Assembly (NCBI GenBank): GCA_003566775.1
Contig: PXBW01000324.1
Span: forward strand, 1 to 40,510
Origin: a candidate division WS1 bacterium
Lineage (GTDB): Bacteria > Armatimonadota > Zipacnadia > Zipacnadales > UBA5352
DNA: 40,510 nucleotides
Reading direction: 5' to 3'
Below the pieces are notes generated by a model. The model worked only from the letters and a program-made list of their open reading frames with translations. It had not been told where the DNA came from and ran no database searches. Below are positions 1 to 40,510 of the stretch, one piece after another (position 1 is the stretch's first letter; each line of letters opens with the position of its first letter). Both the position numbers and the translations under genes were made by a program.

Positions 1-2
1 GA

Positions 3-1031
3 TCAGTCATCCCCACCTGCAGCCGGGGCGTCCGAGGTGCCGACGAGAACGCGCTTGGGAGAGGGAGGCTCCACGATCTGCGTCTCCGTCGTCTTCTCTT
101 CGACCACACGGTCATTGTGATACGTCCGGTGCTTGACTCGCAGTTCAGTGCCGGGTGTGCCTTCAGATGCCCCCCGCGTCTCACCGCGCGGCACGCTGGC
201 CGAGTACACCCGCTCCACCTCGGGCTCAACCTCGAAGGTCTCGCGCACCTGCGTCACGCTCCGCACGGTCAACCCGGCCATTTCCGGCGCGACCTTCACC
301 TCATCACCAGGGTGAATCAAATGTCCCTGCAGATCCGGATTCAACTCGTAGAACTCCGCTGAGGTCATCCCATGGTCCGCGGCGATCTTCTGAGGATAGT
401 CACCTGACCTCACCGTGTATGTCTCCGCCTCGGCTCGTGTCTGCGAAAGTCGCTCCACCGCAGAACCGATCTCAGTAACAACATCCTCCGCGTTCGACCG
501 TATCGACACTATCCTGACTTCCTCGAGGAAGGTCTGCGACTCGACTGGTTGCTCGCCTTCAGGCATGTGCCTCGCCTTAATCGCGTCAAGCACGTCACGG
601 GCAAAATCCTCTCCAGGCATGGGGAACGCCTTGTGCCCGTCAATCTCAAGCGTAGTAGCGTCAACCAGCACTGTGACAGCGCGTTCCCTGAGAAGCTCGA
701 GGGCGGCGTGCACCGAAAGCACCTCTCGATCCTCAACCGGCCAGGGCTCGTCCTCCCACTGCTCTTCAAGCGAGGCATCTCCGGGCAGAGTGCCCCTCTC
801 CTCCTCGAGCAGAAGCTGGTGAACCCGCTGCGCCGCCTCCTGGTCCTTCACGAGACAGATCAGTTCACCGTCGACCTTAATCGCCCGCGCAAAGCGCCTC
901 CGGCCGCCGACAATAAGAATTGCCGAGAGAAGAACAACGAGTGCAAGCAGGATCAGACTTGTTCCCTTATAAAAGCGCAGATGCGACTCGAGACGAGCGC
1001 GGCCTCTTGCGCTGCGATCTTCAAGATTCAT
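3..1031 (-). CDS. Membrane-anchored LysM and G5 domain protein
   Basis: 342 aa. A single membrane segment at about residues 23-43 follows a basic N-terminus, so the rest is probably periplasmic. Residues about 50-200 resemble the vancomycin-resistance-type stalk seen before G5 domains. A LysM module lies at about 203-248 (YTVRSGD at its start, HPGDEVKVA at its end) and a G5-like stretch at about 253-330. Such proteins bind peptidoglycan. Many relatives carry an M23 or 3D catalytic domain after the G5, but this one stops, so it is probably a wall-binding, non-catalytic partner. It is the last gene of the ftsE-ftsX-M23-ctpA run, 157 bp after ctpA, with a strong hairpin in the gap. The LysM call is firm; the G5 call and role are inferred. 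The stop codon is inside the window, so the gene is complete. Confidence 0.8.
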   Translation of the reverse strand: MNLEDRSARGRARLESHLRFYKGTSLILLALVVLLSAILIVGGRRRFARAIKVDGELICLVKDQEAAQRVHQLLLEEERGTLPGDASLEEQWEDEPWPVEDREVLSVHAALELLRERAVTVLVDATTLEIDGHKAFPMPGEDFARDVLDAIKARHMPEGEQPVESQTFLEEVRIVSIRSNAEDVVTEIGSAVERLSQTRAEAETYTVRSGDYPQKIAADHGMTSAEFYELNPDLQGHLIHPGDEVKVAPEMAGLTVRSVTQVRETFEVEPEVERVYSASVPRGETRGASEGTPGTELRVKHRTYHNDRVVEEKTTETQIVEPPSPKRVLVGTSDAPAAGGDD

Positions 1032-1098
1032 GGACTATCTTTGCTCCCTCGTCCTATCGCTCCGCCCGGTGCCATCCCTTATGAACCGGTACATATTC

Positions 1099-1128
1099 GC
1101 CGACGGTCGCCCTCGGACGACCGTCGGC
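1099..1128 (-). terminator. 11-bp perfect stem hairpin between ctpA and the LysM/G5 gene
   Basis: Bases 1099-1109 (GCCGACGGTCG) are exactly reverse-complemented by 1118-1128 around an 8-base loop. It sits in the 157-bp spacer downstream of the ctpA-like stop. There is no T-run on the minus-strand side, so it may act as a weak terminator, a pause or an RNA-stability element rather than a classical intrinsic terminator. Confidence 0.55.
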
Positions 1129-1188
1129 TTATTGCACTGCGGTGTATTCGCGTAGTTCAGTCCCATCTGAGCCCCCGATTAAGCGGCC

Positions 1189-2520
1189 TCACCCCGCGGC
1201 GCGCTCGTCGAGTTCCTCACGCAGCAACTGGGCTGCGCGCTCTATCTGCTGCTCGTGCCACTCGGCCATCGAAGGGCGTTCCTCTGCATCCTCAGGCGGA
1301 TCCGGGAAGCGCACGCAGGGATGCACACCACGCTCATCCTCATCACCGGTGGAGATGTCACGCTTCTCCGGCGTCAGATAGACCGCGGTGGTAAGCACGA
1401 TCGCCGAGCCGTCGTCAAGCTCGATGACCGTCTGAACCTTCGCCTTGCCGAAGCTTGGGTGACCCGCAACTCTCGCGCGTCCCGTCTCCTGCAGGGCCGC
1501 CGCCACGATCTCCGAGGCGCTTGCGCTGCCTCGATCGATGAGTACCACCATCGGAATGTCTTCGTCCAGCATGATGCCAGGGCGCGCATTGAGCGGCTCA
1601 GGCTCTCCGGCGCGATCCTGGATCCAGGTCACCGGAGTGTCCTCGAGGAACAGACTCCCGACAGCGACCGCCTGGTCGAGCATCCCACCCGGATCGCTCG
1701 ACATATCAAACAGGAGCGCCTTCATGCCACGCTGCTTCAGATCTTCCAGCGCCTCCTGCACCTCCGACCCCGCCATATGGTTGAACGAGCGCAGCCAGAT
1801 ATAGCCGATGTCATCGTCGAGCATCCTGTGATCCACGATCGGGAACTCCACTCGGCCACGGGTTATCGTAATCTCCGAGACTTCCTCGGTCTGCTCCGGC
1901 CTGACTGTCAGTACCACGTCGGTGCCACCCTCACCGCGAATCATCTGCACGACCTCGTGGAGGCTCAGACCCTGGGTGGGTGTGCCGTCCACCGCAAGTA
2001 TGACGTCTCCCGAGTAGAGCGCGGTCTCCGCGGCCGGTCCATCGGGCAGCACGCGAAGCACCTGAACCTCATCCTCACCGGTCTCTTCGTTCTCCTCCAT
2101 CACAAGCTCGGCGCCGATGCCCTCGAAGTGTCCCTCGCTCTGAGTGCGGAAATCCTTGTACTCGTCGGGCGTCATGAACCGGCTGTACGGGTCGCCAAGC
2201 GCCTTGAGCATCCCGCCTATCGCCCCGTAGGTGAGTTCCTCGGTCTGTATCTCATCGGGGTAAACGTAGTTGTCCATGATGCGCTGACGCGCGCGCCAGA
2301 ACGTCTTCAGCGGCGTCAGATTCGTCGCCGAGGGGATATCCATCCCCTGCTCCAACTCGTGGACGCCGGGCACTATCTGCGCCATCTGAATAAGCGCGGG
2401 CGTAATGCCGCCGGCGCTCATCACCTGTGCTGTGAATATGCCCGTAACGAACACCAGCAAAGTCGCGAGAGTTATCGCGGCGACAACGGTCAATGACCTT
2501 ATCGACAATGCCTTCTTCAC
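1189..2520 (-). CDS. ctpA: S41 family C-terminal processing protease (CtpA type)
   Basis: I chose the GTG start at 2520 because GAGGA lies about 8 bases upstream and the protein then opens with KKALS plus a hydrophobic segment, giving 443 aa. An in-frame ATG at 2607 would add 29 residues with no signal-like character. In order: N-terminal signal or anchor (about 10-35), a PDZ domain (about 130-215) and the S41 core. By alignment with E. coli Tsp, the catalytic dyad is Ser334 (in GSASASEI) and Lys359 (in SFGKAK), spaced 25 residues as expected. The enzyme is a periplasmic serine endoprotease acting on exposed C-termini. Next to an EnvC-like M23 protein and FtsEX, it could turn over wall hydrolases or their regulators. 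Family assignment is firm; the substrate is inferred. Confidence 0.93.
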   Translation of the reverse strand: MKKALSIRSLTVVAAITLATLLVFVTGIFTAQVMSAGGITPALIQMAQIVPGVHELEQGMDIPSATNLTPLKTFWRARQRIMDNYVYPDEIQTEELTYGAIGGMLKALGDPYSRFMTPDEYKDFRTQSEGHFEGIGAELVMEENEETGEDEVQVLRVLPDGPAAETALYSGDVILAVDGTPTQGLSLHEVVQMIRGEGGTDVVLTVRPEQTEEVSEITITRGRVEFPIVDHRMLDDDIGYIWLRSFNHMAGSEVQEALEDLKQRGMKALLFDMSSDPGGMLDQAVAVGSLFLEDTPVTWIQDRAGEPEPLNARPGIMLDEDIPMVVLIDRGSASASEIVAAALQETGRARVAGHPSFGKAKVQTVIELDDGSAIVLTTAVYLTPEKRDISTGDEDERGVHPCVRFPDPPEDAEERPSMAEWHEQQIERAAQLLREELDERAAG

Positions 2521-2770
2521 GTTACCATCCTCGCGAGACCTTAGGGGTAGTTTCAATACGCACAGTCCGAAATGCGCCAACCGACTTCTCGTGTTTTTGA
2601 CGCTCACCCGCGGCGCTCGGTTCGCCTGTTACCTGATCGTACCCAAGAAGACCGGGACACGGTTGCTGCCGGGATTATGACAGATTCCCAATTGGGCGTG
2701 AGCTTGTGTAGTTCGTTGCCGCCGATCTGCAACTGCCCGACCGGCCGCGCGCCGCGTCTGTGAGGCGTGC

Positions 2771-3910
2771 TCATCCACCAAGTGGGTTGACCGTGCTGCC
2801 GTTGCGATAAACCGTCCAATGCAGATGCGGACCTGTGGACCAGCCGGTGCTGCCCACCGCGGCGATCGTCTGTCCCCGGCTCACATTCTGTCCGCGCCTT
2901 ACATGCAGCTTCGAACAGTGGGCGTAGAGCGTCTGCAACCCTCCACCGTGGTCGACTACCACCGTCAGCCCGTAGCCGCCTCTCCATCCGGCATGTATGA
3001 CTCGTCCGCAGTCTGCGGCCTTGATGGGCGTACCTGTCGGGGCGGCAATATCCACGCCGTTGTGGAAACGTCTCGTGCCAAAGATTGGATGCGTCCGCCA
3101 GCCGTAGCCACTCGTAATGCGGCCCTGCACCGGTCTGAGCAGGCCGGCAACCGTGGTCCCTGACGAGCTTACTCCGCTGCCACCGCGGCTTCCCTGCGAG
3201 CGGACCAGCGCCTCAATGTCCCTCTCCGCCTGTTGCAACGCGGCGTAATCCGCCTCTGCGGCTCGCCGATCCTCCCGGAACCTTGACACCAGCGCCTCTG
3301 CCTCACGCTCCGCTTCTTCGGCCAGTCTCCTCTGTCGGTCCACCTCTTGTTGCAGTTCTTCCGCCTCTATGTGCTTGACCTCAAGCGTCGCGCGCTGCGA
3401 GACCAGCCGCTCCTCGGTCTCCACCAGTGTATCGAGCAGCGTCTGATCCTGTCGCGCTATCCGCCGGGAGAACTCCGCGCGATTCGTGAAGTCCTCGAAA
3501 CTCGTCGCGTTCAGCACGACCTCGAGATACGAGGGCTGTCCCGCCTCGTAGAGTGCCACGAGCCGCTCGGACATCACCCCGCGGTGACCTTCAAGCTCCA
3601 ACTCGGTCTTCTCGAGTTCCTCCCGGACCCGTCGCAGCGTCGCCCGCACCTCATCCAGGCGCGCCCGTGCCTGATCCGATCTGTTCCGCGCCTGCTGAGC
3701 CTGATTGCGGGCCTGCACCAGCTCGGAGGTCGCCTCCGCTTCGGACTCTTTGATACCGCGCAGCCGCCCCTGAACCTGCTGCTGGCGGCTCAGAACATCC
3801 TGCAGTCGCTGCTGTGCGCTCTGCGCCTCGGCATCATCCACCGGGGCCGTCGCGAGCAGCAACCCCAACCCCACCATCGACAGTATCTGCAACCAGGTAC
3901 ATCTATGCAT
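2771..3910 (-). CDS. EnvC-like coiled-coil M23 peptidase
   Basis: 379 aa. AGGAGG lies 10 bases before the ATG. A signal peptide ends near residue 30 (DAEAQ). A long coiled coil rich in Q, R and E covers about 31-235, followed by a C-terminal LytM/M23 domain (about 265-375). The M23 zinc residues appear intact: HNGVD (H-x3-D) and HLH, with YAH between them. Classical E. coli EnvC has lost these residues and only activates amidases, so this protein could itself cut peptidoglycan. Its place 92 bp after ftsX matches the known FtsEX-EnvC arrangement, in which the ABC-type complex drives the coiled coil during septum splitting. That role is inferred from synteny and architecture. Confidence 0.9.
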   Translation of the reverse strand: MHRCTWLQILSMVGLGLLLATAPVDDAEAQSAQQRLQDVLSRQQQVQGRLRGIKESEAEATSELVQARNQAQQARNRSDQARARLDEVRATLRRVREELEKTELELEGHRGVMSERLVALYEAGQPSYLEVVLNATSFEDFTNRAEFSRRIARQDQTLLDTLVETEERLVSQRATLEVKHIEAEELQQEVDRQRRLAEEAEREAEALVSRFREDRRAAEADYAALQQAERDIEALVRSQGSRGGSGVSSSGTTVAGLLRPVQGRITSGYGWRTHPIFGTRRFHNGVDIAAPTGTPIKAADCGRVIHAGWRGGYGLTVVVDHGGGLQTLYAHCSKLHVRRGQNVSRGQTIAAVGSTGWSTGPHLHWTVYRNGSTVNPLGG

Positions 3911-4002
3911 CAGCCTGCTACCTCCTGTGGATCACGAGCTTTGCTGCATCGTATTCTGCGATCCCTGCTGCATACACCTGACGTTCGCCGATTGCTCTCA
4001 TC

Positions 4003-4884
4003 TCAGACATGCTTCAGATAGCTGTGCAGACCGATCACGCTGCCGAGCACACCAAACAGTATGCCACAGGCAAGCGTCCCCAGTCCAAATAGCACCGCGA
4101 ACCTGGCACTGTATATCAGTTCGAGAAACGCAAGATGCTCCGAGACGTATGCCTGCACCCATGAGTATGAGGCAAGCACCATGATCGTCGAAACTGCCGC
4201 GCCGATCACCCCGTGAAACGCCCCCTCGAGAATGAACGGGAGACGTATGAACCAGTTCGTCGCGCCAACAAGCTGCATGACGCGAACCTCGCGCCGACGC
4301 GCGTAGATAGTGAGTCGAATCGTTGTGCTTACGATGAGCAGTGTGGCCGCACCCATCAGCACTGCTGCCACCACTCCCGCAATCTTGATACCGCGCGCGA
4401 GTGTCAGCAGTTGATGGGTGATCTGCTCCCGATATCTGACTTCCGCAACGCCCTCAATGTTCCGTGCGGTCTCGGCGATCGCCTCAGTATCCTGCGGATC
4501 GCCGGGCGCCACAATGATCGCGTTCGGTAGAGGATTCTCCTGCAGCCCCGCCTGCACCGCTTCGGCACTGCGCCCGAAGGACGCCGCAAGGTCCTCGAGA
4601 AGCTCATCCTTGGACATGTAACGCGTTTCCTCCACGCGCATGTCCCCGAGCAGCGTCGCTTCCACGTCACCGGGATCGGCGTCATCCTCAAGGTCCACGG
4701 TAATATTCGCCTTGCGGGCCTCAACATCGGCCATGTGCTCGAGATTTATCGTGGACAGAAAGAAGCTGCTCAGGATGATAAGCGCCACTGTCATGTTCGA
4801 GCTTGTGGCGAGGCTCATCAGGCCGTTGCGACGGATCGACTGCCACGCCTGCTGGAGCAGGAACTCGACCATGCTAAGGTTCAT
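4003..4884 (-). CDS. ftsX: Cell division protein FtsX
   Basis: Read from the ATG at 4884, this is 293 aa and overlaps the ftsE end by 11 bases. A second ATG at 4872 is just as possible, and an upstream ATG at 4932 lies wholly inside ftsE and is unlikely. One membrane segment near the N-terminus follows the SIRRNGLMSL motif typical of FtsX. A periplasmic loop of about 110 residues comes next, with three more membrane segments at the C-terminus. FtsX is the permease-like partner of FtsE and transmits ATPase activity to a periplasmic hydrolase activator, most likely the M23 protein encoded next. Confidence 0.92.
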   Translation of the reverse strand: MNLSMVEFLLQQAWQSIRRNGLMSLATSSNMTVALIILSSFFLSTINLEHMADVEARKANITVDLEDDADPGDVEATLLGDMRVEETRYMSKDELLEDLAASFGRSAEAVQAGLQENPLPNAIIVAPGDPQDTEAIAETARNIEGVAEVRYREQITHQLLTLARGIKIAGVVAAVLMGAATLLIVSTTIRLTIYARRREVRVMQLVGATNWFIRLPFILEGAFHGVIGAAVSTIMVLASYSWVQAYVSEHLAFLELIYSARFAVLFGLGTLACGILFGVLGSVIGLHSYLKHV

Positions 4885-5560
4885 CGTACCCACCCCCACC
4901 CCGGGCGTCACGCACGATGGTCCCGCCCACAATACTCACGACACGCTTGCGCATGCCATCCACGATCACTCGATCATGCGTCGCACACAGGACTGTCGTG
5001 CCGCGATCGGCGATGTTGGTCAGAAGCTGCACGATCTCCCAGGAGATCTCCGGATCGAGATTCCCGGTCGGCTCGTCGGCCACCAATACCGCCGGACTGT
5101 TCACGAGCGCCCGCGCAATCGACACGCGCTGCTGCTCACCACCGGATAGCTCGTGCGGGAATGACTGTTCCTTCTCCGCAAGTCCCACCAGTTCCAGCGC
5201 CAGTGGCACCTTGCGGTACTTCTCGCGTCGCGATGCACCGACGACCTCCAGCGCGAAGGCCACGTTCTCCCACACGTTCTTGTCCGGGAGCAGCCGAAAG
5301 TCCTGGAAGACAACTCCGATATTACGGCGCAGGTGCGGCACGCGATTGCGCGGCAGCCCGGCCACGTCCTGCCCGGCGATTATGATCCGACCTTCGGTCG
5401 GAACCAACTCCCGATAGATGAGTTGAAGCAGGGTCGACTTGCCGCTGCCGGAGGCCCCGACGATGAAGGTGAACTCGCCGCGGTCCACCTGCAGGTCAAC
5501 ACCCGACAGCGCACGCGTGCCATCGGGATAGACAACGGTTACCCCCTCGACATGAATCAT
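4874..5560 (-). CDS. ftsE: Cell division ATP-binding protein FtsE
   Basis: 228 aa, the normal FtsE length. Walker A is GASGSGKST, the Q-loop region is VFQDFRLLP, the ABC signature is LSGGEQQR, and Walker B with the catalytic Glu is VLVADEPTGNLD. A His switch (CATHD) follows. The short D-loop and LLP after the Q-loop are typical of FtsE rather than general transporters. CGAGG lies 9 bases before the ATG. First gene of the minus-strand cluster, with a candidate promoter about 100 bp upstream. Confidence 0.95.
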   Translation of the reverse strand: MIHVEGVTVVYPDGTRALSGVDLQVDRGEFTFIVGASGSGKSTLLQLIYRELVPTEGRIIIAGQDVAGLPRNRVPHLRRNIGVVFQDFRLLPDKNVWENVAFALEVVGASRREKYRKVPLALELVGLAEKEQSFPHELSGGEQQRVSIARALVNSPAVLVADEPTGNLDPEISWEIVQLLTNIADRGTTVLCATHDRVIVDGMRKRVVSIVGGTIVRDARGGGGYDEP

Positions 5561-5640
5561 CTGTTGCGGCCTCGTTTACTGCGAATAGTCGCGCGAGTGA
5601 GATGAGAGAATTCGTGCCGGTGGCCTCAGCGTCCAACAGC

Positions 5641-5655
5641 CAGGTACGCTACCTG
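5641..5655. repeat. Short inverted repeat in the ftsE leader
   Basis: CAGGTA and TACCTG flank CGC. The site falls at the transcription start predicted from the extended -10 at 5659, so it could be a small operator or a 5' hairpin of the ftsE transcript. Short palindromes also occur by chance. Confidence 0.3.
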
Positions 5656-5658
5656 TAA

Positions 5659-5688
5659 AGTATAGCAGAAATCGGGCAGAGAAGACAA
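5659..5688 (-). promoter_or_regulatory. Candidate ftsE promoter with extended -10
   Basis: On the minus strand a TGnTATACT extended -10 occupies 5667-5659. TTGTCT (4 of 6 matches to the -35 consensus) lies 18 bp upstream at 5688-5683. The predicted start leaves a leader of about 90 bases before ftsE. The same TGnTATACT occurs before rodA. Confidence 0.5.
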
Positions 5689-5855
5689 CCGCGATGGCCG
5701 GCAAAAATGCGTCCTCAGGTTGTGTGCCGGGGATAGAGGGGCTCCCTACAGCAATCCGAGTGACCGGATCATCGGCCATGAGCCTCCCGGCTCAGCCGAC
5801 TGCGCTGCGAAACTGCGAGGGCACGACGCGACACATTCCCGACCGCCCCGCTCTG

Positions 5856-8039
5856 CTACCGCAGGTCTTCCGCGGGCAGGATCGTGAAGTCGTCCCACCA
5901 GAACTGCTGCCCCTCGGTGGCGTTGCGCTCGGTGAAGAAGCGTATCATCTTGATCGTCTCGGCGTCCGGATAGACCTCGCGAATCGCCCGCACATCGATC
6001 GTGATCGTATGCCACTGATCGTCATCGATCAACTGGTATTGCCCGACCACCGGCACCGATCCCGGCGCATGATTCGCGCTGGCGGCGATGTACACCGAGC
6101 CGACGCCGCGGTCATCGCGCGGGAACTGCTGGAACTGCACGCCCACCGGCACACCCTCGGGGATCCGGTAGGCCATTCGCACGTACGGGAAGCGGTCGAT
6201 GTCCCACCAGCGCGGCAGCATGTGACACGAGAGCGTCGCCTCGTCGCCCTCCGCAAAGACGCGCATCGAGCGCTCGCCGGTGTTCGCGGTCGTGTCATCG
6301 ATGCGCGAATCCGTGTTCCGCTGGCGCGAGAAGCTCCAGAAGTAATGCCAGTCCTCAAGATCGTCAACCTCGAAGGTCAGCGACACCAGTGGCTCGGTCG
6401 CGGTCTTCATGGTCGGCAGCCGCATCCCATCGGGGATCACAGGTTCGATGTGCCAGTTCTCCTCTGCATCACGTTCGTACGCCCCGTGGTCGGGCGCATC
6501 GCCAGCGAAGGGTAGCGTCACGGCGGCACCCTCGTCCCAGGTGAGATCTCGATCGAGGCTGAGAATGTTCGCCTCAATGTCGCGGCCTACCACGCGAGCA
6601 GGCTCGCGCTCCTCGCCCACCCAGATCAGATCGCCCTCTTCGCCGGGGATGCCGAAGCCGCAGTAGAAGTACCGCGCGTCCTCCACGCGCAGCAGCCTGC
6701 CGGTCCCTGCGGCGGAGGTCACCGTCAGCGGCCTGCCCGCGTCGATCGCCGGGCTTCCCTCGGCCAGCCGGAAGTCGTCGGCGTCGGCGTTCACAAAGAG
6801 CGGGTCGGCGTCCATATTGTCCACGAACTGCTCCGGGCGCTCCTCGGCGGCGCCCTCGACGGTGAGCGACTCTCCCGGCCACTCGGCGATGCGGGGGTGA
6901 TTCGCATCGTAGCGGATCACGCCGCGTCCGGGTTCGTCGCCGCTGATCGTGTTGCTCAACCAGCGGTTATCGTCAGCGATATTCTCGTGCAGACGCAGCG
7001 CGAGATGCCCGCCCGCCGGATCGTTGTTGAACATGATGTTGTTTGCGAATATGTTGTCGGCCACGTAGTGGTCGAGTTCGCCCTCACCGGTGAAGTCCAC
7101 CATCTGGAACGCGCCATCGTGGTTCCGGTACCAGGTATTTTGGTAGAGGCGCGAACCACGCATCGAGAACGGCTCCGGGAAGCCCCGGTAGTGGTACGAG
7201 TTGATCACCAGCGGCATGTACCAGTTGCGGTGGATCACGTTCCGCCGGAAGATACTGTCGATGATGAACAGTTTCGCTCGGCCATCAGCCGAGCCTGAGC
7301 CCATGAAACCATTGGTGATTACATTACCCTCGATGAGCATGTTCGGCGTGGAGAAGAACTCGAAGTTGCGCCCCCAGCGCCCGTCGAAGACATTACCGCG
7401 CAGCACGTTGTGAGGGGAATCGCGCAGAAAGCCGAGCGGCCGGTGCCCGCAGCGGCTGAAGTAGTTGCCCTCAAATACGTTATGCCCGCTGTTGGTGTTG
7501 TTCCACATGTCGCCGCCGGTATGCCCCCACTGGTTGAGGCGCAGCGAGCGCAGTATGCGGTTATTCTCATAACGGTTGTAGTGCGACTCGTTGGTTGTGA
7601 TGATGAAGCCGGTCGTCTCCTCGAAGGTGCAGTCGCGGATTGTGATAAACTGCGTCCGCGTAAGCTGCATCCAGCCTGAGCCATCCATCGGCTCTACCCG
7701 GAAGCCCTCGACCACCACGTGCTCGCGCTCCTCCATCTCGATCGCCCGGCGGGTATCGATGCCGCGCAGGATTGCCTGCTGCGAGTTCTCGGCCCGGTAG
7801 GTGATCGGCGCGCCCTCCTCGCCCGAGCGCGCGGGGCTGATGCTTCCCTGATACTCCCCGTCAAGCAATACCACCGTGTCGCCCGGTTCGAGTTGCTCGT
7901 TGGCATGTGCCAGCGTTCCCCATGGCGCCTCGCGCGTCCCCGCGGCCGCATCATCGCCATCAGGCGCCAGGTAGTAGTCCCCGGCGTGTGCACAACTCAG
8001 AGTGATCGCACCTGCGAGGACGGCCGCAAGCAGTCTCAT
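5856..8039 (-). CDS. Secreted right-handed beta-helix protein with C-terminal carbohydrate-binding-like domain
   Basis: The ATG at 8039 gives 727 aa. It is preferred over the open frame to 8264 because AAGGGG lies 9 bases upstream and MRLLAAVLAGAITLSCAHA is a clear signal peptide. Just after cleavage comes YYLAPDGDDAAAGT, the opening typical of pectate-lyase-like parallel beta-helix proteins. Residues about 60-440 carry repeated N- and G-rich rungs (for example YRAENS, HNVLRGN, ENNRI, ADNIFANN). The last 170 residues or so are beta-rich with many W and F and look like a jelly-roll sugar-binding domain. A polysaccharide lyase or hydrolase role on plant or algal polymers is plausible, but I see no catalytic signature. 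It is divergent from kaiC. Confidence 0.75.
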   Translation of the reverse strand: MRLLAAVLAGAITLSCAHAGDYYLAPDGDDAAAGTREAPWGTLAHANEQLEPGDTVVLLDGEYQGSISPARSGEEGAPITYRAENSQQAILRGIDTRRAIEMEEREHVVVEGFRVEPMDGSGWMQLTRTQFITIRDCTFEETTGFIITTNESHYNRYENNRILRSLRLNQWGHTGGDMWNNTNSGHNVFEGNYFSRCGHRPLGFLRDSPHNVLRGNVFDGRWGRNFEFFSTPNMLIEGNVITNGFMGSGSADGRAKLFIIDSIFRRNVIHRNWYMPLVINSYHYRGFPEPFSMRGSRLYQNTWYRNHDGAFQMVDFTGEGELDHYVADNIFANNIMFNNDPAGGHLALRLHENIADDNRWLSNTISGDEPGRGVIRYDANHPRIAEWPGESLTVEGAAEERPEQFVDNMDADPLFVNADADDFRLAEGSPAIDAGRPLTVTSAAGTGRLLRVEDARYFYCGFGIPGEEGDLIWVGEEREPARVVGRDIEANILSLDRDLTWDEGAAVTLPFAGDAPDHGAYERDAEENWHIEPVIPDGMRLPTMKTATEPLVSLTFEVDDLEDWHYFWSFSRQRNTDSRIDDTTANTGERSMRVFAEGDEATLSCHMLPRWWDIDRFPYVRMAYRIPEGVPVGVQFQQFPRDDRGVGSVYIAASANHAPGSVPVVGQYQLIDDDQWHTITIDVRAIREVYPDAETIKMIRFFTERNATEGQQFWWDDFTILPAEDLR

Positions 8040-8344
8040 CAGTTGATACCCCTTCGTAGCACGAGCGTAGTCTGTGGTCATGACTGAGTGGTCCCGGATT
8101 GGCGTCAGGTTCCACGGGCATCCCGGAAGTTCCTCCCCCGGCGGGCATCCGGCTCCTCGTGAGGTCCCTTCCGAGCTTCTCGACGTATCGAGCACGGCAT
8201 CAGCCCATGCAGACGGATTTGGCCCGATCTTGAAATAATTGGTAATATCGGGAGGTGAGGCCATCCGGCACGTTGAAACAGTGTTTGGTTAAGAAAGATT
8301 GTGGGAGAGACCAGCGGGCGAAGGGCCCGAAGGAGAAGCTACAG
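8040..8344. other. Divergent intergenic region between beta-helix gene and kaiC
   Basis: 305 bases between divergent start codons. It holds the ribosome binding sites of both genes. One weak plus-strand extended -10-like element, TGGTAATAT at 8240-8248, has no good -35. The frames of both neighbours stay open into this region but without signal-peptide or KaiC-like sequence. I see no other structure. Confidence 0.4.
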
Positions 8345-9814
8345 ATGCCGAAGCAAGCGGTCAGCGCCGGCCCTGAACAGGAGGGATCGAGCGCAACCTC
8401 GATCCGAAAGTCACCCACTCGCGTCCGCGGTCTCGACGCCGTGCTGCATGGGGGGCTTCCCGCATCTCAAACTACCCTCATCAGCGGCGGTCCCGGCTCG
8501 GGCAAGACGATGCTGGCCCTGGAGATTGCCTATCGTGCCGCCCTGGCCGGGGAACCTGCCCTCTTCCTCTCCTTCGAGGAATCGGCCGAGGCCATACGGC
8601 GCAACGCCCTCTCCATGGGCTGGGACCTCCAGCCGCTCGAAGAAGATGGAAAGCTCGCGATTCTCGACGGGCGAGTAGATCCCGCGGTAGTTCGCGCCGG
8701 TGATTTCGACATAGGTGGCCTGCTTGCCATCCTCGGCGGGCAGACGAAGGCGCTGGGCGCGCGCTACGTGGCTATCGACGCCATCGACGGCCTCCTCCGC
8801 ATCCTGCAGGACCCGGCCGTCGAACGTGAGCAACTCGAGATACTGCACCGCTGGCTGCTTGACAGCGAACTCACCTCGATGATTACCGTGAAGGTATACA
8901 ATGGGGCCTCTGCCGCTAACAACTACGATTTTCTCGATTACATGGTCGATTGCGTCATAGAACTCGATCAGCGGGTGGACGGGCAGATAAGCACCAGGCG
9001 AATCCGTGTCCTGAAATACCGCGGCTCGAGTTTCCAGCGCAATGAGCACCCGTTCGCGATCACAGCCGAGGGGATAAGGATCGTGCCTGTCTCAGGGCTA
9101 GCGCTTGCACATCAGTCCTCCGATCGTTTGCTCTCCACCGGTCATGAACATATCGACCGAATGCTCGGAGGGGGCCTCGTCGAATCGTCGATCGCGCTGA
9201 TCTCCGGCGCGAGCGGCACCGGCAAGACCTCGCTTGCCTGCCACATCGCGCGGGCGGCCTGCGACCGTGGTGAGCGTGTGCTCTATCTGCAGTTCGAGGA
9301 GGCCCCCACGTCGATGGTGGAGCGGATGCGCAGCCCCGGCATCGACCTCCAGCCGGCGCTTGAGAGGGGCCTGCTGCTCATCGATGCCGCCATGCCCGAG
9401 GCGATGGGCATCGAGGAGCACCTGATACGCATCCTCGACCTGATTGAGGAGCATGGCGCCACACTCGTCGTCATTGACGCGATCTCAGCCGCCTCTCGCA
9501 TGAGCACTGCAGAAGCCGAGTTCGATTTTCTTATGCGTCTGACCTGTCACTGCCGTCGGGAAGGCATCACCTGCCTATTGACCAACCAGAGCAGACAGAG
9601 CGATCGGCCCCGGAACGTCGCTACCATGGGGCTCTCTTCACTGATCGACACCGTGATTGTGCTTGCCTATCAGCAGGACGAGGACGTCTTCCATCGAACC
9701 CTGCTGGTGCTCAAGTCGCGGGGGATGCAACACTCCAGTAAACGTGAACGCTTCCAGATTACGGATGACGGTTTCGACTTCAGCAACGGTAGCCAGAGCG
9801 ATCCCGAAGCGTGA
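8345..9814 (+). CDS. kaiC: KaiC-family double-domain ATPase / autokinase
   Basis: The ATG at 8345 has AAGGAGAAGC just upstream and gives 489 aa with two tandem RecA-like domains (CI about 25-250, CII about 255-485). Each has a Walker A (GGPGSGKT at 48-55; GASGTGKT at 288-295), a catalytic Glu pair (E78/E79; E318/E319) and a Walker B Asp (YVAIDAID; LVVIDAIS). Lys-Arg finger pairs K224/R226 and K457/R459 are kept. The Synechococcus phosphosites S431/T432 fall at S431/S432 here (GLSSLID), at the same numbering. Known KaiC proteins are ATP-driven hexamers that phosphorylate and dephosphorylate themselves. First gene of an operon with kaiB and a hybrid kinase; there is no kaiA in the window. Whether it oscillates cannot be told from sequence. 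Confidence 0.92.
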   Translation: MPKQAVSAGPEQEGSSATSIRKSPTRVRGLDAVLHGGLPASQTTLISGGPGSGKTMLALEIAYRAALAGEPALFLSFEESAEAIRRNALSMGWDLQPLEEDGKLAILDGRVDPAVVRAGDFDIGGLLAILGGQTKALGARYVAIDAIDGLLRILQDPAVEREQLEILHRWLLDSELTSMITVKVYNGASAANNYDFLDYMVDCVIELDQRVDGQISTRRIRVLKYRGSSFQRNEHPFAITAEGIRIVPVSGLALAHQSSDRLLSTGHEHIDRMLGGGLVESSIALISGASGTGKTSLACHIARAACDRGERVLYLQFEEAPTSMVERMRSPGIDLQPALERGLLLIDAAMPEAMGIEEHLIRILDLIEEHGATLVVIDAISAASRMSTAEAEFDFLMRLTCHCRREGITCLLTNQSRQSDRPRNVATMGLSSLIDTVIVLAYQQDEDVFHRTLLVLKSRGMQHSSKRERFQITDDGFDFSNGSQSDPEA

Positions 9815-9830
9815 AAGGGGCGGGGGACTG

Positions 9831-10175
9831 ATGACAGGACCGGGTGCTGCTACCGGGGGAATGGCCCCGGCCGAACCTGAAGAATCGCGCCCTGTGTACC
9901 ATATGCACCTTTTCGTGGCAGGTGATGAGCCGAATTCTCGGCGCGCCAGGGAAAACCTGGAGCGCCTGTGCGCGGATCATGTCCCCGGAGAGTGCGAGAT
10001 CGAGATAACCGATGTGCTGGTCGACTTCCAGGAGGCTATCGACGCCGGGATCTACGTCACCCCCGCATTGCTTGTCAACCGGACGGAATCGAAGGTAACG
10101 ATATTCGGTAATCTCAGCAATACTCAGAAAGTACTGGCGGCCCTGGGGTTGGAGGAGACCGTTGATGACCGATGA
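9831..10175 (+). CDS. kaiB: KaiB-family thioredoxin-fold protein
   Basis: 114 aa, starting 16 bp after kaiC behind a G-rich ribosome binding site. An N-terminal extension of about 22 residues, rich in A, G, P and E, precedes the KaiB core. The core shows YHMHLFVAG, EPNSRRA, DVLVDFQEA, YVTPALLV and FGNLSNTQKVL, matching KLYVAG...PNS...DVL...TPTL...GDLS of cyanobacterial KaiB. The first fold-switch proline (in VTPAL) is kept. The two others, in the LPLPVRR loop of Synechococcus KaiB, are replaced by NRTESKV. KaiB normally binds the KaiC CI ring after changing fold. Here binding is likely but the switching behaviour may differ. The stop overlaps the next gene by 11 bases. Confidence 0.88.
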   Translation: MTGPGAATGGMAPAEPEESRPVYHMHLFVAGDEPNSRRARENLERLCADHVPGECEIEITDVLVDFQEAIDAGIYVTPALLVNRTESKVTIFGNLSNTQKVLAALGLEETVDDR

Positions 10176-12651
10176 TGACAGGCTATCTTACGAGGAACTG
10201 CAAAGGCGCCTCGCGGACGCGGAGAGCGCAATCGAGGCACTCAGGCAGCACGAGGTGGATGCCGTAGTCGGGGAAGATGAGATCGCCTATGTCCGCCTGC
10301 GGCAGATGGAGGAGGCGCTGCGGGCGAAGACCCAGCAACTCAGCGATGTCCTCGAAAGCATCCGCGACGCATTCCTCGCTGTGGATAACGAGTGGAAGAT
10401 CACTTACATCAATGAGCATGCCGCTGCTCTCGCGGGCAGCAGCGCGGACGAAGTCGTCGGGCGCGATCTCTGGAAGAGCTTCGCCGCCCTGGCTGAATGT
10501 TCAGTGCAGGATCTCGCGCGTACGGTGAGCGACCTTAACGAACCACGCCATAAGACAGTGAAACTCGACGACCGCTGGTTGTCAGTGAGTATCTACCCCG
10601 CGACAGAAGGCCTCTCCATCTACTGGCGTGACATCACGCAGCAGAAACGCGTCGAGCGAAGGCGCGAGACCCAGCGTGAGTTGCTCGAGGCGCTGGTCGA
10701 GAACGCTTCGGTCGGGATCGCGGTAATCGGCGAGGATCGTCGATACCACATGGTGAACCCCGCCTACGCCGCCTTTCCAGGTCTTGACAAGAAACCGGTT
10801 GCGGGCGCTCTGTTGGAGGATGTGCTACCTGAGGAGATGCTTGAGACTGCTCTGCACATGCTGCAAACCACGCTTCAGTATGGCAGAGCAACGAGTATCA
10901 GGGAGTATGAGGTGCCGGGCCGGGGCACAGCTACCTCGAGTTACCTGAATATCGAGTATGTTCCTCTCGCCGAATCCGACGGTCCTGCAGAAACTGTGCT
11001 GGTGCTCACTTACGACGTCAGTGACGTCGTCCGCGCGCGGAAAGACGTTGAGAGACTTGCGCGACAGAGGGAGCGCAATCTGTCGCAACTGCAGGCTGTT
11101 CTGAGCAACATAGACCAGGGGTTGCTCATATTCGACCCGGGGGGAACTATCCTGATGGTGAACAGGGCCGCCCGCGCGTATCTCGCGGAAAGAGGACAGC
11201 CGATCCCGCAGACAATCGAGCAGATAGCCGAAATGTACAGTTTAGTCGACTGCTGCGGTGAACCGATCTCCGCGGACGAACTCCCGACTCAGAGAGTGCT
11301 GCGAGGCGATCGCTTCTCCGGTACGACGATTCGAGCCATCCCCTCAGACTCGGATGAAGAGATGATATATGACGTCGGCGGAGCGCCGATATATGATGAT
11401 GAGGGCAATCTGATACTCGGGATAATCACCATCAACGATATCACCGAGCGAGTGGCGACTGCCAGGCAGTTGCGGGCGCTCAATCAGAATCTGGAATCGG
11501 AGGTTGCTGAGAGGACCCGGATGGCGGAGAACCGGGCGAATCTGATACAGTCACTGGCGAACGATCTGCTCGAGGCCGAACAGCGCGAACGCACGCGGTT
11601 ATCGCACCTGCTGCACGATAATCTTCAGCAGATGCTCACAGCCGCTCAGATGCGGGCGCAAATGCTCAGCGGTCAGATGTATAATGCCGGGTCGCGCAAC
11701 GCGCTCGGCGAGTTGATAGATATGCTGGAGGAGGCAATACAGGAATCGCGCTCACTTGCAACCGAACTCAGCCCGCCCGTTCTCAGCCACGGTTTAGCCC
11801 CGGCCACCAGGTGGCTGGCCGAGCAGATGCACGATAAGCATCGGCTCAAGGTGAGCGCAACTATAGGCGAGAATGTGGAGCCGGGCAGCGAGGAACTGGC
11901 GGGCTTCCTCCTGCAGGCCATGCGCGAGTTGCTGTTCAACGTGGTCAAACACGCCGATGTCGAAGAGGCAGATGTCCATCTGACGCGTCAGGAAGAGCAC
12001 CTCTGTATCCGGGTCGAAGACGACGGCGTCGGCTTCGACGCCTCGGATGTTGCCGCCTCGGAACAGCCCGCGGAAGCAGGGGCGGGGCTACCGAATATAC
12101 GCAGACGCCTTGAGGTCCTCGGGGGCACGTTGGAGATTGACAGCAGTCCTGGAGAGGGAGCGGTCTTCACGCTCCAAGTTCCGGTAATCCACCGGGACGC
12201 GCAAGCCCATGTAGAACCGGAGCAGGAGAGTGACATACCCGCGCAGGCCGCTGCAGAACGCGACGTCGATGGCCGAGTGCGCACCATGATAGTCGATGAC
12301 CATGACGTTGTGCGCGGGGGGCTGGCGGAGCTGCTCGACGATTATCCCGATATCGAGGTCGTCGGCGACGCATGCGACGGAGCCACAGCAGTGAGGCTGG
12401 CGCGCGAGTTGCAGCCCGACGCGATCGTGATGGATGTGAGTATGCCGGGAATGACGGGCATCGAAGCCACCCGGCGCATTGTAGCGGAGAATCCCGGGAT
12501 CCGTGTCATCGGGCTGTCGATGCATGAGGAACGTGACGTGGCGCGCCAGATGATTGACGCAGGCGCTGAGGCGTTCGTGACCAAGGGAGGCCCTTACGAG
12601 GCTCTCATCAGCGCGATCCGCGGTCGGGATCTCCTCAATGAAGAGGAGTAG
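10165..12651 (+). CDS. Three-PAS hybrid histidine kinase with C-terminal NarL-type receiver
   Basis: The ATG at 10165 (828 aa) has GGAGGAG 7 bases upstream, inside the end of kaiB, so translation is probably coupled. Order: short coiled coil (8-60), PAS1 (about 60-165), PAS2 (about 170-295), PAS3 (about 308-430), coiled coil, HisKA_3-type dimerisation domain with phospho-His H484 in LLHDNLQQ, HATPase (about 575-672; [25 protein letters not shown]), then a receiver (about 706-822) with VDDHD, phospho-Asp D757 in VMDVSMPG and Lys807. There is no membrane segment, so it is a cytoplasmic sensor. NarL-family receivers normally precede a LuxR-type HTH; here the protein ends after the receiver. Likely the output partner of KaiBC, in the position of SasA or CikA in cyanobacteria (inference from operon). 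Confidence 0.93.
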
Positions 12652-12693
12652 AGCCCGCAATCGGCGCTCCCGATCACAGCCCCGGCGCGGGCT
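12652..12693. terminator. Possible bidirectional hairpin between convergent genes
   Basis: AGCCCGC at 12652-12658 pairs exactly with GCGGGCT at 12687-12693, with a small nested stem (ATCGG/CCGAT) in between. It spans the 22-bp gap between the kinase stop and the stop of the TPR gene and could serve both strands. No T-run is present. Confidence 0.35.
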
Positions 12694-14362
12694 GCTCCGC
12701 CTCCCCCGTGGTCAGTATCAGCCGGTCGAGTTCGACGGCTTCACCGTCGTCCGGATTCACCAACGTAAGTGTGTGCCAGCCCTGATCGCGCTGTCCGAGC
12801 GAGACCGAAGCACCGCCCTCCACAGGCAGGGGTCCGACATCGTCCACATAGAGGTTCAGCTTCACCTGGCGCAGGCCCGGTGTGACGCGCACCGTTGCCG
12901 GACCATCGAGCAGGTACACTGGGTAGTCTGCCCTGTCGCCCGGTGTCAGAATGACATCCTCGCGGCGTAGTGCGCCCTCGCGGGGCGGTTCGGCGAGTTC
13001 GCTTCGCCAGAGATCTATCGCCCCGGCATTGAGCACTATCTCGCCGTCGGCGGCGGCCTCCCGGACAGCCTGCCGGTAGCCATAGTAGAAGTCGGCAGGC
13101 GACTCACCGGGAGCGTTGAGCAGCGTCGAGCGCAGCATCCGGGGGCCATGGGCCGCATCGATCCATCCCATAGCTCCCACAAGGTAGTAAAATGCTTCCT
13201 CGTCGAGGCCCGCGGCCAACTCCGAATTGGGGCCCTCTCGCAGCCAGAGATCTATGGTTCGTTCGCGCAGACTCTCTATCTGCTCGCACAGCGCAACCTC
13301 GCCATCGCCCCAGAGGCCGTCGATCGCGGCCTGTGCACGCTCGGACGGCCACTTATCGCCGGCGACCATCGCGGCCTCATTGGCGAGATGCTGCAGGAAG
13401 AGCAACTCGCCGAGAACACCCGCGGCGTCGGGTTCGGGGGCGGAGAAGCTTGCCATGCGGGGAAGAGCGTGGTGCCCCCATTCGTGAGCGATCTGACGCA
13501 ACCACTCCTCCGGCCTGCGCCCGCGTCCCACGTCGTAGAAGAAGATGTCATTGTCGTAATGCTCGGCTCCGGTAGGCCCGCTCTCACACAGCAGCAGTCG
13601 CGGTATCTGCTCCTCTGTCGCCGACGGGAAGCCGTACGATCCGCGACTGTAGCAGTACATCCTCAGCATCAGGTGCGTGATGCTCTCAGCGAGATCGGCG
13701 TAGTCGTTGCCTTCCTCTGAAAGCAGCGGCGAGGGGTAGTGTGTCCTGACGGTCATCCGCAGTTCCTCGCCCTCGGGAACCGCCACGAAGCCGTAGGCAG
13801 TGCGATTGAACCGAGCCTCCCCGGTCACCCCCTGGCCTCCCGCCGAAGGGATCGTCACCGTGATCGGCTCTCCGGTCTCCTTCATCCCATCCGGGAAGAC
13901 GACACCGGTGGTGTGTGCGATGCGACGAGTCAGCTCGCCCGGGGAAGCCTCCGTTGCGATGCGACAGGTGTCCACCACGAATGACACCGGACTGAACTGC
14001 AGCAGATCGAGACGCAGCCTTCGCGGGAACTCTCCGGCGAGGTACAGGTGCCTGACACGCTCGCGCCCGTACTCGTCATCGGGTCGCAACTCGAGCAATC
14101 GCCCGTAGCTCTTAAGCGCCTGCAAGGTGCGCCCGTCCAGCTCATAGAGATAGCCGAGATGGCTGTGAATGCGGGGGGAATCCGGATCAATCTCCAGCGC
14201 TTCCAGCAGGAGACCGAGTGCCTCCTCGTTCTCGCCGGCATCCACGAGGCGCTGGCTCTCACGTACCAGTTCGGTAGCGCGCTCACGCGCCTGCTGATCC
14301 GCCCCACAGACCACCGCGAGCGTCAGCGCGACAACGATTGCCCAACCGCGCCGTGCCTTCAT
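12674..14362 (-). CDS. Secreted TPR protein with HExxH zinc-protease motif
   Basis: 562 aa. Signal peptide at residues 1-22, then two to three TPR-like helical pairs (about 25-110; ALGLLLEALEIDPDSPRIHSHLGYLYELDGRTLQA-type pattern). A beta-rich middle with a receptor-like strand pattern follows. At 293-298 the motif HEWGHH fits HExxH of zinc metallopeptidases (gluzincins), with E319 and E329 downstream as possible third ligands. The C-terminus looks beta-sandwich-like. Proteolytic activity is a proposal from this motif alone; the rest of the domain matches nothing I recognise. The start ATG overlaps the upstream gene's stop (ATGA), so the two are translationally coupled and lie downstream of rodA. 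Confidence 0.65.
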   Translation of the reverse strand: MKARRGWAIVVALTLAVVCGADQQARERATELVRESQRLVDAGENEEALGLLLEALEIDPDSPRIHSHLGYLYELDGRTLQALKSYGRLLELRPDDEYGRERVRHLYLAGEFPRRLRLDLLQFSPVSFVVDTCRIATEASPGELTRRIAHTTGVVFPDGMKETGEPITVTIPSAGGQGVTGEARFNRTAYGFVAVPEGEELRMTVRTHYPSPLLSEEGNDYADLAESITHLMLRMYCYSRGSYGFPSATEEQIPRLLLCESGPTGAEHYDNDIFFYDVGRGRRPEEWLRQIAHEWGHHALPRMASFSAPEPDAAGVLGELLFLQHLANEAAMVAGDKWPSERAQAAIDGLWGDGEVALCEQIESLRERTIDLWLREGPNSELAAGLDEEAFYYLVGAMGWIDAAHGPRMLRSTLLNAPGESPADFYYGYRQAVREAAADGEIVLNAGAIDLWRSELAEPPREGALRREDVILTPGDRADYPVYLLDGPATVRVTPGLRQVKLNLYVDDVGPLPVEGGASVSLGQRDQGWHTLTLVNPDDGEAVELDRLILTTGEAEQPAPGL

Positions 14363-15348
14363 CGTATCGGCTTCCCCTCGTGCTCATCTTCCTCGCCTAC
14401 TTCGCCCTCCGGACAGTCCACCCGCCTCGCGATCTCCTCCGCGATATCTGTGTTCTTCTCATCGAGCAATGTGCCCACGTAGTAGATGCGGTTCTCTTCT
14501 TCACTGTGCCACGCCCATCCATTCACCACCTCCGCGTAAGGCCGGCGCAGCACGTGCATCACGAATGACTGGAAGTACCTGAGCGGATTCACGAACGTCC
14601 CCGTTACGTGCACCGCGGGGTGGCCGCGGAACTGCGTCTGCTCGAATTCGAGTCGAACGCCCTTGTGAAACTGCTTGATCTCCCGTTCGGCCCAGCCCTC
14701 CAGGGAGCCACCTCCCAGCGCGATATTGGCCATCCCCCAGCGTGCGGCCACAATCTGTTCGCCGCTGTCTTCGAAGGTCAACTCGATGAGACCGGCCATG
14801 AGCTTCTGTTGCGAGAGGTCGAAGCGCTCAGGGGTCTGGAACTTCAGCCCGTAGGTTGACCACGTTACCCAGCCATCCACAGGATGATCTTCCATGTTAC
14901 CGATGACCTCTGCGGCGAGGTCCTGTCCATCCTCTTCGGGCTTTACCATAACCTGAATGACCATTGCGCGCTCGCAATCCTCGCAGTACCACGCCGCCCC
15001 GTAGCCGGATATCTCCTCATGCCAGGCAAAGCAGTTGAGATCCCGCTTGCGCATCTGTCGCTTACTCACTACTGTGCAGTCGTGGTCGACTTCGACGGGG
15101 TCGGCGTCCGGGGGCCGCTTCTTCTGCAGATCCTTGAGGTACTTTTCGATCACCTCATCGACGTTCACGAAGCCCTTCGATTCCTGCCACTTGACCTCGA
15201 CCCGCGGCATGTTGTCCTGATCGTCGATGCGCATGTATCCACGCTTACGTTCACCGCTGATGGCCGCGATATCCCACTCAGGTGGCACCTCAACCAGTAC
15301 GCCCTCCCAGGCACGTGCTTCCCACTCGTCCGTGTCGATCTTCGCCAT
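14359..15348 (-). CDS. Uncharacterised cytoplasmic protein, possibly duplicated PsbP/Mog1-like fold
   Basis: 329 aa with no signal peptide or membrane segment. GGAG lies upstream of the ATG. The two halves open with similar strings (GVLVEVPPEWDIA near 16 and YGLKFQTPERFDLS near 165), the pattern seen in PsbP/DUF1795-like folds, so an internal duplication is possible. A CxxC pair (C122, C125) lies in the first half. I do not recognise the family. It sits 24 bp after rodA and is coupled by a 4-base overlap to the TPR/HExxH gene, so the three probably form an operon. Confidence 0.6.
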   Translation of the reverse strand: MAKIDTDEWEARAWEGVLVEVPPEWDIAAISGERKRGYMRIDDQDNMPRVEVKWQESKGFVNVDEVIEKYLKDLQKKRPPDADPVEVDHDCTVVSKRQMRKRDLNCFAWHEEISGYGAAWYCEDCERAMVIQVMVKPEEDGQDLAAEVIGNMEDHPVDGWVTWSTYGLKFQTPERFDLSQQKLMAGLIELTFEDSGEQIVAARWGMANIALGGGSLEGWAEREIKQFHKGVRLEFEQTQFRGHPAVHVTGTFVNPLRYFQSFVMHVLRRPYAEVVNGWAWHSEEENRIYYVGTLLDEKNTDIAEEIARRVDCPEGEVGEEDEHEGKPIR

Positions 15349-15372
15349 CTTAGCTGCGCTCCATCCTGTACA

Positions 15373-16467
15373 TCAGAATACGATCTGCTCGCGCCGAATA
15401 TGTATGCTCTGCAGCATGCCAACCGCGATCATGTTCGCCACCAGGCTGCTTCCCCCGTAGCTGAGGAAGGGTAGCGCCATGCCCTTAACCGGTGCGAGGC
15501 CGACGGTCATGCCTATGTTGGTGTATATCTGGATCAGAAACATCGCGACAATTCCGGCGCCCACCACCCGTTCGAAAACGCCCGGCGCCCTCGCGGTGAT
15601 CATCAACGCTCGGTAGAGCAGGAGCGCGTAGAGCACCAGCACGCTTGCTGCTCCCACGAAGCCGAGTTCCTCAGCGATCACCGTGAAGATGAAGTCGGTG
15701 TGCTGATCGGGGATGAAATCGGCCTGACTCTGCTTGCCGTGGAAGAGCCCCTGGCCCCACAGGTGTCCGCCACCCACAGCGATGAGTGACTGTCGAAGAT
15801 GATAGGACGCTCCCCGCGGATCCCTTTCGGGGTCCATGAATGAGGTGAGGCGATCACGCTGGTGGGGGCGGATGAATCCCACGCCCCAGGCGGCGGCAAA
15901 CAGCAACACTGCGGCCAGTACGAAGGCGCCGAGATGAAGGGGCTTCGCACCGAGCACGAACATCATCGCCAGCCAGATGAAGAACATGACGATCGGGATC
16001 CCGAGGTCCGGCTGTAGCAAAATGAGTGCCGAGGGAGCCGCTACGTACGCGAGCGCTCGAAGCAGGAAGCCGAAGTCGTACTCATCCTGGTCCGCACGCG
16101 CGACAAAGGCGCCGATCATCGCGATCACGGCGATCTTCGCCAGCTCCGCGGGCTGCAGGTTCACCGGGCCGAGCGACAGCCACCTCGTGGTGCCGCGGAT
16201 CTGTCCTGCCATCAACACGATGACGAGCAGCAGCATGACGCCGAGGTAGATGGGCCATGCAAGACTGCGCAGACGGCCGGGATCGATCAGCGCGGTCGCC
16301 CCCAGCATCAGCAGGCCGACGATCACGTAGATTGTCTGCAACCTCGCCATCGATGTCGGACCGGCGCCGTTGCGCGTGCAGCTATGCACCGCTATCACAC
16401 CGATGGCGCACAGCAGCAGCACCACCGTCATCAGTTGGATGTCGATGCGACGCAGCGTTGCAGTCAC
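15373..16467 (-). CDS. rodA: Rod-shape SEDS glycosyltransferase RodA
   Basis: 364 aa from a GTG with GAGG 7 bases upstream. About ten membrane segments. SEDS landmarks are clear: the WLSLGPVNLQPAELAK motif, LLQPDLGIP containing the Asp needed for polymerisation, the RDRLTSFMDPERDPRGASYHLRQSLIAVG loop region, and MALPFLSYGGSSL near the end. RodA polymerises lipid II glycan strands in the elongasome with a class B PBP. The pattern QDRLTSFMDPE-like and the short length favour RodA over FtsW. No mreB, mreC or pbp2 is seen beside it. Confidence 0.93.
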   Translation of the reverse strand: MTATLRRIDIQLMTVVLLLCAIGVIAVHSCTRNGAGPTSMARLQTIYVIVGLLMLGATALIDPGRLRSLAWPIYLGVMLLLVIVLMAGQIRGTTRWLSLGPVNLQPAELAKIAVIAMIGAFVARADQDEYDFGFLLRALAYVAAPSALILLQPDLGIPIVMFFIWLAMMFVLGAKPLHLGAFVLAAVLLFAAAWGVGFIRPHQRDRLTSFMDPERDPRGASYHLRQSLIAVGGGHLWGQGLFHGKQSQADFIPDQHTDFIFTVIAEELGFVGAASVLVLYALLLYRALMITARAPGVFERVVGAGIVAMFLIQIYTNIGMTVGLAPVKGMALPFLSYGGSSLVANMIAVGMLQSIHIRREQIVF

Positions 16468-16506
16468 GTCTCTACCTCATTGACGCGTGGGTGTGAAACC
16501 GTCAGA

Positions 16507-16515
16507 AGTATAACA
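16507..16515 (-). promoter_or_regulatory. Extended -10 promoter of rodA
   Basis: On the minus strand TGTTATACT fits the extended -10 (TGnTATAAT, one mismatch). The predicted start lies about 33 bases before the GTG of rodA. No convincing -35 is present, as is common for extended -10 promoters. Confidence 0.5.
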
Positions 16516-16837
16516 CAAAGCGTCGAGCCCAGAAAGATGCTGAGCATCCTTCACGCATCTCGCCTGCTGACTGCAGCGGGGCTCTCGTCGATGTGAGACG
16601 GCATACATTTGCTCCAGATGTGGGGACGATGGGCGCGCGGCTGTGGTTCAACGCCTCCGGGGCAGTCGACGCGAGGGTGTACTGTGCGACACGCGGGGGC
16701 AAACTCACGGCGGACGCTCCGGCGGCGACCATACTCGGCCAGGTCGTGTGAGAGAAGTCGACACAGACGCGGCAGACAGGTGTATCCTAAACCCGCAGCG
16801 TAATACACCGGTGGCGGTGGGGATGTGCGGTGGCGCG
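16516..16837. other. Unassigned spacer between rodA and eamA promoters
   Basis: About 320 bases between divergent promoters. The open frames here have no ribosome binding sites and no recognisable protein. I see no repeat or stable hairpin. Confidence 0.35.
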
Positions 16838-16867
16838 TTGACACCCTTCCGAAATGACGCGTATAAT
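16838..16867 (+). promoter_or_regulatory. Consensus sigma-70 promoter for eamA operon
   Basis: TTGACA at 16838-16843 and TATAAT at 16862-16867 are both perfect consensus hexamers, separated by 18 bp. Transcription would start near 16874, about 36 bases before the eamA ATG. This is the best promoter in the window. Confidence 0.85.
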
Positions 16868-16909
16868 CGCACTTCAGCAAAGCAAGGCCGACGGGAGCGG
16901 CACGCCACA

Positions 16910-17932
16910 ATGTCCGAAACATGCTCCGAACATGATTTGAGCCGGCAGAATGGGCAGGCCTCTGTAGAACCGGAACAGCGCGCTCCAACGATCTGGACCT
17001 GGGTATTGCTGGCAACCGTGCCCCTGACGTGGGGCTTCAACTTCATATCGCTGAAGGTGCTCAAAGAGGATTTCGGTGTCGCCGGACCGCTCGCGGGCGT
17101 GTACGGATTGCTTTCGGCGCGTTACGCGCTGATGGTAGTCGCGCTCATGCTTACCCTCTGGATAGTCGAGCGGGATCTGACCATCCGCCGCGAGCACTGG
17201 CGCTACCTGCTTGGCTTTGCATTCGTAGTGGTCGTCATCTATCAGGGGACCTTCACCGCCGGCGTATTCTATACTCTGGCGGCGGAGGGTGCGCTTCTCA
17301 TCTCAACCGCGCCGATCTGGGCGGCGCTTATCAACCATGTACTGGGATGGGAGCGCCTCACCCGGCGTCAGACGGTCGGGACCGCGATCGGCTTCATCGG
17401 CATCGCGGCCGTGGTTTTCGGCGGACTGGGCGCACGCACAGTGCCTGAACACCATCACTTCGGCATTGCCATCATGGTCCTGGCGGGTATCCTCTGGGCA
17501 AGCTACGCTGTCTTCTCCAAGCCCCTGCTGCGGCATTACAGCCCGTTGAAGGTGACTGCGTGGATCCACACCCTCGGCGCCGTCGTTCTGATCCCGCTCG
17601 GAGCGCCCGCGGCCCTGCAGGTGGACTGGGCCAACATGTCGCTGATAACCTGGGGCTGCCTGCTTCACTTTTCGCTGCTGGCCGGTGTCTATGCGTTCTT
17701 CGTCTGGTACAAGGGTGTGCAGGTAATCGGCTCTTCACGTACCGTCCTCTTTCAGTACTGCGTTCCTGTGGTAGCCACCGTCCTGGCTTACCTGCTGTTG
17801 CAGGAGGTCCCGACCTGGTTGCAGGTGATCGGAATCGGTGTTACGCTGTTTGGAGTGAACCTGGCAGTTCGCAGAAGGGCGAAGGACCCGCCGATCATGG
17901 AAGATCATCCCGAGGTTCCGGGGGGCGAGTAG
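16910..17932 (+). CDS. EamA / DMT superfamily transporter
   Basis: 340 aa from the ATG at 16910, with GGGAG about 12 bases upstream and a consensus promoter just before. Two EamA repeats of five membrane segments each: TWGFNFISLKV opens the first and WASYAVFSKPLL opens the second. The ends of the repeats are marked by LLISTAPIWAAL and FQYCVPVVATVLAYLLLQEVPT. The family exports amino acids, nucleobases or drugs; the substrate cannot be told. Two bases separate its stop from the next gene's GTG, so they are one operon. Confidence 0.88.
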   Translation: MSETCSEHDLSRQNGQASVEPEQRAPTIWTWVLLATVPLTWGFNFISLKVLKEDFGVAGPLAGVYGLLSARYALMVVALMLTLWIVERDLTIRREHWRYLLGFAFVVVVIYQGTFTAGVFYTLAAEGALLISTAPIWAALINHVLGWERLTRRQTVGTAIGFIGIAAVVFGGLGARTVPEHHHFGIAIMVLAGILWASYAVFSKPLLRHYSPLKVTAWIHTLGAVVLIPLGAPAALQVDWANMSLITWGCLLHFSLLAGVYAFFVWYKGVQVIGSSRTVLFQYCVPVVATVLAYLLLQEVPTWLQVIGIGVTLFGVNLAVRRRAKDPPIMEDHPEVPGGE

Positions 17933-17934
17933 CA

Positions 17935-18699
17935 GTGAAAGCTCTCGTATTCAGCGATGTACATGGCGAGATGGACCTTGTTCGCGAGTTGATCGATCTC
18001 GCGCCGGATCTGAAGTGCGACCTCGGCCTCTTCTGCGGTGATGTGGTGCGAGGATATGCGCGGGGCGACGAGTTCCTTGACGCCCGAGCGAATGGGCGTG
18101 AACCGGACAGCCGCAAGCCCGAGATTCTCGAGGAGCGCGACGAGGATATCGCATTCTACTCGGAGTTCCGTGAAAGCCTGCAGGCGGCGCCTTTCCCGAT
18201 CTACGGCGTCCCGGGCAACATGGACGCCCCAGAAGGACGCTACCTGAGATGCGCGCTGACGGAGACGGGCGCGCGGTCTCCGCTGGAAGTAGTGCACCGC
18301 TCTCCAACCCGACACCACGGCATTGCGATCTGCGGTCTCGGCGGCGAAATCACCGCAGAGCAGCGCGAGGTATCTCTGGTACTGCAGTTTCCGCGCTGGG
18401 AGGCGCTCCATCAGTTTCGAGTGCTCGACCTCGTCGATGATCCAACAGTAGTCGTGTTGCATACCCCACCCGTCGGCGATGTCGTGGACATCGACAACGG
18501 AGGGCACAAGGGCAGTGAGGTCGTAAACGAGATTCTCGATGCCTACGGCCCCACGCTGGCGGTCGCAGGGCACGCCCACGATGCACAGGGCCGGGAGACC
18601 ATCGCACGAACGACAGTCGTCAATCCCGGCGCGCTCAAGAACGGCAACTACGCGGTCGTCGATCTTGAGAGCATGGAGGCGGACCTGCGCAGCCTCTGA
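17935..18699 (+). CDS. Calcineurin-like metallophosphoesterase
   Basis: 254 aa from a GTG two bases after the eamA stop, preceded by GGGGGG. The longer upstream frame is within eamA and rejected. All family metal motifs are in order: SDVHGE (D-x-H), FCGDVV (GD), VPGNMD (GNxD), VVLHTPP (single His) and AGHAHD (GHxH). This fits a YfcE/YmdB-like cytoplasmic phosphodiesterase of the class that binds two metal ions. The substrate is unknown; a link to the transporter or to ribB is not evident. Confidence 0.87.
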   Translation: MKALVFSDVHGEMDLVRELIDLAPDLKCDLGLFCGDVVRGYARGDEFLDARANGREPDSRKPEILEERDEDIAFYSEFRESLQAAPFPIYGVPGNMDAPEGRYLRCALTETGARSPLEVVHRSPTRHHGIAICGLGGEITAEQREVSLVLQFPRWEALHQFRVLDLVDDPTVVVLHTPPVGDVVDIDNGGHKGSEVVNEILDAYGPTLAVAGHAHDAQGRETIARTTVVNPGALKNGNYAVVDLESMEADLRSL

Positions 18700-18743
18700 C
18701 ACCGAACGAGAAGCTACCTGACGACGCGGTCGACCTGACCCAT

Positions 18744-19403
18744 ATGACGGTCCGCGAGATCGGTTCCTGCGGACGCGGTCGAATGAACTGGAGCATTGAT
18801 TCAAGTATGTCGAGGATAGATGAGGCAATCGAGGCCCTTCGCTCGGGCGGCTTCGTTGTGCTTGAGGACCATCCCGAGCGTGAGAACGAGGCCGATGTGC
18901 TTCTTGCGGGCGAGCAGGCGACCGGCGAGAGCGTCAACTGGCTTGCGATGCATGCGCGCGGCCTTATCACCGTTGCAGTCGCCCCTGAGATACTTAAGCG
19001 GCTCGACATACCTCTGCTGCCACAGCGGTATGCGGTTGACAACGCCCCGCGCTTCACCGAGCCTGTCGATGCGGTTGAAGGAACAACCACCGGCGCATCC
19101 GCATTCGACCGGGCGATTACACTGCGCAAACTCGCGGATCCTGAGTCGCGCCCGGAGGATTTCTCACGACCCGGGCATGTCTTCCCATTGCAGTGTATGC
19201 CCGGCTGCCTGCTCGACCGACGCGGGCATACTGAGGGCGCAATCACGCTGGCACGACTCGCGGGGCTGAGACCTGTCGTGGCGATCGCTGAACTGATGAA
19301 CGAGGAGGGCCGTATGGCTCGCGGTGAAGAGGTGACGCAGTTCGCGCGCGTCCACGGCCTCCCACTAATCAGCGTGCAGAAGCTCGTGGACCGCACCACA
19401 TAG
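18744..19403 (+). CDS. ribB: 3,4-dihydroxy-2-butanone 4-phosphate synthase
   Basis: Up to 219 aa; the ATG at 18807 (198 aa, MSRIDEAIEAL) is an equally good start, as family members usually begin close to this helix and none of the ATGs has a clear ribosome binding site. Conserved RibB motifs: EDHPERENEADV (acidic metal/substrate loop), GLITVAVAP, EGTTTGASAFDRA, RPGHVFPLQ and RGHTEGA with the catalytic His and Glu, and NEEGRMARG. It converts ribulose 5-phosphate into the four-carbon riboflavin precursor plus formate. No GTP cyclohydrolase II domain is fused and no other rib genes are near, so it is a stand-alone copy. Last gene of the eamA-led operon, 44 bp after the phosphoesterase. Confidence 0.9.
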   Translation: MTVREIGSCGRGRMNWSIDSSMSRIDEAIEALRSGGFVVLEDHPERENEADVLLAGEQATGESVNWLAMHARGLITVAVAPEILKRLDIPLLPQRYAVDNAPRFTEPVDAVEGTTTGASAFDRAITLRKLADPESRPEDFSRPGHVFPLQCMPGCLLDRRGHTEGAITLARLAGLRPVVAIAELMNEEGRMARGEEVTQFARVHGLPLISVQKLVDRTT

Positions 19404-19495
19404 GGCTGTCTCCCGTGACTTACTGCCGGGTAGTCCCCCGGGGTATGCGCCCCGTTGCGACCGGATCCTGACTGCGCACAGAGGGGAGTGCGGCT

Positions 19496-20758
19496 TCAGA
19501 GAGCAAAGAGCACGATCATGCCGGCAATGAATGAGAAGCTGAAGGCGATCGCGATCGCTCTGGCAAGCTGCCAGGTGCCGATGAAGGTCGCGAGTGCGGC
19601 CTTACCCAGTAGATTCGACAGATAGGCGATGATGACCACGTTGACGCCCTCCGCCGCGGCGAGACGTTCTTCCGCCACCAGCCGCGCTGTGCTCAGCGTG
19701 ATGGCATCCACCCCGCCGAGGCCGGAGATCGCGCTGATAGCATACATCCCCGCCTCACCGTAGTAGTACTGGGCTGCAGTCAGGAAGAAGATGGCGAAGC
19801 CGTAGAACAGGCCGAAGATCAGTGCGCTGTCGAGTTGCACCGGATTCTTCACGTCAGGTACATCGCCCTCGATCTCGCGGTCTATGCTGATCCAGTAGAT
19901 CACAAAGGGAATCAGCGAAGCGAAAAACACTATCAGCAGCGAAAGACCGGCGTCGGCGAGGAACTCCGGGTTGACAATGGTGATCTCAACCGCCATGCGC
20001 GGCACGGTCATCGCGGACGCGACGACAATCGCCAGCACCGCCGGGTAGACGAATGCCTGGCTCTCACGCGCCCGGCGAGAGAAGCTGAAGGTAGTGGCAG
20101 TGCTCGAGATGAGTCCGCCGACCAGCCCGGAGACCGTTCCCGCCTGTCTTCTGCCGATCAGCTTGTACGATCCGTATCCAATGAGGTTGATCGCAGAGAC
20201 CAGCACTACCATCAGCCAGATGTTGTAAGGGTTTATCACGTCGAACGGGCCATAGGTCTGATTCGGCAGCACCGGAAGCACCACGAAGGCGACCAGGCCG
20301 AACTGCACCATCGCGTAGATGTCTTTCTCCCCGGCCCTGTCGGCAAGCGCATGAAGCTGTGGCTTGAAGTGCAGCAACGCCGCCGTAACCACGCCCAGAG
20401 CGATGGCCAACTCCATGAGATCGATGTAGACCATGATCCCCAGGCCGAAGGTCATCAGCGCGGCCAGTTCGGTCGTGAGACCACGGCGCCCCTGTTCGAG
20501 ATAACCGATATGACCTATAACCAGCAGGGCCCCCAGCACCAGCATTGCCGCGGGCATCAGCCAGACCATACCGGTCTGCTCCGCAACGAGCGCCGTTGTG
20601 GTGCCGACACCAGAGATCAGAATGAAGCTGCGGATGCCGAGCGGACGTCTCTCGCGCCGCTCGCGCTCGAGGCCGATGAAGGCCCCGAGCAGCAATGACA
20701 CCGCAAAGCTGACGAACAGTGCTGCAATATCGGGATCATCCATTGGCAACCACCCCAT
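19496..20758 (-). CDS. MgtC/SapB and DUF4010 domain membrane protein
   Basis: 420 aa, or 415 from the ATG at 20743, which has GGGGTGG 7 bases upstream and is a strong alternative. The N-terminal half is an MgtC/SapB domain (FAVSLLLGAFIGLERERRER, then GIRSFILISGVGT), with the usual Arg/Glu-rich turn. The C-terminal half is DUF4010-like (GTVSGLVGGLISSTATTFSFSRRARE; SGLGGVDAITLSTA). About 11-12 membrane segments in all. MgtC proteins are linked to magnesium limitation and F-type ATPase control; the role of the two-domain form is unknown. Convergent with ribB. Confidence 0.85.
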   Translation of the reverse strand: MGWLPMDDPDIAALFVSFAVSLLLGAFIGLERERRERRPLGIRSFILISGVGTTTALVAEQTGMVWLMPAAMLVLGALLVIGHIGYLEQGRRGLTTELAALMTFGLGIMVYIDLMELAIALGVVTAALLHFKPQLHALADRAGEKDIYAMVQFGLVAFVVLPVLPNQTYGPFDVINPYNIWLMVVLVSAINLIGYGSYKLIGRRQAGTVSGLVGGLISSTATTFSFSRRARESQAFVYPAVLAIVVASAMTVPRMAVEITIVNPEFLADAGLSLLIVFFASLIPFVIYWISIDREIEGDVPDVKNPVQLDSALIFGLFYGFAIFFLTAAQYYYGEAGMYAISAISGLGGVDAITLSTARLVAEERLAAAEGVNVVIIAYLSNLLGKAALATFIGTWQLARAIAIAFSFSFIAGMIVLFAL

Positions 20759-21010
20759 AAGATAGAACGCTTCCCGACGGGCCTCGGGAATGCCTATTGG
20801 ATTTCGCCGGGCGCGACCGATAATCCTGCGCGGTCTGCTGAACTACACCCGTTTGCAGCCACTCTGTCTTCCTCGCACCTTTGGCCCGCCTCGCTGCGCA
20901 TCTCGCTCCGCCATCGTCCATTTCCACGCAGATGAGGAGGTCCTTCGTCGCGACGCGCGGAAGAGCGCCTCGAACGGTGCTATGACTGTCCGACATCGGA
21001 GGTCGCTGTA

Positions 21011-23038
21011 GTGGACAAACTCAATCGTTTCGGCCGGATGATGCAGGAGTTCATGGTGCGCAGAGTGCGTGCGATCAGTGATGCCAACCGTGAGACGATC
21101 CTCGATATGCGCTCGAAGAAAGCCGCGCTCGACTATCAGGACCATCTGCGCAAGGGGCTGCGCAAGACGTTCGGACGCAAGCCCGCGAAGACCCCTCTGA
21201 AATCTCGCATTACAGGCAGTATTGAACGGGACGACTACTCCATCGAGAAGGTGATCTTCGAAAGCCGGCCCAACCTTCCGGTCACCGGTAATCTCTACCT
21301 GCCTCACGGTGTGGAAGGCCCCGCACCTGCAGTGCTGGGCGTATGCGGCCACTCCGTCAACGGCAAGGCCTCGGAGGCGTATCAATCGTTCTCGCAGGGT
21401 CTGGCCAGGCACGGCTACGTTGTCTTCATCTTCGATCCGCTCAGTCAGGGTGAACGGATGCAGTACCCCGACGGCGAGGGAGGCTCCGTAATCGGTCCGT
21501 GCACCCGCGAGCACAACTGGCTGGGGCGTCAGCAGGTCCTGCTCGGCGAGTTCTTCGGCTCGTGGCGTGCGTGGGATGGTGTGCAGGCACTGGAGTACCT
21601 GCGCGAACGCCCGGAGGTCGATCCCAACCAGATAGGCCTCACCGGCAACTCCGGCGGCGGCACGATGACCACGATGCTGCTAGCGGCCACCGGAGCGTGG
21701 TTCGGCGAGACGCCGTTCTCGATGGCCGCGCCAAGCTGCTACATCACCACATGGCGTTGCAACACCGAGAACGAGCTTCCCGCCGACGCCGAGCAGCAAC
21801 CGCCCCATGCGCTCGATTACGGCATGGAGATGGGCGATCTGCTGATGCTTCACGCTCCCAGGCCGCTAATACTGCTGGGGCAGGAAAAGGACTACTTCGA
21901 CGCGCGCGGTCTCGAGGACACCTATGAGCGGCTGAAACATTTCTGGGGCCTGTTCGGAGCGGAAGATGACCTGCAACTGTTCATAGGCCCGCGCGCTCAC
22001 GGCTACCCCCGGGAGAATCGGGAGGCCATGTACGAATTCTTCGGCCGCTACTCCGGTCTGAAGAGCAGCGGTGAGCCGGAACTGACGATCGAGGACGATG
22101 AGACCCTTTACTGCACGGAAAGTGGCCAGGTCGATGAGCTTGATCCTGCGACGGTCTGTGACTTCATTCGCGAAAGTTCGCGGGAGCTTGCCGAAAAGCG
22201 CGGCAGAGTTGCAGGCGACGATCTGATCAAGGCCGTGACGAAGCTGCTCAACCTGCCGCGGCGCCCCGAGGATCCGCCACACTTCCGGATCCTGCGACCG
22301 CTGTCGGATCGCGATTGGCCGAAGCCGGGGGCGGTATATCTGCTTGAGACAGATGAGGAGTGGAATGCACAGGCTGTCGTGTACCGACTGGAAGAGGACG
22401 CATGGGCATCTCGCCCGCGACCCGGGGAAGGTGCCGCAACCCTGTGGATGCCGCATCACTCGTCGGACGATGACCTGCGAGAAGATGCCCTGTGCAAGGA
22501 ACTCGGCCGCGGGAGAGACGCATTCTTCACCTGCGACTACCGCGGGATAGGGGAAAGCATCCCGAACACCTGCACGCATCGCTCCTTCGAGGGGCTCTAC
22601 GGCAGCGACTACTTCTATGCCAGCTACGGGCTTATGCTCAATGAATCCTACACCGGTTGGCGAGTGCACGACATACTGCGTACGCTCGACTTCATGGCGG
22701 ACTATGGATATGACGAAGTGCACCTCGTCGGGCGTGGCTGGGGATCGATCCCCGCAGCATTCGCCGCGTTGCTGGACGACCGTGTGGTGCGAGTGACCCT
22801 GCGGCATGCGCCCATCGCGTTCAGCGAGATTGCCGAGAACGAGATGCAGACATGGCCACTCTCCGCAATGGTCCCGGAAGTGCTCCGATACTTCGACCTG
22901 CCAGACGTGTATCGCGCGCTTGAGAAGAAGCAGCTCTCGCTGGTGCAGCCGCGTAGCGCCGAGTTCAAGGCGATGCAGAAGAAGACCGCGAAGGCGAGAC
23001 TGGAGGCCGCCGGGCTGAGCGACAAACTGCTGGAATAG
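21011..23038 (+). CDS. Tandem alpha/beta hydrolase (acetyl-xylan-esterase-like), second domain degenerate
   Basis: 675 aa from a GTG with GGAGG 9 bases upstream. The first domain (about 75-345) resembles acetyl xylan esterases and DUF-type peptidases of the alpha/beta fold: nucleophile Ser214 in GNSGGG, likely acid Asp294, His330 in GPRAHGY. The second domain (about 430-640) has alpha/beta features (CDYRGIGES, HDILRTLDFM, LRHAPIAFS). But its nucleophile elbow reads GRGWG with Gly576 in place of Ser, so it is probably non-catalytic. No signal peptide, so a cytoplasmic enzyme. Substrate unknown; an acylated sugar is plausible from the fold. Start is clear, and there are no obvious operon partners upstream. 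Confidence 0.8.
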   Translation: MDKLNRFGRMMQEFMVRRVRAISDANRETILDMRSKKAALDYQDHLRKGLRKTFGRKPAKTPLKSRITGSIERDDYSIEKVIFESRPNLPVTGNLYLPHGVEGPAPAVLGVCGHSVNGKASEAYQSFSQGLARHGYVVFIFDPLSQGERMQYPDGEGGSVIGPCTREHNWLGRQQVLLGEFFGSWRAWDGVQALEYLRERPEVDPNQIGLTGNSGGGTMTTMLLAATGAWFGETPFSMAAPSCYITTWRCNTENELPADAEQQPPHALDYGMEMGDLLMLHAPRPLILLGQEKDYFDARGLEDTYERLKHFWGLFGAEDDLQLFIGPRAHGYPRENREAMYEFFGRYSGLKSSGEPELTIEDDETLYCTESGQVDELDPATVCDFIRESSRELAEKRGRVAGDDLIKAVTKLLNLPRRPEDPPHFRILRPLSDRDWPKPGAVYLLETDEEWNAQAVVYRLEEDAWASRPRPGEGAATLWMPHHSSDDDLREDALCKELGRGRDAFFTCDYRGIGESIPNTCTHRSFEGLYGSDYFYASYGLMLNESYTGWRVHDILRTLDFMADYGYDEVHLVGRGWGSIPAAFAALLDDRVVRVTLRHAPIAFSEIAENEMQTWPLSAMVPEVLRYFDLPDVYRALEKKQLSLVQPRSAEFKAMQKKTAKARLEAAGLSDKLLE

Positions 23039-23172
23039 CCATCGGAGCTATGCATGCCGGCGCTTTATCGTCAGGCGTACCGAGCGGGCCTTCGCAGGCA
23101 CAGCCCCGAAAGAGGCACCATCGTGAATTCTGACCCTCGCACCAAAACGAGGAGAAAGCTGAGTGATGCTCG

Positions 23173-24810
23173 ATGCCTGGCGCTCTGCTGATTAGCTTCG
23201 CAGGATACCCTTACACGCCAAGCAGCCTCCTTCCTGACAACGGCCTTGCGAATCTCGCGGGATCGCTCGCCGAGGCTGGAGTTGAGTCGCGTATTATCGA
23301 CTACGGTACTGTCTCGACCATGCGCAGGCTTTACCCGGCGGAGTTGACCGAGAGGCTCAAACCTCAGGCGGAGCGTCTCCTTTCCGGTGGGGGCGGGCCT
23401 GATGAGGAGATGCAGGCACAGCTCCGGCGGCTTGATGCCATGCTCGAGCAGCACCGTGAGACACAGATGCGAGAGATAGCGCTGGAGATTGCGGAGGAAG
23501 TGCGCAATCTCCGCCCCGATTTCGTAGGGATGAAGCTCTGGAACGGTGAGGGCTTCACCGGCAGCACATTGATCGCCGAACACATTCGAGAGGAGTTCCC
23601 CTCTCTGCCGATCTACGCGGGGGGCCCTCAGGCCTCATGGTGGGGTGGAGAAATCTACGGGCGCACGAAGGCATTCACCTGCCTCGTTGACGGCGAAGGG
23701 GAGCGCGTAATCAAGCTGCTGGCCCGCCATGCAACGGGAAGAATCGATCTGCAGAGTATCCCCGGCATAACGTACCTCGATGGGACAAAGCCCCGCCGCG
23801 TCCCACGGGCGGAGGGTCTTACTCTCAACGACCTTGCCGATCCGATATACGACAGCGAGGTCTATCCGGCGATGGCCGGTGACGAGAAGGTCAAGATCAT
23901 CGTAATCGACGACAGCCGCGGCTGTCCACATCAATGCGGTTTCTGTGCGCACCCGGTGGAGAGCGGTCGGCGCCTGCGTACGGTGAGCGCCGCAGTACTG
24001 GTCGATCGAATGCAGAGCATCATCGATCGGCACGGCATCACGGCTTTCCGTTTCTCAGGTTCATCCACTCCCGGCGATCTCATGGCCGATGTTGCCGAGG
24101 AGATTCTCGCACGTGGTTTGAACGTGCGCTTCACCAGTTTCGGGCATCTGGCAAGCGCGCGCCCGGATCACTTTGAGCAGATGGCACAGGCCGGACTGCG
24201 CTCCATATTCTTCGGCATAGAGTCGGGCTGTGAGGAAGTGCTGAAACAAGCCGCCCGGAAACGCCTGAGCCTCGACAGGGTCAAGAGCACGATAGACCAG
24301 GCGCAGCAGGCCGGGATCTTCGTGGTGGCAAGCATGATAGTGCCGATGCCCTTTGACACCGAGGAGACGCTGGCGCAGAGCCTCCGGTTTCTGCGCGAGG
24401 TGCGCCCGGATTCTGTACCGGTGCAGTTCCCTGGGCTGATTCCGGGAACACCGTGGTGGAACGAGCCGGAGAGTTTTCGCATCGAGTTCGATCCTGCTGA
24501 GATGACCGAAGTGGGCCTTGATTACAAGATCAAACTGCTCTTCCCCCCTTCAATGTGGGAGGAAGTCCCCTACCGTGTCAACGGCATGACCTTCCGTGAG
24601 TACACCCGGTTGACAGTCGAATTCACCCGGGCGCTGGAGCAGTCGGGGATACTCACGTCGGTACCTGATGACAACGTATTGATTGCGGATTACGCCGGGA
24701 TGGAGCCGCGACAGTTCCGCGATCTCTCGCGACTATGGTGCACGATCGGTGACGCAGAAGCGATGGGCCAGATGGTCGCAACCGCTAACCGCAGCATCCT
24801 CTCAGCGTGA
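23173..24810 (+). CDS. Cobalamin-binding-type radical SAM protein
   Basis: 545 aa from the ATG at 23173; an in-frame stop at 23164 rules out an upstream start. The N-terminus (about 1-200) has a B12-binding-like Rossmann fold (FAGYPYTPSSLLPDNGLANLA; IYAGGPQASWWGGEI) but the DxHxxG cobalamin His is not visible. The radical SAM core begins at about 240, with C251, C255 and C258 (CxxxCxxC) for the iron-sulfur cluster, and has the GIESGCEEVLK motif. These enzymes make a 5'-deoxyadenosyl radical; members with a B12 domain often methylate or rearrange natural-product or lipid substrates. Actual substrate unknown. GAGGAG lies about 20 bases upstream, beside a 10-codon GTG/ATG frame that ends 19 bases into the gene, which could couple or modulate translation. 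Confidence 0.82.
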   Translation: MPGALLISFAGYPYTPSSLLPDNGLANLAGSLAEAGVESRIIDYGTVSTMRRLYPAELTERLKPQAERLLSGGGGPDEEMQAQLRRLDAMLEQHRETQMREIALEIAEEVRNLRPDFVGMKLWNGEGFTGSTLIAEHIREEFPSLPIYAGGPQASWWGGEIYGRTKAFTCLVDGEGERVIKLLARHATGRIDLQSIPGITYLDGTKPRRVPRAEGLTLNDLADPIYDSEVYPAMAGDEKVKIIVIDDSRGCPHQCGFCAHPVESGRRLRTVSAAVLVDRMQSIIDRHGITAFRFSGSSTPGDLMADVAEEILARGLNVRFTSFGHLASARPDHFEQMAQAGLRSIFFGIESGCEEVLKQAARKRLSLDRVKSTIDQAQQAGIFVVASMIVPMPFDTEETLAQSLRFLREVRPDSVPVQFPGLIPGTPWWNEPESFRIEFDPAEMTEVGLDYKIKLLFPPSMWEEVPYRVNGMTFREYTRLTVEFTRALEQSGILTSVPDDNVLIADYAGMEPRQFRDLSRLWCTIGDAEAMGQMVATANRSILSA

Positions 24811-24812
24811 TT

Positions 24813-26435
24813 CTACGAGAGACGGTCATCATCAAGTAACTGTCCGATTCGTCTGCTGAGTTCCCTTAGATCGCAGGGCTTTCGTATCGTCATGTCGGCT
24901 ATCTCCAGTTCCTCGGCATCGGCTTCGTCGGTGAAAGCGCTGAGAATGATGATAATGGTATCCGGCGCGATCTTCCTGACCCGTCGGGCAAGCTCGACAC
25001 CGGATAATCCGGGCATCACCAGGTCGGTGACAACCACCCGTGGGGTAATCTGCCCGGCGTCGCGCGCCATCTCCTCGAACCTGCGTATCGCCTCCTCACC
25101 CGATGAGGTGACCCGCACTCTATAACCGTCAGAGGCGAGAACCTCTCGGGTGACCCGACGCATGCTTGCATTATCATCAACCACCAGCACAGAGGGCATG
25201 GCTTCTTCTGCGAAATGTGGCTGGCAGACGGGCAGTTTCACGGTAACGGTGGTTCCGACTCCGAGTGTGGAATCGAAGCAGATCGAACCGTTATGCTGAT
25301 CGACCACCTTGTGCCCGACGGTGAGTCCCAGGCCCGTTCCGTCCTCATCCTTGGTTGTGAAGAAAGGATCGGCGAGGTGTGAGATGATCTCTTTACTCAT
25401 CCCGACGCCCTCGTCTGTGATCTGTGCCACCACTCGATCGTCCTCAGCGCGCGTTAGGATTGTGATGGTGCCGGGGCGATCCGCCTCCGCAAGCGCATGA
25501 TAGGCGTTGATGATGAGATTCGTGAAGGTGGTGCGCAATCCTGTGGCGCTTCCTTCTATCTGCGGTAGTTCATCGAGATCGAACACGAGTGCATGGTCAT
25601 CGGACTTCTCAATGCGTCCCTCGCTGAGTTCAACTGACTCCCTCAGTATCTGGTTCAGATCTACCTGCTCGGTTGGCTCGTAGGGGCTGCTGGCTGTTAG
25701 AGCCGAGATGCGATCGAGCGCCTCTCCCCCGTCGCGCGCGGCAAGTGCCATCTGTTGCAGACCGTCGGCGAGGGTCTGTGGGTCAACCTCTCCTGACTGC
25801 TCCAGATCCAGCAGCATGACCTCTATGCGGAAGAGGATCGTTGAGAGGAAGTTGTTCATGTCGTGCGCGACCTCGGCCGCCATCTCTCCGATCGAACTCA
25901 GGCGCAGCATCTCATTCAACTGATCCTCGATGGAGTTGTGCGCGGATGCAAGATCTCGAGACAGTGCTTCGTGAGATACCGACTCTCGGGGTGTGGCGTC
26001 GTCGATCTGCTCTGAGAGATGCGTGATGGTCTTCTCGAGCTGTTTGAGAAGCACTTGCTCCTCCTTCTCACGTCGGCGTCTGGCGAGCGCACGTTCGACG
26101 ACTTCCTCTATCTCAGCCACACCGAACGGCTTAGTGATGTAGTCGAGAGCGCCGAGTCTGATAGCGCACTGCGCACTCTGGACTGCCGCGTAAGCGGTAA
26201 TCATCGCCACCTCGCACTTAGGGGCTATCTCCTTGATCCGTCGCAGCACCTCTGTCCCTTCCATCCCTGCCATTCGGATGTCGAGGAATACGAGATCAGG
26301 CGGGTCCGCGCGGATCATCGCAAGTGCTTCGCTTCCACGAGAAGCTGTGCGCACATCGTGGTCGTGATTGAGGATCATGCGCAGTGACTCGCGCGGACCT
26401 GTCTCATCATCAACTACCAGAATCCTGCCACCCAT
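24813..26435 (-). CDS. Receiver-histidine kinase-receiver hybrid protein
   Basis: 540 aa. Order: receiver 1 (5-118; DD at 9-10, phospho-Asp D52, Lys102), coiled linker, dimerisation domain with phospho-His H191 in VAHDMNN, HATPase (about 292-402; NLIINAYHAL, DEGVGM, GTGLGL all intact), receiver 2 (415-535; D471, Lys519). No membrane segment. The HDMNN H-box is like that of PAS-less NtrB/ZraS-style kinases. This is the third gene of a kinase operon; its start lies inside the end of the upstream kinase (26-base overlap) behind a perfect AGGAGG. It is the only protein of the three with receivers of normal sequence, so it may collect phosphate from the others. No DNA-binding domain is present. 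Confidence 0.92.
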   Translation of the reverse strand: MGGRILVVDDETGPRESLRMILNHDHDVRTASRGSEALAMIRADPPDLVFLDIRMAGMEGTEVLRRIKEIAPKCEVAMITAYAAVQSAQCAIRLGALDYITKPFGVAEIEEVVERALARRRREKEEQVLLKQLEKTITHLSEQIDDATPRESVSHEALSRDLASAHNSIEDQLNEMLRLSSIGEMAAEVAHDMNNFLSTILFRIEVMLLDLEQSGEVDPQTLADGLQQMALAARDGGEALDRISALTASSPYEPTEQVDLNQILRESVELSEGRIEKSDDHALVFDLDELPQIEGSATGLRTTFTNLIINAYHALAEADRPGTITILTRAEDDRVVAQITDEGVGMSKEIISHLADPFFTTKDEDGTGLGLTVGHKVVDQHNGSICFDSTLGVGTTVTVKLPVCQPHFAEEAMPSVLVVDDNASMRRVTREVLASDGYRVRVTSSGEEAIRRFEEMARDAGQITPRVVVTDLVMPGLSGVELARRVRKIAPDTIIIILSAFTDEADAEELEIADMTIRKPCDLRELSRRIGQLLDDDRLS

Positions 26436-28431
26436 GTTGGGCTACCTCCTGGTCTGTGGCGTTAGAAGCTTTACACAGCGGGAGCGATACCACCACGCTG
26501 AGGCGACTGTTTATGCATGAGACACTGAGCCGACCCCGTTGATTGGCGATGATTCTGCGGCTTATGACCGGACCGAGCGGGCAGTCCGGATCCTGCATGA
26601 CATGAATCGGGTCAAGGATCGACTCCGGATCAAGCTCGCCGTTCGCGTTGGTCATCCGGGTCATCTTGATGCAGATGCCTGTTGGATCATCTACCTCGGG
26701 CCCCACCTCCACGAGAACTGGATGTGGTTCATGACCTGCGAGGTACTCCAGTAGATAGCTCAAGGCATCCCGCGTGGCCGCCGGATCCACCAGTGCCGGC
26801 GGCAGATCATCAGGAGTATGCAGGTCGAAGGTCTGCTGCCTGATCGCGTTGTCCAACGGCACAGCATCGACGGCCTGGTAAAGGAGATCCTCCACAGATG
26901 CGGGCCGTGGCTTGCTCTCCGGTTGCTCGACCATTCGCAGCAGGTTCTTCAGCATGTCGTCGAGCCGATCTATCTCAGGCAGCACCGTCTCCGACCAGAA
27001 CTGCTCGAGGCGCTCGCCACCGCGACTGCCGCCCATCAACTCGGCGTAGGTCTTTACCGCCGTCAATGGATTCTTGACCTCGTGTGCGATTCGTCCCACG
27101 ATCTTCGTGATGACATCGAGCTTCTCGCTCCTGCTACGCTCCGCCGCAAGCTCGCGCTCGGTGGTCACGTCATCAAGCATCAGGACACTGCCGAGCGTTC
27201 TGCCTTCAGGATCGCGGACCGTCGAGGTACTCACCCGCAGCGAGGTGCGCCCACCGCGTATCGAGACCTCGTGACTGACCGTGTCCTCGTCGGGCACATT
27301 CAGCGCCGAGTATAACAGGTCGCCGAGTGGCGATGGCAGCGCACGAAGATCGGCGCCCTTCACCTCATCGCGCTCGAGGCCAAGCACCTCTGCAGCGTAG
27401 GGGTTGCACACCGCAATGCGTTCGTTAGTGTCAAGCGTGATCAAACCCGCTCCCATGCTCTCCACGATGCTGTCTGTGTAGGCCTTCGAGCGCGATAGTT
27501 CCCCGTGCAGTTCGATGCTCTCGGCGGCCAGCGCCACATGATTCGTGACACTGAAAAGCGTCTCGATTTCGTCACTGGAGTAGCCTTCCCCCAGCACCTT
27601 CTCGCCGAGGACAAGAATCCCCGCCAGGCGCCCGCGCACCATAATGGGAATCGCCAGTTGGCCGCCAAACAGATCCATCTCACGTTGCAGCATTGCGGCC
27701 TGACGCCGGTCTTCCCAGTCAGACAACTCCGACAACACCAGGACCCTGCGGTTGCGGCGGTACCAGGTGGGCAGCGCGTCATGCGAGCGGAGCCTTCCAC
27801 CCGCGAGCACCTCGGCACGGACCCCCCTGTGGCAGCGCGTGCGCAAAGCGCCGTCATCCGCCTCCCACAGGAGACAGTACCGGGCACACCGACAGAACTG
27901 ACTCACGGCATCCACGAATGCTTCGAGCAATCGATCGAGGTCGAAGCCACCCGTAATGCCTCCCATCAGGCGGTTGAAGGCATCCATATCTCCGACATGC
28001 CTCTCTGCGCCGTGAACTACCTCCGCTTCGGACGATCTGTCCTCGCTGGAACGATCGCTCTCCGCGCGCAGACGCGCGGTCTCCATCGCCTGACCGAGGA
28101 GTTGCCTGCGGTCATCAATGCTGCTTCCGGCACGAAGCCACACCTCCGGTCCACTCAGACCCTCCTGGCGCGCGCGCTCAACTACCTCCTCGGGAGCGAT
28201 GCACACCGTCACCGCATGCGTCGCCTGCTCGGTCAGACGCTCCAGGGTCATGAGCCGCTCGTCAGTAATCCGCTGCATCTCCAGCACTATCAACTCGACC
28301 GGGACCGCCTCAAGTAACTCCACAGCCGCCTCGACATCGGATGCTTCGAGGATAGTCGCACTATCATGGAGCGCATCGTGCATCTGACGCGCTCGTTCCC
28401 GACTGAGATCGGCCAGAATTGCCACTATCAT
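26410..28431 (-). CDS. Pseudo-receiver / GAF / PAS kinase-like protein with degenerate ATPase domain
   Basis: 673 aa. Residues 1-120 have a receiver-like fold, but the phospho-Asp position is Glu51 (LIVLEMQR) and the acidic pair is reduced to one Asp (AILADLS). A GAF domain (about 160-305) and a PAS (about 320-425) follow, then a normal H-box with H450 (RIAHEVKNPLTAV). The C-terminal ATPase domain (about 545-652) keeps its length but not its motifs. The N-box reads ALSYLLEYLAG, where the Mg-binding Asn is lost, and no DxGxG or GxGxGL is recognisable (PLGPVISRR instead). So the His can accept phosphate but self-kinase activity is doubtful. The gene abuts the upstream kinase (TAGATG) and overlaps the next. 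Confidence 0.85.
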   Translation of the reverse strand: MIVAILADLSRERARQMHDALHDSATILEASDVEAAVELLEAVPVELIVLEMQRITDERLMTLERLTEQATHAVTVCIAPEEVVERARQEGLSGPEVWLRAGSSIDDRRQLLGQAMETARLRAESDRSSEDRSSEAEVVHGAERHVGDMDAFNRLMGGITGGFDLDRLLEAFVDAVSQFCRCARYCLLWEADDGALRTRCHRGVRAEVLAGGRLRSHDALPTWYRRNRRVLVLSELSDWEDRRQAAMLQREMDLFGGQLAIPIMVRGRLAGILVLGEKVLGEGYSSDEIETLFSVTNHVALAAESIELHGELSRSKAYTDSIVESMGAGLITLDTNERIAVCNPYAAEVLGLERDEVKGADLRALPSPLGDLLYSALNVPDEDTVSHEVSIRGGRTSLRVSTSTVRDPEGRTLGSVLMLDDVTTERELAAERSRSEKLDVITKIVGRIAHEVKNPLTAVKTYAELMGGSRGGERLEQFWSETVLPEIDRLDDMLKNLLRMVEQPESKPRPASVEDLLYQAVDAVPLDNAIRQQTFDLHTPDDLPPALVDPAATRDALSYLLEYLAGHEPHPVLVEVGPEVDDPTGICIKMTRMTNANGELDPESILDPIHVMQDPDCPLGPVISRRIIANQRGRLSVSCINSRLSVVVSLPLCKASNATDQEVAQHGWQDSGS
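26445..26450 (-). promoter_or_regulatory. Perfect AGGAGG ribosome binding site inside the upstream gene
   Basis: AGGAGG on the minus strand, 9 bases before the ATG at 26435 and within the last codons of the preceding kinase gene. It fixes the start of the receiver-kinase-receiver gene and implies translational coupling. Confidence 0.8.
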
Positions 28432-30927
28432 CTACTGATCACCGGCTCTCGTGACAGCCCTCGATGCAGACAGCGGAAGCTCCACGGTGAACTGCGTGCC
28501 ATCTTCTGGAGTTGACTCAACGCGAACATCTCCGTTGTGCTCCTCGATTATCGTCTGGCAGATGGCCAGTCCGAGTCCGGTCCCGTGCGCCTTCTTGCTC
28601 ACAAATGGCCGGAATATCTCCTCGATCTGCTCCTCCGGTATAAAGCTCCCCGGATTGCGCACATGGATCATCACCCTATCCCGACTCTCCTGCCTGCTCT
28701 CCTGGCTGACCGTCAATGCCACCCGACCGTTCGGCGGCTCGGCATCGATCGCGTTGGTGATGATATTCAGAAGCGCCTGATGCAACCGCGTTTCGTCTCC
28801 AGAAGGACAACCATCGATCTCCTCAAGCTCCAGCAACATCTCGATTCCGCGGGCCTCCGCCATGCCCGAGGTAGCGCGCACAACCTCGCGGCATATGCGC
28901 TCCACGTCGATCGGCTCCACCACCGCATCCGCGGGCTTCGACAGCGTAAGCAGATCTCCGACCAGGCTGTCGATACGCTTGATCTCAGCCTGAGCGACCG
29001 TGAGGAAGTTTGACCGGAACTCGGGATCGTCGAGACGGCTGGGAGCCAGTTCGGCAAAGGTGCGGATCGCCACCAGCGGATTGCGGATCTCGTGGGCCAT
29101 TCCTGCGGAGATTACGCGGATCAGAGCAAGACGCTCCGCCTCCTGGCGCTCCCTGTCGAGTTCGCGGATCAGCGTCAGATCGCTGATCACCGCCACCGCA
29201 CCCCTCGCCCACTCCCCCTCACCCTCCAGCGGAGACGCGCTGCAGGCAACCGGAATACCCCGTCCGTCCCGCTCGAGTTCAATGTGTCTGCCGGACAGCA
29301 CCTCACCGGTCCGCAAACTGGCGCGCACACATTCCGCGATGCCTGGTGGAATAATCTCAATCGACGATCCGATCGCTTCATCTATGTCCATCCCGAGGAG
29401 GCGCTCAGCCGCCTCGTTAAACACAACGATTCTCTCCTGGTCGTCGGTCACGATCACCGCATTATCCATCTGGCGCAATATGCGCTCATTGAATTCCTTG
29501 AGCGTTGCCGTCTGTGCATACAGGTCCGCGTTGCGCAACGCCAGCGAAGCCTGCAGGGCCATCTCCGCGACGAAGGGCACGTCCGTGTCTTTGTACATCT
29601 CGCCGGAGCGTTTGTAGCCCAGCGTGACGAGGCCGATCAACTGCTCCTCCCAGATCATGGGGGCGACTATCTCTACCCCCAGATCATCCATCGCCGCCGC
29701 AACTCGGCGTGCCTCCGGGAGTGCCGTAAAGCGGAATACCCGATCCCGACTCAGCAGGCTGGCCTCGCGGGCCGCGTGAACCACCAGCGGATCACGAGCG
29801 GAAATCGGCTCCGGCTCCCATCTCTCCCCATTGCTGCGCTCACCATGGGACGAGCGCCGCCACGCGCGAGGTCTCAATGCCTCATCGCCGGATTCCCCGG
29901 TATAGATCACGACTCTCTGCGGCTCAAGTGCGTCGTCGAGCGCTCCCGCAAGATAATCGAGCAACTGCTCGGCGTCGAGAGTGCGAAGAATGTGCGATGC
30001 CGTCTCCGCCTGTACAGATTCCGAATCGCCGGCCGATGATGATAGCAACCTGGACATCAGGTGCGTGCCTCTATCGTAGATGATCACGAGCAGGAGACCG
30101 AGCACAAGCCCTATGCCAATGTACGGAGGGGCTGATGAATGCTCGACAACAGTGGACATCGGCACAAAGAGATAGAGCATGATCGCGCCGATAAGCAGAA
30201 CGATGATGGCTGAAGCCAGTGCGGCGCCGACGCGCCGCAGCGCGAGTCCCACCGGCAGTAGCTGATGCTTCACGATCGCATAACCCATGCCGACAAGCTG
30301 GCAGAGCGCTCCTGCTGCCCCCCAACCGCTGTAGGCGGTTGTACCCCATACAAGGGGAATTATGATGATCGTGAACATACCGACGAGATGTGTTCCTGCG
30401 AAGCCGACCAGCACCCAGATTGCCTGCTGGCGCTGCACACCGTCAAGTCGGAATGCCTTGAGCAATATGACCACATCTGCATAGGTCATCGAGAGTACAA
30501 TGAAAGCGCCGAATGGTACGAGAGGCCAGCCGTACTGCACGTTGACCAGGCCATCGCTCAAACTGATCGAATCATAGAGGTCCGGGGCGAAACCGAGTGC
30601 GCCGAATGATACCCCGGCCGCATAGAGCATCAGACGTCGTGTGATTGGAGCAGGCTCAATGCGTTCGGGGAAGACCCATGCGAAATCGATCATCGTGCAG
30701 GCAACGAGCGCCGCCAGCGGATGCGACAGGCGCAGATAGAAGCCCGCCTCTGTAGCGGTGCTCGAACTCATGATGAGGAAGTTTGCCAGCGCCCAGACGC
30801 CGATTACAGTCCCGTGGACTGCGAAGAGCCGGTTCCAGACACGATCAGAGGTGCGCTGGTACACGCTTAGTGCCAGCGCGATGGAGGCGGCGGCCGCGAA
30901 CGCCAGTGAGATCAGATTGATATTCAA
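28432..30927 (-). CDS. Seven-plus-one-TM membrane histidine kinase with GAF and PAS
   Basis: 831 aa from a TTG at 30927 with GGAGG exactly 7 bases upstream; the overlapping ATG in that ribosome site opens only five codons. Residues 1-220 hold seven hydrophobic segments like the HisKA_7TM sensor region, with an eighth and ninth near 235-285. GAF (about 305-470), PAS (about 483-590), H-box with H612 (GMAHEIRNPLVAI), and HATPase to the end (N-box NIITNAIDA, F-box FRPFVSKKAHGTGLGLA). The G1 box reads VRNPGSF instead of DxGxG, as in some active kinases. It likely senses a membrane or extracellular cue and starts the three-kinase operon. The ketoacyl synthase gene is 72 bp upstream on the same strand. 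Confidence 0.9.
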   Translation of the reverse strand: MNINLISLAFAAAASIALALSVYQRTSDRVWNRLFAVHGTVIGVWALANFLIMSSSTATEAGFYLRLSHPLAALVACTMIDFAWVFPERIEPAPITRRLMLYAAGVSFGALGFAPDLYDSISLSDGLVNVQYGWPLVPFGAFIVLSMTYADVVILLKAFRLDGVQRQQAIWVLVGFAGTHLVGMFTIIIIPLVWGTTAYSGWGAAGALCQLVGMGYAIVKHQLLPVGLALRRVGAALASAIIVLLIGAIMLYLFVPMSTVVEHSSAPPYIGIGLVLGLLLVIIYDRGTHLMSRLLSSSAGDSESVQAETASHILRTLDAEQLLDYLAGALDDALEPQRVVIYTGESGDEALRPRAWRRSSHGERSNGERWEPEPISARDPLVVHAAREASLLSRDRVFRFTALPEARRVAAAMDDLGVEIVAPMIWEEQLIGLVTLGYKRSGEMYKDTDVPFVAEMALQASLALRNADLYAQTATLKEFNERILRQMDNAVIVTDDQERIVVFNEAAERLLGMDIDEAIGSSIEIIPPGIAECVRASLRTGEVLSGRHIELERDGRGIPVACSASPLEGEGEWARGAVAVISDLTLIRELDRERQEAERLALIRVISAGMAHEIRNPLVAIRTFAELAPSRLDDPEFRSNFLTVAQAEIKRIDSLVGDLLTLSKPADAVVEPIDVERICREVVRATSGMAEARGIEMLLELEEIDGCPSGDETRLHQALLNIITNAIDAEPPNGRVALTVSQESRQESRDRVMIHVRNPGSFIPEEQIEEIFRPFVSKKAHGTGLGLAICQTIIEEHNGDVRVESTPEDGTQFTVELPLSASRAVTRAGDQ

Positions 30928-30934
30928 GCGACGG

Positions 30935-30939
30935 CCTCC
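30935..30939 (-). promoter_or_regulatory. Ribosome binding site that decides a TTG start
   Basis: GGAGG on the minus strand, 7 bases before TTG at 30927. The only ATG nearby is out of frame and soon stopped, so TTG is the likely start of the membrane kinase. Confidence 0.7.
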
Positions 30940-30999
30940 ATAGTACCCTCGCAGTGCGAACGAGATTACGGATCAGTCAGGACCCTGGGAGCCCATTCA

Positions 31000-32271
31000 T
31001 CAGGCCGTGTCTTCGAACCGTCGCAGTATGAGTGCGGCGTGAGTTCCCCCAAAGCTGTGCGAGTTCAGCATCACGGTGTCAACCCGTGCCCGACGAGCGG
31101 TGTTCGGAACATAGTCAAGATCACAATCCGGGTCGGGCACGGAGTAGTTGATTGTAGGCGGAACCAGGTGCTCCCGGATGGACATGCAAGAGGCGATCGC
31201 CTGCCAGGCTCCGCCGGCGGCGAACGGTTGCCCTGTGGTGCTCTTGATCGAGCTGATTGGGATGTGATGCGCCCGATCGCCGAGCACCATCTTCAACGCG
31301 CGTGTGTCGGCCCGGTCGTAGTCCATGTTCGCTATCCCGTGCGCGCATACGTAATCGATGTCGGCGGAAGCCAGACGTGCCTCCTGAAGCGCCTGTCGAA
31401 ATGCGTGGGCCAGTTCGATGCCGCTTGGATCCGGCACCACGAGATGCTGAGCCTCCGTTGCGGTACCGTACCCGCGAACTTCGGCGTATATCGGAGCACC
31501 GCGCTTGACAGCGTGTCGTGCGGTCTCGAGCACCACAGCGCCGGCGCCTTCGCTTAGTACCAGTCCATCGCGCGTTGCGTCATAGGGGCGCGAGGCTTTC
31601 CCGGGTTCCTCGTTGTGGCCGCTTACAACTCCAACTCGACAGAGTAGTGACAGCCCGAAACGACTCACACATGCCTCACTGGCTCCAACGACCATCACAT
31701 CGGCCTGACCGCTGCGGAGAATCTCGGTGCCCTGGTGGATCGCCTCCAGTCCTGAGCAGCAGCCTGATCCCACCGTCGCATTGGGTCCGCGCAGTCCCAT
31801 CTCAATGAACACATGCGCGGTTCCCGCGTGAGCCGCAAGCTGCACGCAGTCCGTGGAGCCGAAGCCCTTCATTCCCTTCTCCAGGAAGCGCTCATATATC
31901 TCATCCGTCACGTTACCGTTTCCCGCGCTGCTGTTGCCAAAGACCACACCAGCCCGGAAAGGATCAACGGAGCCGAGATCGATCTGTGAATCTTCCAGCG
32001 CCATGCGCGCCGCCGCCACCGAGTAATGCACGAACTTGCCGGAGCGTCGGGCATCACGCGAGTTCATGTAGGCGGAGGGATCGAAGTCGGTAATCTCTCC
32101 GGCCACTCGGGAGTAGAGGTCTTCACATGGAAAACCGGTAATGTGCCGCACGCCGGACCGGCCCTCAACCACGGCCTTCCAGAATTCGCTTCTGCCCATA
32201 CCGGTTGAGGAGACCACACCGAGACCGGTGATCACCACCCGCCGAGCTGGATGCATCATTCGCAGGCTCAT
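31000..32271 (-). CDS. Beta-ketoacyl-ACP synthase II-like protein with His-to-Gln active-site change
   Basis: 423 aa, typical FabF length. GGAG lies before the ATG. Thiolase fold throughout. Nucleophile Cys171 (GSGCCSG), first catalytic His311 (CAHGIANMDYD) and Lys343 (SIKSTTG) are kept. The second catalytic His, in the GHxxGAAG motif of FabF, is Gln348 (TTGQPFAAGG). The C-terminal SFGGTHAALIL matches the FabF GFGGTN gate. In FabF the two His residues help decarboxylate malonyl-ACP, so activity may be altered, or Gln may act as Asn does in KASIII. No ACP, KR or other fatty-acid genes are near, so this is probably not the housekeeping fabF. It lies between an outer-membrane barrel gene and the kinase operon on one strand. 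Confidence 0.85.
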   Translation of the reverse strand: MSLRMMHPARRVVITGLGVVSSTGMGRSEFWKAVVEGRSGVRHITGFPCEDLYSRVAGEITDFDPSAYMNSRDARRSGKFVHYSVAAARMALEDSQIDLGSVDPFRAGVVFGNSSAGNGNVTDEIYERFLEKGMKGFGSTDCVQLAAHAGTAHVFIEMGLRGPNATVGSGCCSGLEAIHQGTEILRSGQADVMVVGASEACVSRFGLSLLCRVGVVSGHNEEPGKASRPYDATRDGLVLSEGAGAVVLETARHAVKRGAPIYAEVRGYGTATEAQHLVVPDPSGIELAHAFRQALQEARLASADIDYVCAHGIANMDYDRADTRALKMVLGDRAHHIPISSIKSTTGQPFAAGGAWQAIASCMSIREHLVPPTINYSVPDPDCDLDYVPNTARRARVDTVMLNSHSFGGTHAALILRRFEDTA

Positions 32272-32312
32272 CTTACTCTCCTACAGCGGTAGGCGCCAGG
32301 GCACCGCTGATG

Positions 32313-33401
32313 CTACCAGTATCGCCCGACTTCAAGCTGATGGGTATCCGAGCCACCAAGCAGTTCTCCCACTTCGTTGTCGTTCCAGCCGTCGATGAAC
32401 GCGTAGTTGACTACCCAGTCGTCACGGCTGTAACCTGCACCCAGCGTCATTGCTCCCGCTCGCGAACCCGCACGCATGTGCAGGCCCCGCTCAAATTCGT
32501 ACTCCAGTCCGAGATGCAGTCCTTCGGCATCTGTCCGGTGATCCCCCGAAGCCGACCGCAACTGCATCCACTCTATCGCACCAAGCAGGCCCTCACCGAC
32601 CCGCCCCGAGGCACCGATCCCGAATGTGGTCGAGTTGAAGCGTAAACTCTCTGTAGATGCACCGGGCAGGGGTGGTCGGAAGCATACGCTTTCCCGATAG
32701 TAGTCGAACACCAAACCCGCATAGCCGTCGTGGTCATGTCGGTGCAGCACACCGACGCGCAGGCCCCAGTCCGCCTTGCTGTCCCACGACGCGACCTCAT
32801 TCCCGGCCGGATCGAAAAGTCGGGTTGTGGTCTCAAGTATCGGGGCGACACCCACTCCCAACATCCACCGATCGGCCAGGCGGCGGCCGTAGTGTACCGC
32901 CACGTCGGACTCCTCCGTCTCAATCTCGAGGCCGGGTGCAGTCAGACCTCCTCGATTACTGTCGAGCCGCAGTCCGACAAGTTGCATGCCCTCCTCCATA
33001 CCGAGAGGCAGGGAGTACCATGCATGAGTTCCGCGGAGTTTCAAGCCCTCACCGAACTGTGTAGACGAGTGTCTCAGCCCCGCCTGGGATTGAGAGAGTG
33101 TGCCGGCGAATGCAGGATTCGCGAACCCGATGTCTTCAACTGTAGTGGCGACCCCACCCATTCCGAACTGTCGGGCGGTCGTGGCGGTTGCAAGTGAGAA
33201 GAGGTGCGGGACTGCGTACATCTCGGGACCAGGGTCAGGGGGAGATTGCTGCGCAAACGATGATACTCCGCTGGTGACCAGGAGTGTCACAAGTAGTGGG
33301 AAGACTAAGTACGCGTGACAACACCTCCCCGCAGGTCCGGCCTGTGACGATTGCCGGACATACGGTGGAAGCGCAGAACTCCACTGCCGCAGGGTATGCA
33401 A
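32313..33401 (-). CDS. Outer-membrane beta-barrel protein (PorV/FadL-like)
   Basis: The frame has no ATG near its start. TTG at 33401 has GGGAGG 7 bases upstream and gives 362 aa; TTG at 33416 lacks one. A hydrophobic stretch about 32-52 ending in SSFAQQ looks like a signal peptide with an unusually long N-region. After it, TTARQFGMGGVATTVEDIGFANPA is the opening of PorV/UPF0164-type barrels (GxGGxxxxxxD...NPA). The rest alternates polar and hydrophobic residues and ends with aromatic Trp, as outer-membrane proteins do. Ligand and transport role unknown. 41 bp upstream of the ketoacyl synthase gene. A frameshift in the N-terminus is the alternative to the TTG start. Confidence 0.75.
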   Translation of the reverse strand: MHTLRQWSSALPPYVRQSSQAGPAGRCCHAYLVFPLLVTLLVTSGVSSFAQQSPPDPGPEMYAVPHLFSLATATTARQFGMGGVATTVEDIGFANPAFAGTLSQSQAGLRHSSTQFGEGLKLRGTHAWYSLPLGMEEGMQLVGLRLDSNRGGLTAPGLEIETEESDVAVHYGRRLADRWMLGVGVAPILETTTRLFDPAGNEVASWDSKADWGLRVGVLHRHDHDGYAGLVFDYYRESVCFRPPLPGASTESLRFNSTTFGIGASGRVGEGLLGAIEWMQLRSASGDHRTDAEGLHLGLEYEFERGLHMRAGSRAGAMTLGAGYSRDDWVVNYAFIDGWNDNEVGELLGGSDTHQLEVGRYW

Positions 33402-33408
33402 TCTGGTG

Positions 33409-33414
33409 CCTCCC
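33409..33414 (-). promoter_or_regulatory. Ribosome binding site supporting a TTG start of the barrel gene
   Basis: GGGAGG on the minus strand sits 7 bases before TTG at 33401, the only well-spaced start available upstream of the signal peptide. Confidence 0.5.
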
Positions 33415-33527
33415 AATATGCGTTTTGTGCTGCGATTGCGGCGGGACGCGCTCTGTGATCGCCGCCGGACAAATCAGGTGCGGTGGCGGAGATTAGGTTG
33501 TTGAGTTCCGGTTGAACGTTTGCAAAG

Positions 33528-33542
33528 GCCCGCTTCGCGGGC
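33528..33542. repeat. Intergenic hairpin with UUCG-type loop
   Basis: GCCCGC pairs with GCGGGC around TTC (cUUCGc if one pair opens). No gene ends here on either strand, so it is not a simple terminator; an attenuator or leader structure is possible. Confidence 0.4.
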
Positions 33543-33588
33543 AGGTCGTACGCGCTACTAATGGTCTTAGTCAGCGCAATCCTACACT

Positions 33589-33610
33589 ATGTTGGAAAAC
33601 ATTGCAACAT
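33589..33610. repeat. Inverted repeat ATGTTG-N10-CAACAT
   Basis: Two exact 6-base half-sites with centres 16 bp apart lie in the divergent promoter region. This spacing is compatible with a dimeric regulator on one DNA face, but it could be chance. Confidence 0.35.
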
Positions 33611-33780
33611 GCACAAGGAGCATAATGCGTCACATATCTGTGCACGCAGCCTGCGAGTGGTTTGCCCCGACACCCGGCAAATCTGACAGCGTCCTCTTAT
33701 GCGGGCGGTGCAGGGAGGGACATGGCGCACCTTCCGCGAAGACACTGCCTGATCTCATTCGCACAACAGGGAGGAAATCG

Positions 33781-34890
33781 ATGCGAGGAACCCTCACCCC
33801 AATCGCCCTGCTGCTGATGCTCACCGGGCCACTTGCGGCGCAGCGATCGATCGGGATCGATCAGTGGACCGTGCGGGGCACCGCTCCTCTCACACTGACC
33901 TTACCGGCGGCCACCGTTCCGGACAGAATCCTCGCGCGCTCAGCCGACGGGACGTGGCATGAACTCGAGTCACTCACTCGCGACGGAGCGGTGAAGATCC
34001 TCGTCCATTCTGAGCAGATGGCCGGGGGCTCGACGCAGATCGTGTTTGATCCACCTCGATGGCTCTCGCTTGAGGACGTCGGGCCGCCCGCGGTAGAACA
34101 GTTCCTCATCGACGGGCGCGATGTGTCCGATCGATCCTCAGTCTCACTCGGCTGGATCGCGCAGATGCCGGAGAGCATTACCCTGCAGGTTCGCGACGAT
34201 GCGAACCCCATCGATCGCGGCTCCCTGCGCGCTCGCACGCCGATCGGCTACTTCAAGCCGCGCGATCCGGGCGTCAGCTTCTCACCCGAAGGCCCTCGCG
34301 CGGGGACACTCACCGTACGCCCCGGGGAGATACCCGCACTCGACGAGGTGACCCAGGGCCGGATCGAGCTTGTCGTCGACAACTACGCAATCGATGATGA
34401 GGAGACCGTGCGCTCAGTCTCATGGGCACTGGCGCCATCGATGGCCCTCGAGGACGGGACGAAGCTGATCGTGAGCAGCATAACCTCAGAGGCCAGGTGG
34501 CAAGACTGGCAGGTGGTTGCCGACGGCGCTGCAATGTCCGAGGGCGATCCGACCACATCGGGCGTAACCTGGCTTTCTGAGAGAAGCGAGGGCGAGCACT
34601 GGATCCGTTGGGATTTCCCCGAGTCGCGCGAGGTAACGGGCGTGCAACTCGACTGGGCCTGGTGGGAGACCTGGCGCACCTCACGTAACTACGATGTACA
34701 GGTGCGCCACAACGACGTTTGGACCACGGTCACAGAGGTGCGCAACCAGCGCGAGAAGTCAACAAGCGAGCACCGCTTCGAGCCCGTTGCCGCCATGGGT
34801 GTGCGCGTGGTACAGATGCCGATGGGTGGTCATTCCGGCAGGCTCGATCTGATGTGGCTCGCCAACGCCGAGGTCTTCTGCGCGGAATAG
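33781..34890 (+). CDS. Secreted discoidin / F5-8 type C-like domain protein
   Basis: 369 aa from ATG at 33781, with GGGAGG 6 bases upstream. The upstream in-frame start at 33589 would add 64 Cys- and His-rich residues without signal-like character and is rejected. A signal peptide at 1-20 ends in LAAQ. The central region (about 30-235) is beta-rich and unassigned. The C-terminal 100 residues (HWIRWDFPESREVTGVQLDW, SRNYDVQVRHNDVWTTV, FEPVAAMGVRVVQMP) match a F5/8 type C galactose-binding domain, as in carbohydrate-binding modules. Probably a periplasmic or surface sugar-binding protein; no catalytic site recognised. Confidence 0.78.
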   Translation: MRGTLTPIALLLMLTGPLAAQRSIGIDQWTVRGTAPLTLTLPAATVPDRILARSADGTWHELESLTRDGAVKILVHSEQMAGGSTQIVFDPPRWLSLEDVGPPAVEQFLIDGRDVSDRSSVSLGWIAQMPESITLQVRDDANPIDRGSLRARTPIGYFKPRDPGVSFSPEGPRAGTLTVRPGEIPALDEVTQGRIELVVDNYAIDDEETVRSVSWALAPSMALEDGTKLIVSSITSEARWQDWQVVADGAAMSEGDPTTSGVTWLSERSEGEHWIRWDFPESREVTGVQLDWAWWETWRTSRNYDVQVRHNDVWTTVTEVRNQREKSTSEHRFEPVAAMGVRVVQMPMGGHSGRLDLMWLANAEVFCAE

Positions 34891-34929
34891 CGACCGGAGT
34901 AACACCAATGCCCTACCCCACACCGTGAG

Positions 34930-35664
34930 TTATGCTCGCGCCTGCGGCCTGCGCACAAGCACCTCCCAGCAATCGCGATTCACCGGCCTGTCGCCCGGCG
35001 CTGTGCTGGTATTCTGGGGGATCCGCTCTCGTGTCAGATCCACCAACTCAAAGTCGCCCAGCCAGGTGCGCAGATCGTCCTCGTCGAAGAAGTGATGCAT
35101 GATGCCCTGCTCGGGTCCCTCAGCCAGCACAAAGGTGTTGGGTTCGGTCTCTACACCACTTCCAAAGCGCCAGTCCCACGAGTTCAGGACTTTGATAAGC
35201 GCCTCGCCGCCGGGTCTCAGCGTCCGCCGAATCTCATCAACAGCAAGTTGCAGCAACTCGCGCGAACCGTGGTTGAGCACATTGATCGAGATCGTCGCAT
35301 CGAACACACCATCATCGAAGGGCAGTGCACACATATCCGCGAGCACCAGGTCGGGTCGCAGATCAGCTTCCGAGAGACGCTCTCGGCAGGCAGTCAGCCC
35401 GTGCGGCGATATGTCACTCCCCGTCACCTCGAAGCCCTCCAATTGCAGGAAGGCCGAGTGGCGCCCCGCGCCACAGCCCAGGTCATGCACATTACTGAAG
35501 CCACGCTCTCGCCACCTGCCTGCAATCTCATTCACCACCTCTTCCACTTCCTCCAGGTGAAAGCGCGTGTCCTTGAACAGGTCGTCCCATGAATGTGGCA
35601 AGTCAATCTGCTCCTCGCTCAGCGTGTCGCGTGGTTGCTTCGCCGGTGAATCCCTCGTCGGCAT
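34930..35664 (-). CDS. Class I SAM-dependent methyltransferase
   Basis: 244 aa from ATG at 35664, with GAGGTGG about 10 bases upstream. The frame continues to 35940 but those 92 codons look non-coding. Motif I is VHDLGCGAGRHSAFL (SAM-binding GxGxG), followed by the acidic TGSDIS, and ADMCALPFDDGVFDATISINVLNHG (motifs II/III). RRTLRPGGEALIKVL closes the core. Methyl acceptor unknown; it resembles UbiE/methyltransf_11-type small-molecule enzymes. Convergent with the discoidin gene. Confidence 0.87.
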   Translation of the reverse strand: MPTRDSPAKQPRDTLSEEQIDLPHSWDDLFKDTRFHLEEVEEVVNEIAGRWRERGFSNVHDLGCGAGRHSAFLQLEGFEVTGSDISPHGLTACRERLSEADLRPDLVLADMCALPFDDGVFDATISINVLNHGSRELLQLAVDEIRRTLRPGGEALIKVLNSWDWRFGSGVETEPNTFVLAEGPEQGIMHHFFDEDDLRTWLGDFELVDLTRERIPQNTSTAPGDRPVNRDCWEVLVRRPQARA

Positions 35665-36113
35665 GACGTTCAGACCACCTCTTCTCTGCCAGATGATCAC
35701 CTTCCTGCCGGGGCCCTCGGGTCCCTGTACCGATGATTGCGGCCGGCACGGGTTTCGCGTGACGCATTCTGCGCGGGAGGCGGCCAGAACTATCCACGTC
35801 GAGACACCGGCACCGAGGCCGACGCTGCGGGGACGCCACATGAGTAAATGCTCGCATCTTCTGGCATGCCCCCATCTCTGGGCCTTCATACCCTTGCCAG
35901 AATTCAAGTGCGTTATGACGCAGCGGCCAATGGGTCTCAACTCCCGCAGCAGGCTGGCAGACCGCTCATTGTGCCTGCCTGATGGGATCGTTGATATGGC
36001 GCTTCGTGCGGATCATTCCCACTCGGGAGCGCTCGGCGAAAACGGGGAACGCACCCCATTCCGAAGCCAACTGTGTTCCTGACTGTCGAACACGCCCTGC
36101 GCACTACACCCAG
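35665..36113. other. Intergenic region with no recognised gene
   Basis: About 450 bases up to the terminator-like hairpin of the peroxiredoxin gene. The methyltransferase frame stays open leftover codons to 35940 but with unlikely composition. Other frames lack ribosome sites. No repeats seen. Confidence 0.35.
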
Positions 36114-36141
36114 GCGGCCCCCGCATTTCAACGGGGGCCGC
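36114..36141 (-). terminator. 9-bp GC-rich hairpin after the peroxiredoxin gene
   Basis: GCGGCCCCC (36114-36122) pairs exactly with GGGGGCCGC (36133-36141) around a 10-base loop, 30 bases past the peroxiredoxin stop. It lacks a T-run on the minus strand. Confidence 0.6.
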
Positions 36142-36170
36142 AGATCTGTCGCTCCGTGGATTCGTGCGGC

Positions 36171-36842
36171 CTACAGGTCCAGCTTCTTCAGACACAGGAA
36201 CCAGTCGAGGCAGCGGTAGTCGTCTCCCGCGCCCGCGACCCGCTCCGCAGCATCGCTGTCGGTGGGCGGCGGCGGCACGATGACCTCGTCGCCGGGTTCC
36301 CAGTTCGCGGGCGTGGCTATGCCGTGCTCATCGGAGGTCTGCATCGCCACGAGCGCGCGCATAACCTCGTTCATATTACGCCCATTGCTCAGCGGGTAGT
36401 AGAGGATGCATCGCACGATGCCCTCAGGGTCGATGATGAAGGTGGCTCGCACCGCGTGGGTGTCGCTCGCTCCCGGCTGGAGCATCCCGAACTTGTTCGC
36501 CACGTCCATCTTCAGGTCCGCGATGATCGGGAAGGTGATCTTCACGCCCTTCATGTCTTTATACTCGATCTTCTCCTCAATCGTGCGGACCCAGGCGATG
36601 TGACTGTAGTTCGAGTCGATTGAAAGGCCGATCAACTCGCAGTTGCGGTCCTTGAAGTCCTCGGCCATCGAGGCGAAGGTCATGAACTCCGTGGTGCATA
36701 CCGGCGTGAAGTCCGCCGGGTGTGAGAACAGGATCACCCATTTGCCCTCGTAGTCGTCCGGGAAGTTCATCTCCCCGTGTGTGGTCTGCGCCGTGAACGC
36801 CGGCGCCGGATCACCGATCAGCGGCATGGTGCGCTCTTCCAT
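36171..36842 (-). CDS. Prx6/1-Cys-type peroxiredoxin with C-terminal Cys pair
   Basis: 223 aa from ATG at 36842, with AGGAGGAG 5 bases upstream. The thioredoxin-fold core shows the peroxidatic Cys in DFTPVCTTE (FTPVCTTE motif) and the catalytic Arg in NKFGMLQPGASDTHAVRATFI. The C-terminal arm, PANWEPGDEVIVPPPPT, is characteristic of Prx6. The tail CLDWFLCLKK carries two Cys spaced by five residues, similar to the DWWFC tails of archaeal thioredoxin peroxidases, so resolution by these Cys is possible. It reduces hydrogen peroxide and alkyl peroxides in the cytoplasm. It follows perR on the same strand after 148 bp and is the likely PerR target. Confidence 0.93.
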   Translation of the reverse strand: MEERTMPLIGDPAPAFTAQTTHGEMNFPDDYEGKWVILFSHPADFTPVCTTEFMTFASMAEDFKDRNCELIGLSIDSNYSHIAWVRTIEEKIEYKDMKGVKITFPIIADLKMDVANKFGMLQPGASDTHAVRATFIIDPEGIVRCILYYPLSNGRNMNEVMRALVAMQTSDEHGIATPANWEPGDEVIVPPPPTDSDAAERVAGAGDDYRCLDWFLCLKKLDL

Positions 36843-36896
36843 TGTGTCTCCTCCTCTTTTGATGTAACGCTCATCTGACGGCTGATGGTCATATCC

Positions 36897-36907
36897 CACT
36901 CGAAGTG
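36897..36907. repeat. Small palindrome in the peroxiredoxin leader
   Basis: CACT and AGTG flank CGA, 54-65 bases before the peroxiredoxin ATG. It may be part of an operator; it does not match the PerR box. Confidence 0.25.
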
Positions 36908-36990
36908 TGAGTTATTGCCTGTTCATGCTGTGCCTGTTGCATCTCCGACCTTCGAAAACACCACCGTGGCGCATGGCGATGACAGAGAAC

Positions 36991-37494
36991 TCAGGTCGAT
37001 CTGCCATCCTCCCGGGCGGGCTGGGATACCTCTCTCTCCCGACAGTCCTCACAGTAGCCGAATATCTGATGGACCACTCGCATCGGTTTGAAGCCTGTAG
37101 CCTCTGCCGCGTCAACCGTCGCGGTCCTTTGCTCGCATGGCTCCAGCGGCAGGTCCTCAATCCGGCTGCAGGCGAGGCAGGTGAGATGGCAGTGATCGCC
37201 GACGTCGGGGTCGAAGCGCGCCTCCTGGGTGGCGGGCGATACCTCGACCGCCTCCCCCATCTCCGAGAGCAGGCGCAGGGTGCTGTACACGGTGGATAGA
37301 GCCATCATGGGAAAATCGTCACTCAGGCTGTCGTGAATCATCTCGGCTGATGGATGATTCCCGCAAGGGATGAACTCCCGGATTATGGCAACACGCTGTG
37401 GAGTTATCCGATGCCCCCTTGCGCGCAGGTCGCGCATTATCTTCCGCACGCGACTCTCGATAGTTCCCTGTTCGCGGGTCATATTGCCGATCAT
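36991..37494 (-). CDS. perR: Fur family repressor, PerR type
   Basis: 167 aa. GGAGG lies 4 bases before the ATG at 37494. The winged-helix domain (about 15-85; GHRITPQRVAIIREF, MALSTVYSTLRLLSEMG) is followed by the dimer domain with two CxxC pairs (HLTCLACSRIEDL; GYCEDC) for structural zinc. Regulatory metal residues match B. subtilis PerR: His in GNHPSAE, Asp in RFDPD (Fur proteins have Glu here), two His in DHCH and Asp in IEDLP. PerR senses peroxide by metal-catalysed His oxidation. It sits directly upstream of the peroxiredoxin gene. Confidence 0.85.
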   Translation of the reverse strand: MIGNMTREQGTIESRVRKIMRDLRARGHRITPQRVAIIREFIPCGNHPSAEMIHDSLSDDFPMMALSTVYSTLRLLSEMGEAVEVSPATQEARFDPDVGDHCHLTCLACSRIEDLPLEPCEQRTATVDAAEATGFKPMRVVHQIFGYCEDCREREVSQPAREDGRST

Positions 37495-37508
37495 TGTGCC
37501 TCCGATGC

Positions 37509-37537
37509 GTTATCGCTCATCGTTCGTATTAGATAAC
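37509..37537. promoter_or_regulatory. Candidate PerR operator: GTTATC-N17-GATAAC
   Basis: Two exact inverted half-sites lie in the perR leader, one overlapping the predicted -10. AT-rich half-sites like these resemble Fur/PerR boxes (TTATAATNATTATAA-like), but the spacing is longer than the classical 15-mer. Autoregulation is the proposed role. Confidence 0.45.
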
Positions 37538-37558
37538 ACATGGCACTAACTATGTCAA
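37530..37558 (-). promoter_or_regulatory. Candidate perR promoter
   Basis: Minus strand TTGACA (perfect -35) at 37558-37553 and, 17 bp on, TATCTA at 37535-37530 (or TCTAAT at 37533-37528 with a 19-bp gap). The predicted start is about 30 bases before the perR ATG. Confidence 0.55.
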
Positions 37559-37834
37559 GCGAATTATGACTCAGTGCAGGAGCAAAGTGATAATGTCCTG
37601 GTTGGGCAAAGTAGCGATATGTCCCCCTCTGCGGGTCATGGGCCGCGGGGTGACGAACGGGAGGTCAAGAGGATCACACTGAGCCGGAAGGCGTGTGAGC
37701 ACAAGGCTGTGATATGCCCTCTACACCCGCGTCCCGGGGGGTCGAGGCGGATTGAAGGTATTGCGGGTGTTAGACGAGAATGGCTACTCGCGTAGGAGTG
37801 ATCGATGATCTTCGGTCATAAGGAGGCTGCACCC
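37559..37834. other. Leader region upstream of the rhamnogalacturonan-lyase-like gene
   Basis: About 275 bases, G-rich, with a long-range inverted repeat ACACCCGC (37723-37730) / GCGGGTGT (37763-37770) and a small UUCG hairpin at 37805-37819. The 73-codon open frame at 37574-37795 has no ribosome binding site and no recognisable domain. No clear promoter. Confidence 0.4.
37805..37819 (+). other. UUCG-loop hairpin just before the ribosome binding site
   Basis: ATGA(T)C and GTCAT-type arms close a cUUCGg tetraloop with one bulged T; AGGAGG follows two bases later. It could influence initiation at 37835. Confidence 0.35.
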
Positions 37835-40510
37835 ATGCGTTCAGCAATCCTCGCGGCCATCGCCGCGATCGTGATGCTTTCCGCCGCGCCGTGCCTCGCC
37901 GTTGACACCGATGGCGACGGCATACCTGACGATGTCGAGGAGATACTCGGCACCGATCCCAACTACCCCGAGGAACTGCACGTGGTATTCGAGGGGGAGC
38001 GCGTCCCCGAGGAGCGCCGGGATGAGGGCTACAACCCCGGCATGGACATACTGCGGATTGACTTCGGCCACGTTGCCGAGGACCGCTACCTGTGGCGCAC
38101 GGTATTTGCCGCGGAGCCGCCCATTGATGAGATGGTGCACCACATCTACGTGGACGCCGATGCTGATGAGACCACCGGCCGCGAGGGCAGAGGGACCGAA
38201 TACATGCTCACGACCGCGGGCGGGCAGGAGCGCGTCACTTACTATCTGCCCGACGGCACTGTATCCCCGACGCCCCCCGCGGTGCGCATCGCGGTCGTCG
38301 ATAATGTGCTGTACACCAGCGCGGACGTTGACCTCGGGCGAGACGAAGATGGTGTCCGCTTCAGGATGTCGGTGCTGGTGCACTCAACGGTCGCGCCTGA
38401 CGAAGACCGCCCCCGCATGTCCCAGAGCACCGGGAACTTCATGGTGGAGGGGATCCCCCTGACCGACCGTGAGAAGATACTGCGACCCGCCGACCTGACC
38501 GAGAACACGCATGTGACCGCAACCTTCGGCCCGGATATCGTCCGCCCCGTGCTGGTGGATGATCGCAACGTCGTGATCCGCCACGATGAGCTTGAGCTTG
38601 ATGGCTACGAGGTGGACATTCAGACCTCGCGCCGCTACGCGCACCTTGTCAGGCGCAACATGGGCGCAACCGCCACGCACACCATCGAGAGGCCCGGCAA
38701 CTACCACGTCGGCCTCCTGATGTACGACGACGGCAGCGATCAGCGCATCGTTATCCATGTCAACGACGAGTTCGCCGGCCTCGCCGCCGCCAACCAGCGC
38801 AATCGCCGCACCTGGCTGTTCTGGCTCGATGAGGCGCGCGATCTGCAGGCGGGTGACCGCATCACCTTCGAAGCCGTCGGACCCAGCGGCAAGCACGGCA
38901 TCGCGAAGGTCGTGCTGATGCCCGAGACACCCGAGGTACGCGAGGTCGAGTATCTGGTTGAGCACACCAACTGGATCGCCCCGGTTAACACCGAGGGCGA
39001 GGCGTGGATCTCGTGGACCACCACCTGGCCCTCCGACACGCGCTTCGAGTACGGTACCACCACCGACTACGGTGAGGTCTTCGAGCAGGATAACAACATG
39101 CTCGTGCACCGGGCGCACCTGAGCGGCCTTGAGCCGGGCGTGACCTACCACGGACGCGGTGTCGGGATCGCGCCGGACGGCAGCGAGTACCACGGTCCGG
39201 ACATCGCCTTCAGCGCGGAGGGCATCACACCGCCGCCGACCATCGAGGGCGTCCACCAGGTTCCGCTGGCACTGCGCAACTGGCATGACGTGGACGCCGA
39301 GGCGTGGCCGGTGAGCAGCGGGATACCCTTCCCCGAGGGGCACCTGCAGAGCGTCGATGACATGCGCCTGATGCTGGACGGCGACGAGGTCCTCGCGCAG
39401 TTCCGGCCGCTGGGCACCTGGCCCGACGGCTCGATCAAGTGGGTGCTGGTGACGATCATTGCAGACGTGCCCGCGGGTGAGACCGCACAGTACGCCATCG
39501 AGTACGGGCGCGAGGTGGACAACCTGCTCGCGACCGCCGCTGAGGACACGATCGCCCGCGAGGAGGGCGACCGCGTAATCCTCGACACCGGCGCAGTGCG
39601 CTTCGAGGTGGACGCGCACGGGCAGCTTGTCGGACCGAACGGGCCGATGGTCACCGAGCTTGTAGAGACCGCCCGCGGGGAGTTCTCCTCGGCTCTGAGC
39701 AACGCCGAGGTGACGATCGAGGAGTACGGGCCGGTGCGGGCGGTCGTCAGGACGATAGGCGACCTTGTGGCCGAGGACGGCTCGGAGAGCTTCTGCATCG
39801 ATCAGCGCATCGAGGCGTGGCGCGACCGGCCCTTCGTGCGCGTGCATCACACTTTCATCAACACCCTGCCCAACGAGGTCTCGCAGACCACGCTGGATAC
39901 GCGCGCCGCCGATCGCTTCGTGGACATCGACCGAATCAGCTACGTGGTTCCCACTGATGGGGCCGCGTGGCAGGCCCCGCTGCGCGACGGCGACCCGCTG
40001 ACGCTGAGCACCGGCGACAGCGTCTGGCAGCGCTTCCACGATGAGTTCGAGGCTGCGGGCGCCGAGCCGGTGCAGGACCGCATCATCGGCGGACTCGTGG
40101 CGCAGGACGGCGCCATGGCCGTCTCGGTGCGTGACTTCTGGCAGCAGTACCCGAAGGGCTTCGAGATCGCGGACAATGCGGTGCGGGTTGATCTCGCGCC
40201 GGACTTCGAGGCCGGGCTTTACGACGAATTCCCCTTCGAGGACGAGGGGCATCATCTCTTCTACTACCTGCGGGACGGCAGCTACACCTTCACCCGCGGG
40301 ATGGCGAAGACCCATGAACTGATGCTCGACTTCGGCGACGAAGCGGCGCAGCGCGCGGAGACCTTCCAGCGCCCGCTGCTGCTCACCGCAGACCCGGAGT
40401 GGTACACCGACAGCAATGTCTTCTACAACGTGCAGCCGCGCGACGAGGAGCGTTTCGCGGCCTACGAGGAAGCGATCGACCGCAACATCCAGAACTACAT
40501 CGCCCGGCGC
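37835..40510 (+). CDS. Secreted exo-rhamnogalacturonan-lyase-like protein, 3' end cut by window
   Basis: 892 codons are read to the right edge with no stop, so the C-terminus is missing. AGGAGG lies 8 bases before the ATG. A signal peptide (1-23, ending PCLA) is followed directly by DTDGDGIPDDVEEILGTDP, a Ca-binding thrombospondin-3/EF-like loop. Then come a beta-rich region (about 40-375), a Fn3-like domain (about 380-465; WISWTTTWPSDTRFEYGTT, LSGLEPGVTYHGR) and, from about 475, LRNWHDVDAEAWPVSSGIPF and FRPLGTWPDGSIKWVLV. This last pattern is typical of YetA-like/exo-rhamnogalacturonan lyase family proteins. Likely degrades pectin-type polymers outside the cytoplasm; catalytic residues not identified. 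Confidence 0.75.
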   Translation, partial: MRSAILAAIAAIVMLSAAPCLAVDTDGDGIPDDVEEILGTDPNYPEELHVVFEGERVPEERRDEGYNPGMDILRIDFGHVAEDRYLWRTVFAAEPPIDEMVHHIYVDADADETTGREGRGTEYMLTTAGGQERVTYYLPDGTVSPTPPAVRIAVVDNVLYTSADVDLGRDEDGVRFRMSVLVHSTVAPDEDRPRMSQSTGNFMVEGIPLTDREKILRPADLTENTHVTATFGPDIVRPVLVDDRNVVIRHDELELDGYEVDIQTSRRYAHLVRRNMGATATHTIERPGNYHVGLLMYDDGSDQRIVIHVNDEFAGLAAANQRNRRTWLFWLDEARDLQAGDRITFEAVGPSGKHGIAKVVLMPETPEVREVEYLVEHTNWIAPVNTEGEAWISWTTTWPSDTRFEYGTTTDYGEVFEQDNNMLVHRAHLSGLEPGVTYHGRGVGIAPDGSEYHGPDIAFSAEGITPPPTIEGVHQVPLALRNWHDVDAEAWPVSSGIPFPEGHLQSVDDMRLMLDGDEVLAQFRPLGTWPDGSIKWVLVTIIADVPAGETAQYAIEYGREVDNLLATAAEDTIAREEGDRVILDTGAVRFEVDAHGQLVGPNGPMVTELVETARGEFSSALSNAEVTIEEYGPVRAVVRTIGDLVAEDGSESFCIDQRIEAWRDRPFVRVHHTFINTLPNEVSQTTLDTRAADRFVDIDRISYVVPTDGAAWQAPLRDGDPLTLSTGDSVWQRFHDEFEAAGAEPVQDRIIGGLVAQDGAMAVSVRDFWQQYPKGFEIADNAVRVDLAPDFEAGLYDEFPFEDEGHHLFYYLRDGSYTFTRGMAKTHELMLDFGDEAAQRAETFQRPLLLTADPEWYTDSNVFYNVQPRDEERFAAYEEAIDRNIQNYIARR

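Follow-up and report, generated by a model that had tools for sequence, protein, structure and literature searches.

A histidine kinase that has lost its ATP-binding boxes is fixed between a membrane sensor kinase and a hybrid kinase in a candidate division WS1 bacterium, in a gene set that is kept across the order Zipacnadales and recurs, with other receiver proteins in place of the hybrid kinase, in other classes. The window (the whole stretch of 40,510 nucleotides that was analysed) encodes these proteins end to end, as the membrane kinase A, the pseudokinase B and the hybrid kinase C. The reading tentatively preferred, at a little under an even chance, is that A phosphorylates the first receiver of C (REC1) and that B is an ATP-independent modulator, a phosphatase or an inhibitor, of the RetS type. 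The genes and domains concerned are as follows:

23173 to 24810, plus strand: B12-binding radical SAM protein, convergent with C; conserved neighbour
24813 to 26435, minus strand: C, hybrid kinase with the order REC1-HisKA-HATPase-REC2; 540 aa, ATG start
26410 to 28431, minus strand: B, pseudokinase with the order pseudo-receiver-GAF-PAS-HisKA (His450, Asn454)-degenerate ATPase domain; 673 aa, ATG start
26467 to 26844, minus strand: degenerate ATPase (CA) domain of B, about residues 530-655; boxes replaced, conserved DLGPxIS
26926 to 27120, minus strand: DHp of B, about residues 438-502; HEVKNP box with His450
28048 to 28431, minus strand: pseudo-receiver of B, residues 1-128; from hhalign against the C REC1 profile and from AF2
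28432 to 30927, minus strand: A, membrane sensor kinase with the order 7TM (HisKA_7TM-like)-GAF-PAS-HisKA-HATPase, from its open reading frame and Pfam; 831 aa, TTG start
31000 to 32271, minus strand: FabF-like ketosynthase (KS), upstream of A; conserved neighbour
32313 to 33416, minus strand: outer-membrane-protein-like gene with a weak PorV/PorQ match, first of the putative operon; conserved

The ATG of B directly follows the TAG stop codon of A (an overlap of 0 bases), while the ATG of C lies within B (an overlap of 26 bases) and is preceded by the Shine-Dalgarno sequence AGGAGG; GGAGG is found upstream of the TTG start of A. The first-pass annotation had reported three kinase genes end to end with these same overlaps, and both the ORF coordinates and the junction letters agree with it. 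Upstream of A on its strand come the ketosynthase, after 72 intervening bases, and then, after 41 more, the PorV-like gene; the PorV-like gene, KS, A, B and C likely constitute one putative operon. Its first gene is a near-constant presence before KS (PorV/PorQ match at E 9e-5, below the cut-off). In KS, the catalytic C-H-H triad has become C-H-Q (KSTTGQ) through replacement of the second His; virtually all order orthologs share the Gln, as does family f40, while family f11 has Asn, and the enzyme appears to represent a distinct class tied to the kinase module. The radical SAM gene on the opposite strand converges on C in a near-constant arrangement, its product showing 43-70% identity within the order. 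A second sensory hybrid kinase, with PAS repeats, an MctS/LiaS-like kinase part and a terminal GacA-like receiver, is encoded elsewhere in the window (10162-12651, plus strand), and a scan of the genome's contigs returned a single weak match, a distant kinase.

B retains a recognizable HisKA domain (Pfam 1e-7, 32 bits, over the cut-off) and gives no HATPase hit at E<1, in keeping with its earlier description as a kinase with a dead-looking ATPase domain and an intact His450. That description had missed the N-terminal pseudo-receiver. Residues 1-128 of B match the REC1 profile of C (hhalign probability 92%, E 8e-7) and adopt a (beta-alpha)5 pattern in a single-sequence AF2 model (pLDDT 66); Foldseek finds weak receiver matches only, and the phospho-Asp and Lys are not conserved. 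The protein ends after the CA domain, with neither C-terminal receivers nor a membrane part, and its kinase part modelled alone by AF2 reaches a pLDDT of 46.

Loss of the N, G1 and G2 boxes extends to all readable order copies of B (34/35, the remaining copy being cut by a contig end before the ATPase boxes). Among its orthologs, Tyr, His or another residue stands in for the Mg-binding N-box Asn and the G1 box is gone. Chance, annotation error and sequencing error are ruled out by the loss in all readable orthologs, and autophosphorylation of B does not appear plausible. The glycine box GxGLG has been replaced by a new conserved motif, DLGP (DLGPxIS), in which D618, L619, G620, P621 and S624 (alignment positions) are nearly invariant, indicating that the dead CA domain is under selection with a motif of its own. 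Retention of the CA fold is supported by homology, the B profile aligning over the entire PAS-DHp-CA of Thermotoga maritima ThkA (PDB 3a0r; E 5e-34) and the CA profile of B aligning with that of A. A recent origin of B as a tandem copy of A is unsupported, given that the B clade includes f40, which belongs to another class, though B branches are long.

A has strong matches to HisKA (1e-13) and HATPase (2e-29) in Pfam. The first-pass annotation called this kinase intact, which holds for the H, N and G2 boxes, invariant among the aligned order orthologs, and fails for the G1 box, where all of these orthologs have Asn in place of Asp. Outside the order, the position is Asn in f11 and Asp in f40, and none of the genome's other kinases with a readable G1 box has Asn there. 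ThkA is the closest solved structure to A, as it is for PAS-DHp-CA of B, and has the identical G1 Asn (WNSGPPI); A is therefore most likely active, and its interpretation as a second pseudokinase is not favoured. ThkA itself is a single kinase that is not known to have a pseudokinase partner. An A-like paralog in another genome (L105:827-3241 in G251) is the mirror image of B, with an intact ATPase domain and Asn in place of the phospho-acceptor His (IANEIKNP). Proof of complementation would come from a genome combining a His-less A with a His-bearing B; this paralog, which stands alone, is the only A-like gene found to lack the His.

The third protein, C, conforms to its earlier description as a receiver-kinase-receiver hybrid. 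Pfam detects two receivers and HATPase (8e-20), and with both receivers and all kinase boxes intact, C combines receivers with the complete transmitter of a hybrid histidine kinase.

A and B are each present in 34 of the 41 order genomes and C in 31, with all three absent from G004, G010, G013, G018, G023 and G027; the remaining gaps are contig ends, except in G031, where no C is found. This shared presence and absence favours joint action. A adjoins B in every order copy where the contig allows the test, and B adjoins C in the fetched loci except in genus g13, where C lies about 13 kb away (G016) or B is followed by another gene (G031). KS is found upstream of the conserved A-B-C order. One genome, G007, carries two A-B-C sets (L039 and L040; contamination estimate 8%). 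Beyond the order, in other classes, the arrangement is KS-methyltransferase-A-B-REC-HD in f40 and KS-A-B-REC in f11. The f40 gene that takes the place of C encodes a receiver fused to HD_5 (L104:9653-10864 and L103:1445-2614), possibly a phosphodiesterase of the cyclic-nucleotide type. Given that B is followed by REC-HD in f40 and by REC alone in f11, the receiver, rather than the kinase part of C, appears to be the constant partner of B. In the tree, B from the order groups with B from f40 in a single clade (88/87), so ATP use was probably lost before the two split, though long branches leave some doubt. Conservation of the gene order in other genomes had been proposed as a check on the three-gene system, and two findings had been named as fatal to it: ATP binding with autophosphorylation by B, and genes not conserved together. 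Neither is seen at the sequence level, since autophosphorylation of B is implausible with the ATP boxes gone order-wide, and the genes are conserved together.

The conservation of individual domains bears on the route of the phosphate. Mean pairwise identity is 70% for the DHp of A and 64% for REC1 of C, compared with 49% for the DHp of B and 37% for its dead CA domain. The two best-conserved domains of the set are thus those of A and C, as expected of a phosphotransfer pair, and together with the constancy of the receiver across classes this points to a main phosphate route that runs from A to REC1. Under the preferred RetS-type reading, A would autophosphorylate using ATP and then phosphorylate REC1, which would gate C's own kinase and second receiver. 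B would dock through its DHp onto the same pair, A and REC1, where it could remove phosphate from REC1 through HExxN/T transmitter phosphatase activity, block autophosphorylation of A, or both, with its GAF and PAS domains and pseudo-receiver controlling this action. The phosphatase motif HExxT/N is present in the window's B, as HEVKN; in the order, its +4 Asn/Thr, a residue linked to transmitter phosphatase activity, occurs in 35/35 copies of B, as does the Pro, and the +1 acid in 30/35. RetS of Pseudomonas aeruginosa similarly combines a degenerate HATPase with an intact HExxT, serves both as phosphatase and as inhibitor of its partner kinase, and does not use its HisKA His as the phospho-acceptor (PMC5992135). 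It resembles B in lacking G-boxes, in its HExxT-type DHp box and in having a hybrid kinase, GacS, as partner. It differs from B in having a periplasmic sensor, a membrane part and two C-terminal receivers where B has an N-terminal pseudo-receiver-GAF-PAS, and B shares an operon with its presumed partners.

Against this reading, the conservation of His450 would suit a role in phosphotransfer no less well. The phospho-acceptor His is present in 33/35 order copies of B, and both f40 copies keep the His with their ATP boxes lost. The main rival, ranked second and judged unlikely, is essentially the earlier idea that B is phosphorylated in trans: A and B would form a heterodimer through their DHp domains, the ATPase of A would phosphorylate His450 of B, the His of A or both, and REC1 would be phosphorylated by the pair. 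The precedent is FasBC of group A Streptococcus, in which the kinase domain of FasC is dispensable and the His of FasC, the presumed target of FasB, is needed (PMC12675982). As in that system, kinase and pseudokinase genes are adjacent, here in every order copy that could be tested, and their products would act on one receiver; the DHp domains of A and B are also related (profile match; tree 91/90). FasC is membrane-bound, in contrast to B, and FasA is a DNA-binding regulator where C is a hybrid kinase. What weighs against a heterodimer of this kind is loss of the His while B still adjoins A, both in two genomes of genus g20, whose copies read AQQIRTP and AQDIRTP at the His box, and in f11, where the ATP boxes are lost as well; the +1 acid is also lost in several copies of family f4. 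As the g20 and f11 copies stay in place without it, B can be kept without its His, which seems dispensable for the retention of the protein. With these losses and the RetS precedent, obligatory phosphorylation of B in trans, as claimed by the first-pass annotation, is not established.

Docking of B onto the partners of A, as the preferred RetS-type reading proposes, is compatible with the similarity of their DHp domains. The DHp profile of B matches that of A at E 5.5e-25 and that of C far more weakly, and the helix below the His (A[IV][RK]T[FY]AEL-like) is kept in B, even in the His-less g20 copies. This similarity is not unique, which counts against the reading: L079, a further kinase of the genome, comes about as close to A as B does, and the A/B match was rejected as unique proof of pairing. 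The conserved +4 Asn/Thr could likewise be structural alone.

Two further readings assign B a different activity. In the first, which seems quite improbable, the DHp of B would carry phosphate on its His from one receiver to another, such as from REC2 to REC1 of C or to an unlinked regulator. ChpT likewise combines a DHp with an ATP-incompetent Bergerat-like domain (PMC3433190), and C offers two intact receivers. However, ChpT and Spo0B are obligatory His shuttles without sensory domains, the HPTransfase model (PF10090) gives no hit to B at E<1, the f40 and f11 partners of B are single-receiver proteins rather than hybrid kinases, and two lineages have lost the His. These losses, with the rest of B kept, speak for the second, itself improbable, in which B performs no chemistry and, by sensing REC1 phosphorylation or a ligand, would switch A or C allosterically. 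Most of the invariant residues of B fall in the GAF and PAS domains, and DivL of Caulobacter, a PAS-linked pseudokinase that controls the hybrid kinase CckA, provides a precedent (PMC4211667). DivL has lost its His (to Tyr), whereas in B the losses concern the ATP boxes and the His is mostly kept; conservation of the His and the +4 residue in most lineages counts against this reading, as pure binding would not require it.

A broader speculation, with only a slim chance of being correct, is that kinase, pseudokinase and receiver form an ancient obligate unit, in which the altered KS would make a small lipid-like signal read by the 7TM of A, B would be an ATP-free counter-enzyme, and the effector would have been swapped between lineages (kinase, HD domain or none).

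Only a handful of pseudo-histidine kinases have been described, each studied singly. The circuit type is thus already known from a few other bacteria, and the set of kinase, pseudokinase and hybrid kinase represents a well-conserved new variant of it. Here the pseudokinase is fixed beside its kinase order-wide and recurs in other classes, with natural variants that have and lack the His, so that comparison of natural orthologs can test what purpose the His serves in a histidine kinase that is otherwise dead.
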